From Salegentibacter sp. R32 (GTDB taxonomy: Bacteria > Bacteroidota > Bacteroidia > Flavobacteriales > Flavobacteriaceae): 64,000 nt of DNA. The first letter of the stretch is position 1. Each line of letters begins with the position of its first letter. Location of the stretch: contig NZ_RXOM01000068.1 of assembly GCF_008692195.1 (NCBI RefSeq), positions 109,111-173,110 on the forward strand, given 5' to 3'. Both the position numbers and the translations under genes were made by a program. The notes beneath the pieces were generated by a model. It was not told the origin of the DNA and ran no database searches. It saw nothing but the letters and a program-made list of their open reading frames with translations. Shown in pieces: positions 1 to 64,000 of the stretch.

Positions 1-1875
1 TTAAACGGATTTTCCGGTGATCAGGTGAAGTTTTTCTTAAATGGAATTCCGATGGATAATTTTGGTTCTTCTTTTAATTTGGGTAGTATTCCGGTAAATT
101 CTATTGAGCGAATAGATGTATATAAAGGCGTAGTGCCGGTATGGTTGGGAACCGATGCTCTGGGGGGAGCAGTTAATATTATTACTAATCAAAAAAATGA
201 TTTTTTAGATGCTTCTTATTCCATTGGTTCATTTAATACCCATCGCGCATCGGTTAATGGGGCTTATACTCATGAGAATGGTTTTACGGTTCGTGGGAAT
301 ATCAACTATAATTATTCTGACAATGATTATAGCGTTTTTGTGGACATCAAAGATGAGCTTGGCAATATAGAGGAAGAGGATGTGGAAGTTAACCGCTTTC
401 ATGACCGTTATCGTTCGTTAACGGCAAATGTAGAAACCGGTTGGATTGATAAAAGTTTTGCCGATCAGTTACTGTTTGGGGTTATTGCTTCCGGTGACGA
501 TAATCAACGCCAAAATGGAGCTACAATGGCTCATCCCTATGGAGGTGTGGTAACTGAAAGTAGATCTATTATTCCTACCCTAAAATATAAAAAGCAAAAT
601 CTTTTTTGGGAAGGATTTGATGTTAGCCTTAATTCTGCTTTAAATTTAACGGAAACTAAAAACATTGATACCCTCACGGGAGTGAGGTTTAACTGGTATG
701 GGCAACCTCTGGAAACAGGTTCACAAACCGATGCCGAGTTAGGAACCGCAAGTTTAGTGACGATGGACGATAGGGAATTTACCACCCAGTTGAACTCGGG
801 TTATTTATTTAACGATCAACATTCTTTAGCATTAAATTATTCTTATCAAAATTTTCATAGGAATAATAACGATGAATTAAATCCGGATAAACCTGAAAAT
901 AAATTCCCTAATACATTAAAAAAAAATATTCTGGGGCTTTCTTATAAACTTGATGTCAATCAAAAATGGAGCACCACGCTTTTTGGAAAATCTTATTTCT
1001 TAAATGTAGAGACTTCAAAAGAATATGATTCTGATAATCAAAATAGGAGAATAGCCAGTTTTGAGAGTAATCAGGAAAATTTTGGTTATGGAGTGGCGAC
1101 CTCGTATTTTATTTTCCCTCAGCTTCAGGTAAAAGCTTCGTTTGAACATACTTACCGTTTGCCTACAGCAACCGAATTATTAGGAAATGGCTTTGACATT
1201 AATTCTAATGTAAATCTTCAACCTGAAGAAAGCGACAACTATAACTTAGGTTTTATTTATAACCAGGATTGGCAGGAAAAGCATTCCTTTAAATTTGAAG
1301 GTAATTTTATCTATAGAAATGCGGAAAACCTTATATATAATTCTGTACAGGGGATTACTTCAACAAAAATAAACCTTGATAAAGCCAGGGCATTAGGCGC
1401 AGAAGGGAGCATAAATTATTCTTGGAAGGAATTTTTTCAATTGGGAATAAATATGACTTATCAGGATATTACAGATCAGGCCGATAAAATTTATGATTCT
1501 TATTCCGGGTATCAGGAAAACTTCAATAAAGGTGAGCGCATCCCCAACACTCCTTACCTTTTTGGAGCGGCAAAAGCAGGATTAAGATTTAAAAATGTTG
1601 GTTTAGAAAATTCCTTACTTAATTTAAACTATACCTACAATTATGTAGAAGAATTTTACTTTTCCTGGCAAAGATTTGGAAATAGGGATGGTAAATCTGT
1701 AATTCCGCAACAAACATCACATGATCTAGAGCTGGTTTATAGTTTTGGGAGCGGTAAATATAATATAGGTCTGGAGTGCAGGAATTTTACGGATAATTTG
1801 TTGTACGATAAATTCAGGCTTCAAAAGCCGGGAAGGGCTTTCTTTTTAAAATTCAGATATTCTATTAATCATTAA
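1..1875 (+). CDS. TonB-dependent outer membrane receptor, 5' truncated (XusA-like)
   Basis: The reading frame is open from base 1, so the gene begins left of the window and 624 C-terminal residues are visible. The first visible residues (FFLNGIPMDNFG, then SIERIDVYKGVVPVWLGTDALGGAVNII) are the end of a TonB receptor plug domain. The rest is a long run of alternating amphipathic strands typical of a 22-stranded barrel, ending in RYSINH. It sits in the outer membrane and should import a metal chelate with TonB energy. A DUF4374 lipoprotein follows after 19 bases and a PepSY membrane protein after that, the same order as XusA-XusB-XusC of Bacteroides thetaiotaomicron, so a siderophore substrate is inferred. 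The GTG at 25 is internal and is not a start. Confidence 0.9.
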   Translation, partial: LNGFSGDQVKFFLNGIPMDNFGSSFNLGSIPVNSIERIDVYKGVVPVWLGTDALGGAVNIITNQKNDFLDASYSIGSFNTHRASVNGAYTHENGFTVRGNINYNYSDNDYSVFVDIKDELGNIEEEDVEVNRFHDRYRSLTANVETGWIDKSFADQLLFGVIASGDDNQRQNGATMAHPYGGVVTESRSIIPTLKYKKQNLFWEGFDVSLNSALNLTETKNIDTLTGVRFNWYGQPLETGSQTDAELGTASLVTMDDREFTTQLNSGYLFNDQHSLALNYSYQNFHRNNNDELNPDKPENKFPNTLKKNILGLSYKLDVNQKWSTTLFGKSYFLNVETSKEYDSDNQNRRIASFESNQENFGYGVATSYFIFPQLQVKASFEHTYRLPTATELLGNGFDINSNVNLQPEESDNYNLGFIYNQDWQEKHSFKFEGNFIYRNAENLIYNSVQGITSTKINLDKARALGAEGSINYSWKEFFQLGINMTYQDITDQADKIYDSYSGYQENFNKGERIPNTPYLFGAAKAGLRFKNVGLENSLLNLNYTYNYVEEFYFSWQRFGNRDGKSVIPQQTSHDLELVYSFGSGKYNIGLECRNFTDNLLYDKFRLQKPGRAFFLKFRYSINH

Positions 1876-1894
1876 TTCTAAATAAATAATAAAT

Positions 1895-3139
1895 ATGTTT
1901 TTAAATCAACTTTCAAAAAAAATAGCGTTTGCTTGTCTAGGTTTGGCAGGTATGGCTTCAATAGTATCATGTAGTAGTGATGATGACGGTACCCCTTCAG
2001 AAGAAACTATAAGAATTCCCGCAGAAGGGATGGATTATGCAGTATCTGTCGCTATACAGGGAAGTGAGGGCGATTTTACCTATTATACTTTTCCCGCAGA
2101 TAATTTAATGGAAGGTACGTTAACCGCAGAAGGTCAGGGAATAGAGCAACCGGGTTATTACGATTTTACGCAGATAGATCAAACTATTTATAGTATAGGA
2201 GGTTTGGATGATAATAATGTGGTGGGGATTTCAAAAAATAGTGAAGAATACCTAGTGCAAACAGGTGATGTTTCTTATCAGAACAGTTTATCAGATATGG
2301 TAAAAGCAGACAATAATACCTTGGTATCTGTAACTATGGATGCTGCTTCAGATATTATCACCTTCAGAACATTCAATTCTAATAGTTTAACCGCTCTTTC
2401 CTCCAAAGAAGTTGAAGTTGCTCAACTTACCGAAGTTACTGATGCCGGATTATCCTATTCTGGAATGGCAGTAAGCGGGACTCATCTTTTCTTAAGTTAT
2501 TATAAATCAAATCCTGATACGTATGCTACAGCATATACAGACCAGGCAGAAGTTGCCGTTTTCTCTTATCCCGAACTGGAATTTCAAAAGGTAATTACTG
2601 ATGATAGGGTAGGGCCAATTGGAGGTTTTAATATTAAAGACGGATTGACCAAAGATAATCAAGGAAATATTTATGCAGTTTCACACTCTAATCCGGCCAA
2701 TGGATACAGCCAATCTGCTAAACCTGCCGGAATTTTAAAAATCAATAATGGGGAAACAGAATTTGATGAAGATTATTACTTTGATATAGAAGAAGTTTCT
2801 GAAGGTTACAATGTTTTACATTTACATTATTTAAATAATGGTAAAATGTTTGCCGAAGTTAACGTTCAGGATAGAACAGCTCAGGAAACTTGGAGTGATG
2901 GGCCGTTGCGTTCTGTAATTTTGGATTTGAATAGCCAAACCTTAAATTATATCAACGGGATTCCCCAACACTCCAATGGAGGAAGGAGATTGCCACTTAT
3001 CCAGGAAGGAAATAATGTTTACTTTACTGTTTCTGGAGAAAATGGTATTTATATTTACAGAGCAAATACTCAAACTTATGAAGCTGTTCAAGGAGCAAAA
3101 ATAGAAGCCAATTTTACCGCAGGACTTTTCAAGATTTAA
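1895..3139 (+). CDS. DUF4374 surface lipoprotein, XusB-like siderophore-binding protein
   Basis: This 414-residue protein has a lipoprotein signal with the lipidated cysteine at about C26 (SIVSC followed by SSDDD). The acidic residues after the cysteine are typical of Bacteroidota lipoproteins exported to the cell surface. The rest reads as a repeated beta-blade protein (YSIGGLDDNN, AVFSYPELEFQ, GGFNIKDGLTKDN, GGRRLPLIQEG), consistent with the beta-propeller DUF4374 family. XusB of this family binds ferric enterobactin beside its TonB receptor. Here it lies 19 bases after a TonB receptor and before a PepSY protein, so the same role in chelate capture is inferred. The actual ligand cannot be read from sequence. 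Confidence 0.8.
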   Translation: MFLNQLSKKIAFACLGLAGMASIVSCSSDDDGTPSEETIRIPAEGMDYAVSVAIQGSEGDFTYYTFPADNLMEGTLTAEGQGIEQPGYYDFTQIDQTIYSIGGLDDNNVVGISKNSEEYLVQTGDVSYQNSLSDMVKADNNTLVSVTMDAASDIITFRTFNSNSLTALSSKEVEVAQLTEVTDAGLSYSGMAVSGTHLFLSYYKSNPDTYATAYTDQAEVAVFSYPELEFQKVITDDRVGPIGGFNIKDGLTKDNQGNIYAVSHSNPANGYSQSAKPAGILKINNGETEFDEDYYFDIEEVSEGYNVLHLHYLNNGKMFAEVNVQDRTAQETWSDGPLRSVILDLNSQTLNYINGIPQHSNGGRRLPLIQEGNNVYFTVSGENGIYIYRANTQTYEAVQGAKIEANFTAGLFKI

Positions 3140-3153
3140 TAAATCAGTATAAA

Positions 3154-3195
3154 ATAAGCCGGCTTTCTTTTTATTAAAAGAAAGTCGGTTTTTGT
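3154..3195 (+). terminator. Hairpin between xusB-like and xusC-like genes
   Basis: The arms GCCGGCTTTCTTTT and AAAAGAAAGTCGGT pair around a TATT-type loop and are followed by a T run. The hairpin sits 15 bases after the DUF4374 stop and about 40 bases before the PepSY start. It could be a full terminator or a partial one that lowers expression of the third gene. Confidence 0.6.
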
Positions 3196-3232
3196 TTAGT
3201 TAGGATCGAATACTGATTTAGTTTTAATATTA

Positions 3233-4414
3233 ATGAAGAAAAATAGAAAAAAGAAAAAATCCAAAAAATCTTCTTTACGAAAGTTAAACGACTGGCTGCA
3301 TTTGTGGTTGGGTTTAATTTCGGGTATCGTAGTGTTTGTCGTGAGCATTACCGGTTGCTTTTATGCATTTCAGCAAGAAATAAAAGACTATTTAGAGCCT
3401 TGGCGTTTTGTTGAGGTTCAAGATCAAGAATTTGTTCCGCCTTCGCAATTATTAGATACGGCAAAAGTTTATATGCCTAATCAAAAACCTACGGGTTTAA
3501 CTTATAGCGATAACGAAGGTGCTGCGGCAGTTGGTTTTAGTTCTTTTAGTGATGGTAAGCGAAGTTTTACCGCTGTTTTTATGAATCCGTATACTGGAGA
3601 ATTTTTACAAAAACAGCAGATTTTAGGTAATGGTGAATTCGACTTTTTCCGTTTTATAATTGACGGGCATCGAGCACTTTGGTTACCCTATGATATTGGT
3701 AGACCAATCGTTGGGGTTTGTACCTTAATTTTTGTGCTATTGCTTATTTCCGGGTTAGTGATGTGGTGGCCTAAAAACTTTAAAAAAACAAACTTTAATA
3801 AAAGCTTCAAAATTAAATGGAAGGCAAAGTTTAAGCGAGTGAATTACGATTTGCATAATGTGCTTGGCTTCTATAGTTTAATACTCGCTTTTGTATTGGC
3901 AGCTACCGGTTTGGTTTGGAGTTTTAATTGGTTTGAAGATGGGTTGTATTACCTAACTAGCGGAGGTGAAAGTAAACCGGAGCACCACCATCCACATTCC
4001 GATGTTTCTCGAAAAGGTTTAGTTGATAATGATAGTATTTCACCATTAGACCAAGCTTGGTATAAAACTTTAGCTCAAGAGCCTAATGTACAAGGAATGT
4101 ATATGACTCCGCGTTTACGGGATGAAGACGACGCAATTGAAATTGTCGCTTATCAAAATCATGGTTCTTTCTACAATAAAAATGAACATTATTTTGATCG
4201 CTATACATTAAAGGAGTTAAGAATGAAAGGCGATCGTTATGCTGAAGCAGATTTTGCAGATCAACTTTCTTCATTAAATTACGATATACATATTGGAGCT
4301 GTTTTTGGCTTTCCCGGCAAATTGTTAGCTTTTTTTATCAGTCTAATTTGTGCGAGTTTACCGGTAACCGGCTTTTTAGTCTGGTGGAATAAAGGCCGAA
4401 AATTAAAGCCGTAA
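3233..4414 (+). CDS. PepSY-associated transmembrane protein, XusC/FoxB-like siderophore reductase
   Basis: This 393-residue inner membrane protein has a very basic N-terminus and four predicted membrane spans, near residues 25-47, 155-177, 212-235 and 362-388. It carries conserved histidines next to the spans (WLHLWLG, DGHRALW, YDLHNVLG, YDIHIGAV), the pattern of the PepSY_TM family. Characterised members such as FoxB use such histidines for heme and reduce ferric siderophores in the periplasm. Its place after the TonB receptor and DUF4374 lipoprotein matches XusC. I infer that it releases iron from the imported chelate. A hairpin at 3154-3195 separates it from the lipoprotein gene. It converges with recX, with one base between them. 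Confidence 0.82.
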   Translation: MKKNRKKKKSKKSSLRKLNDWLHLWLGLISGIVVFVVSITGCFYAFQQEIKDYLEPWRFVEVQDQEFVPPSQLLDTAKVYMPNQKPTGLTYSDNEGAAAVGFSSFSDGKRSFTAVFMNPYTGEFLQKQQILGNGEFDFFRFIIDGHRALWLPYDIGRPIVGVCTLIFVLLLISGLVMWWPKNFKKTNFNKSFKIKWKAKFKRVNYDLHNVLGFYSLILAFVLAATGLVWSFNWFEDGLYYLTSGGESKPEHHHPHSDVSRKGLVDNDSISPLDQAWYKTLAQEPNVQGMYMTPRLRDEDDAIEIVAYQNHGSFYNKNEHYFDRYTLKELRMKGDRYAEADFADQLSSLNYDIHIGAVFGFPGKLLAFFISLICASLPVTGFLVWWNKGRKLKP

Positions 4415-4415
4415 A

Positions 4416-4904
4416 TTACTTTTCTTGTTGCTTGAGTTCTTGTAGCTTTTCGTAAACTAAATCGCTTTCCCATCCACGGTAAAACAAATAGTCGGCTACT
4501 TTCTTTTTCTTTTTAAGGAGGTCAGTTTCCTTGGTAGTTTCCCATTTTTTAGTGGAAAGTTCTTCAAAAGTTTCTAAATACGAAGAAGCGGAAATTTCTT
4601 TTAGCGCACTATCGATATTGAAGCGAGAAATATTCCGAAGTTTTAACTCTCGTATAATCCTTACTTTTCCCCATTTTTTTTGATTGAATTTTCCTCTGGC
4701 AAAACTTTTAGCAAATCGTTCTTCATTTAAAAAATTCTCTTGAATAAGCTGGTAAATGATTTCTTGGCGTGCTTCAGGGATCATCCGCATTTCAATGAGT
4801 TTCTTTTCAATTTCTTGATGGCAGCGTTCTTGGTAAGCGCAAAACTTCATCATTTTGGCGGTAGCTTCCTTTAGGGTGTAGGTTTTATGGTTGTTTTTGT
4901 TCAT
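4416..4904 (-). CDS. recX: Regulatory protein RecX
   Basis: This 162-residue protein shows the three-helix repeat pattern of RecX: LKEATAKMMKFCAYQERCHQEIEKKL, then IIYQLIQENFLNEERFAKSF with RGKFNQKKWGKVRI, and a third repeat ending YRGWESDLVYEKL. RecX binds RecA filaments and modulates RecA recombinase and coprotease activity in the cytoplasm. Its length is ordinary for the family. It is transcribed away from the rng terminator and converges with the PepSY gene, ending one base from that gene's stop. No recA is in the window, so its partner is encoded elsewhere. Confidence 0.9.
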   Translation of the reverse strand: MNKNNHKTYTLKEATAKMMKFCAYQERCHQEIEKKLIEMRMIPEARQEIIYQLIQENFLNEERFAKSFARGKFNQKKWGKVRIIRELKLRNISRFNIDSALKEISASSYLETFEELSTKKWETTKETDLLKKKKKVADYLFYRGWESDLVYEKLQELKQQEK

Positions 4905-4950
4905 TCTTCAGCAAAAATAAACAGAATATGTAGAGAATAAATAGGTATAA

Positions 4951-4986
4951 ATAAAAAACGCCTTTCAATTTAAATTGAAAGGCGTT
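4951..4986 (-). terminator. Terminator of rng (30-bp perfect palindrome)
   Basis: Bases 4957-4986 are a perfect inverted repeat (AACGCCTTTCAATTT against AAATTGAAAGGCGTT), directly after the rng stop on the minus strand. A T run follows on that strand. This is a strong intrinsic terminator. Confidence 0.88.
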
Positions 4987-4995
4987 AGGAAAATT

Positions 4996-6534
4996 TTATT
5001 GTATCACTTCACCGTTTTTGTCGTGAAAATGATATTCTAAATACGTGTAAGCGTCTCTTGGTAAAACTTTAACCCATCGTTTGTGGTCAAAAAACCATTT
5101 GCTTCTGGGCGATGGAATGCCTCTTGTTAAGTAGGCTGCCACAAAAGGATGTGCCGTTAAGGAAAACTTTTTATGGCCTTTTTTAATAATTTTTTGTAAG
5201 TCGGCATTAATCTTATCAATGGTCACGATAGGAGCTTCGATTTCTCCGTCTCCGTTAGGATTTTTCTCGCGGGTTTTGATGTTCATTTCCGGTCTTACGC
5301 GTTGTCTGGTAATCTGTATCAGTCCAAATTTTGTAGGAGGTAAAATTTTGTGTTTCGCTCTATCGTCACTCATTTCATCTCTTAAATGATTGTAGAGCTG
5401 TTTACGGTTTTCTGCTCTATTCATATCTATAAAGTCCACCACAATTATACCGCCCATATCACGCAAACGCAATTGCCGGGCAACTTCAGTAGCACTTATA
5501 AGGTTTACTTCTAAAGCAGTTTCTTCTTGGTTCTTGGCTTTATTGCTTCGGTTACCGCTGTTTACATCTATGACGTGCATGGCTTCGGTGTGTTCAATCA
5601 CCAAATAAGCGCCTCTGCTCATAGAAACGGTTTTTCCGAAGGCGGTTTTTATTTGCCGTTCGATACCATATTTTTCGAAGATGGGGACATTAGATTGATA
5701 CAGTTTTACAATCGACTCTTTGTCGGGGGAAATCTCACCAACATAATCTTTAATTTGCGTATAAAGCGCTTCTTCATCGGTACAGATAGAGGTGAAGGTG
5801 TCGTTAAACATATCTCTCAACAGGGAATTTGCCCGGTTAAGTTCACCTAAAACTTTAGATGGTGTGCTGGCTCTATACAGTTTTTTGCACATTCCTGTCC
5901 AACGGTTCATTAAATTTTGAACGTCTTTGTCCAGGTCTGCTACTTTTTTGCCTTCTGCAACGGTACGTACTATTACCCCAAAGCCTTTTGGCCTTATACT
6001 TTTTACAAGTCGTTTAAGCCTGTCTTTTTCTTCTTTATCTTCAATCTTCTGCGATACAGATATTCTGTTAGAAAAAGGAACTAGCACGATGTATCTTCCG
6101 GCAAGCGAAAGTTCACTGCTGATTCTTGGGCCTTTGGTAGAAATAGGTTCTTTTACGATTTGTACCAAAATCGATTGATTTGATTTTAAAACATCAGTAA
6201 TACTTCCGTTTTTATCAATATCATCTTCAAATCGATAATTCTTTAAAGAAAAATCTTTTAGTTTACCTGTGCTTACACGTTTTATGAATTTCAGCAAAGA
6301 AGATACTTGTGGTCCTAAGTCGTGATAGTGTAAAAAACCATCTTTTTCGTAGCCCACATTAACGAAGGCTGCGTTAAGACCGGGAACAGCTTTTCTGATT
6401 TTGGCCAAATAAATATCGCCTACAGAAAAATTACTGTTATCATCTTCTTTGTGTAATTCTATAAGTTTTCCATCTTTTAGTAAGGCAAAATCAATAGCAG
6501 AAGAATTGGATCTAATAATTAATTCCTTATTCAT
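4996..6534 (-). CDS. rng: Ribonuclease E/G family endoribonuclease
   Basis: This 512-residue protein matches RNase G in length. An S1-type RNA-binding domain starts near residue 38 (GDIYLAKIRKAVPGLNAAFVNVG), and the catalytic DNase I-like region carries two metal-binding aspartates, D323 in HVIDVNSG and D367 in IVVDFIDM. It processes rRNA and mRNA. The Zn-link CPxC of RNase E is absent: the region reads TRQRVRPEMN, which I believe is usual in this phylum. HU and a 29-residue basic peptide lie upstream on the same strand but a terminator separates them. Its leader carries a hairpin at 6557-6588, a place where RNase E of E. coli is known to autoregulate. Confidence 0.93.
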   Translation of the reverse strand: MNKELIIRSNSSAIDFALLKDGKLIELHKEDDNSNFSVGDIYLAKIRKAVPGLNAAFVNVGYEKDGFLHYHDLGPQVSSLLKFIKRVSTGKLKDFSLKNYRFEDDIDKNGSITDVLKSNQSILVQIVKEPISTKGPRISSELSLAGRYIVLVPFSNRISVSQKIEDKEEKDRLKRLVKSIRPKGFGVIVRTVAEGKKVADLDKDVQNLMNRWTGMCKKLYRASTPSKVLGELNRANSLLRDMFNDTFTSICTDEEALYTQIKDYVGEISPDKESIVKLYQSNVPIFEKYGIERQIKTAFGKTVSMSRGAYLVIEHTEAMHVIDVNSGNRSNKAKNQEETALEVNLISATEVARQLRLRDMGGIIVVDFIDMNRAENRKQLYNHLRDEMSDDRAKHKILPPTKFGLIQITRQRVRPEMNIKTREKNPNGDGEIEAPIVTIDKINADLQKIIKKGHKKFSLTAHPFVAAYLTRGIPSPRSKWFFDHKRWVKVLPRDAYTYLEYHFHDKNGEVIQ

Positions 6535-6556
6535 CTTTCATGCGTATTAGATTTTT

Positions 6557-6588
6557 ATCCATACCTACCTAGGCAAGTATAGATGGAT
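6557..6588 (-). promoter_or_regulatory. 5' leader hairpin of rng
   Basis: ATCCATAC at the low end pairs with GTAT plus ATGGAT at the high end, with a two-base bulge. The core TACCTACCTAGGCAAGTA is self-complementary if G-U pairs are allowed. It lies 23 bases upstream of the rng start codon and is followed by an A run, not T, on the transcribed strand, so it is a leader structure and not a terminator. Confidence 0.45.
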
Positions 6589-6675
6589 TAAACAAAAATT
6601 ATCACAGGTTTTTAATCCTGAAAGAAGTGCTCTTTTTCCAATGAACACTTCTTATGTCAATGAACTTTTCTAAAC

Positions 6676-6702
6676 AAAAAAAGTAGTTAGCAACTACTTT
6701 TT
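6676..6702 (-). terminator. Terminator overlapping the stop of the 29-residue gene
   Basis: AAAAAGTAGTT and AACTACTTTTT form a near-perfect stem with a three-base AGC loop. On the minus strand it ends in a T run. The last lysine codons and the stop codon of the small gene are inside the stem. Confidence 0.75.
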
Positions 6703-6783
6703 CTTGTGACGGTTAGCTCTTCTTCTTTTTTTACGCTTGTGCGTGGCTACCTTATGTCTTTTTCTCTTTTTACCACTTGGCAT
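6694..6783 (-). CDS. 29-residue very basic peptide, COX24/AURKAIP1 (mS38)-like
   Basis: The minus strand encodes 29 residues: MPSGKKRKRHKVATHKRK, then KRRRANRHKKK. It has about 18 Lys/Arg and no acidic residue. It resembles the short bacterial proteins annotated as AURKAIP1/COX24 domain proteins, related to the C-terminus of mitochondrial ribosomal protein mS38, so a ribosome-bound role is likely. It lies 32 bases downstream of HU and its stop is inside a terminator hairpin, so HU and this peptide probably form one transcript. The start ATG at 6783 is the only one possible. Genes this short are often missed by gene callers. The assignment rests on resemblance and was not searched. Confidence 0.8.
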   Translation of the reverse strand: MPSGKKRKRHKVATHKRKKRRRANRHKKK

Positions 6784-6815
6784 AAATAGTGTGTTTTTTT
6801 AATTAATAATTCGTT

Positions 6816-7106
6816 TTATTTAACTTCTACGTTAGATTTTACTCCCTCTACAAAAACCTTAGCAGGTTTAAATGCAGGAATATTGTGTGCAGGAATTTTG
6901 ATAGTTGTATTTTTAGAAATATTTCTACCGGTTTTCTCTGCTCTTGTTTTAATGATAAAGCTTCCAAAGCCTCTTAGATATACATTATCTCCGCTTTCCA
7001 AAGAATCTTTTACTTCTTGCATGAAGGTCTCAATTGTAGCTTGTACATCACCTTTTTCCATTCCAAGTTTTTCTGAAATATTCGCTACGAGATCTGCTTT
7101 CGTCAT
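6816..7106 (-). CDS. HU/IHF family DNA-binding protein
   Basis: This 96-residue protein has the full HU fold: N-terminal helices (MTKADLVANISEKLGMEKGDVQATIETFM), the GFGSF turn near residue 47, the beta arm with basic tip, and the C-terminal strand IPAFKPAKVFVEGV. HU bends and compacts DNA as a dimer. It has a good flavobacterial promoter at 7153-7184 and is followed by a 29-residue ribosomal-type peptide in the same transcript. The family cannot be split into HU or IHF subunit from this sequence alone. Confidence 0.93.
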   Translation of the reverse strand: MTKADLVANISEKLGMEKGDVQATIETFMQEVKDSLESGDNVYLRGFGSFIIKTRAEKTGRNISKNTTIKIPAHNIPAFKPAKVFVEGVKSNVEVK

Positions 7107-7152
7107 CTTACAGTTATTTTTGTTATAAATAGGGTTACAAATTTCAAGGGCG

Positions 7153-7184
7153 CAAATATAAGAATTTAATATTCAATTAATCAA
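7153..7184 (-). promoter_or_regulatory. Promoter of the HU gene
   Basis: On the minus strand TATATTTG (7153-7160) fits the -7 consensus TAnnTTTG. TTG at 7182-7184 lies 21 bases upstream, within the 17-23 range known for Flavobacterium. The start codon is about 47 bases downstream. Confidence 0.65.
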
Positions 7185-7246
7185 GCCTAATTGTTTAAAT
7201 AGTAACCAAATAAAGTTTTTATTATTGTATTTCAACAAATATAAGA

Positions 7247-8311
7247 ATGAAATTTTATAATTTACTGATTGATTGGTATTTATCTCATCAGCGTGATTTA
7301 CCTTGGAGAAAAACAAAACAGCCTTATCATATCTGGTTGAGCGAAATTATGCTACAACAAACCCGGGTTGCTCAAGGATTGCCTTATTATTTACGCTTTG
7401 TTGAAGAATTTCCCAGTGTTTTTGATTTGGCTGAAGCCAGTGAAGAAAAAGTACTTAAACTTTGGCAAGGCCTAGGTTATTATTCCCGCGCAAGAAATCT
7501 TCATTTTACCGCCAAATACGTAGCGAATGAATTAAACGGAGAATTTCCCGATACTTATAAAGAATTAAAAAAACTAAAAGGAGTAGGTGATTACACGGCA
7601 AGTGCCATTGCTTCTATTTGTTTTAATGAGCCAGTGGCTGTGGTCGATGGTAATGTATATCGGGTGTTGTCCCGGGTTTTTGGAATAGATACGCCTATTA
7701 ATTCAACCGAAGGAATAAAAGAGTTTAAAAATTTAGCTGAAGAAAAGCTGGATAAAGAAAATGCCAGTGTTTACAATCAAGCCATTATGGAATTTGGCGC
7801 GTTGCATTGCAAACCGAAAAATCCGTATTGTATTACTTGTCCTTTTCAAGCGGAATGCGTTGCATTTCAACAAGGAAAAATTGAAGAATTGCCCGTAAAG
7901 CTGAAAAAGACCAAAGTAAAAACCAAACATTTTAATTATTTGGTCATGGTTTCTGAAGGGAAGACGGTGATTCAGCAACGAAGAGGAAATGGGATTTGGA
8001 AAAATCTCTATCAATTTCCACTCATAGAAACGGAAAAGGAAGTCAATAAATCTCAATTTCTGGAGGAAGAGAACCTTCAGGGATTACTAACCTTTCCTAC
8101 GGAAAAAATAAATTTATTCAACGAAAAACCTATAAAACATGTACTTTCGCACCGTAAATTAATGGTTAAGTTCTGGCTGATAGAGTTGCCTGAAGTTCCT
8201 TCAGCATTCAAAACAAATGAGTTTGAAGTAATTCAGCAAGAAGATATTCGGCTTTATCCGGTTCCTATTTTAATAGAAAAATTTATAGAGCAGTTCTATT
8301 TTAGCAAATAA
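7247..8311 (+). CDS. mutY: A/G-specific adenine glycosylase MutY
   Basis: This 354-residue enzyme removes adenine mispaired with 8-oxoguanine. Visible are the catalytic glutamate E33 in LSEIMLQQTRV, the helix-hairpin-helix LKGVGDYTA near 110-118, the catalytic aspartate D134 in VVDGNVYRV, and a complete 4Fe-4S ligand set C188-x6-C195-x2-C198-x5-C204. The C-terminal third (about 225-354) is the NUDIX-like domain that reads 8-oxoG. It starts a plus-strand run mutY-ssb-gldE-gldD, an order common in Flavobacteria. HU is divergent, 140 bases upstream. Confidence 0.96.
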   Translation: MKFYNLLIDWYLSHQRDLPWRKTKQPYHIWLSEIMLQQTRVAQGLPYYLRFVEEFPSVFDLAEASEEKVLKLWQGLGYYSRARNLHFTAKYVANELNGEFPDTYKELKKLKGVGDYTASAIASICFNEPVAVVDGNVYRVLSRVFGIDTPINSTEGIKEFKNLAEEKLDKENASVYNQAIMEFGALHCKPKNPYCITCPFQAECVAFQQGKIEELPVKLKKTKVKTKHFNYLVMVSEGKTVIQQRRGNGIWKNLYQFPLIETEKEVNKSQFLEEENLQGLLTFPTEKINLFNEKPIKHVLSHRKLMVKFWLIELPEVPSAFKTNEFEVIQQEDIRLYPVPILIEKFIEQFYFSK

Positions 8312-8345
8312 GACTTTTTCCTTACATTTACTTAAAAGCAAAAAA

Positions 8346-8834
8346 ATGGCATCAGGTACATTAAATAAAGTTATGTTGATTGGTCACACCGGTGACGATG
8401 TGAAAATGCACTATTTTGAAGGTGGCGGTTGTATTGGGCGTTTTCCCTTGGCAACCAACGAAGATTATGTGAACAGGACTACAGGCGAACGCGTGAGCAA
8501 TACCGAGTGGCACAATATTGTAGTGAGAAATAAAGCAGCTGAAGTTTGCGAAAAATATTTAAATAAAGGCGATAAGGTTTATATTGAAGGTAGAATAAAA
8601 ACCAGAAAATGGACCGATGATAAAGGGATGGAGCGTTACTCTACAGAAGTACAATGCTCAGAATTTACCTTTTTAACGCCTAAAGAACAGAGTGGTACAG
8701 GAGGCGGAGGAATGCAGCAACAATCTAGTGGTAGCAATCCGCAACAATATCAACAACCTTCACAACCATCAAATGCCGGAGCTGTAAATCCGCCACAGAT
8801 GGATGATGACGAGGAAGATGATTTACCATTTTAA
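8346..8834 (+). CDS. ssb: Single-stranded DNA-binding protein
   Basis: This 162-residue protein has an N-terminal OB fold of about 110 residues (MLIGHTGDDVKMHYF, then GRFPLATNEDYVN, then GDKVYIEGRIKTRKW). A Gly/Gln/Pro-rich linker follows, and the acidic tip DDDEEDDLPF ends in the LPF peptide that recruits repair and replication partners. It is the usual bacterial length. It lies 34 bases after mutY and about 20 before gldE, so it probably shares their transcript. Confidence 0.96.
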   Translation: MASGTLNKVMLIGHTGDDVKMHYFEGGGCIGRFPLATNEDYVNRTTGERVSNTEWHNIVVRNKAAEVCEKYLNKGDKVYIEGRIKTRKWTDDKGMERYSTEVQCSEFTFLTPKEQSGTGGGGMQQQSSGSNPQQYQQPSQPSNAGAVNPPQMDDDEEDDLPF

Positions 8835-8854
8835 GTTGAATTAAATAGAAAAAT

Positions 8855-10207
8855 TTGGATCCTGACCCTTCCAGTTTATTTTTATTTCTAGCGGTAGATT
8901 TTTCCCATATTTTCGGGATAGTTGTCCTTGTGTTATTGTTAGTCTGTTCGGCTTTGATTTCCGGTTCAGAAGTGGCTTTGTTTTCACTTACTCCTGCAGA
9001 TTTTGATGTAAAAGACGGGAACGTTTCCCCTAAACAACAAATTTTAATTCGGCTTCTAGACCGACCTAAAAAGTTGTTGGCAACCATCTTAGTGGCCAAT
9101 AATTTTGTGAATATCGCGGTGGTCTTGTTGTTTGAGTCGTTGAGTGATATTTGGTTTAGAAACATAAATTCTGCTATTGACCTCTATTACTTTCAGCTAG
9201 ATTTAGTGTTTTTCTTAAAAGTAATTGTAGTTACTTTTTTAATCTTACTCTTTGGGGAGATTTTACCTAAGATTTATGCTAGTAGAAACAAAGTGATTTT
9301 TTCTCATTTTATGGCTTATCCGCTTTCATTTTTAGATAAGTTATTGAGTATGTTTAGTATCCCGATGCGACAGGTAACTTTGTTAATTCATAAGCGTTTG
9401 GGGAAACAAAAATCTGGATTGAGCGTAGATCAACTTTCGCAAGCTTTAGAACTTACTTCTGAAGAAGATACCACCAAAGAAGAACAAAAAATTTTACAGG
9501 GAATTGTTTCCTTCGGAAATACTGAAGTGAAGCAAGCGATGAAACCTCGTATTGACGTTTTTGCTTTAAATATTGAACAGGATTTTAAGGAAGTTATCAC
9601 TGAAGTAATGGAACATGGTTATTCCAGGATTCCGGTGTACGAAGAAAATATAGATAACGTTAAAGGGATTCTTTACATTAAAGATTTGCTTCCTTATCTA
9701 GATACTAAAAATTTCAACTGGCAAAGTTTGGTTCGGGATGCTTATTTTGTTCCTGAAAATAAAAAACTGGACGATTTACTGAATGATTTTAAAGATAAAA
9801 AAAATCACTTGGCAATTGTGGTGGATGAATATGGAGGCACCAGCGGACTCATTTCTTTGGAAGATATTATTGAAGAAATTGTAGGTGATATTAGCGATGA
9901 GTTTGATGATGAAGATTTGATTTTCTCCAAACTGGATGAAAACAATTATGTTTTTGAAGGAAAAACACCTTTAAAAGATTTTTATAAAGTTATAAAACTG
10001 GAAGATCCTGTTTATTTTGAAGAAAAGAAAGGCGAGGCAGAAACCTTGGCCGGGTTCTTATTGGAAATCTCCGGTGAGTTCCCAAAGAAAAATCAGAAAA
10101 TAATTTTTGAAAATTATACGTTTACTGTAGAGGCTATCGATAATAAACGAATTAAACAAGTAAAATTAAATATTGGTAATGAAGCGAACGCAGGGAATAA
10201 TAATTAG
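8855..10207 (+). CDS. gldE: Gliding motility-associated membrane protein GldE (CNNM/CBS family)
   Basis: This 450-residue protein has a DUF21/CNNM membrane domain (about 18-190, three to four spans), two CBS domains (about 210-335, including VKQAMKPRIDVFAL and NHLAIVVDEYGGTSGLISLEDIIEEIVGDI) and a CorC_HlyC domain (about 350-440). The start is TTG at 8855. Homologues begin MDP in the same way and no ATG fits, so I accept it. gldD overlaps its end by 29 bases, and gldE-gldD adjacency is the known arrangement in Flavobacterium johnsoniae, where GldD is needed for gliding and type IX secretion. The molecular role of GldE is not settled, though the family includes Mg/Co efflux proteins. Confidence 0.92.
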   Translation: MDPDPSSLFLFLAVDFSHIFGIVVLVLLLVCSALISGSEVALFSLTPADFDVKDGNVSPKQQILIRLLDRPKKLLATILVANNFVNIAVVLLFESLSDIWFRNINSAIDLYYFQLDLVFFLKVIVVTFLILLFGEILPKIYASRNKVIFSHFMAYPLSFLDKLLSMFSIPMRQVTLLIHKRLGKQKSGLSVDQLSQALELTSEEDTTKEEQKILQGIVSFGNTEVKQAMKPRIDVFALNIEQDFKEVITEVMEHGYSRIPVYEENIDNVKGILYIKDLLPYLDTKNFNWQSLVRDAYFVPENKKLDDLLNDFKDKKNHLAIVVDEYGGTSGLISLEDIIEEIVGDISDEFDDEDLIFSKLDENNYVFEGKTPLKDFYKVIKLEDPVYFEEKKGEAETLAGFLLEISGEFPKKNQKIIFENYTFTVEAIDNKRIKQVKLNIGNEANAGNNN

Positions 10208-10757
10208 TCTTTTGTTTTTAATTTTTACTTCTTGTGAAAAAAGCTATCAGCCCAAACCTAAAGGCTTTTTGGCTTTAAACTACCCAGAAGCAAAGTATAA
10301 AAAAGCACAAATCCCTTGTCCGTATTCATTTCAGATTAATAAAAATGCCGATATAAAAGCTTCCAAGACCAACAATCCCTGTTGGTTGGATATTGAATAT
10401 CCTGACTTGAAGGGAACTATTTTCATCACCTATAAACCAGTTACCGATAACCTTCAAAAGTTGCTCATTGATGCGCAAAAACTTCCGTTGCAGCATACCA
10501 TTAAAGCCGATGAAATTGAAGGGGATACTTACATCAACGAAAAGCACAATACCTACGGGACTTTTTATGAAGTGAAAGGTGACGCGGCTTCACAAGCACA
10601 ATTTTACTTAACCGATAGTGTACACCATTTTTTAACTGGCTCTATTTACTTTAAAACCCAGCCCAATTTTGATAGTATCGTTCCGGCGGCTGCTTATTTA
10701 GAAAAAGATATCCGTCGCATTATGGAGTCTTTGGAGTGGGCAGAAATTCAAGAGTAA
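10179..10757 (+). CDS. gldD: Gliding motility lipoprotein GldD
   Basis: This 192-residue lipoprotein has signal MKRTQGIIISLLFLIFTSC with the lipidated cysteine at about residue 19, followed by EKSYQPKPKGFLALNYPE, characteristic of GldD. The ATG at 10179 is chosen over the in-frame TTG at 10173 because the signal peptide then begins with MKR. It overlaps the end of gldE by 29 bases. GldD is part of the gliding and type IX secretion machinery of Bacteroidota. Two proteins with T9SS tails elsewhere in the window (35756-39167) are its likely clients. Confidence 0.93.
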   Translation: MKRTQGIIISLLFLIFTSCEKSYQPKPKGFLALNYPEAKYKKAQIPCPYSFQINKNADIKASKTNNPCWLDIEYPDLKGTIFITYKPVTDNLQKLLIDAQKLPLQHTIKADEIEGDTYINEKHNTYGTFYEVKGDAASQAQFYLTDSVHHFLTGSIYFKTQPNFDSIVPAAAYLEKDIRRIMESLEWAEIQE

Positions 10758-10790
10758 AATTCTTAGCTCATTTCAATAAATAGTTAAGTT

Positions 10791-11111
10791 TTATTTTGCT
10801 GATATCATACAGTAATTATTAGCTGGATAGTCATCTCCCTTTTTTCTATTATTTTGCCATTGTAAAGGTTGAAGATTGTTTAATTCATCACCTCCATTTT
10901 TCGCAACAGGTTTTATATGATCGATTTCCCAACCGTCTCCATTTTTATCAGTAACTCCGTAACTGCTCCATCTTATAAATGCTCCACAGCGATCTTTTCT
11001 GATGACCGAAGAATCACGTCCGATTACAGTATCGGCTTTATTCCAAACTGTTCTTCTTGTTTCCATAGAAAAAGAGTTTCCATTTCTAGTAGTATTAGGT
11101 TTTCTTGCCAT
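10791..11111 (-). CDS. HNH endonuclease family protein
   Basis: This 106-residue protein carries an HNH nuclease core near its C-terminus: D64-H65 in WEIDHIKPV, N79 in ELNNLQPLQW and N88 in QNNRKKGD. It has no signal peptide and no CxxC zinc knuckle pair. ATG at 11111 is preferred over TTG at 11120. It is a single gene between gldD (convergent) and an EamA exporter, with no methylase, phage or toxin-immunity partner. Target and role are unknown. It might be a minor restriction or repair nuclease or a domesticated homing-type enzyme. Confidence 0.75.
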   Translation of the reverse strand: MARKPNTTRNGNSFSMETRRTVWNKADTVIGRDSSVIRKDRCGAFIRWSSYGVTDKNGDGWEIDHIKPVAKNGGDELNNLQPLQWQNNRKKGDDYPANNYCMISAK

Positions 11112-11273
11112 AATAATCAATTTTAGATTTTTAAACTTTCATTTGCTAAAGTTAATTGCTTAATTTTTAGATAGTTTACGGAAACCCTCAATTTGATTAA
11201 ATTATTTTTATAAAATAGATTAAATGTTGTTTTCTAAATTAAAAAAATCACACTTTTGCAAAAAGTTTTGGCT

Positions 11274-12188
11274 ATGAATCAGCAGCAGTTAAAATGGATT
11301 TACCTTGTAGGGCTTTCGTTGGTTTGGGGGAGTTCTTTTATCCTAATCAAAAAAGGCTTGTTGGGTTTGACTCCTATTCAATTGGGAGCTTTGAGAACTT
11401 TTTTGGCCGGTATTTTTTTATTACTGATAGGTTTTAAGAGCCTGAAGAAAATAAAAAAGCATCAGTGGAAATGGATTGCGGTTTCTGCTTTTCTTGGCAC
11501 ATTTTTTCCTGCATTTATCTTTGCCTTTGCTGAATTAAAAGTAGACAGCGCCATTGTTTCTATTTTAAATTCTACCGTACCCATTCTATCAATTGTGTTT
11601 GGCTTTTTACTATTCAAAATAAAATCTACTAAAAATCAAATTATAGGAGTATTGATTGGTTTGGTAGGTTCTGTGTGTTTAATAGGAAGTGGCGTTCAGC
11701 TTAATAATCAGCAGCATTTGTTGTATTCATTTTTACCACTTTTGGCGACGAGTATGTACGCGATTAACGTTCATATTATTAAACGATATTTGCAAGAAAT
11801 TCCGGCGCTTAGTATAACCGTAGGCTGCTTTACTATTTTAATGCTGCCAACAACCATTATATTGATATCAGTCGACTTTTTTAATACAGATTTATTAACC
11901 AATCCTGAAACACAAACTTCTATTGGTTTTATCGCTATTTTGTCGGTAGTTGGAACGGGAATAGCCAAGATTCTTTTTAATCGATTGGTTCAAATCTCTA
12001 CACCTGTTTTTTCTACTTCGGTTACGTATTTGATTCCGGTGGTAGCTTTAGGCTGGGGAGTTTTGGATGGAGAAAAATTTGAATTTCTTCAACTTCTTTC
12101 TGCGTTTATTATTTTATTTGGAGTTTACATGTCTAATAGAAAAAAGAAAATAAAAAAGCCGATCCCAAAAGAATCGGCTTTAGAATAA
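11274..12188 (+). CDS. DMT superfamily (EamA) transporter
   Basis: This 304-residue protein has ten hydrophobic segments in two EamA repeats. The first runs from WIYLVGLSLVWGSSFILIKKGL to about 135, the second from about 145 to 285 (LLATSMYAINVHIIKRYL to VALGWGVLDGEKFEF). It ends in a basic tail, RKKKIKKPIPKESALE. Such proteins are usually metabolite exporters, and the substrate cannot be predicted. ATG at 11274 is preferred over the upstream in-frame TTG at 11256. Its last 30 coding bases contain the terminator of the convergent M16 operon. Confidence 0.88.
   Translation: MNQQQLKWIYLVGLSLVWGSSFILIKKGLLGLTPIQLGALRTFLAGIFLLLIGFKSLKKIKKHQWKWIAVSAFLGTFFPAFIFAFAELKVDSAIVSILNSTVPILSIVFGFLLFKIKSTKNQIIGVLIGLVGSVCLIGSGVQLNNQQHLLYSFLPLLATSMYAINVHIIKRYLQEIPALSITVGCFTILMLPTTIILISVDFFNTDLLTNPETQTSIGFIAILSVVGTGIAKILFNRLVQISTPVFSTSVTYLIPVVALGWGVLDGEKFEFLQLLSAFIILFGVYMSNRKKKIKKPIPKESALE
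12152..12181 (-). terminator. Terminator of the M16 operon, inside the EamA gene end
   Basis: AAAGCCGAT and ATCGGCTTT pair around a short loop. On the minus strand a TTTTTTATTTTC run follows, so it terminates the M16 peptidase operon. On the plus strand no T run follows, and the hairpin is coding sequence for the last residues of the EamA protein. Confidence 0.7.
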
Positions 12189-12203
12189 TAAAGGAGAAAT
12201 TGA

Positions 12204-14270
12204 TTATTGGAAATCGGCTTCGCTTACTCCTTCGTTTACTTTTATTTCTGAGATTGAAATTTCAACTTCTTGTGGACCAAAGCTTATTTTCATTGTATGA
12301 GGGAATTTTAATCCTTCAACAGCTTTGTAATCATCATAACCAGTAGTATTGGTTACTGTTTGTCCTCCTTGTGACTGAGTTTTTACAGTCTGAACTTTTA
12401 AACCGGTTTCTGTATTATAATATTCTTTGGTTTTTTCAGATGTTTTTATCACATAAGCATCCTCACCATTAACAGGTTCAATAGCTGTTAATTCTGCATT
12501 TTCTGAAACAGTTAACTCTGGGAAAATGCCTCCATTGGCTTTTGCGTCTTGAATTTGCTCTTCAGTAAAATCCATTTTTTGGCCTTGTGCTTCCGTATAA
12601 CCAGTTTCTCCATTAAAAACAGTTTTGCTAAGAGTCATTCCATTCATGGTAACTGTTTGCAAAGATTTTCCTTCTTTAGTCTGTTTAGTGGTAAAGTTCA
12701 AGTTCATTCCTTGAAAATTAGCGGTTCCAATCATAGCTACAGAATTTACTTTTTCAGCCGCTTCTCTTCCACCTATAGCTTTAAAATAAGCATCGTAAAC
12801 ATCTTTTACGGTCATTCCTTCTGGAACTGCTTTATTGTAAACAGGTTTTTCTACACGGTTTCCTTCTTTGTCATAATAGAGGACCGGAATTGTTTTACCA
12901 TTATAGGTTAAGTTTTCTAGCTTTTCAGCTACTTCACTTCCTTTACCAGCTACTACAATTTGCATTTCGTCGGTTTTGTAGTATTTGTTAGCTACGCGCA
13001 TCACATCTTCTTGCGTTACAGCATTGATTTTCTTTAAGAAAGTTTCATAGAAATCTTCAGGAAGGTCGTTGGTCTCAATTTTTAAAGCATAATCTGCAAT
13101 GGTAGAAGGGTCTTCTAAGTCAAGTACAAAATCTCCGGCAAATTTGTTTTTAGCATTGCTTAAGTCTTCGTAAGAAACTTTTTCAGTTTTAATCCTGTTG
13201 ATTTCTTTTAAGGTTTCAACAATGGCACTGTCGGTAACTGCATTTCTAACACTTGCAACGGCAGTAAATTTACTTGCGTATTTATCGGCACCTGTATAAG
13301 AACGAGCTCCATAAGTGAAACCATGCTCTTCACGAAGATTCATGTTTAAATAACTTCCGAAGCTTCCTCCTAAAATTTGGTTAGCAACTAATACTGGGAA
13401 GTAATCCTCATCTGCCATTTGTAAATCAATAGTATTTTGTACTCTTAATTCACTTTGAACAGCGTTAGGAACATCAATAAAATCTACTTGGGTATATTGA
13501 ACTTTAGGAAGGCTTGGTAAAGCTCCTGCCGGAGGGGTACTTTCTGACCAATCTCCTAAATATTTTTTAGCTAATTTTTTTACGTCACTGTCCTCTACAT
13601 CTCCTACCACTACTAGGTAAGCGTTTTTAGGGGAAATGAAGTTGTTGTAGTATGATTTTACATCAGCCAATGTTACATCTTCAACAGATGCTTTAGTTTC
13701 AAACTCACCATAAGGATGGTTTTTTCCGTAGGCTAAAAGTCCGCTAACATTGCTTGCTATACTACCGGCGCTTTTTTCTTCAGCTTTAATGCTTTCGATA
13801 ACTCTATCTTTCTGGTCTTGAAATTCTTCCTCAGTAAATAAAGGATTTAAAAGACCATCTGCCATTAATTGAAAAATCTCTGGGAAGAATTTTGAAAGAG
13901 AACTGGCATAGACGCTTTCAGTACCAAAGCCTACGTTTGCACCATAAAAATCTATTTTTTCATTGTATTCGTCTTTACTCATAGATTTAGTTCCGTTCCC
14001 CATCATCGTGCTATACAGGGATTTTACACCTATTTTATTACCTTCTGAATGTGGTTTGTTGTCTATGATTAAACTTGCTCTAACGCGTGGAAGTTTATGG
14101 TTTTCAACCACCATCACCGTCAAACCATTGTTTAGGGTAAAAGTTCTTGGCTTTTCTAAATTGATTTTTGGGGCAGGCCCAGGCTGAGGTTGTTTAGACC
14201 GGTCTATTTGTGCTTGTGCTCCCAAAACTGTTAAGCACAAGATAAAAAGTGATAATATTTTAATTTTCAT
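12204..14270 (-). CDS. M16 peptidase homologue, inactive subunit with C-terminal extension
   Basis: This 688-residue exported protein (signal MKIKILSLFILCLTVLGAQAQ) has two M16 domains up to about residue 440 and an additional domain of about 200 residues that reads like a lipoprotein-type beta structure. The zinc motif HxxEH is missing from the N-terminal domain, where the equivalent stretch reads GNKIGVKSLYSTMMGNG. The Arg/Tyr motif of non-catalytic partners is present (LNMNLREEHGFTYGARSY). It lies immediately downstream of the catalytic M16 gene (3 stops-to-start codon distance apart), so the two probably make a periplasmic heterodimer. ATG at 14270 is preferred over TTG at 14288 because it gives a clean signal peptide. 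Confidence 0.88.
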   Translation of the reverse strand: MKIKILSLFILCLTVLGAQAQIDRSKQPQPGPAPKINLEKPRTFTLNNGLTVMVVENHKLPRVRASLIIDNKPHSEGNKIGVKSLYSTMMGNGTKSMSKDEYNEKIDFYGANVGFGTESVYASSLSKFFPEIFQLMADGLLNPLFTEEEFQDQKDRVIESIKAEEKSAGSIASNVSGLLAYGKNHPYGEFETKASVEDVTLADVKSYYNNFISPKNAYLVVVGDVEDSDVKKLAKKYLGDWSESTPPAGALPSLPKVQYTQVDFIDVPNAVQSELRVQNTIDLQMADEDYFPVLVANQILGGSFGSYLNMNLREEHGFTYGARSYTGADKYASKFTAVASVRNAVTDSAIVETLKEINRIKTEKVSYEDLSNAKNKFAGDFVLDLEDPSTIADYALKIETNDLPEDFYETFLKKINAVTQEDVMRVANKYYKTDEMQIVVAGKGSEVAEKLENLTYNGKTIPVLYYDKEGNRVEKPVYNKAVPEGMTVKDVYDAYFKAIGGREAAEKVNSVAMIGTANFQGMNLNFTTKQTKEGKSLQTVTMNGMTLSKTVFNGETGYTEAQGQKMDFTEEQIQDAKANGGIFPELTVSENAELTAIEPVNGEDAYVIKTSEKTKEYYNTETGLKVQTVKTQSQGGQTVTNTTGYDDYKAVEGLKFPHTMKISFGPQEVEISISEIKVNEGVSEADFQ

Positions 14271-14291
14271 TTGTTTAACTTTTTGCAATTG

Positions 14292-15617
14292 TTATTCAGC
14301 TTCTGGAGTTGGTAAGTAATCTAAATCTAAACGTTGATTTTTATTTAGGTACTTATTAGCAACTTCTTTAATATCTTCTCTGGTGATATCTCTATAGATT
14401 TCAATTTCTTCATTAATTAAATCTGTATCTCCATAAAGTGTATGGTAAGTTGCTAAAGAAGCTGCAATCCCTTGAACGCTACTGTTAGAATTAACGAAGT
14501 TGTTTTCAAACTCATTTTGAAGTTTTTGGTATTCCTTCTCTGAAATTAATTCGGTTTGAAGCTTTTTAATCTCTTCATCCATAGACTCACCTAATTGATC
14601 AAGCGGAGTTTCACCCATTGCAAGTGCACCAATCGTGTACATTCCATAGTCTTCTTGAGATCTAGGGAAAGCAAGTACTTGAAGCGCTTCTTTGTTTTCG
14701 TCTACCATTTTTTTGTACATACGAGAACTTTTTCCGCCTGTTAAGATAGAAGAAATCATATCAAGCACATACGCATCTCTTTCGGTCATTGATGGAGTTC
14801 TATAAACAAAGATTTTAGCAGGAATCTGAATGTTATCGTCAAACTCTTCTGCTACTATTGTTTCTTTAATAGGCTCTTCTTTGATGTCTACACGTTCAAC
14901 TTTTGGGCCTTTAGGAATTGAAGCAAAGTAAGCTTTAATCCATTCTTTGGTTTGTTTTTTATCGATATCACCGGCCACTACTAAAGTTGCATTGTTTGGT
15001 CCGTAATATTTATCGAAAAATGCTTTAAATTCTTCTAGTTTGGCGGCATCCAAATCTTCCATCGTTCCAATGGTCGTGTTTTTGTAAGGATGCTTATCGA
15101 ACATATAATGATTAATTCCCGTTCCGTAGATGATTTTTCCGTAAGGAGCGTTATCTACACGGGTTCTTTTCTCTTCTTTTACTACTTCATTCTGTGTATC
15201 TACTCCAATTTGATTAATAACTGGGTGTAACATCCTTTCAGACTCCATCCATAATCCCAATTTAAGGTTGTTAGAAGGGAAAGTTTCGTAGTAATACGTA
15301 CGGTCTTGGGTGGTGTTAGCATTATTGCTTCCTCCATTGGCTGCTACAATGTTGAACCATTCACCGCGTTCTATATTTTCGGTTCCTTCAAATAATAAAT
15401 GTTCGAAGAAATGGGCAAAACCCGTTCTTCCTTCTGCTTCATCTTTTGCTCCTACGTGGTACATTACCCCAACGGTAACTACAGGAGCAGTGTTGTCTTG
15501 ATGTAAAATTACATCTAAGCCATTGTCTAGTTTGTACTCTTCAAACTCTACTTGTTGAGCAAAGCCTGCAAATGCAGGTAAAAGAGTAAAAGCTGCTAAG
15601 CTAATTCTTCTTATCAT
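14292..15617 (-). CDS. M16 family zinc metallopeptidase, catalytic subunit
   Basis: This 441-residue exported protein has signal MIRRISLAAFTLLPAFAGFAQQ and the inverted zinc motif H69-F-F-E72-H73, with the third ligand glutamate E149 exactly 76 residues after H73, as in pitrilysin-type enzymes. It should degrade peptides in the periplasm. It is the first gene of a two-gene operon with a non-catalytic M16 homologue, matching the catalytic plus R/Y-motif partner architecture seen in bacterial and mitochondrial M16B peptidases. A promoter candidate is at 15656-15688. Confidence 0.92.
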   Translation of the reverse strand: MIRRISLAAFTLLPAFAGFAQQVEFEEYKLDNGLDVILHQDNTAPVVTVGVMYHVGAKDEAEGRTGFAHFFEHLLFEGTENIERGEWFNIVAANGGSNNANTTQDRTYYYETFPSNNLKLGLWMESERMLHPVINQIGVDTQNEVVKEEKRTRVDNAPYGKIIYGTGINHYMFDKHPYKNTTIGTMEDLDAAKLEEFKAFFDKYYGPNNATLVVAGDIDKKQTKEWIKAYFASIPKGPKVERVDIKEEPIKETIVAEEFDDNIQIPAKIFVYRTPSMTERDAYVLDMISSILTGGKSSRMYKKMVDENKEALQVLAFPRSQEDYGMYTIGALAMGETPLDQLGESMDEEIKKLQTELISEKEYQKLQNEFENNFVNSNSSVQGIAASLATYHTLYGDTDLINEEIEIYRDITREDIKEVANKYLNKNQRLDLDYLPTPEAE

Positions 15618-15655
15618 ATTTAATTAGATTTTGATTTGTTCTAAGTGTTTGACTT

Positions 15656-15688
15656 CAAAAATAAGGATTTGTTACATGTAATAGACAA
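15656..15688 (-). promoter_or_regulatory. Promoter of the M16 peptidase operon
   Basis: On the minus strand TATTTTTG (15656-15663) matches TAnnTTTG, and TTG at 15686-15688 is 22 bases upstream. The start codon is 38 bases downstream. Confidence 0.5.
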
Positions 15689-15797
15689 TTATTCTGTAGA
15701 TTTTGATTAAAATGGACAGCTATTTATAAAATTAACAACCTCTTAAAATAGATTTACTTGCTTTTTTGTGACATTTATAGATGAAAAAACTTTTATT

Positions 15798-16292
15798 ATG
15801 AAAAATCAAGCAGTATCGGTTAAATACGGAGTTGGAATTGGAATTCTATTAATAGCCTACTTTTTTATACTATCTATTTTCGATTTACATATGAAGCCAT
15901 TTTTAAGTATGGTGAATATGATTTTTATGGGGATAGGAATTTATAGTGCGATTAGGATTTATAAAACCGATCATAAAAAGGATAACTTAAAGACCTTTAC
16001 TTATCAGCAAGGATTTCGGGTTGGGGTGGTAACCGGCTTTATTGCTACGATAATATTTTCAATTTTCTTTGCTATTTATGTAAGTAATATAGAACCTGAT
16101 TTTATTGCGAAAATGATGGTTAATTGGGATGCAGGTTACGATATTGGTGTTGGTACTATAAGTTTTATTGTGTTTTTAATGGGGCTTGCAAGTACTGTAG
16201 TTTTAAGCTTAGCCCTTATGCAAATTATGAAAGATAGCTGGAATACTTCTACCGGAAAAAAGTATACCGTGGGTGACACTGAAAAAAAGTAA
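15798..16292 (+). CDS. DUF4199 family membrane protein
   Basis: This 164-residue protein has four hydrophobic segments: near residues 10-30, 38-55, 78-100 and 127-152. The sequence pattern (YGVGIGILLIAYFFILSIF, TYQQGFRVGVVTGF) resembles the DUF4199 family of Bacteroidota, whose function is unknown. ATG at 15798 is preferred over an in-frame upstream start at 15768. It stands alone upstream of the rplU promoter and diverges from the M16 operon. Confidence 0.7.
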   Translation: MKNQAVSVKYGVGIGILLIAYFFILSIFDLHMKPFLSMVNMIFMGIGIYSAIRIYKTDHKKDNLKTFTYQQGFRVGVVTGFIATIIFSIFFAIYVSNIEPDFIAKMMVNWDAGYDIGVGTISFIVFLMGLASTVVLSLALMQIMKDSWNTSTGKKYTVGDTEKK

Positions 16293-16312
16293 TTTAAATA
16301 AATTTACAGGCG

Positions 16313-16343
16313 TTTGTTTTTTAATTATTTAGCAGTATATTTG
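16313..16343 (+). promoter_or_regulatory. Promoter of rplU-rpmA
   Basis: TTTG at 16313-16316, a 19-base spacer and TATATTTG at 16336-16343 are an exact match to the Bacteroidota sigma factor consensus. The start codon of rplU is 43 bases downstream. Confidence 0.85.
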
Positions 16344-16385
16344 CACTCATTTTTAAAATAATTAATTTTTAATAAACGTTACGCC

Positions 16386-16880
16386 ATGTACGCAATTGTA
16401 GAGATAGCAGGGCAGCAATTTAAAGTTGCGAAAGACCAAAAAGTCTTTGTTAATCGTTTAGCAGGAGAAGAAGGAGACAGTGTTTCTTTTGATAAAGTAC
16501 TTCTTGCAGAAGACGGTGGCAATGTTACTTTAGGCGCCCCGGTTATAGAAGGTGCTCTAGTAGGAGCAAAAATTAGTCGTCACCTTAAAGGAGACAAAGT
16601 AATTGTCTTCAAAAAGAAAAGACGTAAAGGTTACCGCAAGAAAAATGGTCACCGTCAATCTTTAACAGAAATCGTAATTAACGATATTTCTTTAAAAGGA
16701 GGTAAAAAAGCAACTTCAACCAAAAAAGAAGAAGCGCCAAAAGCGGAAGCTAAAAAAGAGTCTAACGACGATTTAAGTAAGCATACCGTAGCAGAGCTTA
16801 AAGAAATGGCTAAAGAAAAAGGATTAGAAGGATACTCTTCTATGAAGAAAGCCGAATTGGTTGAAGCATTAAGTAAATAA
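16386..16880 (+). CDS. rplU: 50S ribosomal protein L21 with C-terminal Rho-N/SAP-like extension
   Basis: Residues 1-103 are a normal L21 ([18 protein letters not shown], then [22 protein letters not shown]). Bacterial L21 usually ends there. Here a charged linker ([19 protein letters not shown]) leads to a helical module at about 128-164 ([18 protein letters not shown], then [15 protein letters not shown]) that looks like the Rho N-terminal or SAP fold, a nucleic-acid-binding helix-turn-helix. L21 contacts 23S rRNA. The tail should project from the subunit and may bind RNA. The gene shares an operon with rpmA and has a strong promoter. Confidence 0.95.
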
Positions 16881-16910
16881 AATAGTAATCTACTAAAAAC
16901 CTAAAATAAA

Positions 16911-17171
16911 ATGGCACACAAAAAAGGAGTTGGTAGTTCGAAGAACGGTAGAGAATCAGAATCGAAACGATTAGGAGTTAAGATTTTTGGTGGTCAAGCA
17001 GCCGTTGCTGGAAATATCATTGTAAGACAAAGAGGTACTGCACACAATCCAGGTGAGAATGTATATGCAGGAAAAGATCATACATTACATGCCAAAGTAG
17101 ATGGTATCGTAAAATTTACTAAGAAAAAGAATAATAAATCTTATGTATCTATTGAGCCTTTCGAGGCTTAA
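16911..17171 (+). CDS. rpmA: 50S ribosomal protein L27
   Basis: This 86-residue protein is a standard L27: [28 protein letters not shown], then the conserved [10 protein letters not shown] and [14 protein letters not shown]27 reaches the peptidyl transferase centre. There is no cleavable N-terminal extension of the Firmicutes type. It follows rplU by 30 bases and is followed by a strong terminator. Confidence 0.97.
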
Positions 17172-17198
17172 GAAGAATAAAATAGAATTCTATTTCTT

Positions 17199-17234
17199 AA
17201 AAAAAGCTGCAACTCTAAGTTGCAGCTTTTTTTT
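17199..17234 (+). terminator. Terminator of rplU-rpmA
   Basis: GCTGCAACT and AGTTGCAGC pair around a CTA loop, flanked by A and T runs. It is a textbook intrinsic terminator 28 bases after the rpmA stop. Confidence 0.93.
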
Positions 17235-17325
17235 ATGGAAAAATTCACAACCATTAACATGTTTTAAATAATTTCGTTTTTTAATATTTTTTAGTTTTAT
17301 GTCATAATTCAAATAAATCATAATT

Positions 17326-17901
17326 ATGAGAAAAATTTTAACTTGTTCCTTATTATCGCTTACACTTTTATGTACCAGTTGTCTAGGGTCTTTTAGTGCG
17401 TTTAATAACTTAAAGGATTGGAATAAAGACGTAACTAATAATAAATTTGTAAATAATCTTTTATTTTGGGGCTTAAACATTGTTCCGGTTTACGGGCTGT
17501 TCTTTTTAGGGGATGTTTTTATTTTCAATGTTATTGAGTTTTGGTCGGGTTCTAATCCAATAGCAATGTCTGAAGGTGAGTTTGAAACACAAACTATCGA
17601 ACATGAAGGTAACACAATTCGTTTGACTGCTACTAAGAATAAGATGAATATTGAAGTCATCGATGGTCCTAAAAAAGGAAAAACTTTAGATTTAATTTAT
17701 AATCCAGAAGAAAAATCTTGGACAGCCGTGAAAAATGATGGGGAAAAAATCAAGCTGTCTTCTTTTAAAGATGGGATGTATATCGTACACCTTCCAAATA
17801 AAGATGTAGAGATAGATTCTACAGCTTCAAAGCAAAGCGGTTTAGCGATTATTGACAGCCATATGTATAATAGCGAGTGTGGATTGGCTATAGCAAAATA
17901 A
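17326..17901 (+). CDS. DUF3332 family lipoprotein
   Basis: This 191-residue protein has lipobox LLCTSC with cysteine at residue 19. A membrane-proximal hydrophobic region follows (FVNNLLFWGLNIVPVYGLFFLGDVFIFNVIEFWSG), with the conserved pattern of DUF3332. The C-terminal part is a soluble beta-rich domain (GEFETQTIEHEGNTIRLTATKNK and similar). Function is unknown. It ends before a bidirectional terminator shared with the convergent nrdA gene, and no partner gene is evident. Confidence 0.72.
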   Translation: MRKILTCSLLSLTLLCTSCLGSFSAFNNLKDWNKDVTNNKFVNNLLFWGLNIVPVYGLFFLGDVFIFNVIEFWSGSNPIAMSEGEFETQTIEHEGNTIRLTATKNKMNIEVIDGPKKGKTLDLIYNPEEKSWTAVKNDGEKIKLSSFKDGMYIVHLPNKDVEIDSTASKQSGLAIIDSHMYNSECGLAIAK

Positions 17902-17920
17902 TATTTTCAATTTTAAATTA

Positions 17921-17957
17921 AAAAAAGCCTTTGATTAAAATTAATCAAAGGCTTTTG
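17921..17957. terminator. Bidirectional terminator between DUF3332 and nrdA
   Basis: AAAAGCCTTTGATTAA and TTAATCAAAGGCTTTT form a perfect 16-bp stem with a two-base loop. It has A and T runs on both sides and so serves both convergent genes. Confidence 0.88.
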
Positions 17958-17975
17958 CTTTATAAAGATTGAGTA

Positions 17976-19667
17976 TTATGACTCACAACTACTACAACTT
18001 ACCAAATTGTTGACCATTTCTTTCGAAACACTTTGGCTTCTTTGATAATAAAGTGTTTTTACCCCTAACTGCCATGCTTCAATTAAAAGCTTATTGACTT
18101 CTTTAATAGGCACTGCAGAAGGAATGTTGATATTTAAACTTTGTGACTGATCTATATATTTTTGTCTGATAGAGGCTTGTTGAATAATCTCTAACTGGCT
18201 TATTTCTTTAAAAGTTTTAAATACTGCTTTTTCATGATCAGTAAGTTCTTCCAGCTTTTGAACGCTACCGTTGTCCAGCATAATGTTTCTCCAAGTATCT
18301 TCGTTGTCAAGTCCTTTTTCTTGAAGTAATTTTTTCAAGTATTTATTTTTTCTAATGAAATTTCCTTTAGAAAGTCCTGCCTTGTAATAATTACTGCTGA
18401 AAGGTTCAATTCCAGGAGAAGTTTGTCCTAAAATAGCCGATGAAGAAGTAGTTGGTGCAATGGCCAATGTGGTTGTATTTCTTCTTCCATAACCTTTTAA
18501 AACTTCGGGTTCACCATAAATTCTAGCTAATTCTTCCGTAGCTTTATCGGCTTTTGAACGAATATGCTTGAAGATTTCAGTAGTTTTTGCTTTAGCTTCC
18601 ATTCCTTCAAACGGAATGTTGTTTTTCTGTAAGTAAGAATGCCATCCTAAAACTCCCAAACCTAAAGCTCTGTGACGCTTTGCAAAACGATTAGCTGAAG
18701 ACAAATAATAGTTTCCTTCAGTTTTTTGAATAAACTCTTCTAATACCGCATCTAAAAAGAAAGTCGCTAATTTAACCGCTTCCGTGTTTTTCCATTCATC
18801 ATATAATTCAAGGTTCATAGAAGATAAACAGCAAATGAACGATTCATTTTCAGAAGAAGGAAGCATAATTTCAGAACATAAGTTACTGGCGTTAATTTGC
18901 ATTCCTAAATCTTTATAAACCTGAGGTTTGTTTCGGTTTACATTATCTGAAAAGAAAATATAAGGTAAACCTTTTTGTTGTCTGCTTTCTAAGACTTTTG
19001 CCCAAACCCTTCTTTTGTCGGTATCACCTTCAATCATTTCTTGCATCCAATAATCAGGGACACAAACCCCGAAGAATAGATTTTGAATAGGGTTCCCAAT
19101 ATTTTTAATTTTCAAGAATTCTTCAATATCCGGATGGTCAATATCCAGGTAGGTTGCGAATGCACCACGACGAACACCGCCTTGAGAAATAGTGTCCATT
19201 GCCGTGTCAAAAAGTTTCATAAAACTAACGGCACCACTACTTTTACCGTTATCTGTTACGGCGCTACCACGAGCACGTAAACCACCAAAATAACCTGAAG
19301 TACCACCACCAATTTTGGTTTGCATAATTACCTCACCAAGCTTATGGGTAATTCCTTCAATATTGTCTGGAATATGAACATTGAAACAAGAAATAGGTAA
19401 ACCTCTTTCGGTCCCCATATTTGCCCAAATAGGTGAGCTTAAACTCATCCATCCGCGCTCAATCATTTCCTGAAAAGATTCTTTTAATTCCGGTTTATAT
19501 AACCTTTTGGCTGCTGCTGTAGTAATTCTATCAATAGCGCCTTCTACGGTTTCTCCTTTTAAAAGGTAACCGCGGTTAAGAATTTGTTCGCTTTCATCGT
19601 TTTTCCACCAAAGTTTTTTCCTTAGTGAATCGTTCTCTTGTATTAGTGGTAATTCGCTTGTAAACAT
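17976..19667 (-). CDS. nrdA: Class I ribonucleotide reductase, alpha subunit
   Basis: This 563-residue enzyme reduces ribonucleotides to deoxyribonucleotides. Redox cysteine C94 (ISCFNV), active-site N262/C264/E266 (NLCSEIMLP), the second redox cysteine at C279/C280, the radical-transfer pair Y540-Y541 and the C-terminal shuttle C558-x2-C561 are all visible. The N-terminal ATP-cone of about 100 residues, the overall activity switch, is absent: the protein begins directly in the catalytic barrel, and only 21 bases separate it from nrdB, so no coding sequence has been missed. nrdB is upstream in the same operon. Confidence 0.95.
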   Translation of the reverse strand: MFTSELPLIQENDSLRKKLWWKNDESEQILNRGYLLKGETVEGAIDRITTAAAKRLYKPELKESFQEMIERGWMSLSSPIWANMGTERGLPISCFNVHIPDNIEGITHKLGEVIMQTKIGGGTSGYFGGLRARGSAVTDNGKSSGAVSFMKLFDTAMDTISQGGVRRGAFATYLDIDHPDIEEFLKIKNIGNPIQNLFFGVCVPDYWMQEMIEGDTDKRRVWAKVLESRQQKGLPYIFFSDNVNRNKPQVYKDLGMQINASNLCSEIMLPSSENESFICCLSSMNLELYDEWKNTEAVKLATFFLDAVLEEFIQKTEGNYYLSSANRFAKRHRALGLGVLGWHSYLQKNNIPFEGMEAKAKTTEIFKHIRSKADKATEELARIYGEPEVLKGYGRRNTTTLAIAPTTSSSAILGQTSPGIEPFSSNYYKAGLSKGNFIRKNKYLKKLLQEKGLDNEDTWRNIMLDNGSVQKLEELTDHEKAVFKTFKEISQLEIIQQASIRQKYIDQSQSLNINIPSAVPIKEVNKLLIEAWQLGVKTLYYQRSQSVSKEMVNNLVSCSSCES

Positions 19668-19688
19668 TTTTCTCTTCAGGTTTTTTAA

Positions 19689-20663
19689 TTAAAATAAGTC
19701 TTCTGCAGTGATGCTCTTGTCGTGCTTGGTGTAATCTACCGGTCTTTTCGCAAAGAAATCGTCTAAACTATTGGCAAATACTTCTTCCTCAAACCAACGC
19801 ATAGGCGCGTATTCTTCAGCAGTAATATGGTAAATTTTATCCATTCCTATTTTTTCCATGCTTTCGTCAATACGGAATTTCATGAAGTTCAATAGGTCTT
19901 TTTTCTTGATATTTTCCAGTTCGCCGTTTTCAAAAATCCAATCTAAAATATTGCTTTCTACTTCTAACGAATGTTTTACCGTCTTGCGAATGTGAGTAAG
20001 GGTTTCTTCGTCGAAAAAGTCCGGATAATCTTCTTTTATCTTATTCACTAAATAGATTCCTGCATTAGCGTGGATTTGTTCATCTACAGAAGTCCAAGCA
20101 ATCACATTGCTTACATTTTTCATTAATCCTTTAAAACGGGTGAACGATAAAATAATGGCAAATTGACTGAACAGCGATACATTTTCTATAAGAATAGAAA
20201 ACATAATTAAAGAAACGACATATTTTTTATTGTCTTCAGAATTTGCATTTTGTAGCGCTTTAGAAAGGTATTCTACACGTTCTTTAATTACGGGAACTTC
20301 CAGTAAATCCCTAAATTCGTCATTATAACCTAAAACTTCTAAAAGACGTGAGTAAGCCTCAGAATGTCTAAACTCACATTCTGCAAAGGTACTTCCAAGA
20401 CCGTTAAATTCTGGTTTTGGGAAGTGTTGATAAAGATTTCCCCAAAAAGTCTTCACGGCAACTTCAATTTGCGCGATCGCCAATAAACTGTTTTTAATAG
20501 CGGTTTTCTCTGCGAGATTCAAGTGAGAATGGAAGTCTTGAGTGTCTGCAGTAAAGTCAATTTCACTATGTACCCAGAACGATTTATTAATCGCTTCTGT
20601 GAATTGTAATACATCTGGATACTCGAACGGTTTGTAGTTAATTCTTCTGTCAAAGATAGCCAT
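19689..20663 (-). CDS. nrdB: Class I ribonucleotide reductase, beta subunit
   Basis: This 324-residue ferritin-like protein generates the tyrosyl radical for NrdA. The metal ligands E67, E97, H100, E160, E195 and H198 and the radical tyrosine Y104 (EFRHSEAYS) are visible, so it is an ordinary tyrosyl-radical type. It has no ATP-cone at its N-terminus, unlike the NrdB of Leeuwenhoekiella blandensis, where one replaces the lost cone on NrdA. Gene order is nrdB-nrdA with a 21-base gap. No NrdR box was found in the 315 bases upstream. Confidence 0.96.
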   Translation of the reverse strand: MAIFDRRINYKPFEYPDVLQFTEAINKSFWVHSEIDFTADTQDFHSHLNLAEKTAIKNSLLAIAQIEVAVKTFWGNLYQHFPKPEFNGLGSTFAECEFRHSEAYSRLLEVLGYNDEFRDLLEVPVIKERVEYLSKALQNANSEDNKKYVVSLIMFSILIENVSLFSQFAIILSFTRFKGLMKNVSNVIAWTSVDEQIHANAGIYLVNKIKEDYPDFFDEETLTHIRKTVKHSLEVESNILDWIFENGELENIKKKDLLNFMKFRIDESMEKIGMDKIYHITAEEYAPMRWFEEEVFANSLDDFFAKRPVDYTKHDKSITAEDLF

Positions 20664-20978
20664 AGCGCAAATAGTTTTTAGATTATTTTTTCATTCATTT
20701 TTGTAAAGATTTTGAAATCAGACTCGTGAAAAATAAGTGCCGAAAAATTTCTTCACAAATTCGGGATAACTAAGTTACGGGATGATTCTATTGATTTTCC
20801 AATTCCTGAAAAAAAGATTTAAAGAGGTTATTAACAATCCTGTAACAGTTTGTTTTTGAGTGTTTTGTTGAATATTTTAAAATTTGGTAAACATACGTTA
20901 ATACTGCTCTAACCTAGAATTAATAATAGCTTGGTAAGTTTACTGGATGATTAAATTACCCTACGAAAACATGTAATA
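20664..20978. other. Divergent intergenic region, nrdB to TPR regulator
   Basis: This stretch of 315 bases has no gene on either strand. It should hold the promoters of nrdB-nrdA and of the TPR regulator. I see no exact TAnnTTTG/TTG pair, no NrdR box palindrome and no RNA gene in it. Confidence 0.4.
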
Positions 20979-22561
20979 ATGAAGTTTCAACTTTACTTTT
21001 TTTTTGCTTTTTAACCTCCATAAATCTTCTAGCCCAAGAGCAAAATAATTTTTATTTGAATGATGAATTGCAAGATTCTGTTTTTTACCAATATAAAAAT
21101 GAACTGGAAATTGCGAAGAAAAATAATTCAGTTTTAAAAATTACAGAGAAGCATCTTCAGCTGGGTGATTTTTTTCAGGAAACCGAAGTGTATACCGAAG
21201 CCATCGAGCAATATACTTCAGCTTTAAAAATTGCCGAACAACAGCAACAGGATTCACTTCAAATTATTTTAAAAAACCGAATTGGCAACATTTACCTAGC
21301 CATTAAAAATTACGACAAAGCTGAAGCATTTTTAATTGAAAGTATTGAAAGTGCCCAAAAGCAAAAGTTTATAAAAGCAGAAGCCGTTGCTGAAGAAATT
21401 TTGGGGAGCTGTTTAGAAAAAGAAAGTAATTACTTAAAAGCTTTAGAGCATCAGCAGCGAAGCTTGGAATTGTTTACTCAGCTAGATGACGAAGAAGGAA
21501 TTGCTACCGTGAACGAGAACATTGGAAGTATTTACGAAGATTTGAATCAGTTTGAAAAAGCTCACGAGTACTTTTTAAAATCACATAAATACTTCCAAAA
21601 AATAAAAAGTGAAAAGCAAATTAATGTCCTTAATAATATAGGTGACGTTTACCGAAAAACAAATCGGTATGAAGAAGCTTTGGGATACACGCAAAAGGCA
21701 CTTCGCCTGGCAGAAAAGTTTGATGAGAAACACCAAATAGAAAGTGCGCACAAAGATTTGGCAAAAACTTATGCATTGTTGGAAGACCATCAAAATGCCT
21801 ATGAACATTTATGGCAATACAACCAAATTCAAGAACAACAGTTTTATACCCAAAACTTCAGGCAGTTAAATGTGCTGCAAACCATTTACGAAACCGAGCA
21901 AAAAGAAGCACAGATAGAACTACTTACTCAGCAAAACACGATTAACGAAGCCAATCAAAATTTAATACTGCTGGGCGGCGGAGTGGTTTTATTGGTTTCT
22001 GGAGTTTCTTTTTTATTTATGAATAGAAAACGAAAAGAAAAAACCAAACTGCAAGCTTATGAGCAACGTGTTTTACAGGCCGAATTAGAGAAAAAAGCTA
22101 TTGAAGAGAAAAAACTTCAAGATGAGATTCAGTTAAAAACCGCTTCACTATCCAAATACAGTTTAAACATCGCCCAGAAAAATAAACTGCTTTCCGACCT
22201 TTCTGCGACCTTGAAAAAAATGAGCTCTCGTTCTAAAATGGACACCCAAACAAAAATTAAAGATTTGGCCAAAGAACTAGATTTTGCCCTTCAGCAAGAA
22301 GATGAATGGGACGAGTTTATGAACTTTTTTGAAGACGTGCATCCGCAATTTTTTAAAGACCTTGCCCAATCGGCCACTTCCAAATTAAGTTCTGCTGAGT
22401 TACGATTGGCGATGTTGCTTCGGTTAAATCTTTCTTCCAAAGAAATCGCTTCCATTTTACGGGTCACTCCAGATAGCGTTCGAGTGGCCAGATACCGTTT
22501 ACGAAAAAAGTTACCTATAAATTCCAAACAAGAATTGGTACATTTTCTTATGAATTTATAA
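20979..22561 (+). CDS. TPR membrane regulator with LuxR-like HTH, signal peptide out of frame by one base
   Basis: The long open frame (501 residues from TTG 21056) lacks a credible start. An ATG at 20979 begins a signal peptide, MKFQLYFFF, that is broken at a run of nine T (20997-21005). With ten T it would read on as CFLTSINLLAQEQ and join the main frame without a stop. Domains counted from 21056 are TPR repeats (about 20-265), one membrane span (about 300-320), a coiled coil (330-400) and a helix-turn-helix (about 443-500, SSKEIASILRVTPDSVRVARYRL). This architecture is a common Bacteroidota one-component regulator. It precedes the TonB receptor/phytase genes and may control them. The shift may be a sequencing error, slippage or a real mutation. 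Confidence 0.8.
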
Positions 22562-22739
22562 AAATAAGCACCTGTCTTGATTAATTGTTAGTGTAATGTA
22601 AATAAATCTTAATTGTTGCCTTAAAGTAGCCCTAAAAATTAGAGTTTGTTCATTGTTTGTTGCTGCCTAAAATTATAGTTAACTGCTTGGTAAATATACA
22701 TTTGTGGTGTTTTTAATCGCAAACTAAACTAGACTATTT

Positions 22740-25583
22740 ATGAACTTGAAAATTACACTTGTAACATTATTTGTTGCTTTCAATTTTAGCTTTTTATGCG
22801 CTCAAGAAGGGGTGGTAAGGGGTACAATTACCGATGAAAACGGAATCTACGTTCCCGGGGCTTCGGTGATGATTGAAGAACTTAAAAAAGGAACCGTCAC
22901 TAACTTTGATGGAGAATTTACCTTGTTAGAAATTCCTGAAGGAACTTACGAATTAGCTGTTAAATATTTAGGTTATGAAACCATCACACAAGAAGTAGAA
23001 GTGGAAGCCGGTGAAACCACGGCTGTAAAATTAATACTGAATGCTGCCGAAACCACTTTAGGAACCGTACAGATTATAGGAAGTGGTTTAAGTGCTCAAG
23101 CCAAAGCATTAAACTCGCAAAAGAATAAAACCAACATTACCAACATCGTTTCTACCGAGCAAATCGGGAAATTCCCAGATGCGAATATTGGAGACGCTGC
23201 TAAGCGAATTCCCGGGATTACGATGCAAGTAGACCAAGGGGAAGCTAGAAATATTATTGTTAGAGGTTTAGCGCCTCAACTTAATTCGGTTACCTTAAAC
23301 GGTAGCAGGATTCCTTCTGCAGAAGGCGATAACCGTAACGTTCAGATGGATTTAATTCCTTCAGATATGATTCAGACTATCGAAGTAAATAAAGCCGTAA
23401 CTCCAGATATGGATGGCGATGCATTGGGCGGTTCTGTAAATTTGGTAACCCGTTCTGCTCCTGAAGATTTTAGACTTTCGGCAACGGTAGGTTCAGGACT
23501 TAATTTTATTACCGATAAACGAATTTTAAACGGTTCTTTTTTAATTGGTGACCGTACCAAAGACGGTAAATTCGGGTATATGCTTTCGGCTTCTATCAAC
23601 GATAATGATTTCGGTTCTGATAATGTGGAAGCAGAATGGACTGATGAGTTTGAATATAATAATGGAGATCCCGATAATTTAGAAGAAGTAGCAGTAAATC
23701 CCTATGCAGAGACTTTTGAAATCAGAAAGTATTTAGTACAGCGTGTACGCCGTAGTTTCTCGGCAAATTTTGATTATCGTTTTAACAAAAACAACTCTAT
23801 TTATTTCAAATCGATGTATAACTGGAGGGACGATCGGGAGAACAGATTTGCCATGGCTTCAGAAATTTTAGATGGGGAAGATATTGAAGCTGGTGATTTT
23901 GAAATTACCAATGGAAATTTAACACGTTTTCCAGCAGAAGTTGCTAGAGAAACCAAAGGAGGTGTTCCCGGCGGAAGAAATCAAAATAGAAGATTAGAAG
24001 ACCAACGTATGCAGAACTACACCTTAGGTGGAGACCATATTTTTGGGAATGTAAAATTTGATTGGATGGGGTCTTACGCAAAAGCTTCAGAAGAGCGTCC
24101 CAATGAACGTTATGCGGTTTATGTTTCAGAATATCAGGTGAACAATGATGTTTCTAATCCAGAAGAACCTTTACATACCGCAGTAGAAAATCCTGCGCTA
24201 AGTGATTTTGAAATAGATGAATTAACCGAAGAATATCAATATACGGAAGAAGAAGATGTAAATGTATTTGCTAATGCAGAATTACCTTCAGATTTTTTTG
24301 GTAATGGAGACGGAATCGTCAAATTCGGACTTCGTGGAAGGTTTAAAAACAAGAACAGGGATAATAATTTCTTTGAGTATGAAACCTTGGAAGATAGCGG
24401 TTTAAATATCGGAACCTTGGCAGATGTAGGCACAAGAACTTACACCGGAGACGATTTCTTGGCAGGAGACCAGTATACTCCGGGAATTTTTGCTTCTTCA
24501 GAATTCTTGGGTAATTTAGATTTAAATAATGGTGATTTATTCGAGAAAGAAGCTATTCAAGATGAATACTTAAGTGAAAATTTTGATGTGAAAGAAAATG
24601 TATATGCTGGTTATGTAATGGCTAATCAGAAGCTTACTGATAAATTAAGTGCATTAGTCGGTGTTCGTGTAGAAGCCACACAAATAGAAAGTACCGGTAA
24701 TGAAGTGATTTATGACGAAGAAGGCGATTTTGCAGGTTCAATGGAAATAAATGAAGAAAGTAACTACACCAACGTATTGCCGGGAGTGCACCTTAAATAT
24801 GATTTAACCAATAAAACCGTTCTTCGTTTCGCTTGGACCAACACACTTTCTAGACCTAATTACCTAGATTTAGTACCTTACCAAGCCATTAACAGAGAAG
24901 ATGAAGAAATAGCTGTGGGTAATACCGAGTTAGACCCAACAACCTCTATGAACTTCGATTTTATGGCAGAATATTACTTTAGTTCCGTAGGTATTCTTTC
25001 TGGAGGGGTTTTCTATAAAGATATTAACGATTTTGTTTACACTTATGTAGTTGAAGATGAAGTTACAGGATATGATTTATATCAACCTTTAAATGGTGAT
25101 GATGCCAGTATTTTTGGAGCAGAAATTTCTTTTCAACGTCAATTGAATTTCTTGCCCGGTTTTGCTAAAAACTTCAGTATTTACACCAACTATACCTACC
25201 TTCATTCTACCGCTAACGGAATTAGAAACGAAGACGGTGACGAACGTGGCGAGTTAGATCTACCGGGGTCTTCACCCAATATGTTTAACGCTTCACTTTC
25301 CTATTCAGATAAGAAATTCAGCGCAAGATTATCAGCTAACTTTTCTGATGCTTATTTAGATGAATTAGGTGGAAATGCATTTGAAGACCGTTACTACGAT
25401 GAGCAATTTTTCCTTGACTTTAACGTGAACTATTCCATCAATAAAAACTTGAGTCTTTACGGAAGTTTAAATAATATCACCAATCAGCCGTTACGTTATT
25501 ACCAAGGCGCTAGTAACCGAACTATGCAAATGGAATATTATGAACGAAGATTAACTTTCGGACTTAAATACGATTTATACTAA
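22740..25583 (+). CDS. TonB-dependent receptor of the phytate locus
   Basis: This 947-residue outer membrane receptor has a signal peptide (ending SFLCAQ), a CarboxypepD_reg-like beta sandwich (about 24-110), a plug with the motif QIGKFPDANIGDAAKRIPGI (about 140-240, the FPDxN-type clade) and a barrel ending in FGLKYDLY. Downstream on the same strand are a beta-propeller phytase and a purple-acid-type phosphatase. Phytase-TonB receptor pairing is a documented arrangement in aquatic bacteria. I infer that it takes up phytate or its breakdown products. The TPR/HTH regulator lies 178 bases upstream. A -7-like TACATTTG is at 22697-22704, without a clear -33. Confidence 0.9.
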   Translation: MNLKITLVTLFVAFNFSFLCAQEGVVRGTITDENGIYVPGASVMIEELKKGTVTNFDGEFTLLEIPEGTYELAVKYLGYETITQEVEVEAGETTAVKLILNAAETTLGTVQIIGSGLSAQAKALNSQKNKTNITNIVSTEQIGKFPDANIGDAAKRIPGITMQVDQGEARNIIVRGLAPQLNSVTLNGSRIPSAEGDNRNVQMDLIPSDMIQTIEVNKAVTPDMDGDALGGSVNLVTRSAPEDFRLSATVGSGLNFITDKRILNGSFLIGDRTKDGKFGYMLSASINDNDFGSDNVEAEWTDEFEYNNGDPDNLEEVAVNPYAETFEIRKYLVQRVRRSFSANFDYRFNKNNSIYFKSMYNWRDDRENRFAMASEILDGEDIEAGDFEITNGNLTRFPAEVARETKGGVPGGRNQNRRLEDQRMQNYTLGGDHIFGNVKFDWMGSYAKASEERPNERYAVYVSEYQVNNDVSNPEEPLHTAVENPALSDFEIDELTEEYQYTEEEDVNVFANAELPSDFFGNGDGIVKFGLRGRFKNKNRDNNFFEYETLEDSGLNIGTLADVGTRTYTGDDFLAGDQYTPGIFASSEFLGNLDLNNGDLFEKEAIQDEYLSENFDVKENVYAGYVMANQKLTDKLSALVGVRVEATQIESTGNEVIYDEEGDFAGSMEINEESNYTNVLPGVHLKYDLTNKTVLRFAWTNTLSRPNYLDLVPYQAINREDEEIAVGNTELDPTTSMNFDFMAEYYFSSVGILSGGVFYKDINDFVYTYVVEDEVTGYDLYQPLNGDDASIFGAEISFQRQLNFLPGFAKNFSIYTNYTYLHSTANGIRNEDGDERGELDLPGSSPNMFNASLSYSDKKFSARLSANFSDAYLDELGGNAFEDRYYDEQFFLDFNVNYSINKNLSLYGSLNNITNQPLRYYQGASNRTMQMEYYERRLTFGLKYDLY

Positions 25584-25602
25584 ACCTGAAAAATAAAAAT
25601 TA

Positions 25603-25751
25603 GAAAAGGAGCTGTCTAAATACTAAAAAGTAAGTTATTCTGAACTTGTTTAACTCCGTTGAATCTTAGATTTCAGATCTCATCACAATTTTAAAGTGAA
25701 GAAGAAATAAGTTCAGTTAGATGAAGTTTTACTTTTTAGACAGTCTCTTTT
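25603..25751. repeat. Imperfect terminal-inverted-repeat element between TonB receptor and phytase
   Basis: The outer arms of about 20-25 bases pair: GAGCTGTCTAAA...AAAAAGTAA at the left and TTACTTTTTAGACAGTCTC at the right. TGAAC-type motifs are also repeated further in. It is about 150 bases long, non-coding, and lies inside an apparent operon. It looks like a decayed MITE or REP-type element. The phrase TTATTCTGAACTTGTTT resembles a repeat I associate with flavobacterial intergenic regions. No second copy is in this window. Confidence 0.5.
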
Positions 25752-25772
25752 CTTTTCAACCCTAATATTTAT

Positions 25773-26783
25773 ATGAAAAAATTATTTATAGCAATAGCAA
25801 GCATTAGTCTTATTTCTTGCGGACCGCAACTACCGGAAATTAAACCGGATATAATTACTGCATCTACTTTGCACGACACCGATGACCCCGCCATTTGGGT
25901 AAATAAAAATAATACTGAAGAAAGTATTGTTTTTGGAACCGATAAAGAAACCGATGGTGCTATTTACGCGTTTGATTTGGACGGAAAGATTATTGAAGAA
26001 AAAACGCTTCGCGGAATGAAACGTCCCAACAACGTAGATGTGGAATATAATGTAAAGCTGAATGATTCAGTAACAACTGATGTGCTCATGTTTACTGAAA
26101 GAGAGCGTGAGCAAATCCGCTTATTCTCTGTGCCCGATATGAAGCCTTTAGACCAAGGTGGTTTTAAGGTTTTTCAAGAAAAGCGTGAAAATGAGTGGAA
26201 TTTCCCGATGGGAATATCCATTTACAAATCACCAAAAACCGGAAAAACTTATGCCATCGTAGGAAGAAAAAATGGACCAAAAACCAATTATTTACACCAG
26301 TTTGAATTGGTTCCTGCCGGTGATCATATCGAATTTAGATTGGTAAGAGAATTTGGGAACTTTAGCGCCGAAAAAGAAATTGAAGCCATCGCGGTTGACG
26401 AAGAATTGGGCTACGTTTATTATGCAGATGAAAAAGTTTGCGTAAGAAAATATCATGCAGAACCCGATGCCGGTAACGAAGAGCTTTCGTGTTTCGGGGC
26501 AGAAACATTCAATAGAGATATTGAAGGTATTGCGATTGCCACTTACAAAAATGAAGAAGGTTACATTATCGTTTCAGACCAACAAGAGCATACTTTTAAT
26601 ATTTTCGACAGAAAAACCAATGAGTTTCTGTATGCTAAAAACCTAGGAACTACAGAAACCGATGGTTGCGAAGTCTATACCGGTTATTTAAATGAAAAAT
26701 TCCCTAACGGACTTTTTGTAGCGATGAACGACAATAAAAATTTCTATTTCTATGACTTATCAAAGATTGTGGAAGCTAAGTAA
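25773..26783 (+). CDS. Beta-propeller 3-phytase lipoprotein
   Basis: This 336-residue lipoprotein (lipobox SLISC, cysteine 16) has both signature motifs of beta-propeller phytases: DTDDPAIWV near residue 35 and PNNVDVEY near 89 (the usual NNVDxRY has Glu for Arg). Further blades (FGTDKETDGAIYAFDLDGK, FNRDIEGIAIATYKNEEGYIIVSDQ) fit a six-bladed propeller. Such enzymes hydrolyse inositol hexakisphosphate in a calcium-dependent way. It is likely exposed on the cell surface beside its TonB receptor. The metallophosphatase gene overlaps its end by 32 bases, so the two are co-translated. Confidence 0.92.
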   Translation: MKKLFIAIASISLISCGPQLPEIKPDIITASTLHDTDDPAIWVNKNNTEESIVFGTDKETDGAIYAFDLDGKIIEEKTLRGMKRPNNVDVEYNVKLNDSVTTDVLMFTEREREQIRLFSVPDMKPLDQGGFKVFQEKRENEWNFPMGISIYKSPKTGKTYAIVGRKNGPKTNYLHQFELVPAGDHIEFRLVREFGNFSAEKEIEAIAVDEELGYVYYADEKVCVRKYHAEPDAGNEELSCFGAETFNRDIEGIAIATYKNEEGYIIVSDQQEHTFNIFDRKTNEFLYAKNLGTTETDGCEVYTGYLNEKFPNGLFVAMNDNKNFYFYDLSKIVEAK

Positions 26784-27735
26784 GCTTATTTTAACTTGTG
26801 TTGTGCTGAATTCTTTCAGCCTGCAAGCGCAAAGAAAATATTACAATAAAAATGAGAACGAAAATTTAAAACAACTTCAAGTTGAAGAAGACGGTTATCA
26901 TTTTTATGTGATTGGCGATTGGGGAAGAAACGGTCATTTTAAACAAGCCGAAGTTGCCGATATTATGCAACAAGCAGGTTTTATTTTAGAACCGGAGTTT
27001 ATTATTTCGGTGGGTGATAATTTTTATCCTGACGGAATTGCTTCCGTAGATGACCCTTTTTTAAAAAGCAGTTTCGAAGATATTTATTACGGTTCCAATC
27101 TGTTTTGTCCGTGGTACGTAGTGTTAGGTAATCATGGTTATCGCGGAAACGTACAAGCGCAAATCGATTATACCAATAAAAGTCAGCGTTGGAAAATGCC
27201 TGCCCATTATTACGAAGTTGAAAAGACGTTAGAAGACGATAAAACCAAAGCGAAATTTATTTTTTTAGATACCAATCCGTTTGAAGACGATTATTATCAA
27301 GCAGAAAAATATGCACAGGTAAAAACACAAGATTCCTTAAAGCAAAAAAAGTGGTTAGAAAAAACTTTAAAAAATTCAACTGCCGATTGGAATATTGTTA
27401 TTGGTCACCATCCGCTGTATACTTCAGGAAAAAGAGTAGACGATGAACCTTATGCTCGGCATCATTTAGAAGAAGTATTTGAAAAATATAAGGTACCGGC
27501 TTATTTTGCAGGTCACGAGCACGATATTCAGCATTTAAAACCTAACGGTGTTTACACCCATCATTTTGTCTCGGGAGCAGGTTCTGAAGTACGTTCCACA
27601 GGGATTTCAAATTTCACAAAATTTTCCCGTTCAGAACAAGGTTTTTTAATAATTAGTTTGCTATCTTCGAAAATGCTTATTCAAGCCGTGAATTGGAAAG
27701 GAGAAATAACTTATAAAGTTGAGATACCCAAATAA
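26752..27735 (+). CDS. Purple acid phosphatase-like (TRAP-type) metallophosphoesterase
   Basis: This 327-residue exported enzyme (signal ending NSFSLQAQ) has the calcineurin-like motifs in order: IGDWG near 45, VGDNFYPDG near 86, LGNHGYRGN near 125, VIGHHPLYTSG near 220 and AGHEHDIQH near 256. The GDNFY tyrosine and the GNHxYRGN context are characteristic of the tartrate-resistant acid phosphatase branch. The usual Asp after GNH is Gly. It overlaps the phytase gene by 32 bases, so it probably finishes phosphate release from partially dephosphorylated inositol phosphates. TTG at 26767 is a possible alternative start. Confidence 0.88.
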   Translation: MTYQRLWKLSKLILTCVVLNSFSLQAQRKYYNKNENENLKQLQVEEDGYHFYVIGDWGRNGHFKQAEVADIMQQAGFILEPEFIISVGDNFYPDGIASVDDPFLKSSFEDIYYGSNLFCPWYVVLGNHGYRGNVQAQIDYTNKSQRWKMPAHYYEVEKTLEDDKTKAKFIFLDTNPFEDDYYQAEKYAQVKTQDSLKQKKWLEKTLKNSTADWNIVIGHHPLYTSGKRVDDEPYARHHLEEVFEKYKVPAYFAGHEHDIQHLKPNGVYTHHFVSGAGSEVRSTGISNFTKFSRSEQGFLIISLLSSKMLIQAVNWKGEITYKVEIPK

Positions 27736-27762
27736 AATCTCTTATTCATTTACTTTTTAACG

Positions 27763-27793
27763 ACAAAGCCCGCAATTTGCGGGCTTTGTTTAT
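27763..27793 (+). terminator. Terminator of the phytate operon
   Basis: ACAAAGCCCGCAA and TTGCGGGCTTTGT are a perfect 13-bp stem with a one-base nominal loop, followed by TTATTTAT. It lies about 28 bases after the phosphatase stop and just before the convergent ahcY. Confidence 0.85.
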
Positions 27794-27813
27794 TTATAGA
27801 ATATTTGTTTAGA

Positions 27814-29130
27814 TTAGTATCTGTAGTATTCGGGTTTAAATGGCCCTTTTACTTCAACACCAATATATTCCGCTTGTTCTTGAGAAAGCTCGGTCAATTC
27901 AACACCAATTTTCTCTAAGTGTAGCGCGGCTACTTTTTCATCTAAATGCTTAGGCAACATATACACTTTGTTCTCGTATTGTTCAGAACGGTTCCATAAT
28001 TCAATTTGAGCCAAGGTCTGGTTGGTAAATGAGTTACTCATTACAAAACTAGGATGACCGGTAGCGCAACCAAGGTTTACCAAACGTCCTTCAGCTAACA
28101 AAATAATATCTTTTCCGTCGATGGTATATTTATCAACCTGTGGTTTAATTTCAACTTTAGAATCTCCGTGATTATCGTTTAACCAAGCTACAGCAATCTC
28201 GTTATCAAAATGCCCAATGTTACAAACGATGGTTTTATCTTTCATCGCTTCAAAATGCTCACCACGTACGATATCTTTATTTCCGGTTGTGGTAATCACG
28301 ATATCAGCTTTATCAAGAACGTTTTCTAATTTTTTCACTTCAAAACCGTCCATGGCAGCTTGTAAAGCACAAATTGGGTCGATTTCTGTTACGGTAACAA
28401 TAGATCCTGCTCCTTTAAAAGATTGTGCGGTTCCCTTACCAACATCACCGTAACCACAAACTACCACGCGTTTTCCGGCTAACATCACATCGGTAGCACG
28501 TCTAATTGCATCAACAGCACTTTCACGACAACCATATTTGTTGTCAAATTTAGATTTGGTAACCGAATCGTTTACATTAATCGCAGGCATTGGTAAAGTT
28601 CCTTTTTTCATACGCTCGTATAAGCGGTGAACTCCGGTAGTAGTTTCTTCAGAAAGACCTTTTACATCTTTAGACAATTCTGGGTATTTGTCTAATACCA
28701 TATTGGTTAAATCGCCACCATCATCTAAAATCATATTTAAAGGCTTACGCTCTTCACCAAAGAAAAGGGTTTGCTCAATACACCAGTCAAATTCTTCTTC
28801 GGTCATTCCTTTCCAAGCATATACAGGAATTCCTGCAGCAGCGATCGCAGCAGCAGCTTGATCTTGCGTAGAGAATATGTTACAAGAGCTCCAAGTTACT
28901 TCAGCTCCTAAAGAAGTAAGAGTTTCAATAAGCACCGCTGTTTGGATCGTCATATGCAAACATCCAGCAATACGAGCACCTTTCAACGGTTGTTCATCTT
29001 TATATTCTTCACGTAGCGACATTAGGCCGGGCATTTCTGCTTCAGCTAATTCAATCTCTTTGCGTCCCCAATCTGCTAAGGAAATATCTTTTACTTTATA
29101 AGCCGTGTAAGGCACTGTTTTCGTACTCAT
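27814..29130 (-). CDS. ahcY: Adenosylhomocysteinase
   Basis: This 438-residue cytoplasmic enzyme splits S-adenosylhomocysteine to adenosine and homocysteine. Recognisable parts are the substrate-domain motif [15 protein letters not shown], the [11 protein letters not shown]-binding loop, [14 protein letters not shown] near the N-terminus and the C-terminal [21 protein letters not shown] with terminal KPEYYRY. The start is ATG at 29130 ([13 protein letters not shown]). An in-frame extension to 29229 runs over the divergent PPTase gene and has no homology value. The two genes diverge across 63 bases. A -7-like TATTTTTG is at 29166-29173 on this strand, without a clear -33. Confidence 0.97.
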
Positions 29131-29193
29131 ATTCTTATATTTGTTATTTCGCAATTTTTCTGGTGCAAAAATACATAATATCTTATAAACTAT

Positions 29194-29829
29194 ATGGCTC
29201 TTTATAAAACTATAACAGTAAACGAACATACTAAGGTATTCATTTGGAAGATTGAAGAGCCGGAGGAATGGTTGTCAAAAGATGTGAAATTGACTGAACA
29301 TTGCCAAAACCGAGTAAATAGTATGAAGTCTGAAATTCATCGTAGAGGTTTTATGAGTATTCGGCATTTATTGGCTCAAGCCGGTTATACCGATTTTGAT
29401 TTGTATTACGATGAAGAAGGCAAACCGCACTTAAAAGATGGTAATTACATCTCGATTACGCATTCCTTTGAATTTTCAGCCATTATAGTAAGTAAAAAAC
29501 CAATCGGAATCGATATTGAAAAACAACGAGATAAGATTTTAAAGATTGCTCAGAAATTTACGCCTTTAGATGAATATCATACTTTGGCCAATGAAGAAGC
29601 TTTAATTAGAAAACTCACTATTGTTTGGGGGGCCAAAGAAGGCATTTATAAACTGGTAGGCATTCCCGGATTATTGTTTTTGCATCATATTTATGTAGAA
29701 GATTTTTCTTTTGAAGACGAAGAATTAAAGGCTCGATTAAATTACCAAGGAGAACAAACCAATTTTGCGCTGAAGTATTTAGAGTTTGAAGGTTTTACTT
29801 GTGTGTACACCCTTTTAGCTGAAGACTAA
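29194..29829 (+). CDS. 4'-phosphopantetheinyl transferase superfamily protein
   Basis: This 211-residue protein has the two Sfp-family motifs, GIDIE (near residue 108, metal and CoA binding) and [12 protein letters not shown] (near 148, WxxKExxYK). It should move the phosphopantetheine arm of CoA to a carrier protein. The length of about 210 residues fits the Sfp-like group and not AcpS. Its stop TAATG overlaps the GGGPS start by one base, and pnuC follows. Which carrier protein it serves is not evident, as no polyketide or peptide synthase is nearby. Confidence 0.9.
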
Positions 29830-30572
29830 TGAAAAAGAAAAAGGAACTGTTACGCATTTTTCAAACTTCCGATCGGTTGTTAGCGATTCTCATAGATCCC
29901 GATAAAGTCGATTTTTCTAAGCTTGAAAGTTTAATTCAGCATTTACCAAAAGCGACCACGCATTTATTTGTTGGCGGAAGCACGGTAGAAGAAAACCTTA
30001 CCGAAAAATTAGTTCGCCAACTGAAAGCGAAAACACCATTACCTATTTTTATTTTTCCGGGCGATTATACACAGATCACTAATGAAGCTGATGCACTTTT
30101 ATTTTTGTCGTTACTTTCAGGTAGAAATCCGGAGTTTTTAATTGAGCAACAAGTAAAATCGGTGGAGAAACTAAAAAATACTTCTTTAGAAGTTATTCCG
30201 ACGGCTTATTTATTAATTGATGGCGGTAGAGAAACTTCAGTACAACGCGTAAGCAAAACGCTTCCGATGAAGCAAGAAAATATTCAGGCGATTGTCAACA
30301 CCGCTTTGGCCGGAGAATATTCCGGGAAGCAATTGATTTATTTAGAAGCAGGGAGCGGTGCGAGAAATAAAGTTTCTACAGCAATTATTTCCGCAGTAAA
30401 AAAAGAAGTTTCCATTCCTATTATTGTGGGTGGCGGCATTCGTTCAAAAAAAGAAATTGAAGAAGCTTACCAAGCCGGAGCAATGATGGTTGTGGTGGGA
30501 ACAGCTTTTGAAGATAATCCTGAGTTTTTAATATCGGCTTCAACTTCCAAAACAGTTGAGGTTTCCAAATAA
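29829..30572 (+). CDS. Geranylgeranylglyceryl/heptaprenylglyceryl phosphate synthase
   Basis: This 247-residue TIM-barrel prenyltransferase has the family pattern LLAILIDPDKVD near 18, HLFVGGSTV near 45, FPGDYTQIT near 76, YLEAGSGA near 168 and the phosphate-binding GGGIRSKKEIEEA near 200. The family joins polyprenyl diphosphate to sn-glycerol-1-phosphate, the first step of archaeal ether lipids. Bacteroidota enzymes are characterised but the product's role is unclear. It overlaps the PPTase stop by one base (TAATG). No glycerol-1-phosphate dehydrogenase is in the window. Confidence 0.92.
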   Translation: MKKKKELLRIFQTSDRLLAILIDPDKVDFSKLESLIQHLPKATTHLFVGGSTVEENLTEKLVRQLKAKTPLPIFIFPGDYTQITNEADALLFLSLLSGRNPEFLIEQQVKSVEKLKNTSLEVIPTAYLLIDGGRETSVQRVSKTLPMKQENIQAIVNTALAGEYSGKQLIYLEAGSGARNKVSTAIISAVKKEVSIPIIVGGGIRSKKEIEEAYQAGAMMVVVGTAFEDNPEFLISASTSKTVEVSK

Positions 30573-30612
30573 AATCAAGACATTTATTACCGTCTAGAAA
30601 ACCATAAAAATA

Positions 30613-31248
30613 ATGAACGAAATTTTTGATTGGCTTTTTGCGCAGTACGAAGGCATCCCTACTTACTTGGTGATTTTGGAACTCTTTGGAGTGGTCTTCG
30701 GGATTTTAAGTGTGGTTTTCTCTAAGATGAATAACATCTGGGTTTATCCTACGGGGATCGTAAGCACGCTTTTATATGTGTATATTCTTCAGCAATATGG
30801 ATTGTTGGGAGATATGCTCATTAACGTCTATTACTTCTCTATGAGTATTTACGGGTGGTATGTTTGGACCAGAAAAGTAGATGGCGAACACGTGACGCCA
30901 ATTACTAAAACCACTAAAAAGGAAAATATACAATCGGTTGGGATCTTCTTCGCGACCATGTTAGCCGTGGCTTTGGTTTATGAAATCTTCGATAAATGGG
31001 AAGCCTGGTATTCGTACACCGATATTTTTACCACCGCTATTTTCTTCGTGGGAATGTGGCTGATGGCCAAAAAGAAAATTGAAAATTGGATTTATTGGAT
31101 TGTAGGAGATATCATTTCAGTACCCCTTTATTTTTACAAAGGCTTAATGTTTAGTGCAATCCTTTATTTAATTTTAACCATTATCGCGATTTATGGTTAT
31201 TTTTCTTGGAAAAAACTGCTTTATAAAAAAGTGGAAAATCTTACTTAA
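30613..31248 (+). CDS. pnuC: PnuC family nicotinamide mononucleotide/riboside transporter
   Basis: This 211-residue membrane protein has about seven spans and PnuC patterns such as NIWVYPTGIVSTLLYVYILQQYGLLGDMLINVYYF and IYGWYVWTRK. The family imports nicotinamide riboside by facilitated diffusion, or thiamin (PnuT) in some members. It follows GGGPS by 40 bases in the same direction. There is no TPP riboswitch beside it, so the nicotinamide type is slightly favoured, but the substrate is not settled by sequence. Confidence 0.88.
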   Translation: MNEIFDWLFAQYEGIPTYLVILELFGVVFGILSVVFSKMNNIWVYPTGIVSTLLYVYILQQYGLLGDMLINVYYFSMSIYGWYVWTRKVDGEHVTPITKTTKKENIQSVGIFFATMLAVALVYEIFDKWEAWYSYTDIFTTAIFFVGMWLMAKKKIENWIYWIVGDIISVPLYFYKGLMFSAILYLILTIIAIYGYFSWKKLLYKKVENLT

Positions 31249-31478
31249 ATTAAAAGTCACGAGAGGTTGAAATTAAAGAACTTAACACTTGCTGAAAGTA
31301 ATTGCATTTATTTATCAATTGTTTGTTAAAAAGCATCCCTCCATTCTTACGAATCCTTTATATTTTTTAACTTACCACTCCGCTTTTCAAAATAAATCTA
31401 AAGCGAATTTATTATAATGAAATTTATTCAATTTTAATTGAATATTCAACTATTGATTAACCAACATAACGTAGAAGA

Positions 31479-33008
31479 ATGACAGTAGCAGAATTAACGA
31501 AGGAAGATGTAGAGCAGATAAAAAATTATGGTTTAAAAAAAGAAACCGTACTTAATCAATTGGAAACTTTTAAGGAAGGAATCCCTAAAGTAGAATTGGT
31601 AAGCGCTGCAAATGTTGGAGAAGGAATCCAAGCGTTTAGTAAAGAAGAGGTGCAGTTGTTCTCTAACAAATATGACGATTCTAAATTAGAGCGAGTTAAA
31701 TTTATACCGGCAAGTGGTGCCGCTTCACGAATGTTCAAGGCTTTGCATCAGTTTTTAGCAGATTACCGACCGGAAAACACAAGTTTAGCTAAGTTTTTAG
31801 AAGAACAAGATTCAGATTTACTGAAGAAGTTTTTTGAAGGAATGAAAAATTTCGCGTTCTATAAAGACGTCCTTGCTGAAGTTGAAAAAAACAATTCCAA
31901 TTACCAACAGCTTTCAGAAGATGAACAAAAATACATCTTCGTTGAAATACTTTTAGAAGAAGACGGGCTTAACTTCTCTAACTTACCAAAAGGTTTGGTG
32001 CCTTTCCATGGCTATGAAAATCATTCAGCTACTGCTTTTGAGGAGCATTTAATAGAAGCTTCCAAATACGCTGCAAAAGATGGAAAAGCCAAACTCCATT
32101 TTACCGTAACTGAAGATCATTTGGAAAAGTTTAAAAGCACCTTCCAAGAAATTAAAGATCGGGTAGAAAAACAAACCGAAACAGAATTTGAAATTGAATA
32201 TTCTTTTCAGAAAAAATCGACCGATACCATTGCTGTAGATTTTGACAATCAACCTTTTCGGGATGATGAAGGGAAAATATTGTTTAGACCGGGCGGCCAC
32301 GGAGCTTTAATCGAAAATTTAAATGATATTGATGCCGATCTAATTTTTATTAAGAATATAGATAATGTCATCAAACAAGAAAACTTAGACACCGTTGTTA
32401 CCTATAAAAAAGTCTTAGCCGGTGAATTGATTAACGTTCAGGAGAAAATTTTTGAAGTATTAAACAGGATCGATCAAGATGGTTTTAATAAACATATTTT
32501 GGCAGCCGCAAACGATTTGCTTGAAGAAAAATTAAGTGTAAAAACAACGCTGAAAACAGAAGAAGATGTCCGTAACTTTTTAGATCGCCCCATTCGAATC
32601 TGTGGAATGGTAGAAAACCAAGGGGCTCCCGGTGGCGGACCTTTCTGGGTAAAAGATGGCGAAGGAAATATTTCTTTACAAATTATTGAAGGGGCACAAA
32701 TGGATACCGATAATCCTGAACAAAATGAAATAGCGCAAAATGCAACTCATTTTAATCCGGTAGATTTAGTATGTAGCGTTAAAAATTACAAAGGAAAAAA
32801 GTTTGACCTTACCCAATACGTAAACCCTAAAAAAGGATTTATCGCCCAAAAATCTAAATTTGGTAGAAACCTGAAAGCACTAGAACTTCCTGGATTGTGG
32901 AATGGTGGAATGGCCTATTGGAATACGATGTTTGTAGAAGTTCCAATCATTACATTTAATCCTGTGAAAAATGTGGTAGATTTATTAAATGAAAACCATC
33001 AAGTTTAA
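31479..33008 (+). CDS. DUF4301 family protein
   Basis: This 509-residue cytoplasmic protein has no signal peptide and looks like a nucleotidyltransferase-like fold: FIPASGAASRMFKALHQFL near 79 resembles a nucleotide-binding loop, and LFRPGGHGALIENLNDIDADLIFIKNIDNV near 268 a sugar-nucleotide-binding face. Members are seen throughout Bacteroidota and have no known function. ArfB follows with overlap TAATG, so the pair is co-transcribed. The 230 bases upstream show no clear promoter, only an AT-rich palindrome near 31428-31443. Confidence 0.78.
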   Translation: MTVAELTKEDVEQIKNYGLKKETVLNQLETFKEGIPKVELVSAANVGEGIQAFSKEEVQLFSNKYDDSKLERVKFIPASGAASRMFKALHQFLADYRPENTSLAKFLEEQDSDLLKKFFEGMKNFAFYKDVLAEVEKNNSNYQQLSEDEQKYIFVEILLEEDGLNFSNLPKGLVPFHGYENHSATAFEEHLIEASKYAAKDGKAKLHFTVTEDHLEKFKSTFQEIKDRVEKQTETEFEIEYSFQKKSTDTIAVDFDNQPFRDDEGKILFRPGGHGALIENLNDIDADLIFIKNIDNVIKQENLDTVVTYKKVLAGELINVQEKIFEVLNRIDQDGFNKHILAAANDLLEEKLSVKTTLKTEEDVRNFLDRPIRICGMVENQGAPGGGPFWVKDGEGNISLQIIEGAQMDTDNPEQNEIAQNATHFNPVDLVCSVKNYKGKKFDLTQYVNPKKGFIAQKSKFGRNLKALELPGLWNGGMAYWNTMFVEVPIITFNPVKNVVDLLNENHQV

Positions 33009-33415
33009 TGTTGGGTAGTAAAGAGGAACTGTTAAACGAAGCCGACTTCAAAGCGGTTTTAAGTTCTGGTCCCGGTGGGCAGCACGCTAATAAAACCAGT
33101 ACAAAAGTAGTTTTAAATTGGAGTTTAACCGATTCTGAAGTTTTTACCGAAGAACAAAAAGAACGATTGGAGTGGAAACTAAGTAATAGATTAACCAAAG
33201 ATAAAGTACTTCAGTTAAGTTCAGACCATACCCGCAGTCAGCATAAAAACAAAGAAATATTGGTAAAGCGGTTTTTTAAGATGTTGGAAGATGCTTTAAA
33301 AATTCCGAAGCAAAGAAAAAAGACCAAACCTTCCCGAAGGTCAAAAATGAAGCGTTTAAAAGATAAACGAATTCAATCTGAAAAGAAAGCCAACCGAAAA
33401 GACCCACTTAAGTAA
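33008..33415 (+). CDS. arfB: Peptidyl-tRNA hydrolase ArfB (YaeJ)
   Basis: This 135-residue protein has the release-factor GGQ at residues 23-25 in SSGPGGQHANKTSTKV and a long basic C-terminal tail (KQRKKTKPSRRSKMKRLKDKR) that enters the empty mRNA channel of stalled ribosomes. ArfB hydrolyses peptidyl-tRNA on non-stop complexes. The length is ordinary for ArfB and there is no codon-recognition domain, so it is not RF1/RF2. It overlaps the DUF4301 stop by one base and is followed by a terminator hairpin at 33494-33524. Confidence 0.94.
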   Translation: MLGSKEELLNEADFKAVLSSGPGGQHANKTSTKVVLNWSLTDSEVFTEEQKERLEWKLSNRLTKDKVLQLSSDHTRSQHKNKEILVKRFFKMLEDALKIPKQRKKTKPSRRSKMKRLKDKRIQSEKKANRKDPLK

Positions 33416-33493
33416 ATTTTAAAGTCTCTATTTCATGATTGACACGGAATCTCATCTGAGTTGAAAACGAATTGTTTTTTCGTGAAAATGTGT

Positions 33494-33524
33494 AAAAAAT
33501 CTACAGTCTACTGTGGATTTTTTT
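33494..33524 (+). terminator. Terminator after arfB
   Basis: AAATCTACAG and CTGTGGATTT pair (with G-U), with a TCTA loop and a T7 run. It lies about 80 bases after the arfB stop. A second smaller hairpin (AAGCCTTTA/TAAAGGCTT) is at 33576-33596, ahead of the next gene. Confidence 0.72.
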
Positions 33525-33675
33525 GGTTTTCTACAGTTTGTGTATTTCATGTAAATTTTCATTAAACTAATTGTGAAGCCTTTATAGTAAAGGCTTTTCA
33601 GTTATAATTAAGCTGTAAAATTTTAAATGGCATAACTTTTTCAATTTAACTTATCAGAACAAATAATGTAGAAAG

Positions 33676-33999
33676 ATGAAAAAGTTAATCACTTGTTTGG
33701 CTATTGTGGGTTTGTGTACAATTTCAACCCTAAAGGCACAAGAAAAAGGTGAAGAGAATAACGTCGAAATAATGACCGAAGAAAGTAAAGAACAGGAAAC
33801 TTTTCAACCGGTAGATGTAAGTCAGGTTCCCGCTCCTATAGTGGCAGCAGTGACTAGTGATTTTAAAGGAGCTAAAATTTCTAAAGCTTATAAAAACAGT
33901 AAAGACGAATATAAACTAGAAATAAAAAACGATACGGCAAATACAACCAAAACTGTATATGCAAGTGCAGAAGGAAAATGGATAAAGCCTTCCGCCTAA
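33676..33999 (+). CDS. Small secreted protein, PepSY-like
   Basis: This 107-residue protein has a signal peptide (MKKLITCLAIVGLCTISTLKAQ) and an acidic spacer, then a short domain VPAPIVAAVTSDFKGAKISKAYKNSKDEYKLEI, which resembles the repeated PepSY-like fold of small Bacteroidota periplasmic proteins. Function is unknown. It is a single gene upstream of a candidate structured RNA. Confidence 0.6.
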   Translation: MKKLITCLAIVGLCTISTLKAQEKGEENNVEIMTEESKEQETFQPVDVSQVPAPIVAAVTSDFKGAKISKAYKNSKDEYKLEIKNDTANTTKTVYASAEGKWIKPSA

Positions 34000-34051
34000 A
34001 TAGAAAAGCAATGATGAATTTCTTAGATAGATTGGCGTTTGTTTAAGATAT

Positions 34052-34264
34052 AGGGCAGTAAAGAAGCATAGTAATTTTTTCAAGCATTAATTTTTTTGGT
34101 AATCCAAAATGATATTTTCAACTATGGTTAAGCGTGATCTTTTAGACTTTGTTGAAAACTAACTATAGGGAAGTTGTTTGTTCATACATATCATTTTAAC
34201 GGTTACTCCAACAGTAATTTTTACTGCCCTTAAAAGAGGTCAATTTCGGTTGACCTCTTTTTTT
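34052..34264 (+). ncRNA. Candidate structured RNA, 6S-like, with its own terminator
   Basis: No protein is encoded here, but the region has four nested helices. AGGGCAGTAAA (34052-34062) closes with TTTACTGCCCT (34220-34230). GGTAATC (34098-34104) pairs with 34201-34209. AAAATGATA (34106-34114) pairs with TATCATTTT (34189-34197). TTTTCAAC (34115-34122) pairs with GTTGAAAA (34151-34158). Large bubbles separate them and a terminator follows. A rod of about 180 bases with a closing stem and open central bubble is the layout of 6S RNA, for which a flavobacterial type is known. The identity is inference. The promoter is not clear, with only a TTTG at 34038-34041. Confidence 0.55.
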
Positions 34265-34265
34265 A
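34232..34265 (+). terminator. Terminator of the structured RNA region
   Basis: AAAGAGGTCAA and TTGACCTCTTT pair around TTTCGG, with a T run after. It lies between the candidate RNA and the response regulator gene. Confidence 0.9.
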
Positions 34266-34324
34266 TGATTATTTTACACAGGCGAGCCTTCTTATTTTCT
34301 AATTTTGTGCAATAAGCAATCTTT

Positions 34325-35674
34325 ATGGCTAAAGTTTTAATAGTGGAAGACGATGTAGCATTTTGCCAAATGCTGGAGACTTTTTTATCTAAAAAAGGTT
34401 TTGAAGTAAAAGTTTCCCATACCGGAAACGATGCGATGGCAAAAATAAATGAAAGTTTTTACGATATTATTCTAGCCGATGTTCGACTTCCTGATAAAGA
34501 CGGAAACGCGATTCTAAAAACTGTTACCGAGAAGTTTCCGAAAACCAAAGTGATTTTAATGACGGGGTACGCGGAAGTAAACCTTGCCGTTGATGCCATA
34601 AAAACGGGAGCATTCGATTATATCTCCAAACCCATTAACCCTGAAAAAATGCAGGAAACCATTCAAAAAGCATTGTCAGGTAATCAGGAAAAACAAGAGA
34701 GTAAAACAGAGGCAAAACCTTCACGAAAAAAATTTCCTTCCACAGATGGTACTAATTATGTAGCCGGGGTAAGTGATGCTTCCAAAAAATTGAACGATTA
34801 TATTAAATTGGTCGCACCCACCAATATGTCGGTGTTAATTATTGGAGAAAGCGGAACCGGAAAAGAATACGTAGCCAAGAATATTCATGATCAAAGTAAA
34901 CGTGCCAATGAAACATTTGTAGCGGTAGATTGCGGAGCGATTCCTAAAGAAATTGCATCCAGTGAATTTTTCGGGCATATCAAAGGTTCTTTCACCGGAG
35001 CGGTAAACGATAAAACCGGACATTTTCAAGCAGCCAATAAAGGAACTTTGTTTTTAGATGAAATAGGAAATCTTAATTACGATTTGCAAGTCCAATTGCT
35101 TCGGGCATTACAGGAGCGAAAAATAAAACCGGTAGGAAGTAATCAGGAAATTCAGGTAGATATTCGGGTAATTGCGGCCACCAATGAAGATTTAAAGAAA
35201 GCGGTTGAACATGGTGATTTTCGGGAAGATCTTTACCATCGTTTAAATGAATTCAGCATCCAGGTGCCTGCGCTTAAAAAGCGAAAAGAAGATTTGATGC
35301 TTTTTGCCAATCATTTCTTGGAAAAAGCCAATGAAGAATTAGAAAAAGAGATTGTTGGTTTTTCAGACGATGCATTAGAATTATTTACCGCTTATGCTTG
35401 GCCGGGAAATTTACGGGAAATGCAAAACACGATTAAACGTTCAGTATTATTGGCACAAGATAAATTGATTACAACGGAAGTTTTACCAAGCCAAATGCAT
35501 GTAGAAACTCCTGAAAAAGAAAGTTACAGCTTGTTTAAAAACAAGAATGAACAAGAACTCATCTTAGACGCATTGGAGGAAGCCAATGGCAATAAAAGCA
35601 AAGCCGCTAGAATCTTAAATATCGATAGAAAAACACTTTATAATAAATTGAAGCAGTACGATATTAAATTATAG
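34325..35674 (+). CDS. Sigma-54-dependent response regulator (NtrC family)
   Basis: This 449-residue protein has a receiver domain with phosphorylation site D52 (LADVRLPDKDG), then a sigma-54-interacting AAA+ domain with Walker A GESGTGKE (174-181), Walker B TLFLDEIG (241-248) and the sigma-54 loop GSFTGA (221-226, the usual GAFTGA with Ser). A Fis-type helix-turn-helix closes it (about 410-449, GNKSKAARILNIDRKTLYNKLKQ). It activates sigma-54 promoters after phosphorylation. The hybrid kinase at 39157-41607 is its likely partner, with two secreted protein genes between. A -7-like TAATTTTG is at 34300-34307. Confidence 0.93.
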   Translation: MAKVLIVEDDVAFCQMLETFLSKKGFEVKVSHTGNDAMAKINESFYDIILADVRLPDKDGNAILKTVTEKFPKTKVILMTGYAEVNLAVDAIKTGAFDYISKPINPEKMQETIQKALSGNQEKQESKTEAKPSRKKFPSTDGTNYVAGVSDASKKLNDYIKLVAPTNMSVLIIGESGTGKEYVAKNIHDQSKRANETFVAVDCGAIPKEIASSEFFGHIKGSFTGAVNDKTGHFQAANKGTLFLDEIGNLNYDLQVQLLRALQERKIKPVGSNQEIQVDIRVIAATNEDLKKAVEHGDFREDLYHRLNEFSIQVPALKKRKEDLMLFANHFLEKANEELEKEIVGFSDDALELFTAYAWPGNLREMQNTIKRSVLLAQDKLITTEVLPSQMHVETPEKESYSLFKNKNEQELILDALEEANGNKSKAARILNIDRKTLYNKLKQYDIKL

Positions 35675-35755
35675 TGCCCGATACAAATATAAAATTATAT
35701 TTGTAGATGTTATTTTTTTAAGTTAGTTTTATATACCTCCTATTATATAAAACTT

Positions 35756-38296
35756 ATGAAGAAAATTTATACCTTAATTGCGCTTATTTTTTGTTTGCAT
35801 TGTTCTTTTGCTCAACAAAATGATTTTGAATGTGGTAATGAGTACCTAGAAAGTAATCAAACTTCTTTTATAAATTCTCAAAATACTTTAGGTGTTGATC
35901 CTTATTCTTATTCAACTGATTTAAATTATCTTAACAGTTTTGAGTTAATCACTTTTAATGTATTTTTTTGGGGTATAAATAGGGATGATGGAACCAGTCA
36001 AGAGCCGCTTACCAAAGAAAAAATTTTAGAAGCTTTAGAGTTATTGAATAACTCATATAATCAATTTAATATTTGCTTTAATTTAGTTGGATTTGATTAC
36101 ATTAATAACACGGATTACTATATATCTCCGGGATATGATGTTATAGGTCCTAGAGATGATATATTTGATTATGTAGAAAATAACCCCCAATATATACATG
36201 AAAATGCCTTTAATATTTATGTACCCTATCGGTTTGAAGAAGGTTATTCAGGGATAGGTAGAAGAAAAAAGACAAGTTTTGCTGCTAATATAGCTACCAT
36301 AAGCGGTCCGGTAATCGTCCACGAGATGGGACATAATTTCGATTTATATCATACTCATAACGCTTGGCGTGATGGTTCCGTGTATTGTGAACATGTAACT
36401 CGGGATACCACAGATGTTGCTTTTAACGCCGGTGTGACCTCTCTGAATTCGATAGCAAAAGGAGACCATGTGGTAGATACCAATGCGGTACCTGATTTTA
36501 GAATTGAGCATAAATATGTAATTAGAGATTCTTTAATCAATTTAGGAATGCATCCATCTCAGGCACCGATAATGGCAGATACTTTATATGAAAAATATAA
36601 ATATGTAGAACTTATGAATAATGGACAATGGCAATATACCGGAAGCGGAACAGACTGTGAAGGTACTCCTTATACTATAACTTCGGCAGATATTACCAAT
36701 TTTATGTCTTACAATCATACCGCGGTAATTGATAATTTTACCATTGGGCAGGGAATAAGAATTAGAGAAGCTATACAGTATGATGAATACGCAGAGTTTA
36801 TAGCTGCCATAAATGAAAATCCATTAGATTTGACATTAAGAAACTCTACTATCGATATTGGCCTAGAGCCTGATAATAGTACCGATAAAATATATAGGAG
36901 CCCTGATATCTGGATCAGAAATACTAATGATTATGTACCAGAGCACCAAAACCCTCAATATAATTCCAATGTCTCAAATTTTGTATATGTAAGAATAGTA
37001 AACAATAGTTGTGAAACTTCCTCTGGCGAGGAAGAGGTAAAACTATATTGGTCAAAAGCAGCTGCGGGACAAACTTGGCCATACAATTGGTCGGGCAACC
37101 ATTATCCCAATAACGGCCCCATCATTGGAGATATAATCGGGGTAGATAATATCCCTGTTTTAGCTTCCGGAGAGGAGGCTGTTTTAAGCTTTTCCTGGAA
37201 TGTGCCCAACCCGGAAGACTATGAAAACAATTCAAATTCGCCTTGGCACTTTTGTCTACTGGCCCGGATTGTTTCCTCAGAAGACCCCATGACCTTTCTA
37301 GAAACTTCTAATTTGGCCAATAATGTAAGATATAACAATAACATTGCCTGGAAAAATGTAAATGTTATAGATGCAGGACCACACACGAGTCCCCGTGGCC
37401 GAATGGCAGTGGGAAATTTGGGAGGGGCGGAAAGCCGGGTATTTTCCATTAATTTTAATACTTTCCTTAGCGAGGAAGGAGTAAACATCTTGGAAGAGGC
37501 AGAGGTCTATGTGAAATTACAAGAAAACCTTTGGGATATTTGGGCTGATGGGAATTTCGCATCTCAAAGCATACAAATTGTAGATGAGGAAAATAAGCGG
37601 ATAAGGGTGTTAGAAGATAATGCGAGATTGCTCAATATGGATTTTTCACCTGAAGATTGGGGGCTTATTGATATAGAAATTAATTTTCTGACAGATGAGG
37701 TAAGCGATGAAACCAACTATGGACTTGACATTACCCAGATAGATACAGAAACACAGGAATTGATGGGCGGGGTAGGTTTTCAAATAAATAGAACCTACAG
37801 AGACCTCTTTCAAGCAGAAATAGAAGAAAGCAGTACACTAGCGCAACCATCCCCATCCCCATCATTAACAGCCCAATCTATTGGAGAACCCGCTACTTAT
37901 AATTGGTACAGTTCCAATAACGAATTGATTTATACGGGTCGGCAAATCCCTTTATCGGCTTTTTCGGATACTCCCTCCAAACTGGAAGTAATTGCCCAAG
38001 CAGATGGTTACAAGGATTATAGCACCGTGGCCGTAGAAGAAATTGTAGGAATAGAAAATATAACACCCAATCCGGCAACCACCTCAATTTTAGTAAAATA
38101 CAAAATTAAAGAGCTAAACAATAGCTATATAAGCATTTCATCTATAGCGGGAGCCATAAACAATAACTACATCATAGATAATTTGGAGGAAATCAATATA
38201 GATTTATCTCTATCCGCTTATTCACCAGGCCTGTACATTCTATCCTTAATACAGGATGGGGTAGTAATTGACAGTAAAAACCTACTTATTGAATAA
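35756..38296 (+). CDS. Secreted metalloprotease with T9SS sorting signal (M43-like)
   Basis: This 846-residue protein has a signal peptide (MKKIYTLIALIFCLHCSFAQQ) and a zinc-protease core: H189-E190-M-G-H193-N-F-D-L-Y-H199 (HExxHx5H), plus a Met-turn-like NFMSYNH further on. The Gly usual at position 8 of the metzincin motif is Asp. A long beta-rich region (Ig/CARDB-like) follows, and the C-terminal T9SS type A signal (ENITPNPATTSILVKY to SKNLLIE). It is secreted through the type IX system, which also fits with gldD here. Whether the enzyme is active with the Asp substitution is not known. It is paired with the next gene, also a T9SS cargo. Confidence 0.85.
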   Translation: MKKIYTLIALIFCLHCSFAQQNDFECGNEYLESNQTSFINSQNTLGVDPYSYSTDLNYLNSFELITFNVFFWGINRDDGTSQEPLTKEKILEALELLNNSYNQFNICFNLVGFDYINNTDYYISPGYDVIGPRDDIFDYVENNPQYIHENAFNIYVPYRFEEGYSGIGRRKKTSFAANIATISGPVIVHEMGHNFDLYHTHNAWRDGSVYCEHVTRDTTDVAFNAGVTSLNSIAKGDHVVDTNAVPDFRIEHKYVIRDSLINLGMHPSQAPIMADTLYEKYKYVELMNNGQWQYTGSGTDCEGTPYTITSADITNFMSYNHTAVIDNFTIGQGIRIREAIQYDEYAEFIAAINENPLDLTLRNSTIDIGLEPDNSTDKIYRSPDIWIRNTNDYVPEHQNPQYNSNVSNFVYVRIVNNSCETSSGEEEVKLYWSKAAAGQTWPYNWSGNHYPNNGPIIGDIIGVDNIPVLASGEEAVLSFSWNVPNPEDYENNSNSPWHFCLLARIVSSEDPMTFLETSNLANNVRYNNNIAWKNVNVIDAGPHTSPRGRMAVGNLGGAESRVFSINFNTFLSEEGVNILEEAEVYVKLQENLWDIWADGNFASQSIQIVDEENKRIRVLEDNARLLNMDFSPEDWGLIDIEINFLTDEVSDETNYGLDITQIDTETQELMGGVGFQINRTYRDLFQAEIEESSTLAQPSPSPSLTAQSIGEPATYNWYSSNNELIYTGRQIPLSAFSDTPSKLEVIAQADGYKDYSTVAVEEIVGIENITPNPATTSILVKYKIKELNNSYISISSIAGAINNNYIIDNLEEINIDLSLSAYSPGLYILSLIQDGVVIDSKNLLIE

Positions 38297-38315
38297 AATT
38301 TAAAAACTTTAGCGT

Positions 38316-39167
38316 ATGAAAACTTATATAGCTTTAATAATTATATTATTTTTTTGTTTACGGCAGAATGCCCAAACCACCGCTATCCCGGATGCTAATT
38401 TTGAACAAGCTTTAATCTATTTTGGCATAGATTCAGATGGGACGATAAACGGACAGGTGTTAACCTCCGATATTAATACCATCACAGAGTTAGATATTAG
38501 TGATAGATCTATAGGTGCTTTAACAGGAATTGAAGACTTTTCTTCTTTGGAAATTTTAAATTGTAGCGATAATAATTTGGCTACGCTTGATCTTTCCAAT
38601 AACTCCATGTTGAAAGAGCTTTACGCAGGTAATCCTAGTGAATTGCCGGAAAATTATTTTAGTAGTATAGATTTAAGTAATAATAGCTTACTAGAGAGGG
38701 TTTGGTTAAATAATATTCCAACATTAGAATTTATTAACTTAAAAAATGGTAATAATAGCCTGCTTACTTATTTAGAGGTTACTTGCTATATAGAAGGAGC
38801 TTCTTGCAGTACTGAGTTATGTGTTGAAGTTGATGATGAACAGGCGGCAAACAATAATCAACCTCCTTATTCTTCTTGGATTAGAAGTTCGTTAACAACA
38901 CTTACCGAAAATTGTAATTTAAATACAGACACTGAAAACTTAAAAGAAATCACCTTTTATCCTAATCCCACCAAAGATATTTTGTTTATTGAAAATTCTA
39001 GTGAAATAGAAAGTTTACAGCTATTTAATGTAAATGGTAAACTTCTAAAATCTTGGAAAGGAATACAACTTGAAAAAATATCACTTAGTGACTTAACCCG
39101 AGGTATTTATTTTGTAAAAGCAGCTTCCAACAGAAATAACTTTGTAAAGAAAATTATTAAACTTTAA
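38316..39167 (+). CDS. Secreted leucine-rich-repeat-like protein with T9SS sorting signal
   Basis: This 283-residue protein has a signal peptide (ending QNAQ) and the motif AIPDANFEQALIYFGIDSDGTINGQVLTSDI. Short repeats of LRR type follow (LTGIEDFSSLEILNCSDNNLATLDLSNN). The C-terminal T9SS type A tail is ITFYPNPTKDILFIEN to FVKKIIKL. It lies 20 bases after the metalloprotease gene, so the two are probably one transcript. Its last 11 bases overlap the convergent hybrid kinase gene. The ligand is unknown. LRR proteins of this type are often adhesins. Confidence 0.85.
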   Translation: MKTYIALIIILFFCLRQNAQTTAIPDANFEQALIYFGIDSDGTINGQVLTSDINTITELDISDRSIGALTGIEDFSSLEILNCSDNNLATLDLSNNSMLKELYAGNPSELPENYFSSIDLSNNSLLERVWLNNIPTLEFINLKNGNNSLLTYLEVTCYIEGASCSTELCVEVDDEQAANNNQPPYSSWIRSSLTTLTENCNLNTDTENLKEITFYPNPTKDILFIENSSEIESLQLFNVNGKLLKSWKGIQLEKISLSDLTRGIYFVKAASNRNNFVKKIIKL

Positions 39168-41607
39168 TCTCATCCTGTAAAACTTCCAATAACTTTTTAA
39201 TTGCTGCAATCGCTTTTTCAACGAGTGCTAATACTTTTTGAGGACTAAGTTGCAATTCGTGCTGTTGTTCTAGTTTTTCAACAATAGGGATAACGCTTTT
39301 GGCTTTTAACTGTCGAAACATCGGTAGCATTTTATGAGCTACGAAAGCGATTTGCTGAACGTCTTTTTCTTCCGCGGCCCTTTTTAGATCTTCGCAATTT
39401 TTAGCAGAATTTTCTATAAAAGTTTGAAGCAATACCTTTAACGATTCCTCATCACCATCAGAGAAAACCCTTAAGTCGTGAAGATCATAAAATTTTGAAG
39501 TATTCTCCTTTTCTGGAATTTTTGAGACAGTTTTTCTACTAAATTCTTCATAAGGTAAGTCTAAAACCTTGGCGATTTTTACAAGCAATTCCCCTGCTTC
39601 GTAAGGTTTAATTACATTGGTTTCAAAGCCTTTTTCGGTATAAACCCGTTGACTAATTTCCGTTCTTCCAGAAAGTGCAATCACCAGAATGTTTTTCAGT
39701 TTTTTGTCTTTTTTCAGTTTTCTAATGAATTCAAATCCATTCATTTTTGGCATTTGAATGTCAGAAAGAATCAGATCAAACCTCTTGCTTTTTAAGAGAG
39801 GGAAAGCTTCTTCAGGATTTTCAGTAGCAATAAATTCAAAACCGGCTTGTTTTACGATTTCTCCCGTAAGCGCTAACTGTGTAGGTTCATCGTCCAAAAT
39901 AAACAGTTTTTTGCCTTTCGTATCTAATATCTTTACTTCTTTCGCATTTTCTTTTGTCGATGTGTATTTGGCATTTTCCACCGGAATAAAAATGGTAAAC
40001 TTACTTCCTTGTCCAGGCTTGCTTTCCAAATAAATTTCCCCGTCCAATAAGTTCACTAGCTTTTTAGTAATGGCCAACCCTAACCCGGAGCCTCCATATT
40101 GTTTTTCAATAGAAGCTTTAGCTTGTGAAAATTCTTCAAAAATACGTTGTTCCTGTTCTTTTGAAATTCCAATTCCTGTATCTTCTATCGTAATTTTTAA
40201 TTTATTGGTTTTAATCGAAGAAGTATCTAACACCCCGGAAATGCGAATACTGCCTTCCTGAGTAAATTTATACGCATTTCCCAGTAAATTGGTTAAAATC
40301 TGTTGAATTCTGAAAGGGTCACTCAAATAAGAATTTTCAAACGTCTCTTCTAACTGCAGTTGGATGTCTAAGTTTTTAGGATCTTCTGAAGGAATCACGC
40401 CATCAATACTATCTTTAATCAAGTTTTTAGGCGTAAACGGAAGCTTTTCAACTTGCATTTTTCCCGCTTCCAGTTTAGAAAAATCCAATAAATCGTTCAC
40501 CAAATGCAAGATATAACCTGAAGATTTTTGAAGTTTTTCTAAGTAATGCGATTGTTTTTCAGAAAGGTTGGTTTTATGCAGCAAATCAGAATATCCGGTA
40601 ATCGTGGTTAAGGGTGAACGTAAATCGTGCGTCACGGTCGCCATAAACTGCTCACGGCGTTTTAGCAAAAGTTCTGCGTAAGCTTTGGCTTTTTCCAGTT
40701 CACTACGGTAGCGTTGACTTCGATTAGTGTCTTTAATAATAAGAATAACGAAAAGTAAAATGGTGAGTACGCAAGCAACCCCCAAAGCAATCATTAAATT
40801 AGAGGTTTCTTCCAACGTTTCTTGTGATTGAGCTACTTGAATAACCGATTTCTGAACTTCTTCCTGTTCAATTTGTGAACGTAGTTTTCTAAGTTGAGCG
40901 GTTAAATTCCTATCGTTTTCCAGTAATTCATTTTCTTTGGAAATTACTGAATTTTGGTACTCGATTTCTTCATTTTCCAATCGACTCAAAACCTGTTTCA
41001 TCGTATTGATTAATGAGTCGGCCGATTGCTGGGTGAGTCGGTTGGCATTGTCCTTTTTGGCGTATTCCAGGTATTTTACCAAGACTTCCCGCACGTGCGG
41101 TTTGTATTCTTTTAACCGTTCTTCGTAATTATCATCCTCAAAAATGTAATTGGTTTTTTCCAATTCATTTAGCACCCGATCATAATAATTTTCACTTCCT
41201 TGCTCTTTCCGAAGTGCCAACAAGTCTAATAAGTTTTCTTTTTTTAGTTGAAGTAATTGCTGAATGCTATCCAAATCTTCCTTTGTTTCATCTTCCGGTG
41301 GATAGGTTTGTTGTAAAGAATCAATGAGCACTCCAATGGTGTCGAGTTGTGCATTAAAATCACTTATTTTCTCCGGTTTTTTATTCTGAATAATGTTTCG
41401 GCTAATTCCTTCCGCAGTATATAAATTGGTAACTGCTTCACTAATTAAAAATAACCGCTGGTTGTTTACACTCCCTACTTTATTGGTTTTGGTAAGGGTT
41501 TCAATTTTACCGTAAATAAACCATACGGTGACCCCGGCAAAAACCGTAAGCAAAATGTACCCTAATAAAACTTTAAGGGTGATCGATTTTTTAGTGTTTT
41601 TCACCAT
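39157..41607 (-). CDS. Hybrid sensor histidine kinase with receiver and Hpt domains
   Basis: This 816-residue protein has an N-terminal membrane span (about 8-28), an extracytoplasmic helical sensor (about 30-270), a second span (about 272-293), a HisKA domain with phospho-accepting H327 (TVTHDLRSPLTT), a HATPase with N and G boxes (GNAYKFT, EDTGIGIS, GGSGLGLAI), a receiver (LILSDIQMPKMNGF) and a C-terminal Hpt with His in FVAHKMLPMFRQ. Phosphate can therefore pass His-Asp-His to a separate regulator. The NtrC regulator at 34325 is the nearest candidate. The gene converges with the LRR gene and overlaps it by 11 bases. Confidence 0.92.
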   Translation of the reverse strand: MVKNTKKSITLKVLLGYILLTVFAGVTVWFIYGKIETLTKTNKVGSVNNQRLFLISEAVTNLYTAEGISRNIIQNKKPEKISDFNAQLDTIGVLIDSLQQTYPPEDETKEDLDSIQQLLQLKKENLLDLLALRKEQGSENYYDRVLNELEKTNYIFEDDNYEERLKEYKPHVREVLVKYLEYAKKDNANRLTQQSADSLINTMKQVLSRLENEEIEYQNSVISKENELLENDRNLTAQLRKLRSQIEQEEVQKSVIQVAQSQETLEETSNLMIALGVACVLTILLFVILIIKDTNRSQRYRSELEKAKAYAELLLKRREQFMATVTHDLRSPLTTITGYSDLLHKTNLSEKQSHYLEKLQKSSGYILHLVNDLLDFSKLEAGKMQVEKLPFTPKNLIKDSIDGVIPSEDPKNLDIQLQLEETFENSYLSDPFRIQQILTNLLGNAYKFTQEGSIRISGVLDTSSIKTNKLKITIEDTGIGISKEQEQRIFEEFSQAKASIEKQYGGSGLGLAITKKLVNLLDGEIYLESKPGQGSKFTIFIPVENAKYTSTKENAKEVKILDTKGKKLFILDDEPTQLALTGEIVKQAGFEFIATENPEEAFPLLKSKRFDLILSDIQMPKMNGFEFIRKLKKDKKLKNILVIALSGRTEISQRVYTEKGFETNVIKPYEAGELLVKIAKVLDLPYEEFSRKTVSKIPEKENTSKFYDLHDLRVFSDGDEESLKVLLQTFIENSAKNCEDLKRAAEEKDVQQIAFVAHKMLPMFRQLKAKSVIPIVEKLEQQHELQLSPQKVLALVEKAIAAIKKLLEVLQDEIKV

Positions 41608-41674
41608 AAACTCAAAAATACTGGCTAGAAAAATAAAAACGACTTAAAATTATGGTAAATTAAAAATTAACCCC

Positions 41675-41682
41675 TAAGTTTG
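41675..41682 (+). promoter_or_regulatory. Promoter -7 element upstream of the TPP riboswitch
   Basis: TAAGTTTG matches TAnnTTTG and would start transcription just where the aptamer begins. No TTG lies at the right distance, so this is a tentative call. Confidence 0.4.
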
Positions 41683-41684
41683 CC

Positions 41685-41771
41685 GCAAATCTCAAAGGGG
41701 TGCCATTGTGGCTGAGATCATACCCGATGAACCTGGGCAGGTAATGCTGCCAAGGGACAAGAAAGAGTTGC
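41685..41771 (+). promoter_or_regulatory. TPP riboswitch (THI element)
   Basis: The conserved pieces occur in order: GGGGTGCC (41697-41704), GGCTGAGATCA, ACCC, GAACCTGGGCAGGTAATGC and AAGGGAC. The ends pair as GCAA(at)CTC (41685-41693) with GAGTTGC (41765-41771), forming an extended P1 stem. It controls the TonB receptor gene that begins at 41907. High TPP should favour the terminator at 41800-41850. Confidence 0.92.
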
Positions 41772-41799
41772 TAGCGGTCTTTCGGCAATCGTATGTTAC

Positions 41800-41850
41800 T
41801 CCTGAATGAACTCTAAATAGTAGAAGTTTTTTCAGGATTTTTTATTTTAT
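41800..41850 (+). terminator. Riboswitch expression-platform terminator
   Basis: CCTGAA and AACT on the left pair with AGTT and TTCAGG on the right, around a 12-base loop, and a T-rich run (ATTTTTTATTTT) follows. It lies between the aptamer and the TonB receptor start, the place for transcriptional attenuation. Confidence 0.65.
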
Positions 41851-41906
41851 AATTTAATTGAAAACCTAAGAATAATCACCCCTTTTATTCGTAAAACAAA
41901 TTACGG

Positions 41907-44312
41907 ATGAAAAATGTATTATTTTTAGTAGGCTCTTTCTTAATAAGCCTACTCGGTATCGCCCAAGAAACTTACACATTGAGCGGTACAGTTATGTTAA
42001 ACAACGACGCTTTACCCGGAGCCAATGTTATGGTGAAAAACAGTAGTAAAGCGACAATGACTGATTTTGATGGATTTTATTCCTTAGCCTTAGAAGAAGG
42101 AAACTACACGCTTATTTTTAGCTACGGAAATCAAAAAGAAGTAGAAGTTGAACTAACTTCAGACCAAAACTTAGATGTCGATTTAACCGGAACACACGAG
42201 AGTTTGGAAGAGGTTTTTCTGTCTTCCATTCGGGTAGATGCAGATTCGCCTATTACCTATAGCAATTTAACCAATGAAGAAATTGAAGAGCGTAATCTCG
42301 GGCAAGATATTCCCGTCTTAATGAATTATTTGCCTTCGGTAGTCACCACTACCGATGCCGGAAACGGCGTAGGCTATACTGGAATTAGAGTGCGTGGTAG
42401 TGATGCTACACGAACCAATGTAACCGTGAACGGCGTTCCGATTAACGATGCTGAAAGCCAAGGGACTTTTTGGGTGAATATGGGTGATTTTGCTTCCTCT
42501 ACAGAAAATTTACAGTTACAACGAGGAGTAGGGACTTCCACCAATGGAGCCGGAGCTTTTGGTGCCAGTATTAATATTTTAACCGACCGATATAGTGAAG
42601 AAGCTTATGCTGAAGTGGCCAATAGTTACGGTTCTTTTAATACGCATAAGCATACCGTTAAGTATGGCACCGGGCTTATCGATAAGCATTGGTCATTTAC
42701 TGGCCGTGCTTCACAAATTAAAAGTGATGGTTATATCGATCGTGCGGAGTCAGATTTAAAATCGTACTTCTTGCAAGGAAGCTATGTAAACGAGGGAACC
42801 ATCGTAAAAGCCATTATGTTTGGAGGTAAAGAGCGAACTTACCAAGCTTGGTACGGGGTAACTCAAAAACAAATTGATTCACTCGGAAGAACTTATAATC
42901 CTGCCGGAAGGTACATTGATGAAAATGGAAATGAGAAGTTTTACGACAACCAAACCGATAATTACCAACAAGATCATTATCAGCTTTTGTGGAATCAAAC
43001 CTACAACAAAAATTGGTCGTCTAACTTTGCCTTGCATTATACACGGGGAAAAGGTTATTATGAAGAATATGAAGTAGGCGCAGATTTTTCAGAATTTGGA
43101 TTAGAACCATTTACAGCGAATGGAGAAGAAGTAACCACCTCAGATTTAGTGAATACCAGCTGGTTGGATAATCATTTTTACGGAACTACGTTCAGTTTAA
43201 ATTATCAAAATAATACAGTGGATGCTATTTTTGGAGGGGGTTGGAACCGCTACGACGGCGATCATTTTGGTGAAGTAATTTACACAAGGTTCGCTCAGAA
43301 TAATGATCCGTACGAGCCGTTTTATGAGAATAACGCGGTGAAAACAGATTTTAATTTGTACTCGAAAGCAACTGTATCTCTAACAGATCAATTAGCGGTT
43401 TATGGAGATTTGCAAATAAGAACTATTAATTACGAAGGAAATGGCCCCACACAAGAGCTTCCTAATTTTCCTATTGATGCTAACTTCAGTTTTTTCAATC
43501 CCAAAGGTGGTTTTACATTTCAGATCAATGAAGAAAATCAGTTGTATGGATCAGTAGCGGTCGCTCATCGTGAACCTACAAGATCAGACTATGAAGATGC
43601 TTTTGAGAATGGTGAAAATGAGCCTACCGAAGAACGCTTGGTAGATTATGAATTGGGTTGGCGTTTTAAATCTGGAAAAAATCAAATAAATACCAATTTA
43701 TATTTTATGAACTATAAAGACCAATTGGTGTTGACCGGGGAAATTGACGAAGAAGGGGCAGCGATTAGAAAAAATAGTGGTAAAAGCTATCGGTTAGGAT
43801 TAGAGGTAGATGCCAATATTCAAGTAAACGATTGGTTAAGTTTGAGACCTAATATTGCGGTTAGCCAGAATAAGAATAAAGATTTTGTTGGTTTTCAAGA
43901 TGGAGCACAACAAAATTTTGGAAACACCGATATCGCGTTTTCTCCTAATGTAGTCGCCGGTAATATGATTCGAATCTCTCCGGTAGGAAATCTTCAATTT
44001 AATTTGTTATCTAAATACGTAGGAGACCAGTATATGAGTAATTTAGAATTAGAAAGCTCCAAATTGGACTCTTATTTTATAAATGATTTTAATGTACAAT
44101 ATGTCTGGGATGAAGCTCTGCTTTTTGAAGAAATTGTGTTCACAGGTTTAGTGAATAACATTTTTGATGTTGAATACGTTTCTAACGGATATTTCTATAC
44201 CTATGATGTAGAAAATACAGATATGCTTAATGGAGTTGAAACCATTGGTGGAGCAGGTTATTATCCGCAAGCTACTAGAAATTATTTATTAGGACTCACA
44301 CTAAAATTTTAA
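41907..44312 (+). CDS. TonB-dependent receptor under TPP riboswitch control (predicted thiamin receptor)
   Basis: This 801-residue outer membrane receptor has signal MKNVLFLVGSFLISLLGIAQ, a short CarboxypepD_reg domain (about 22-100), a plug (YSNLTNEEIEERNLGQDIPVLMNYLPSVV, VRGSDATRTNVTVNGVPIND) and a barrel ending LLGLTLKF. A TPP riboswitch and terminator lie in its 300-base leader. TPP-regulated TonB receptors in Bacteroidetes were predicted to import thiamin, and that is my inference here. No thiamin kinase or PnuT gene is directly downstream. It ends with a terminator hairpin at 44342-44373. Confidence 0.9.
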   Translation: MKNVLFLVGSFLISLLGIAQETYTLSGTVMLNNDALPGANVMVKNSSKATMTDFDGFYSLALEEGNYTLIFSYGNQKEVEVELTSDQNLDVDLTGTHESLEEVFLSSIRVDADSPITYSNLTNEEIEERNLGQDIPVLMNYLPSVVTTTDAGNGVGYTGIRVRGSDATRTNVTVNGVPINDAESQGTFWVNMGDFASSTENLQLQRGVGTSTNGAGAFGASINILTDRYSEEAYAEVANSYGSFNTHKHTVKYGTGLIDKHWSFTGRASQIKSDGYIDRAESDLKSYFLQGSYVNEGTIVKAIMFGGKERTYQAWYGVTQKQIDSLGRTYNPAGRYIDENGNEKFYDNQTDNYQQDHYQLLWNQTYNKNWSSNFALHYTRGKGYYEEYEVGADFSEFGLEPFTANGEEVTTSDLVNTSWLDNHFYGTTFSLNYQNNTVDAIFGGGWNRYDGDHFGEVIYTRFAQNNDPYEPFYENNAVKTDFNLYSKATVSLTDQLAVYGDLQIRTINYEGNGPTQELPNFPIDANFSFFNPKGGFTFQINEENQLYGSVAVAHREPTRSDYEDAFENGENEPTEERLVDYELGWRFKSGKNQINTNLYFMNYKDQLVLTGEIDEEGAAIRKNSGKSYRLGLEVDANIQVNDWLSLRPNIAVSQNKNKDFVGFQDGAQQNFGNTDIAFSPNVVAGNMIRISPVGNLQFNLLSKYVGDQYMSNLELESSKLDSYFINDFNVQYVWDEALLFEEIVFTGLVNNIFDVEYVSNGYFYTYDVENTDMLNGVETIGGAGYYPQATRNYLLGLTLKF

Positions 44313-44341
44313 CCTGAAATAGATTACTAACCATTTTGATG

Positions 44342-44373
44342 AAAGGCTTTCTGGAAACGGAAAGCCTTTTTGT
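44342..44373 (+). terminator. Terminator of the thiamin receptor gene
   Basis: AAAGGCTTTC and GGAAAGCCTTT pair around a short loop with a T run after. It lies 30 bases after the receptor stop. Confidence 0.85.
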
Positions 44374-44462
44374 TTGAATTGTACCATTCTTGGTTTGAAA
44401 AGCACTATACCAACTTAGCGTCTCCATCATACTTTTGTCTTGTAATCAAAAAATAGAAAAAG

Positions 44463-45221
44463 ATGAATAACAAATCAGTTTTAATTACCGGTGGAAGTCG
44501 TGGATTGGGAAAAAATATGGCTTTAAAAGTAGCTGAAAAAGGTTTAGATGTCCTCCTAACCTATCATCAGAATAAAGAGGAAGCTCATCAAGTGGTTTCA
44601 GCAATAGAAGATAAAGGACAAAAGGCAGCAGCCTTACAGTTAGATACTTCAAATGCTTCAGGTTTTTTCAACTTTCAGGAAGAACTACAAACGACACTTT
44701 CAAAGGAATTTAATGTGAAAAAAATTGATTTTTTAGTCAATAATGCTGGTATTTGGATCAATGAAGCCTTTGCAGAAACTTCCGAAGAAACATTCGATAA
44801 ACTTGTTAATATTCACTTGAAAGGTGTTTTCTTTCTAACGCAGCAATTACTGCCTATTCTTAATAATGGCGGCGGAATTGTGAATATTTCTTCTGGACTG
44901 GCTCGATTTACCATGCCCGGTTATAGCGCTTACGGAGCGATGAAAGCTGCTATTGAGTCGCTTACCCGGTATCAAGCTAAAGAATTGGGAGAACGTGGTA
45001 TTCGTTCTAACGTAGTTGCTCCTGGAGCTATTGAAACCGATTTTGGCGGTGGTTTAGTGAGGGATAATAAAGAAGTAAATAAAATAGTCAGTAGTCAAAT
45101 TCCACTTGGCAGAGTAGGTCAGCCGGATGATATTGGCGGTGTGGTGGCCTTTCTATGTACCGAAGATGCAAAATGGATAAATGCACAACGTATAGAGGTT
45201 TCCGGTGGACAAAATATATAA
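44463..45221 (+). CDS. Short-chain dehydrogenase/reductase (SDR)
   Basis: This 252-residue oxidoreductase has the nucleotide loop TGGSRGLG (9-16), NNAG (93-96), the catalytic serine S143/S144 and the Y157-x3-K161 pair, so it is a complete classical SDR. The Tyr after the second strand (LLTYHQNK) does not settle the cofactor. A -7-like TACTTTTG is at 44430-44437. It precedes an AraC regulator gene in the same direction, and the regulator may respond to its substrate. The substrate is not predictable. Confidence 0.9.
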   Translation: MNNKSVLITGGSRGLGKNMALKVAEKGLDVLLTYHQNKEEAHQVVSAIEDKGQKAAALQLDTSNASGFFNFQEELQTTLSKEFNVKKIDFLVNNAGIWINEAFAETSEETFDKLVNIHLKGVFFLTQQLLPILNNGGGIVNISSGLARFTMPGYSAYGAMKAAIESLTRYQAKELGERGIRSNVVAPGAIETDFGGGLVRDNKEVNKIVSSQIPLGRVGQPDDIGGVVAFLCTEDAKWINAQRIEVSGGQNI

Positions 45222-45242
45222 TCGCTCATCAATTTTTATAAT

Positions 45243-45270
45243 AAACCCACAATTTACTTTGTGGGTTTTT
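45243..45270 (+). terminator. Terminator of the SDR gene
   Basis: AAACCCACAA and TTGTGGGTTT pair around a six-base loop, followed by T5. A GTG inside it opens the AraC frame but is part of the hairpin, so it is not a start. Confidence 0.85.
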
Positions 45271-45293
45271 GCTTTAAGTCTAAATTTAGTGTG

Positions 45294-46196
45294 ATGGAAA
45301 AGACGACCAGCTTAGAAGAATTTTACAGAAAAAAACTAGGGATTTTACCAAGCGATTTTTTTAAAAAGACCGGTGAGTTTAATGTTTTCAATCTAAAAGA
45401 TTATTTCGGAACTTCCAAAGAGATGCCTTATAGCCGAAAAGATTATTATAAAATAAGCCTTATTTCTGGGAAAAACACGGTGCATTATGCCGATAAAACC
45501 CTAAAGGTTAAAGATAATATGTTGCTCTTTGCCAACCCACAAATTCCTTATAATTGGGAACCGCTTTCTGAGGATAAAACCGGGGCTTTTTGTGTATTTA
45601 CGGAAACTTTTTTTGAAGACTTCGGTAATTTTAAAGATTATCCCTTATTTCAAACCAACGGGACGCCCATACTTTCTTTGAGTGATGAAGAGTTTCAACA
45701 AATTCAACAGATTTATAAAAAAATGTTTGCTGAAATACATTCTGAATATGCCTACAAATATGATGTATTGCGAAATTTGGTTTTTGAATTGATTCATACC
45801 GCTTTAAAAATGCGTCCGGCACAACTTGAACATGAAGAAAATACAGCATCCAATGCTTCAGAAAGAATTACTTCTTTATTTGCAGAATTGTTAGAACGTC
45901 AGTTTCCCATAGAATCCGTTCAACAGAAGATAGACTTAAGAACCCCCAGTGATTTTGCCAAGCAATTAAACATTCATAGTAATTATCTGAATAAAGTTTT
46001 AAAAAATACTACAGGTAAAACCACTTCACAACTTATTGCAGAACGCTTTGTATTAGAAGCAAGAGCATTGCTAAAACACACCAACTGGACAATTGCTGAA
46101 ATTTCTTGGAGTTTGGGTTTTGAAGACCCTTCTTATTTCATCAAATTCTTTAAGAAGAATGAAAAACTAACTCCTAATGGATTTCGAAATGTCTAA
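45294..46196 (+). CDS. AraC family transcriptional regulator
   Basis: This 300-residue protein has an N-terminal cupin-type effector domain (about 30-150, MPYSRKDYYKISLISGKNTVHYADKTLKV) and a C-terminal pair of helix-turn-helix motifs (DFAKQLNIHSNYLNKVLKNTTGKTTSQL and ALLKHTNWTIAEISWSLGFEDPSYFIKFFKKNEKLTPNGFR). ATG at 45294 is chosen over an in-frame GTG at 45261 that lies in the preceding terminator. The end overlaps the start of the metallo-beta-lactamase-fold gene by 20 bases, so the two are linked. Its targets are probably the neighbouring SDR and hydrolase genes, an inference from position. Confidence 0.9.
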   Translation: MEKTTSLEEFYRKKLGILPSDFFKKTGEFNVFNLKDYFGTSKEMPYSRKDYYKISLISGKNTVHYADKTLKVKDNMLLFANPQIPYNWEPLSEDKTGAFCVFTETFFEDFGNFKDYPLFQTNGTPILSLSDEEFQQIQQIYKKMFAEIHSEYAYKYDVLRNLVFELIHTALKMRPAQLEHEENTASNASERITSLFAELLERQFPIESVQQKIDLRTPSDFAKQLNIHSNYLNKVLKNTTGKTTSQLIAERFVLEARALLKHTNWTIAEISWSLGFEDPSYFIKFFKKNEKLTPNGFRNV

Positions 46197-47214
46197 AACT
46201 CATTCCATGAAAATTACCAAAAACCCCAAGATTCCTTCTTCTCTGGTAAAAGATGGAGTATTTCAAAACATAGAAGAAACTCCACAAATGGCTGAAGAAG
46301 CTTCTTTCTTTAAAATCTTAAAGAAGCAATTTTCAAGACCAAAAAGTGTAAAACCAAATTCAGAAATTCCGATAGTCAAAACTGATTTGACAAACTTATC
46401 GTCAGAAAAACCGACAATTGTTTGGTTTGGTCATTCTTCCTATTTAATTCAATATAAAAAAATCAACATTTTGGTAGATCCGGTGTTTTGCGGGTATGCT
46501 TCTCCTTTTCCGTTCATGATCAAATCTTTTACCGGAGCTAATAATTACGGAGTAGAAGACATGCCTGTCATCGATTATCATATTCAAACGCACAATCACT
46601 ACGACCATTTAGATAAGAAAAGTTTGAAAAGCTTAGCGGCAAAAACCAACAACTACATCATACCAAAAGGTGTAAAAAAAGATTTATTAAGCTGCGGGAT
46701 TCCTTCAGAAAAAATCACAGAACTCGATTGGGGAGAGCGGGCAGAAATTTCTTCAGAATTACAAATTACAGCCACGCCGGCTAGGCATTTTTCGGGGAGA
46801 GGATTAAAAAGAAATACTTCACTTTGGTCTTCTTATGTGTTGGAGTTGTTTGGGTACCGTTTATTTTTGGGCGGTGATTCCGGTTTTGGCAATCATTTTC
46901 AACCAATAGGAGAGACGTTCGGCAAGTTTGATTTAGCCATTTTAGAATGTGGGCAATACGGTGAATACTGGCCTTACATTCATACCTTCCCGGAAGAATT
47001 ATTGAAAATAGCAGAAACCCTTCAAACTAAAAATATTTTACCTGTACATTGGGCAAAATTTGCCTTGGCACATCATCCTTGGAAAGAACCCATCGAGCGA
47101 TTAACAAAAGCAGCTCAAAATTCTGAAATAAATTTATTCACTCCTAAAATAGGAGAACCGTTGGTGCTAGATGAAAATTATCCAACAAGTAAATGGTGGG
47201 AAAATTTAGACTAG
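46177..47214 (+). CDS. Metallo-beta-lactamase-fold hydrolase (UlaG/NAPE-PLD-like)
   Basis: This 345-residue cytoplasmic protein has the motif THNHYDHLD (HxHxDH type, near residue 136) and later metal ligands in ATPARHFSGRG, GGDSGFGNHF and LPVHWAKF. The start of the domain is IVWFGHSSYLIQYKKINILVDPVF. Members of this branch hydrolyse phospholipids, lactones or phosphodiesters, and the substrate is unknown. ATG at 46177 overlaps the AraC end; 46189 or 46207 are also possible. The stop converges with a lipoprotein gene and overlaps it by four bases. Confidence 0.88.
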   Translation: MDFEMSKTHSMKITKNPKIPSSLVKDGVFQNIEETPQMAEEASFFKILKKQFSRPKSVKPNSEIPIVKTDLTNLSSEKPTIVWFGHSSYLIQYKKINILVDPVFCGYASPFPFMIKSFTGANNYGVEDMPVIDYHIQTHNHYDHLDKKSLKSLAAKTNNYIIPKGVKKDLLSCGIPSEKITELDWGERAEISSELQITATPARHFSGRGLKRNTSLWSSYVLELFGYRLFLGGDSGFGNHFQPIGETFGKFDLAILECGQYGEYWPYIHTFPEELLKIAETLQTKNILPVHWAKFALAHHPWKEPIERLTKAAQNSEINLFTPKIGEPLVLDENYPTSKWWENLD

Positions 47215-47645
47215 TTATTGGTTATTCTTAAAGTGCCGTTACCATTATCCGTAACTCGGTAAGGGTAAAGTGTATATTCTAAATTTTCTCCTTCTATAAA
47301 ATTTCCAGTAAAAAGCTCATAGGTATTCCCTTCACAACTGCATTTTAAATGAGGAAAATCAATTTGCATAGATGTGCAGTTATTGTCACGTGTATGGTTA
47401 GGGTCTATATTATCCCAAGCTACATAACCACTTCCGGTGTTCATTAAGATAATTCCACCGTTTCCATATTGACTTACATAAACAGGATTATTTGGATGTA
47501 TTAAAGGGTTAAACTGTGGAAAACTAGTATCAACCATGAAATTTACATTTACATCAAGCAGGTTGGGGTTGTCTTGTCGATGATCGTCACTGCTACAGCT
47601 CGTTAACATTACTCCTACGAACGCGAAAAAGAGTAAACTTTTCAT
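47211..47645 (-). CDS. Lipoprotein with a Rieske-like fold lacking both histidine ligands
   Basis: This 144-residue lipoprotein (lipobox MLTSC, cysteine 17) has the spacing of a Rieske domain: C90-T-S92 replaces C-T-H, and C102-S-C104-E105 replaces C-P-C-H, followed by EGNTYELFTGNFIEG like the usual DLxGKVIxGP. Both cluster histidines are Ser and Glu and the third disulfide cysteine is lost, so it should not hold a 2Fe-2S cluster. ATG at 47645 is chosen because it gives a lipoprotein signal. The stop overlaps the hydrolase gene by four bases, and greA starts on the other strand 121 bases away. The role is unknown, and the fold call is from motif spacing only. Confidence 0.65.
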   Translation of the reverse strand: MKSLLFFAFVGVMLTSCSSDDHRQDNPNLLDVNVNFMVDTSFPQFNPLIHPNNPVYVSQYGNGGIILMNTGSGYVAWDNIDPNHTRDNNCTSMQIDFPHLKCSCEGNTYELFTGNFIEGENLEYTLYPYRVTDNGNGTLRITNN

Positions 47646-47677
47646 TTTAAAAAATTTGGTGGGGCAAGATAACATAA

Positions 47678-47708
47678 TTGCTAAGCTTGTTAAAATTTAT
47701 TATATTTG
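47678..47708 (+). promoter_or_regulatory. Promoter of greA
   Basis: TTG (47678-47680), a 20-base spacer and TATATTTG (47701-47708) match the flavobacterial consensus. Transcription should start near 47715, just at the foot of the leader hairpin. Confidence 0.7.
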
Positions 47709-47716
47709 TTTTAGTC

Positions 47717-47744
47717 GAATCCCATGGTGCGTGGGATTCTTTTT
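47717..47744 (+). terminator. Hairpin with T run in the greA leader
   Basis: GAATCCCA (47717-47724) and TGGGATTC (47732-47739) pair perfectly around a 7-base loop and are followed by TTTTT. It lies between the promoter and the greA start at 47766. It may be a leader attenuator or a 5' stability hairpin. Confidence 0.6.
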
Positions 47745-47765
47745 GTATATATAAACGATGAAGTT

Positions 47766-48242
47766 ATGAGTAAAGTATCTTATTATACTGAAGAAGGATT
47801 AAAAAAGTTGAAAGATGAATTAAACCATCTGAAAGATGTAGAACGTCCTGCTGCTTCACAAGCGATTGCAGACGCAAGGGATAAAGGTGATTTGAGTGAG
47901 AATGCAGAATATGATGCCGCTAAGGAAGCCCAAGGATTGTTGGAAATGAAAATTTCTAAGTTAGAAGAAGTTGTAGCGAATGCAAGAGTGATAGATGAAT
48001 CTCAATTAGACACATCTAAAGTGCTTATTCATAGTACGGTAAAAATAAAAAACACCACCAACGGGATGGAAGTGAAATACAAATTGGTTGCTCAAAGTGA
48101 GGCCGATTTAAAATCAGGGAAAATCTCGGTAGATTCACCTATTGGTAAAGGTTTGTTAGGAAAAGAAGTAGGCGATACCGCCGATATTAAAGTCCCTAAC
48201 GGAACGATGACTTTTGAAATTTTAGAGATTACTAGGGAGTAA
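47766..48242 (+). CDS. greA: Transcription elongation factor GreA
   Basis: This 158-residue protein has the N-terminal coiled coil that enters the RNA polymerase channel, with acidic tip GDLSENAEYDAAKEAQ (D42, E45), and the C-terminal globular domain (VKIKNTTNGMEVKYKLVAQSEADLKSGKISVDSPIGKGLLGKEVGD). It rescues backtracked polymerase by stimulating RNA cleavage. The start is ATG at 47766 (MSKVSYYTEEGL); the upstream extension lies in the leader. The gene has a good promoter and a leader hairpin with T run, and a terminator after it. Confidence 0.96.
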   Translation: MSKVSYYTEEGLKKLKDELNHLKDVERPAASQAIADARDKGDLSENAEYDAAKEAQGLLEMKISKLEEVVANARVIDESQLDTSKVLIHSTVKIKNTTNGMEVKYKLVAQSEADLKSGKISVDSPIGKGLLGKEVGDTADIKVPNGTMTFEILEITRE

Positions 48243-48263
48243 TTTTTTATAACTATAAAGTAG

Positions 48264-48294
48264 AACCGCTACCATTTGATAGCGGTTTTTTATT
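48264..48294 (+). terminator. Terminator of greA
   Basis: AACCGCTA and TAGCGGTT pair around CCATTTGA, with T7 after. It ends right at the stop of the convergent arsM gene. Confidence 0.85.
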
Positions 48295-49263
48295 TTAACA
48301 ACATCCACCACCATCATAATGAAAGGTAGATTCACTTATAAAAATATCTTTTCTATTTAAACTATTTAAAGCCTTTGCAGTTTTATCACAAACAGCAAGT
48401 GGTTGGTTTTGTAATAAAACATGTCCTTTTTTATCATCAAAAAAATCTTCTTTTCCATAATAAATTGCAGTCTTTCCCGTAAACACACAAGGTCCGTCTT
48501 CTGGCATTGGGTCTTTAATGGCAGCTACCTCTATGCTTTCAATATAAATAAGTTCATCGGTTGGATAGTGGGCAGGATCTAAAATGCGATAAGGTTTTTT
48601 GGCTCTAATTTCAATCGTACCAAAACCTGCGTCGGTAAGCATTTTTACATATTCTGCCATTGGTAAACTTCCGCTTAGGCAAAGTGCCCTTAATTGTTCG
48701 TCATTGCGGAGTTCTTCATTCATCGGTTGTTCACAAATGGGGTCGCTCATTACTAACCTTCCGTGCGGTTTTAAAACCCGGTACATTTCTGCAATGGCTT
48801 TTTTTAATTCTTCAGTTTTAAAAATATTGAATAGGCAGTTTTGAGCCGCAACATCAATTGAGTTATCTTCTACCGGTAAATGAAGCGCATCTCCTTTTTT
48901 AAGATCAACAAATTCTGAGTTGAACCAAGGATTGGTTGCTTCAGCTTCCTTAAAATTTCTTCGGCTTGCTTCGAGCATTTCATCGACTACATCAACCCCA
49001 ATCACTCCGCTTTTCTGTCTTGAGAAATAAGCGAATTGTAAAAGTTCCATTCCGCCACCAACGCCTACATACAATATCTTGGGCTGATTCACCAAATCAC
49101 GCGGATGTACGGTGCTTCCGCAGCCATAATTCATCTCCTGCATAATTTTAGGGATTCTTAAACCCGGTAACTCCCACACAGGATTGGTGGTGCAGCAAAG
49201 TCCTACGTTTGGTGTTTCTGCAGCTTCTTTATAAACGTTTTTGGTAGTTTCTAGATAACTCAT
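48295..49263 (-). CDS. arsM: Arsenite S-adenosylmethionine methyltransferase ArsM (arsenosugar type)
   Basis: This 322-residue methyltransferase has the SAM loop ILYVGVGGGMELL (63-75), the arsenic-binding cysteine group C23-C24, C48, C143, C177 and C195, and a C-terminal DGGGCC (C321, C322). The start MSYLETTKNVYKEAAETPNVGLCCTTNP is the recognised form in bacterial arsenosugar clusters. It methylates arsenite to mono- and dimethyl species, giving the substrate for ArsS. It is the last gene of a six-gene operon; its ATG overlaps the PNP stop by four bases. No ArsR or arsenate reductase gene is nearby. Confidence 0.92.
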   Translation of the reverse strand: MSYLETTKNVYKEAAETPNVGLCCTTNPVWELPGLRIPKIMQEMNYGCGSTVHPRDLVNQPKILYVGVGGGMELLQFAYFSRQKSGVIGVDVVDEMLEASRRNFKEAEATNPWFNSEFVDLKKGDALHLPVEDNSIDVAAQNCLFNIFKTEELKKAIAEMYRVLKPHGRLVMSDPICEQPMNEELRNDEQLRALCLSGSLPMAEYVKMLTDAGFGTIEIRAKKPYRILDPAHYPTDELIYIESIEVAAIKDPMPEDGPCVFTGKTAIYYGKEDFFDDKKGHVLLQNQPLAVCDKTAKALNSLNRKDIFISESTFHYDGGGCC

Positions 49264-50078
49264 ACGATTTCAATTTCTCTAATTAAATCTTTAAATAAGG
49301 TAATCATTTGCGGTTCTGCCTGTTCTGCCATGGCAATAATCTCTTTCACATTTACAGGCTGTAAATTATCTGGGTCACCTTCATCGGTTAATACAGAAAC
49401 GGCGGCCACGGGTAATTTTAAATGATTGGCGACAATAATTTCTGGTACAGTGCTCATTCCTACCGCATCTGCCCCTATTGTTCTTAGCATTCTATATTCT
49501 GCACGGGTTTCTAATTGAGGTCCTAACACAGAAGCATAAACTCCTTTGTTTAATTTTAAGTTGTGTTTCTGCGCTATGGTTTCAATTTTTTTGCTCATTT
49601 GTTGGTCGTAAGGGCAACTCATATCTACAAAACGGTCACCGTATTGCGAAACGCCTTTAAACGCTAGAGGAGAGCCTCCCAATAGATTGATATGGTCGTC
49701 AATAAGCATTAATTCTCCTTTTTTAAAGTTGAGATTGATAGCTCCCGCAGCGTTAGAAACCAATAGTTTTTTAATACCCAAACGGTGCATGATCCTCACA
49801 GGAAAAGTTACATCCTGCAAGCTGTAGCCTTCATATAAGTGAAAGCGACCTTGCATGATCACTACTTTTTTACCTTCCAATTCGCCATAAATTAAATGAC
49901 CTTTATGAAACTCTACGGTTGCGGTGGGAAAGTTGGGAATATGGTTATAACTAACTTCTTCTATAATTTTTACCTCTTCCAAGAGTTTGCCTAATCCAGT
50001 TCCTAAAATAATCCCGACTTCAGGGTTTTCAAAACCTTTGGTTTTTAAATATTTTACGGTTTGTTCTATGTATCTCAT
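49260..50078 (-). CDS. Purine nucleoside phosphorylase (arsenosugar cluster)
   Basis: This 272-residue phosphorylase has GTGLG near 26, a phosphate site near 77 (VVIMQGRFHLYEGYS), SNAAGAIN near 112 and VGMSTVPEIIVANHL near 195, the pattern of type II trimeric PNP. It splits purine nucleosides into base and ribose-1-phosphate. In this operon it could act on the adenosyl-arsenical made by ArsS and release adenine to give an arsenoribose-1-phosphate. That is inference; ordinary purine salvage is the alternative. It overlaps arsM and the TIGR04282 gene by four bases on each side. Confidence 0.9.
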   Translation of the reverse strand: MRYIEQTVKYLKTKGFENPEVGIILGTGLGKLLEEVKIIEEVSYNHIPNFPTATVEFHKGHLIYGELEGKKVVIMQGRFHLYEGYSLQDVTFPVRIMHRLGIKKLLVSNAAGAINLNFKKGELMLIDDHINLLGGSPLAFKGVSQYGDRFVDMSCPYDQQMSKKIETIAQKHNLKLNKGVYASVLGPQLETRAEYRMLRTIGADAVGMSTVPEIIVANHLKLPVAAVSVLTDEGDPDNLQPVNVKEIIAMAEQAEPQMITLFKDLIREIEIV

Positions 50079-50683
50079 AATTTTAAATATTGCTGAAAAA
50101 CACTAATGTCTTTCATATCTTCAAAAGTGTCTATGTCGTTTTTGCTTGCTAACAAAGTTACCTTTTTACTTTTTAAATCTGCTAAAGTATCTTGAAGAAC
50201 CGTGGTCGTGCTCCATTTTTTTTGCTGAAAGACTTTAGGAATAAACAATTTCATTCCTAATAAATAATACCCGCCGTCTTTTGCCGGGCCAATCACCACT
50301 TCATTATCGTTTAAATGCTGAAAGGCTTTTTCAATAGTTGCTGAATCTAAATCGTATAAATCGCTTCCAATGATAACGACTTTTTGGTAGCCTTCTTGAA
50401 AAGCTTCAGCAAAAGCATTTTTCATTTTTGCTCCTAAATCTTTTCCTTGTTGAATTTTTTTCTGAAATAAATTTGAATCAAAATCATCCTCAAGAATAAT
50501 TTCTTTCGAATAAAAAACCTGCTTATCTGAATTTACTTGTTCTGATACTTGAGCGGTGTGTTGTAATAAATGTTTGTAGATGGCTAAAGCAGCTTCATCA
50601 CCAATACTTTTTGCTAATCGGGTTTTGCATTTGCCCAGTTCTGGGTTTTTGGTGAAAATGAGCAGTAGGTTTTTGTTTTTCAT
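50075..50683 (-). CDS. TIGR04282 family arsenosugar biosynthesis glycosyltransferase-like protein
   Basis: This 202-residue protein has LLIFTKNPELGKCKTRLAKSIGDEAALAIYKHLL near 5-40, then GSDLYDLD near 116 and PAKDGGYYLLGMK near 143, the pattern of the DUF2064/TIGR04282 family. It has a nucleotide-sugar transferase-like fold (metal-binding DxD-type SDLYDLD). Members occur in arsenosugar gene clusters and should take part in building the sugar group. It overlaps both neighbours by four bases. Its exact reaction is not established. Confidence 0.88.
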   Translation of the reverse strand: MKNKNLLLIFTKNPELGKCKTRLAKSIGDEAALAIYKHLLQHTAQVSEQVNSDKQVFYSKEIILEDDFDSNLFQKKIQQGKDLGAKMKNAFAEAFQEGYQKVVIIGSDLYDLDSATIEKAFQHLNDNEVVIGPAKDGGYYLLGMKLFIPKVFQQKKWSTTTVLQDTLADLKSKKVTLLASKNDIDTFEDMKDISVFQQYLKL

Positions 50684-51171
50684 TCGTAAACTTTTTCAGC
50701 ATTATGGAGCCATTTTCCCCAACGTTTATTGAAGGCGTGGACTTTTTCTGTACTTTCTTTTTGATTGTTGAAAACCGGATAACCTTTATTTTTCCATTCA
50801 AAAATACCTCCGTACAGATTTTGAATATGGGTGTAACCTAATTTTTCAAGTTGTTCTCCAATCTTTTCAGACCGAATTCCCAAAGAGCAATAAACAACAA
50901 GAGGAGTTTCTTTATCTTTTATTTGTTGCTGAATTCTTTCCACAGAAAAATTTTTATACCCTACAAGTATAGCATTTTGAAGGTGACTAGTGTTGTATTC
51001 TTCCAGTTCCCGAGCATCTAACAAAATAAAGTTTTGCTGATTGGCCCTTAATTGTTCTACTGAAATAAAGGGAATGGAGTGTTTGGTGCTTTTCTCTAAA
51101 AGATTGCTTAATGAATCTTGCGAAAAGCTTATAAAACTAATAAAGAACAGGATGTTGATTAAAAACTTCAT
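50680..51171 (-). CDS. Exported rhodanese-like protein
   Basis: This 163-residue protein has a signal peptide (MKFLINILFFISFISFSQ) and a rhodanese domain with active loop CSLGIRS near residue 114 (VVYCSLGIRSEKIG) and LLDARELEEYNTSHL near 62. The periplasmic location is unusual among arsenic genes. It may carry sulfur or arsenic as a persulfide-like adduct, or act as an arsenate reductase-like single-cysteine enzyme. ATG at 51171 is chosen; the upstream frame is inside the ArsS gene, which ends at the same base (TAATG overlap). Confidence 0.86.
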   Translation of the reverse strand: MKFLINILFFISFISFSQDSLSNLLEKSTKHSIPFISVEQLRANQQNFILLDARELEEYNTSHLQNAILVGYKNFSVERIQQQIKDKETPLVVYCSLGIRSEKIGEQLEKLGYTHIQNLYGGIFEWKNKGYPVFNNQKESTEKVHAFNKRWGKWLHNAEKVYE

Positions 51172-52226
51172 TACGCCACTGAACCTTGACAACTGCTTCC
51201 TGCACCGGCAGTACAACCATAGCAATGTTGAGAAGTGATGATATTTCTATTTTCTAAAGCGGCTTCATCGTAATTGCTAATGTGTTTTACCTTACTCGCT
51301 ACTTTGAGCTCTAACATTTGATTGAAGTCACAATCGTAAAGCCAACCGTCCCAACTAACGGAAAGTGTATTTCTGCACATCACATTTTTTACAGCAGAGG
51401 GGTTGTAGGCGTTTACCAATTCGTACATGTAATCTTCATAATTTTCAGAAGCGATGAGGTATTCTAAAAACCGACTAATGGGTAAATTGGTAATCGCAAA
51501 AAGATTATTGAATTCAATTTGAAAATCTTCCCACAATGCTTTTTTAAAATCATGTTCCATCGCTTCTTGGTTGGTAGGTAAAAAAGCCCCGGAAGGATTG
51601 TACACCAAGTCAAGTTTTAATCCGCTGTCTTCTTTGCCGTAACCTACTTCATTCAGCATTTTTAAAGCTTTGATAGATTTATCGAAAACTCCTTCACCGC
51701 GTTGTTTGTCGGTTTTTTCCCTTTTATAAAAAGGCAAGGAAGAAACTACGTGAACATTGTGTTTTTTAAAAAATTCCGGTAAATCATAATACTTTTTGTT
51801 AGCAACGATAATGGTAAGGTTCGAACGAACGATAAAATCTTTAATTCCCGCTTTAGAAGCTTCTTCAACAAACCACCGGAAATTAGGGTTCATTTCTGGT
51901 GCTCCTCCAGTTAAATCTAAGGTATGTGCTCCGGTTTTTTTAATTGCTTCTAAACAATGTTGCATAGTTTCTACCGTCATGATTTCTTTTCTATCTGGAC
52001 CGGCATCCACATGACAATGGGAACAAACCTGATTGCACATATAGCCTAAATTAAGTTGAAGTATTTCTAATTTCTTCGGTTTTAGGGGAGCATCATCAGA
52101 TTTTTCCAATTTATTTTTAAAGGTGGGAAGTTCTCCTTCTGCAAATAATCCGTTGCTTAAAAACTCTAATTGTTTTACAGGATTGGATAATTCATTATTT
52201 CTTGCAGAAAGAGATTTGGTAGTCAT
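51171..52226 (-). CDS. arsS: Radical SAM arsenosugar synthase ArsS
   Basis: This 351-residue radical SAM enzyme has the cluster motif C64-x3-C68-x2-C71 in the characteristic run NLGYMCNQVCSHCHVDAGP. Later come cysteines CRNTLSVSWDGWLYDCDF and a C-terminal CYGCTAGAGSSCQG for auxiliary clusters. The family transfers a 5'-deoxyadenosyl group to dimethylarsenite, making the precursor of dimethylarsinoyl ribosides. It is the second gene of the operon, 60 bases after the peroxidase-like gene and directly overlapping the rhodanese gene. Confidence 0.94.
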   Translation of the reverse strand: MTTKSLSARNNELSNPVKQLEFLSNGLFAEGELPTFKNKLEKSDDAPLKPKKLEILQLNLGYMCNQVCSHCHVDAGPDRKEIMTVETMQHCLEAIKKTGAHTLDLTGGAPEMNPNFRWFVEEASKAGIKDFIVRSNLTIIVANKKYYDLPEFFKKHNVHVVSSLPFYKREKTDKQRGEGVFDKSIKALKMLNEVGYGKEDSGLKLDLVYNPSGAFLPTNQEAMEHDFKKALWEDFQIEFNNLFAITNLPISRFLEYLIASENYEDYMYELVNAYNPSAVKNVMCRNTLSVSWDGWLYDCDFNQMLELKVASKVKHISNYDEAALENRNIITSQHCYGCTAGAGSSCQGSVA

Positions 52227-52286
52227 AAAACTTTAGTGTTTTCGGTTTAAGAAATGTAACGAAAAATGAAGCTGTTCAGTTTTCAG

Positions 52287-52622
52287 TTACATCGATAGTT
52301 TTTTGTATTTGTTCATCATTTGTACTCCGTGAACAAGCGTAGCGCCACTTTCTATGGCGGCTCCGGCGTGAACGGCTTCCATCATTTCTTCTTTGGTAAT
52401 GCCTCGTTGTAAACCATCTTTGGTGTAAGCATCAATACAGTAGGGGCATTTAACCACATGAGAGACTGCTAAAGCGATGAGCGATTTTTCACGGGCAGAG
52501 AGTTTACCTTCTTCAAACACTTTTCCGTAATAATCAAAAAACTTTTCTCCCAGCTCTTCGCTCCATTCGGTGATTTCTCCAAATTTTCTAAGGTCTGCCG
52601 GATCGTAATAAGATTTTGCCAT
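52287..52622 (-). CDS. Arsenosugar biosynthesis-associated peroxidase-like protein (carboxymuconolactone decarboxylase/AhpD fold)
   Basis: This 111-residue protein has the AhpD-like CPYC motif (C59-x2-C62 in HVVKCPYCIDAYTK) and helical repeat pattern SLIALAVSHVVK, EEMMEAVHAGAAIESGATLVHG. It belongs to the small peroxidase-like group often encoded in arsenosugar clusters. It is the first gene of the operon. It probably handles thiol redox reactions at arsenic centres. The leader has no exact promoter motif, only a partial TTATTTTTA. Confidence 0.88.
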   Translation of the reverse strand: MAKSYYDPADLRKFGEITEWSEELGEKFFDYYGKVFEEGKLSAREKSLIALAVSHVVKCPYCIDAYTKDGLQRGITKEEMMEAVHAGAAIESGATLVHGVQMMNKYKKLSM

Positions 52623-52794
52623 AATTTATTTTGAATTTAAATGTAAAAATAATGTAACGATTTTAATTTTAAATTTTCATAATTATTATTCAGAATAAGT
52701 GAGAATATCATAATAGTAATAAAATCTTTCATTTCAAACTTGACTTATTTAATTGTTTGATTAATTTTATAGAAATCAACCCATCACCCCTTCC

Positions 52795-55122
52795 ATGAAA
52801 ATAAGGGACAACCAAAAATTCAACAACTGGTTTTATAACCATCCAAAATTTGTAGCAACCTTAGCTTTTAGTGTTGTGTTTTTCCTGTGTTTGCTAATTT
52901 TTATAAAAGACTATACGATCTATAATGAAAAAGAAGCACAACTAAGAGAGGATATCTTAGATAAAGTTGAAAGTGACATTGACCAAATATTAAAAAGTAG
53001 TTACGTAACAACACTATCTCTTGCCTTAACTGTTAATAATAATGGTGAACCTGAAAATTTTGAGGAGGTTGCCAAGATGCTTTTAAAGTCGAACAGTTAT
53101 ATTGACGGTGTTGAGTTGGTCCCGGATGGTATTGTAAAATATGTTTATCCATATGAAGAAAACAAAGCAGCGCTTGGTTTAAATATTTTACAATATGAGT
53201 ACTCTAAAAGAGAAGCTTATAAAGCTATTGAAAAAAGAAAAATGCATTTTGCCGGTCCTTTAAACTTAAAGCAAGGCGGGACGGCAGTTGTAGGACGACT
53301 CCCTGTTTTTATAGATAACGAGTTTTGGGGGTTCTCTGTTGTTCTCATCAAATTAGATACTTTTTTAGAATATTCAGGTATAAAAGAGTTAGCAGAAAGT
53401 GGACTTAATTATAGATTTACGAAATTAAATCCAAATACCGGAGAAAGAGAGTTTTTTACTGGAGATAAAGGTGATTTTAATATAGAAAAAGCTACAAAAA
53501 TTTATATTGAAGATGCCGAATGGGAAATTTACCTTTTAATGGATACCCATTATGAGGCCTATCTTGCAGCTTTACCTTTTTTGATTTTCGGGTTAGTATT
53601 ATCAGTTTTGTTCGCTCTTCTGGTTTTTCTTCTTCTAAAAAAACCAGCACAATTAAAACGCCACATTAAACTTCAGGCACGAAAGCTACTACATTCAGAA
53701 GTAAAATATAAAGCTATTTTTAAAGAAGCGGGTTTAGGAATTGTTCATATAGATGAAAATGAAAAAGTAGTAGAAGTAAATCCACGATTTTTAGAAATGA
53801 CGGGATATACTTTTTGTGAAATTTCTAAAATGAAATTTTCAAATTTAATTAGCGTGAAAGGAGACTCTTTCCAAAAAATACTTAACCATGAAAAGTTTGA
53901 AGCAAAACTAAATACCAAAAACGGAGCAAAAAAATATATTAGAACCACTAATTCAACTTTACATTTAAAGCTTAAGAAGACCCATATTTTACTTATAGAA
54001 GATGTTACCAAAAGAAAACGGGCTGAAAATAAACTTAAAGACCTACAAAGTAGAATGCAAATGGCCATTAGAGTTTCTAAGCTGGGATATTGGGAGTGGG
54101 AATTGGAAACAGATAAAATTAGTTGGTCAGACCGGATGTATGAAATTTTTAATTTCAAAAAAGAAGATGAACTTAATTCAAATGTAATTATCCATAAGGT
54201 ACATCCGGAAGATGCAAAGCTCTATAAACGGCAGATAAAAAAAATTCTAGATACCAAGAAAGGATCTACTTTTGAAACACGTATTAAAAGAAATAAAGGA
54301 GGGCAAGAGGAGATTTTACATATTTTAGCACGGGTGGAATGTGAAGAAGATGAAAATGGAAAACTCCATAAGATTAAAGGAACCTTGGTAGATATTACAG
54401 AGAAAAAAGAAGCCTTGATCAACCTACAGCATTCTTACCAAATGGTTGTCGAACAAAACGATAGACTACTCAACTTCTCCTATATCGTTTCCCATAACCT
54501 AAGATCACATTCCAGTAATATTCAAGGAATAGTAGAACATTTAAAAGATATAGATTCTATTGAAGATATGAGAGATATGTTGTCGCTTATGGAGGAAGTG
54601 ACTAATTCTTTAAATGAAACTTTGGTAGATTTAAATGAAGTAGTTCATATACATAAAAATACAAAAGGTATTGTTAATAATTTGGATTTATACCATTTTA
54701 TAAATAAAATAAGGAGTATATTAAAAAGGGAAATAAAAATTAACCATATTAACTTAGAGGTAAATGTCCCTAAAGATGTTCAGGTTTGGTTCAATTCTGC
54801 TTATCTTGAAAGTGTTCTTTTAAATATAATTTCTAATGCGATAAAATATAGGGATCCTCATAAAAATTCAGAAATAAAAATAAATTATAAAGAAGGAAAA
54901 AGGTATAAAATTTTAGAAATAAGCGATAATGGGATAGGTATTGATTTAGAATTGAATGGGGGGAATTTATTTGGCATGTATAAAACCTTTACCGATTTTA
55001 AAAACTCTAGAGGAATAGGTTTATTTGTAACCAATAATCAAATGCAGGCGATGGGAGGAAAAATTGAAGTGGAAAGCAAAATTAATGTAGGTTCTACATT
55101 TAAGCTTTATTTTAAGAAATAG
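52795..55122 (+). CDS. Sensor histidine kinase with CHASE and PAS domains
   Basis: This 775-residue membrane kinase has a first span near 19-37, a CHASE-type extracytoplasmic domain (about 50-250), a second span near 255-285, two PAS domains (about 303-400 and 420-550), a HisKA-like region with phospho-His H567 (IVSHNLRSHSSNIQG) and a HATPase with N box ISNAIKYRDP, D box ISDNGIGID and G box SRGIGLFVTNN. The HNLRSH form is common in Bacteroidota. The receiver-only gene follows within two bases, so they form a pair. It diverges from the arsenosugar operon; a link is not shown. Confidence 0.9.
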   Translation: MKIRDNQKFNNWFYNHPKFVATLAFSVVFFLCLLIFIKDYTIYNEKEAQLREDILDKVESDIDQILKSSYVTTLSLALTVNNNGEPENFEEVAKMLLKSNSYIDGVELVPDGIVKYVYPYEENKAALGLNILQYEYSKREAYKAIEKRKMHFAGPLNLKQGGTAVVGRLPVFIDNEFWGFSVVLIKLDTFLEYSGIKELAESGLNYRFTKLNPNTGEREFFTGDKGDFNIEKATKIYIEDAEWEIYLLMDTHYEAYLAALPFLIFGLVLSVLFALLVFLLLKKPAQLKRHIKLQARKLLHSEVKYKAIFKEAGLGIVHIDENEKVVEVNPRFLEMTGYTFCEISKMKFSNLISVKGDSFQKILNHEKFEAKLNTKNGAKKYIRTTNSTLHLKLKKTHILLIEDVTKRKRAENKLKDLQSRMQMAIRVSKLGYWEWELETDKISWSDRMYEIFNFKKEDELNSNVIIHKVHPEDAKLYKRQIKKILDTKKGSTFETRIKRNKGGQEEILHILARVECEEDENGKLHKIKGTLVDITEKKEALINLQHSYQMVVEQNDRLLNFSYIVSHNLRSHSSNIQGIVEHLKDIDSIEDMRDMLSLMEEVTNSLNETLVDLNEVVHIHKNTKGIVNNLDLYHFINKIRSILKREIKINHINLEVNVPKDVQVWFNSAYLESVLLNIISNAIKYRDPHKNSEIKINYKEGKRYKILEISDNGIGIDLELNGGNLFGMYKTFTDFKNSRGIGLFVTNNQMQAMGGKIEVESKINVGSTFKLYFKK

Positions 55123-55124
55123 TT

Positions 55125-55490
55125 ATGGAAATTTGTATTATAGATGATGATAGAGTGTATCAGCTTCTTATGGAAAAAATGATCCATAAGATAGATTCAA
55201 CAATTTCCATTAAAGCTTTTTATAATGGTGATGAAGCTTTCCAATATTATAAAAGAACACGCTGTGAATGTCATCTTCTTTTACTCGATATAAATATGCC
55301 TCACATGGATGGCTGGGAGTTTTTAAATCATTTAGCTGAAGAAGAAATAGAAATTTCTCAAATATACTTAGCAACATCTTCCATTGCTTATAGTGATATT
55401 GAAAAAGCAAAAGAATTTAAAAATGTAAAGGGTTATCTCACCAAGCCCATTACAAAAGAAAAAATTATAGAAATCACAAAGCAGAACTAA
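55125..55490 (+). CDS. Single-domain response regulator
   Basis: This 121-residue protein is only a receiver domain, with the acidic triad DDD near 7-9, phosphorylation site D55 (LLLLDINMPHMDG), the Thr/Ser switch LATSS near 85 and a Lys in GYLTKPI near 107. It has no output domain. It should pass phosphate from the kinase two bases upstream to another protein or act by direct binding. It is convergent with the SDR gene. Confidence 0.92.
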   Translation: MEICIIDDDRVYQLLMEKMIHKIDSTISIKAFYNGDEAFQYYKRTRCECHLLLLDINMPHMDGWEFLNHLAEEEIEISQIYLATSSIAYSDIEKAKEFKNVKGYLTKPITKEKIIEITKQN

Positions 55491-55538
55491 GCCATTTTCT
55501 ATAATTTTTTTGTGTTTAATTTCTATTTTAAATATGGT

Positions 55539-56291
55539 TTACCTAGCTAAATAGCCTCCATCTATAGGATAATAAGCTCCGGTTGAAAAAGAAGCTTTAT
55601 CGCTGGCAAGCCATAAAAATAATTCGGCTACCTCATTAGGTTGTCCTAATCTTCCCATTGGGTGCATTTCTGCTAAAGAATTATAGGCCTCTTCAGAAAG
55701 TGAATCTTTTACCATAGGAGTTTCAATAAAAGCAGGGCCCACCGCGTTTACACGAACTCCTGTTTTACCGTATTCTAACGCAGCATTTTTAGTGAGTCCA
55801 ACTACGCCGTGTTTGGCAGCAACGTAAGCACAACTATTGGCAAAACCCACTTGCCCCAAAATAGAAGCTACATTAATAATACTTCCTTTTCCTGTTTTTT
55901 CCATTTCAGGTAATTGATAGTGCATTCCATAAAAAACACCAGATAGGTTAATGCTAATTACTTTATCCCAATCTTCAATGGCATAGTTGCCTATAGTTTC
56001 TGTTGGGCCTCCAATTCCCGCATTGTTGATAGCAATATCCAATTGCCCAAATTTTTCGATTGTCTTCTTTACCGTCATTTCAGAATCTTCAGCTTTAGAA
56101 GTATCGGCTTTAATAAAAATAGCAACTCCGCCATTAGCTTCAATCTCTTTAAAAACGCTATTACCGTGTTCTTCATTAATATCTGTAAGCACAATTTTAG
56201 CTCCCTCTTCAGCAAATAATAGAGCGGTACTTTTTCCGATTCCTGAACCGGCTCCTGTAATAATAGCAACTTTATTTTCAAGCGTTTTCAT
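55539..56291 (-). CDS. Short-chain dehydrogenase/reductase (glucose 1-dehydrogenase-like)
   Basis: This 250-residue SDR has TGAGSGIG (12-19), Asp37 at the end of the second strand (VLTDIN) indicating NAD preference, NNAG (89-92), S143 and the Y156-x3-K160 pair. The ending (ASFSTGAYYPIDGGYLAR) is typical of the classical SDRs of the glucose dehydrogenase/FabG-like group. It lies 78 bases after the quinone oxidoreductase gene on the same strand. The substrate is unknown. Confidence 0.9.
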   Translation of the reverse strand: MKTLENKVAIITGAGSGIGKSTALLFAEEGAKIVLTDINEEHGNSVFKEIEANGGVAIFIKADTSKAEDSEMTVKKTIEKFGQLDIAINNAGIGGPTETIGNYAIEDWDKVISINLSGVFYGMHYQLPEMEKTGKGSIINVASILGQVGFANSCAYVAAKHGVVGLTKNAALEYGKTGVRVNAVGPAFIETPMVKDSLSEEAYNSLAEMHPMGRLGQPNEVAELFLWLASDKASFSTGAYYPIDGGYLAR

Positions 56292-56369
56292 AACTTAAAA
56301 TTTAATGTTTTATTAAATTTAATTATTTTGCTATCAGTAAGATATGATAAATATCAGCTTCCGTTAAAT

Positions 56370-57341
56370 TTATAGTTCAAGTACAATTTTTCCAATATGA
56401 CTGCTGCTTTCCATTAAGTCATGCGCTTCTCCTGCTTTTTCTAGAGGAAAGGTTTTATAAACAAATGGCTTTATTTTTTCAGCTTTAAATAATGGCCAGA
56501 TTTCAGTTTCTACTTCTTCAGCAATTTTGGCTTTTACTTCTACGGGTTGAGGTTTTAAAAGGCTTCCGGTAAGAATGAGATTTTTAGAAATAACTTGCCA
56601 TAAGTCAATCATCACTTCAGCAGATTTCATTGCATTAATATTTACGAGTCTTCCTTTAGGTTGAAGTAATTTTAGATTTTTATTCGTATAATCGCCACCA
56701 ACCATATCTAAAATCACATCAAGTTTTTCATCTTTCAATACTTCTTGAAAATCTTCTTCTTTATAATGGATTGCTTTGGAAACCCCAATTTTCTTTAAAA
56801 AGTCTATTTTTTCTGAAGAACCTGCTGTGGCGTAAGTGCTAATTCCTAAAGCATTGGCAATTTGTAACCCCATAACCCCAACACCACTCGTGCCGCCGTG
56901 AATGAGCAAACTTTCTTCTTTTTTAAGTTTTGCTTGCTGAAACAAATTGAACCAAACCGTAAAAATTACTTCCGGTAAGGAAGCCGCCTCCGTAAAATTT
57001 AAACCCTCTGGGATGGGTAAGCACAAGCGTTCGTCCACACAACTATATTCTGCGTAACCACCGCCAGCAACTAGTGCGCATACTTTATCACCAACTTTAA
57101 ATTTAGAATTTTGTGAATTGACTTCCTCTACAATGCCGGCAACTTCCAATCCCGGTATTTGCGCTGAAGGTAAATCATCTCCGTAAGCATCAGGATTTTC
57201 ACGGGTTAAAATATCACTTCGGTTTACACCAACAGCTTTTACTTTAATCAAGACTTCATTTTCTGTAGGGGAAGGTTTTTCGGCTTCTTTCAACTTTAAT
57301 ACTTCCGGTCCGCCAGCTTCGGTAATAAATATAGCTTTCAT
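56370..57341 (-). CDS. Quinone oxidoreductase (PIG3/zinc-free MDR family)
   Basis: This 323-residue enzyme begins MKAIFITEAGGPEVLKLKEAEKPSP, the usual start of NADPH:quinone oxidoreductases. The nucleotide site is LIHGGTSGVGVMGLQIA near 145, and there are no structural zinc cysteines, so it is the zinc-free branch. YATAGSSEKIDFLKKIGVSKAIHYKEEDF and VNINAMKS are also family-like. It reduces quinones or alpha,beta-unsaturated carbonyls in the cytoplasm. The SDR gene follows in the same direction. Confidence 0.92.
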   Translation of the reverse strand: MKAIFITEAGGPEVLKLKEAEKPSPTENEVLIKVKAVGVNRSDILTRENPDAYGDDLPSAQIPGLEVAGIVEEVNSQNSKFKVGDKVCALVAGGGYAEYSCVDERLCLPIPEGLNFTEAASLPEVIFTVWFNLFQQAKLKKEESLLIHGGTSGVGVMGLQIANALGISTYATAGSSEKIDFLKKIGVSKAIHYKEEDFQEVLKDEKLDVILDMVGGDYTNKNLKLLQPKGRLVNINAMKSAEVMIDLWQVISKNLILTGSLLKPQPVEVKAKIAEEVETEIWPLFKAEKIKPFVYKTFPLEKAGEAHDLMESSSHIGKIVLEL

Positions 57342-57561
57342 TTTTTATTTTAAAGTTAAGAATGTTGAAATTACTTTTCTCTTAATAAAATGCTATTTTG
57401 TTTATTGAAGAATTCTTAGTAATCGCTATAAATCTTCATTTAGTTTTGAAGAAAAAGCAGCTAAATAGTTGAAGTTTTACGTGATTGAGAAATCTTATAA
57501 AAACCTGATAGCGACAAGGTTTCTTCTAAATATTTTCTGCTATATTCGTTAGTTCAGCATT

Positions 57562-57586
57562 CATCAATTTGATAGTCGAATTGATG
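57562..57586 (+). promoter_or_regulatory. Leader hairpin upstream of asnB
   Basis: CATCAATT and AATTGATG pair perfectly around a nine-base loop. It lies 32 bases before the asnB start. The rest of the 276 bases between genes has no further feature that I see. Confidence 0.35.
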
Positions 57587-57617
57587 TACTTTATTAATTT
57601 ATTTAAAATGTAACTTT

Positions 57618-59303
57618 ATGTGCGGAATTGTTTGTGCTTTCGATCTAAAGGAAGCCTCTGAAACGTTACGACCTCAGTTACTGGAAATGGCGAAATGTAT
57701 TCGTCACCGTGGTCCAGATTGGAGCGGTGTATACAGTAACGAGAAGGCCATTATGGCGCACGAGCGCTTGGCGATTGTAGATCCCACTTCAGGGAAACAA
57801 CCTTTGTTGTCTGAAGATGGTAATTTGGTACTTGCTGCCAATGGTGAAATTTATAATCACCTCAATCTACGAAATCAGCTAAATGGTAATTATAACTTTC
57901 AGACCAATTCTGACTGCGAAATTATACTCGCACTTTATAATGAAAAAGGAGCGAAATTTTTAGATGAACTCAACGGTATTTTTGGTTTTGCCCTTTACGA
58001 TGTAGAAACTGATGAATACCTCATTGCGCGTGACCATATGGGAATAATCCCGCTTTATATTGGTTGGGATGAAAACGGAACCTTTTATGTAGCTTCAGAA
58101 TTAAAAGCGTTGGAAGGTAAATGTATGAAGATTGAATTATTTCCTCCTGGGCATTACCTATCAAGTAAAGAAGAAGGATTTCAGCGTTGGTACGAACGTG
58201 ATTGGATGGAGTATGATAATGTAAAAGATAATGAAACCAGTATTGATGATTTACGGGAAGCGTTAGAAAAAGCGGTTCATCGTCAATTAATGAGTGATGT
58301 TCCTTATGGAGTTTTACTATCAGGTGGTTTAGATTCATCTATTACTTCAGCATTGGCAAAAAAATACGCGCAAAAACGTATTGAAAGTCAAGATACCGAC
58401 GAAGCTTGGTGGCCACGTTTACACTCGTTTGCGATTGGTTTAGAAGGTTCGCCAGATTTAGCGGCAGCTCAAAAAGTTGCCGATCATTTAGATACGGTAC
58501 ATCACGAAATTAAATTTACCATTCAAGAAGGTTTAGATGCGATTAAAGATGTGATCTATCATCTAGAAACTTACGATGTGACTACCGTAAGAGCTTCTAC
58601 GCCAATGTATTTGATGGCTCGACATATTAAGTCGATGGGGATTAAAATGGTACTTTCCGGTGAAGGTTCAGATGAAATTTTTGGTGGTTACCTTTATTTT
58701 CATAAAGCGCCAAATGATAAAGAATTTCATGAAGAAACCGTTCGTAAGCTAGATAAACTACATATGTACGATTGTTTAAGAGCTAATAAATCGCTTTGTG
58801 CTTGGGGTATTGAAGGTCGAGTACCTTTCTTAGACAAAGAGTTTATGGATGTTGCCATGCGATTAAACCCAAAAGATAAAATGATTAATGGCGAACGTAT
58901 TGAAAAATGGGTACTTCGTAAAGCTTTTGAAGATTATTTGCCGGAGAGTGTGACTTGGCGCCAAAAAGAGCAATTTTCAGATGGAGTTGGTTACAGTTGG
59001 ATTGATACGTTGAAAGAAATGGTGAATGAAAAAGTGAGTGATGAACAACTAGCTAATGCACACTTTAAATTCCCAATACAGCCACCGAGCAGTAAAGAAG
59101 AATATTATTACCGTTCAATTTTTACTGAGCATTTCCCGAGTGATGCTGCTGCCCTGTCGGTGCCTTCTGTACCTTCGATTGCTTGTAGCACACCAACTGC
59201 TTTAAAGTGGGACGAATCGTTTAAAAATATGAACGACCCATCGGGTAGAGCTGTAGCCAATATTCATAGTGATGCTTACAAAAAAGATCAACCGGTAGAA
59301 TAG
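57618..59303 (+). CDS. asnB: Asparagine synthetase (glutamine-hydrolysing)
   Basis: This 561-residue enzyme starts MCGIVCAFDL, so Cys2 is the glutaminase nucleophile after Met removal. The N-terminal glutaminase domain (about 2-195; RHRGPDWSG, NGEIYNH) is followed by the synthetase domain with the ATP-pyrophosphatase loop SGGLDSS (about 236-242) and GEGSDEIFGGYLYFH near 350. The length fits E. coli AsnB. It makes asparagine from aspartate and glutamine. It stands alone, with a strong terminator after it. Confidence 0.96.
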   Translation: MCGIVCAFDLKEASETLRPQLLEMAKCIRHRGPDWSGVYSNEKAIMAHERLAIVDPTSGKQPLLSEDGNLVLAANGEIYNHLNLRNQLNGNYNFQTNSDCEIILALYNEKGAKFLDELNGIFGFALYDVETDEYLIARDHMGIIPLYIGWDENGTFYVASELKALEGKCMKIELFPPGHYLSSKEEGFQRWYERDWMEYDNVKDNETSIDDLREALEKAVHRQLMSDVPYGVLLSGGLDSSITSALAKKYAQKRIESQDTDEAWWPRLHSFAIGLEGSPDLAAAQKVADHLDTVHHEIKFTIQEGLDAIKDVIYHLETYDVTTVRASTPMYLMARHIKSMGIKMVLSGEGSDEIFGGYLYFHKAPNDKEFHEETVRKLDKLHMYDCLRANKSLCAWGIEGRVPFLDKEFMDVAMRLNPKDKMINGERIEKWVLRKAFEDYLPESVTWRQKEQFSDGVGYSWIDTLKEMVNEKVSDEQLANAHFKFPIQPPSSKEEYYYRSIFTEHFPSDAAALSVPSVPSIACSTPTALKWDESFKNMNDPSGRAVANIHSDAYKKDQPVE

Positions 59304-59320
59304 GTTGAAATTATATCAAT

Positions 59321-59355
59321 AAAAAAGCTTCCAGAATTACTGGAAGCTTTTTTAT
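59321..59355 (+). terminator. Terminator of asnB
   Basis: AAAAAAGCTTCCAG and CTGGAAGCTTTTTT pair around AATTA. It also lies near the 3' end of the convergent MORN-like gene and is probably shared. Confidence 0.9.
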
Positions 59356-59376
59356 TTTTATAAGTAAAATGAAGTT

Positions 59377-59730
59377 TTATTCATTAATAGCGATAGAGTT
59401 AGAATTTTTCCAAGTAGTAACATCAGCAATTTGATTGCTACTATAGTCAACTTCAACTAATTCTTCATTCTTCCAAAAAAACCATTTTCCGGTTTTCTCT
59501 CCATTCGTATAGTTTCCTATCGCAGTTTTTTCTCCTTCGGCGTTGTACATTATCCATTCACCGTGAAGTTTTCCGTCTTTATAAGTACCTTCTTGTTGTA
59601 TAGTTCCGTTATCGTAAAAGAAAGTTCCTTTAATTACATCTCCGTTTTTTTCAAAATTTGGCTTCACATCTTGAGCCATAACGGTAGCTCCAAATAAAAT
59701 CATCGCCATAAATACAATCTTCTTCATCAT
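59377..59730 (-). CDS. Exported MORN/YwqK-like repeat protein
   Basis: This 117-residue protein has a signal peptide (MMKKIVFMAMILFGATVMAQ) and three short repeats of the MORN/YwqK type: DNGTIQQEGTYKDGKLHGEW, then NAEGEKTAIGNYTNGEKTGKWFFW. Some databases label such proteins as antitoxin of the YwqK family, but no toxin is nearby and the export signal argues against this. Function is unknown. The promoter at 59753-59783 is good. ATG at 59727 is an equally possible start. Confidence 0.85.
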   Translation of the reverse strand: MMKKIVFMAMILFGATVMAQDVKPNFEKNGDVIKGTFFYDNGTIQQEGTYKDGKLHGEWIMYNAEGEKTAIGNYTNGEKTGKWFFWKNEELVEVDYSSNQIADVTTWKNSNSIAINE

Positions 59731-59752
59731 AGTCTATTTAAGATTAACTTTA

Positions 59753-59783
59753 CAAATATAGTTATAAATTTACATTAAATCAA
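59753..59783 (-). promoter_or_regulatory. Promoter of the MORN-like gene
   Basis: On the minus strand TATATTTG (59753-59760) and TTG (59781-59783), 20 bases apart, match the flavobacterial consensus. The start codon is about 22 bases downstream. Confidence 0.65.
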
Positions 59784-59944
59784 TAATTACGTAACATTAA
59801 ATTAACATTGAAGATGTTTTTAGTTGAAGATTAGTAAGTTAAATGTCTATGGTAAGTTAATATTCATCTATATTTTATCGTAATATTAGTAGGGCAAAAC
59901 AGGATAACTTCTTATTTTTGCGCTCGAATTTGAATAAACAAACT

Positions 59945-61696
59945 ATGTATAGATCACATACAAACGGAGAATTACGACTAAGTCATCAACAAGAAACCGT
60001 GACTTTAGCCGGTTGGGTACAGAAAATTAGGGATAAAGGATTTATGATTTGGGTAGATCTACGGGATCGTTACGGAATTACCCAGCTTATTTTTGATGAA
60101 GAACGTACGCCCACCGAAGTAATGGAAAGAGCTAAGAGCTTAGGCCGTGAGTTTGTTATTCAAATTAAAGGAAAAGTAATTGAGCGGGAATCTAAAAACA
60201 CCAATATTCCCACAGGGGAAATCGAAATTTTAGTAGAAGAATTGGAAGTGCTCAATGAAGCTTTAGTTCCCCCATTTACTATTGAAGATAAAACCGATGG
60301 AGGGGAAGACCTCCGAATGAAATATCGATACTTAGATATTCGTAGAAATCCCGTAAAAAATAAACTGGTTTTTCGTCACAAAGTAACCATGAAGGTAAGA
60401 AACTTTCTTTCCAATCAAAACTTTGTAGAAGTTGAAACTCCCTATTTAATTAAATCTACACCAGAAGGAGCAAGGGATTTTGTGGTGCCAAGCAGAATGA
60501 ACGAAGGGCAATTTTACGCACTTCCGCAGTCGCCTCAAACTTTCAAGCAATTATTGATGGTAGGCGGAATGGATAAATATTTCCAAATCGTGAAGTGCTT
60601 TAGGGATGAAGACCTTCGTGCCGATCGTCAGCCGGAGTTTACACAAATTGATTGTGAAATGGCGTTTGTAGAGCAAGAAGACATTCTAGATACTTTTGAA
60701 GGCTTAACCCGTCATCTACTTAAAGAAATTAACGGAGTTGAAGTTGAAAAGTTCCCAAGGATGACTTATGACGAAGCGATGCGCAAGTATGGCAACGACA
60801 AACCTGATATCCGTTTCAGGATGGAGTTTGGAGAGCTGAATGAAGTTGCCAAGCACAAAGATTTCAAAATCTTTAATGAAGCCAAATTAGTTGTCGGTAT
60901 CGCTGTTCCCGGCGGAGCTAGTTATAGCCGAAAAGAAATCGATAAATTAATAGACTGGGTAAAGCGTCCGCAAGTGGGGGCTTTAGGAATGGTTTATGCA
61001 AAATATAATGAAGATGGGACTTTTAAATCTTCCGTAGATAAATTTTACGATGAAGAAGATTTAGCAAAATGGGCAGAAAAAACCAATGCCAAACCAGGCG
61101 ATCTAATTTGTGTGCTTTCTGGTGAAACCAATAAAGTTAGAGCACAATTGAGTGCCTTCCGTATGGAAATGGCAGAACGTTTAGGTTTGAGAGATCCTAA
61201 AACTTTTGCTCCGCTTTGGGTAGTAGATTTTCCATTATTAGAGTGGGATGAAGAAACTGAACGTTACCACGCAATGCACCACCCGTTTACTTCACCTAAA
61301 GTAGAAGATATTCCATTATTGTCTACAGACCCAGGAAAAGTAAAAGCCAATGCTTACGATTTAGTCTTAAACGGTAATGAAATTGGTGGCGGTTCCATAA
61401 GGATTCATGATAAAGAAACTCAAGCCACCATGTTCGATTACTTAGGTTTTACACAAGAAGAAGCAAAAGCACAGTTTGGTTTCTTAATGGATGCATTTCA
61501 ATACGGGGCGCCACCACACGGTGGCTTAGCTTTTGGACTTGACCGATTGGTGGCCATTTTAGGCGGACAAGAAACTATTAGAGATTTTATTGCCTTCCCT
61601 AAAAACAATGCTGGTAGAGATGTAATGATTGACGCACCGGCAAAAATAGATGAAGAACAGCTGAAAGAGCTTCACCTTAAAGTTGAACTAGAATAA
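59945..61696 (+). CDS. aspS: Aspartyl-tRNA synthetase
   Basis: This 583-residue class II synthetase has the anticodon OB domain ([24 protein letters not shown]), motif 2 ([18 protein letters not shown]), the bacterial GAD insertion and motif 3 ([21 protein letters not shown]). The long bacterial form is clear. The start is ATG at 59945 ([14 protein letters not shown]); the TTG at 59918 is in a promoter-like TATTTTTG (59913-59920). A terminator follows at 61703-61729, so it is monocistronic. Confidence 0.97.
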
Positions 61697-61702
61697 ATAA
61701 TA

Positions 61703-61729
61703 AAAATCCTGTTTCTACAGGATTTTTTT
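61703..61729 (+). terminator. Terminator of aspS
   Basis: AAAATCCTGT and ACAGGATTTT pair around TTCT with a T run. It ends 30 bases before the ClC channel gene. Confidence 0.88.
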
Positions 61730-61758
61730 AGCAAGAAAACCAAGTAAAGAAAACTTGA

Positions 61759-63531
61759 ATGCTGAAGAAGAAAACACCTTTTACAAAATTTTTAATTTGG
61801 AGGTATAGACATATCTCCAATAAAAATTTTATTTACCTCTTAAGTATTCTAGTAGGTTTAATTGCTGGGTTATCATCGGTAGCTTTAAAAAACATCACGC
61901 ACTATATTGCGATGTTTTTTGAAAAAGGAGCCGTTCACGATTATCACGTCTATTGGTATTTTATATTTCCGTTTATCGGCTTACTGTTGGTGCTTTTGGT
62001 GAAGAAATATATTTTACGAAAAGACGTAGGCCACGGTATCCCAATGGCGTTATTTGCCATTTCTCAAAAAAATGGAAAAATGGACCGCCGTAACCTTATC
62101 AGTTCTTTGTTAACGGCGCCATTAACGGTGGGATTTGGAGGTTCGGTGGGATTGGAAGGTCCTTCGGTAGCAACAGGAGCTTCTTTTGGTTCTAACATTG
62201 CTCGAATGTTTCATATGAATGCACAAACCAGAAAACTACTATTGGTTTGTGCCGCGGCAGGTTCGCTTTCAGCAATTTTTAAAGCGCCTATTGCAGCTAT
62301 TTTGTTTGCGATAGAAGTATTTAGTTTAGATTTAACCTTTGCTTCATTACTTCCGTTATTAATGGCATCGGTAGCGGCGGTAGTAACGAGAATGTTTTTT
62401 ATTGGAGAACAATACATTGTCGATTTTCATGCTATTCAGAAATTTGATATTCAAAACATATTGTTTTATACCGTACTTGGCGTTATTACAGCAGTAGTAT
62501 CTATTTATTTCTCTAAAATTTATTTTACCACGGAGAATTATTTCAGAAAAATTAAAAATGACTACCTGAAAATTGTGATTGCAGGTTTTTTAATCGGTTT
62601 ACTTACCTTTTTGGTTCCGCCGTTATATGGAGAAGGTTTTACATTTATGAACCAATTGATTGCTCAAGATTATCGACATGCCTTTGATGCTTTTCTTTAC
62701 AAAGATATGTTGGGGAATAGTTGGGTGGTAATTGGCTTAATTTTAGGCTTAATTTTGCTGAAACCCATTGCGACTTCAGTTACTTTAAGTGGAGGTGGTG
62801 TTGGTGGCGTTTTTGCACCTGTTTTATTTTTAGGAGCGGTAACCGGAAGCTTTTTCGTCAATTTATCCCGACAGTTAGGGTTTACACTTTCTTCAGAAAA
62901 CTTTACGATGGTGGGTATGGCCGGCTTAATGGCGGGAGTATTGCAAGCTCCGATGACGGCAATTTTCTTGATTGCAGAAATTACAGGAGGCTATCAACTT
63001 TTTATTCCGTTAATGATTACGGTGACTATTTCATTTTTAATATCAAAAGCCAATTCAGATTATAATATTTATACCAAAGAATTAAAAGATAGAAATGCTT
63101 TATTAACGCACGATAAAGACCAAGCGGTGTTAACGTTATTAAAGTTGGACCGAATTATAGAAACTAATTTTATTAGCCTGAAACCGGAAATGACCTTAAA
63201 AGAAATGCTGCACCAAGCAGTAGTAAACTCGAAGCGAAATCTTTTTCCGGTGTTGAATGATGAGGAAGAATTGGTAGGAGTGATAACTTTAGATGATATT
63301 CGGGAAATTATGTTTAATACCGAATTACAAGAAACCATGCTGGTAGAGTTTTTGATGCATGATGCACCAGATTACATTCACTATGGCAAAGATAGTATGC
63401 AACAGGTGATGAATAGGTTTCAAAATACCGGCGCATGGAACTTACCTGTCATTAAAGATGGAAAATATGTAGGTTTTGTTTCCAAGTCTAAAATGCTTAC
63501 GGCCTACCGAAGAAAATTGATTAATTATTAA
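61759..63531 (+). CDS. ClC family chloride channel/antiporter with CBS domains
   Basis: This 590-residue membrane protein has about ten or more spans with ClC selectivity motifs: GHGIP (91-95), GLEGP with the gating glutamate E133, and GGVFAP near 347. The C-terminal part (about 455-590) is a pair of CBS domains (LFPVLNDEEELVGVITLDDIREIMF, WNLPVIKDGKYVGFVSKSKML). CBS-bearing ClC proteins in bacteria regulate chloride or proton exchange. A small membrane protein gene follows after 12 bases and probably shares the transcript. Confidence 0.94.
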   Translation: MLKKKTPFTKFLIWRYRHISNKNFIYLLSILVGLIAGLSSVALKNITHYIAMFFEKGAVHDYHVYWYFIFPFIGLLLVLLVKKYILRKDVGHGIPMALFAISQKNGKMDRRNLISSLLTAPLTVGFGGSVGLEGPSVATGASFGSNIARMFHMNAQTRKLLLVCAAAGSLSAIFKAPIAAILFAIEVFSLDLTFASLLPLLMASVAAVVTRMFFIGEQYIVDFHAIQKFDIQNILFYTVLGVITAVVSIYFSKIYFTTENYFRKIKNDYLKIVIAGFLIGLLTFLVPPLYGEGFTFMNQLIAQDYRHAFDAFLYKDMLGNSWVVIGLILGLILLKPIATSVTLSGGGVGGVFAPVLFLGAVTGSFFVNLSRQLGFTLSSENFTMVGMAGLMAGVLQAPMTAIFLIAEITGGYQLFIPLMITVTISFLISKANSDYNIYTKELKDRNALLTHDKDQAVLTLLKLDRIIETNFISLKPEMTLKEMLHQAVVNSKRNLFPVLNDEEELVGVITLDDIREIMFNTELQETMLVEFLMHDAPDYIHYGKDSMQQVMNRFQNTGAWNLPVIKDGKYVGFVSKSKMLTAYRRKLINY

Positions 63532-63543
63532 AGCTGAAAGAAG

Positions 63544-63786
63544 ATGAAGTACGTGATTATAGTTTTGTTTATAGCTATTGTAATTTCCACAGGAACAGGT
63601 TTGTACATTATTAGTGTTGAAGAAAATGAAAAACTGGGAAATATTGTGATGGGAATTACGGTTTTGGCGAGTTCATTTATTTTAATGCCCCTATTTATTT
63701 ATCATCGTTGGAAAGGAAAAAAATTAAAAGACTACACCTTAAGTCGCGAAAACCTTGATAAAATGAAAGATCAAGACATTATCTAG
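63544..63786 (+). CDS. Small two-span membrane protein of unknown function
   Basis: This 80-residue protein has two hydrophobic segments, MKYVIIVLFIAIVISTGTGLYII and IVMGITVLASSFILMPLFIY, separated by the loop SVEENEKLGN. A charged tail of about 25 residues follows (HRWKGKKLKDYTLSRENLDKMKDQDII). I do not recognise a family. It lies 12 bases after the ClC gene and may be an accessory to it, an inference from position only. Confidence 0.75.
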   Translation: MKYVIIVLFIAIVISTGTGLYIISVEENEKLGNIVMGITVLASSFILMPLFIYHRWKGKKLKDYTLSRENLDKMKDQDII

Positions 63787-63852
63787 CTTCAAAGTTTTCA
63801 ATTATTTTAAATAAAATTAATATTATTTCAATGTAAATCACTTTTTTATATG

Positions 63853-63860
63853 TAGGTTTG
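63853..63860 (+). promoter_or_regulatory. Promoter -7 element of the cold-shock gene
   Basis: TAGGTTTG fits TAnnTTTG and lies 25 bases upstream of the ATG. No TTG is at the right distance, so the call is tentative. Confidence 0.4.
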
Positions 63861-63885
63861 CTATAATTATTAATTATTTATTACA

Positions 63886-64000
63886 ATGGAAGGTACAGTT
63901 AAATTTTTCAATGAATCTAAAGGTTATGGATTCATTACCAACGACGAAACAGGACAAGACATTTTCGTTCACGTAACCGGTTTAGACGGTGAAACTATTA
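63886..64000 (+). CDS. Cold-shock protein of the CspA family, 3' truncated
   Basis: The frame begins ATG at 63886 and runs out of the window after 38 codons: MEGTVKFFNESKGYGFITND, then ETGQDIFVHVTGLDGETI. RNP1 (KGYGFI) and RNP2 (DIFVHV) RNA-binding motifs are present, so it is a CspA-type RNA chaperone. About half of the usual 63-70 residues are visible. The leader from the preceding gene is 99 bases and AT-rich. Confidence 0.93.
   Translation, partial: MEGTVKFFNESKGYGFITNDETGQDIFVHVTGLDGETI

Follow-up and report, generated by a model that had tools for sequence, protein, structure and literature searches.

Gene content of the cluster

In the window, by which we mean the whole 64-kb stretch of DNA analyzed here, ORF calls identify a run of six minus-strand genes that spans positions 48295 to 52622. 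A sequence-only reading had described them as running in one direction with mostly overlapping ends. All six coordinates hold; the first two genes are separated by a gap of 60 bases, and from there on each gene overlaps the one before it, by 1, 4, 4 and 4 bases in turn. The six co-directional genes are predicted to form one operon.

The first gene (52287..52622) encodes an AhpD/CMD-type peroxidase-like protein of 111 aa with the CxxC motif CPYC, which scores 198.4 bits against the NCBIfam model TIGR04169 (cut-off 120). It is followed by the radical SAM protein ArsS (51171..52226, 351 aa; 450.2 bits against TIGR04167, cut-off 300), which carries the expected Cx3Cx2C motif as CNQVCSHC. The third gene (50680..51171, counted from an ATG; the ORF program preferred an upstream TTG) encodes a rhodanese with the active-site loop CSLGIRS (203.1 bits against NF045521, cut-off 145). 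A signal peptide had been proposed for this protein and, indeed, its N-terminus is hydrophobic and of the export type. Such an N-terminus ahead of the domain, together with the loop cysteine, was found in 53/53 rhodaneses compared, a count that reflects hydropathy of mechanically called ORFs rather than the output of a signal-peptide predictor. Next comes a DUF2064/CofC-like protein of the TIGR04282 family (50075..50683; 218.8 bits, cut-off 134), a predicted nucleotidyltransferase with the motifs KTRL (residues 20-23), GSD (106-108) and DGG (136-138), whose nearest named relatives are from Mesonia (89% identity). A protein of the purine nucleoside phosphorylase (PNP) family (49260..50078) and an arsenosugar-type ArsM (48295..49263; 582.7 bits against NF038099, cut-off 400) complete the cluster.

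Five of the six proteins thus exceed the cut-offs of NCBIfam models for arsenosugar clusters or their neighbors (NF038099, TIGR04167, TIGR04169, TIGR04282, TIGR04283 and NF045521), which bears out the assignment of the locus to this type of cluster. We count NF045521 among them by reading its name, 'rhoda_near_glyco', as that of an arsenosugar-cluster neighbor family. The gene order is kept in other Flavobacteriaceae, and the nearest ArsS loci and PNP relatives of the source genome are flavobacterial. The sixth protein is the PNP, whose matching models bear no arsenosugar name. The window genome also differs from the known clusters in TIGR04283, which had been noted as missing: there is none in the operon, and none exceeds the cut-off in the genome (99.76% complete; best E value 1.2e-12; 14 of 24 first-look candidates scored). 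Among the matches listed, four ArsS genomes of the order Flavobacteriales, including this one, are without a TIGR04283 match over the cut-off.

Recurrence of the cluster and two types of PNP

A scan of the genome collection for ArsS yielded 591 confirmed loci, of which the best 80 were kept (L003-L082); this set therefore leans towards close relatives of the window. When annotated with the window proteins, all 80 loci contained ArsS and the peroxidase-like protein; TIGR04282 was found in 64 and PNP in 63, rhodanese in 52 and ArsM in 50. TIGR04283 occurred in 31 loci, and 22 had a TIGR04282-like paralogue. The most frequent order, peroxidase-ArsS-rhodanese-TIGR04282-PNP-ArsM-TIGR04283, occurs in 24 of these best 80 loci and the window order, identical except for TIGR04283, in nine. 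This recurrence indicates that the arrangement is not due to chance. Among the 17 loci without PNP, two lie at contig edges (L035, L072), one (L053) retains TIGR04282 and ArsM, and 14 consist only of ArsS and the peroxidase-like gene plus at most the paralogue or ArsM. The presence of PNP in 63 of these best 80 flavobacterial loci means that the gene cannot be regarded as unconserved in such operons there. In the 19 ArsS loci probed outside the order this linkage was not seen, as described below.

The window PNP exceeds the cut-off of NF006054 clearly (345.3 bits, cut-off 218) and that of the inosine/guanosine-specific model TIGR01700 narrowly (303.4 bits, cut-off 293.35), and it fails the methylthioadenosine (MTA) phosphorylase model TIGR01694 (99.7 bits, cut-off 274.85). 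In ordinary PNPs, an asparagine touches the 6-oxopurine and a histidine touches the 5'-hydroxyl of the ribose. At these columns, which we take to correspond to human Asn243 and His257, the window protein has Asp232 and Val244, and the alignment places Asn and His in PDB 8swu and in XapA (L269). Position 244 separates two types. PNPs linked to the cluster, encoded either beside TIGR04282 or within an ArsS locus, are hydrophobic there in 82/82 cases (79 Ile, 3 Val). The 62 unlinked PNPs of the same alignment comprise 48 with His, nine with Ile, two ambiguous (G052, G126) and three atypical proteins encoded by reduced genomes in family f16. A second set of 29 PNPs from the order adds 28 with His and one with Ile (G100). 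A PNP match was present in 137 genomes of the order and residues were read in all but 28, of which 26 are reduced f16 genomes and two, G037 and G017, gave fragments at contig edges. Aspartate at position 232 occurs in nearly all PNPs of the order that were read, the exceptions being three reduced f16 genomes and G033, whose PNP is unalignable at position 244. We rejected this aspartate as a marker of arsenosugar PNPs because 48/48 His-type PNPs of the order carry it, too. In a midpoint-rooted tree of 92 PNPs, a single branch splits the two paralogue types with 100/100 support; the tree included 11 of the 80 ArsS loci and five of the 29 PNPs of the second set, while sequences containing over three X were left out, as were L143 and L191-L193. 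Three ArsS genomes encode one PNP of each type.

We related this split to the distribution of the cluster genes in 196 genomes drawn evenly from Flavobacteriales. ArsS exceeded its cut-off in 17 of them, TIGR04282 in 25 and, among the matches listed, TIGR04283 in 19; TIGR04282 was present in every ArsS genome and in every listed TIGR04283 genome. All 17 ArsS genomes carried both TIGR04282 and the linked-type PNP. The linked type was found in 23/25 genomes with TIGR04282 vs 9/171 without (p = 1.4e-20), where genomes with unread, ambiguous or atypical PNPs, none of which has ArsS or TIGR04282 over the cut-off, were scored as lacking it. By genus, the only correction for kinship applied to this contrast, the figures are 18/18 vs 3/55. 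The nine genomes with an Ile-type PNP and no TIGR04282 are G183 and eight members of family f15, and the two with the reverse pattern are G114 and G119. In six ArsS genomes the PNP gene lies far from arsS; there it adjoins TIGR04282, in three of the six together with rhodanese and ArsM.

Outside the order the picture differs. In a phylum sample of 296 genomes, at least 178 had TIGR04282 and at least 121 had ArsS over the cut-off. ArsS loci outside the order were probed with PNP, MTA phosphorylase and uridine phosphorylase queries, and 0/19 had a PNP or MTA phosphorylase hit in flanks of about 8 kb, shortened to 4 kb at one side of L319, so we rejected such a gene as part of ArsS clusters in other lineages. 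A PNP gene is thus no general feature of these clusters. TIGR04282 was present in 9/19 of these loci. None of 16 TIGR04282 loci outside the order had PNP within 1.5 kb; among the matches listed, beyond which others may exist, the only adjacent pair was found in G236, which lacks ArsS. A separately encoded PNP could act in trans in these lineages. Genes around TIGR04282 were clustered for 20 genomes chosen as lacking ArsS, and ten of them were annotated; they gave no common clue to a substrate.

A candidate phosphorylase and a nucleotidyltransferase-like partner

MTA phosphorylases typically combine an aspartate at the base position with a small or hydrophobic residue other than histidine at the 5' position. 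The window PNP shows this combination, with the same residues, Asp and Val, as an MTA phosphorylase encoded beside mtnA (L268), yet the two proteins are only 25% identical and the window PNP fails the family model. By our reading of the alignment, five chains of the MTA phosphorylase family have no histidine at the 5' column; a second record annotated as MTA phosphorylase (L267) does. The aspartate together with Val or Ile suggests a pocket with room for adenine and, on the 5' side, for a substituent that is bulky or hydrophobic, such as that of 5'-deoxy-5'-dimethylarsinoyl-adenosine (DDMAA). A pair of aspartate and a hydrophobic residue, here Leu, is present in the solved PNPs 4lna and 4m1e, and outside the order aspartate plus a hydrophobic residue was found in 16/16 ArsS genomes whose PNP was read and in 18/18 ArsS-less genomes, a sample of best PNP matches chosen by likeness to the window PNP among the matches listed, with second copies mostly unread. 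The pair is therefore not arsenic-specific, and we rejected the change from His to Val/Ile as an arsenic-specific one at the level of the phylum.

The sequence-only reading had the PNP release a sugar phosphate for TIGR04282. The replacement of His by Val/Ile lends support to the first half of this idea. For the second half we depart from the glycosyltransferase name of TIGR04282. We analyzed TIGR04282 using an alignment of 58 sequences and an AF2 model (pLDDT 94.7) compared with Foldseek and VIA-align. Nucleotidyltransferases ranked above glycosyltransferases and guanylyltransferases were closest: 3-phospho-D-glycerate guanylyltransferase (7p97) as well as 2i5e and 6bwh (Rv2983), which we take to be CofC/FbiD, share 14-19% identity with the window protein, which fails the CofC model itself (47.9 bits, cut-off 105). 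Although named 'glycosyltransferase', TIGR04282 thus looks like a nucleotidyltransferase in its modeled fold, and its name is likely a misnomer. Likeness of fold shows no function, but a protein of this kind would activate a sugar phosphate rather than attach it.

A proposed route to arsenosugars and its alternatives

We propose that ArsM would methylate arsenite to dimethylarsenite and ArsS would add the 5'-deoxyadenosyl group to it, the reaction by which other ArsS proteins are known to form DDMAA from dimethylarsenite and SAM. PNP would then act on DDMAA or its reduced form and, with phosphate, likely cut off the adenine to give 5-deoxy-5-dimethylarsinoyl-ribose 1-phosphate. TIGR04282 would load this arseno-ribose-1-phosphate onto a nucleotide, and the resulting NDP-arsenoribose would be attached to an acceptor by TIGR04283 where present or by another glycosyltransferase of this genome. 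We assign no step to rhodanese and the peroxidase-like protein, for which a part in redox or sulfur chemistry of the arsenical would be speculation. All reactions of this route are inferences for this organism, most of all those that follow ArsS. The sequence of methylation, adenosylation, phosphorolysis and nucleotide loading seems to us about evenly balanced between right and wrong. We hold more tentatively, and on balance doubt, the further idea that an MTA phosphorylase-like enzyme and a genuine nucleotidyltransferase, TIGR04282, make NDP-arsenoribose as the common glycosyl donor of arsenosugars. Overall, the earlier interpretation is partly supported. Several observations count against the proposed pathway: PNP-TIGR04282 pairs in ArsS-less genomes, five in the sampled order (G133, G014, G026, G074, G090) and that of G236; the excess of TIGR04282 over ArsS in the phylum; the wide distribution of the Asp/hydrophobic pair in Bacteroidota PNPs and the 19 outside ArsS loci without a nearby PNP; and the model scores of the PNP and the histidine of L267.

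The logic of the proposal has a counterpart in hopanoid synthesis, where the radical SAM enzyme HpnH transfers an adenosyl group and the phosphorylase-type enzyme HpnG removes the adenine. The HpnH substrate is hopene, whereas ArsS and PNP would handle a methylated arsenical; ArsS and the window PNP match the HpnH and HpnG models weakly and fail both (32.1 bits, cut-off 225.05; 20.6 bits, cut-off 187.1). In the fluorometabolite route of Streptomyces cattleya and in MtnP, a 5'-substituted 5'-deoxyadenosine and phosphate yield a 5-substituted ribose 1-phosphate, according to a review that covers the cleavage of 5'-modified adenosines by phosphate, including fluorinated substrates (PMC6302742). 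For arsenosugars, ArsS is cited as the enzyme of adenosylation in PMC12159101 and as a participant in the initial steps in PMC8552651, and a review repeats a proposed 'adenosyl nucleosidase' step for an algal arsenolipid and names no gene (PMC10456119). Titles and opening lines of abstracts among the papers listed from the open literature assign no phosphorylase gene to arsenosugar synthesis, and the literature so searched assigns no gene to the steps from arsenic-bearing adenosine to arsenosugars.

The main alternative is that PNP is a co-transcribed general enzyme of purine salvage or clean-up which is inactive on the arsenical. It would act on adenosine, MTA or 5'-deoxyadenosine, the last of which arises from abortive radical SAM turnover. 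MTA phosphorylase and MTA/SAH nucleosidase belong to PF01048, and the genome encodes just two proteins of this family, the operon PNP and one read as uridine-phosphorylase-like; MtnA was not found in the genome. The operon PNP may therefore also serve purine or MTA salvage, and both the residue pair in many ArsS-less Bacteroidota and the TIGR04282-PNP pairs without ArsS agree with such a role. We nevertheless consider a role in salvage alone unlikely. The three ArsS genomes mentioned above have a His-type PNP of their own besides the one in the cluster, and the link to TIGR04282 outlasts splitting of the cluster. Moreover, among 30 sampled genomes of the same family, the window genome included, 15 are without a linked-type PNP and eight of these 15 are without any TIGR01700 match, so that PNP seems dispensable.

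PNP and TIGR04282 might also be an older module to which arsenic genes were added later. It would convert another adenosine with a 5' modification to an NDP-sugar, from which a glycoside or glycolipid is made, and arsenosugar would be one of several products. This would explain why TIGR04282 outnumbers ArsS in the phylum sample and why G133 has rhodanese-TIGR04282-PNP with TIGR04283 and no ArsS. The module would also fit G119, where genes for a fatty-acid hydroxylase and a DUF547 protein separate TIGR04282 from TIGR04283, and G114, which has equal-sized genes there. The ArsS-less pairs may, however, be remnants of lost clusters, and all 17 ArsS genomes of the order have both genes; we regard this scenario as improbable. 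Least credible by a wide margin is a helper role of PNP in arsenate reduction, in which arsenolysis of nucleosides gives ribose-1-arsenate, whose reduction by thiols supplies arsenite for ArsM. It would leave the residue change at position 244 unexplained, and the PNP gene keeps its place beside TIGR04282 also in genomes that have ArsS at another locus or lack it. One paper describes arsenate reduction by PNP in vitro and leaves its occurrence in vivo open (PMC12608789).

Returning to the phosphorolytic route, the arsenosugar cluster as such is of a known kind; what is new is the phosphorylase and the re-reading of TIGR04282. The operon offers candidate genes for two steps after ArsS, for which the predicted intermediates are a sugar phosphate and then a nucleotide sugar, and it corrects what is likely a wrong database name for TIGR04282. 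The route would connect arsenic to the phosphorolytic pathways for 5'-modified adenosines.

TIGR04282 paralogue

A paralogue of the predicted nucleotidyltransferase TIGR04282 shares its locus with ArsS in 22 cases among the best 80 of the 591 confirmed ArsS loci (L013:11061-11744 and 21 others). In L013, the single example that we read, the paralogue scored 92.5 bits against the TIGR04282 model (cut-off 134), matched only the final two thirds of it and lacked the KTRL motif. Because of this partial match and the missing motif, the paralogue may represent a non-catalytic partner, as judged from the sequence of this example.

Variation in PNP, its neighborhood and ArsM

PNP genes occur in tandem at loci L287 (genome G240) and L289 (genome G361), with Asp/Leu in one copy and Asn/Leu in the other at the two specificity positions. 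Ten loci (L059:19903-20631 and nine more) carry a gene between TIGR04282 and PNP whose one annotated representative encodes a DM13-domain protein of the secreted type, ending in a type IX sorting tail. ArsM of the Aquimarina agarivorans locus reads as two partial frames (L021:3992-4961), through either a sequencing error or a broken gene.

Transport-type and lipid-type genes

A SusC/SusD pair, a sodium/solute-symporter-like protein and a metallophosphoesterase, each identified by annotating one representative, are present in 11-14 ArsS loci among the best 80 of 591 (L055:11902-16621, L069:17965-18816, L047:7366-8706 and similar loci), mostly flanked by a TIGR04282-like paralogue and a rhodanese or peroxidase-like gene. 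These genes suggest that outer-membrane uptake is linked to the arsenosugar cluster. Seven ArsS loci harbor a PHO4-family phosphate transporter following ArsM (L053:13354-14466 and six more; one representative annotated).

According to annotated representatives, DUF547 genes (39 loci) and fatty-acid-hydroxylase genes (18 loci) are frequently positioned between TIGR04283 and either ArsM or TIGR04282 (examples L076:14130-14930, L016:13734-14624 and L354:5076-6775), hinting at a lipid-linked product of the cluster.
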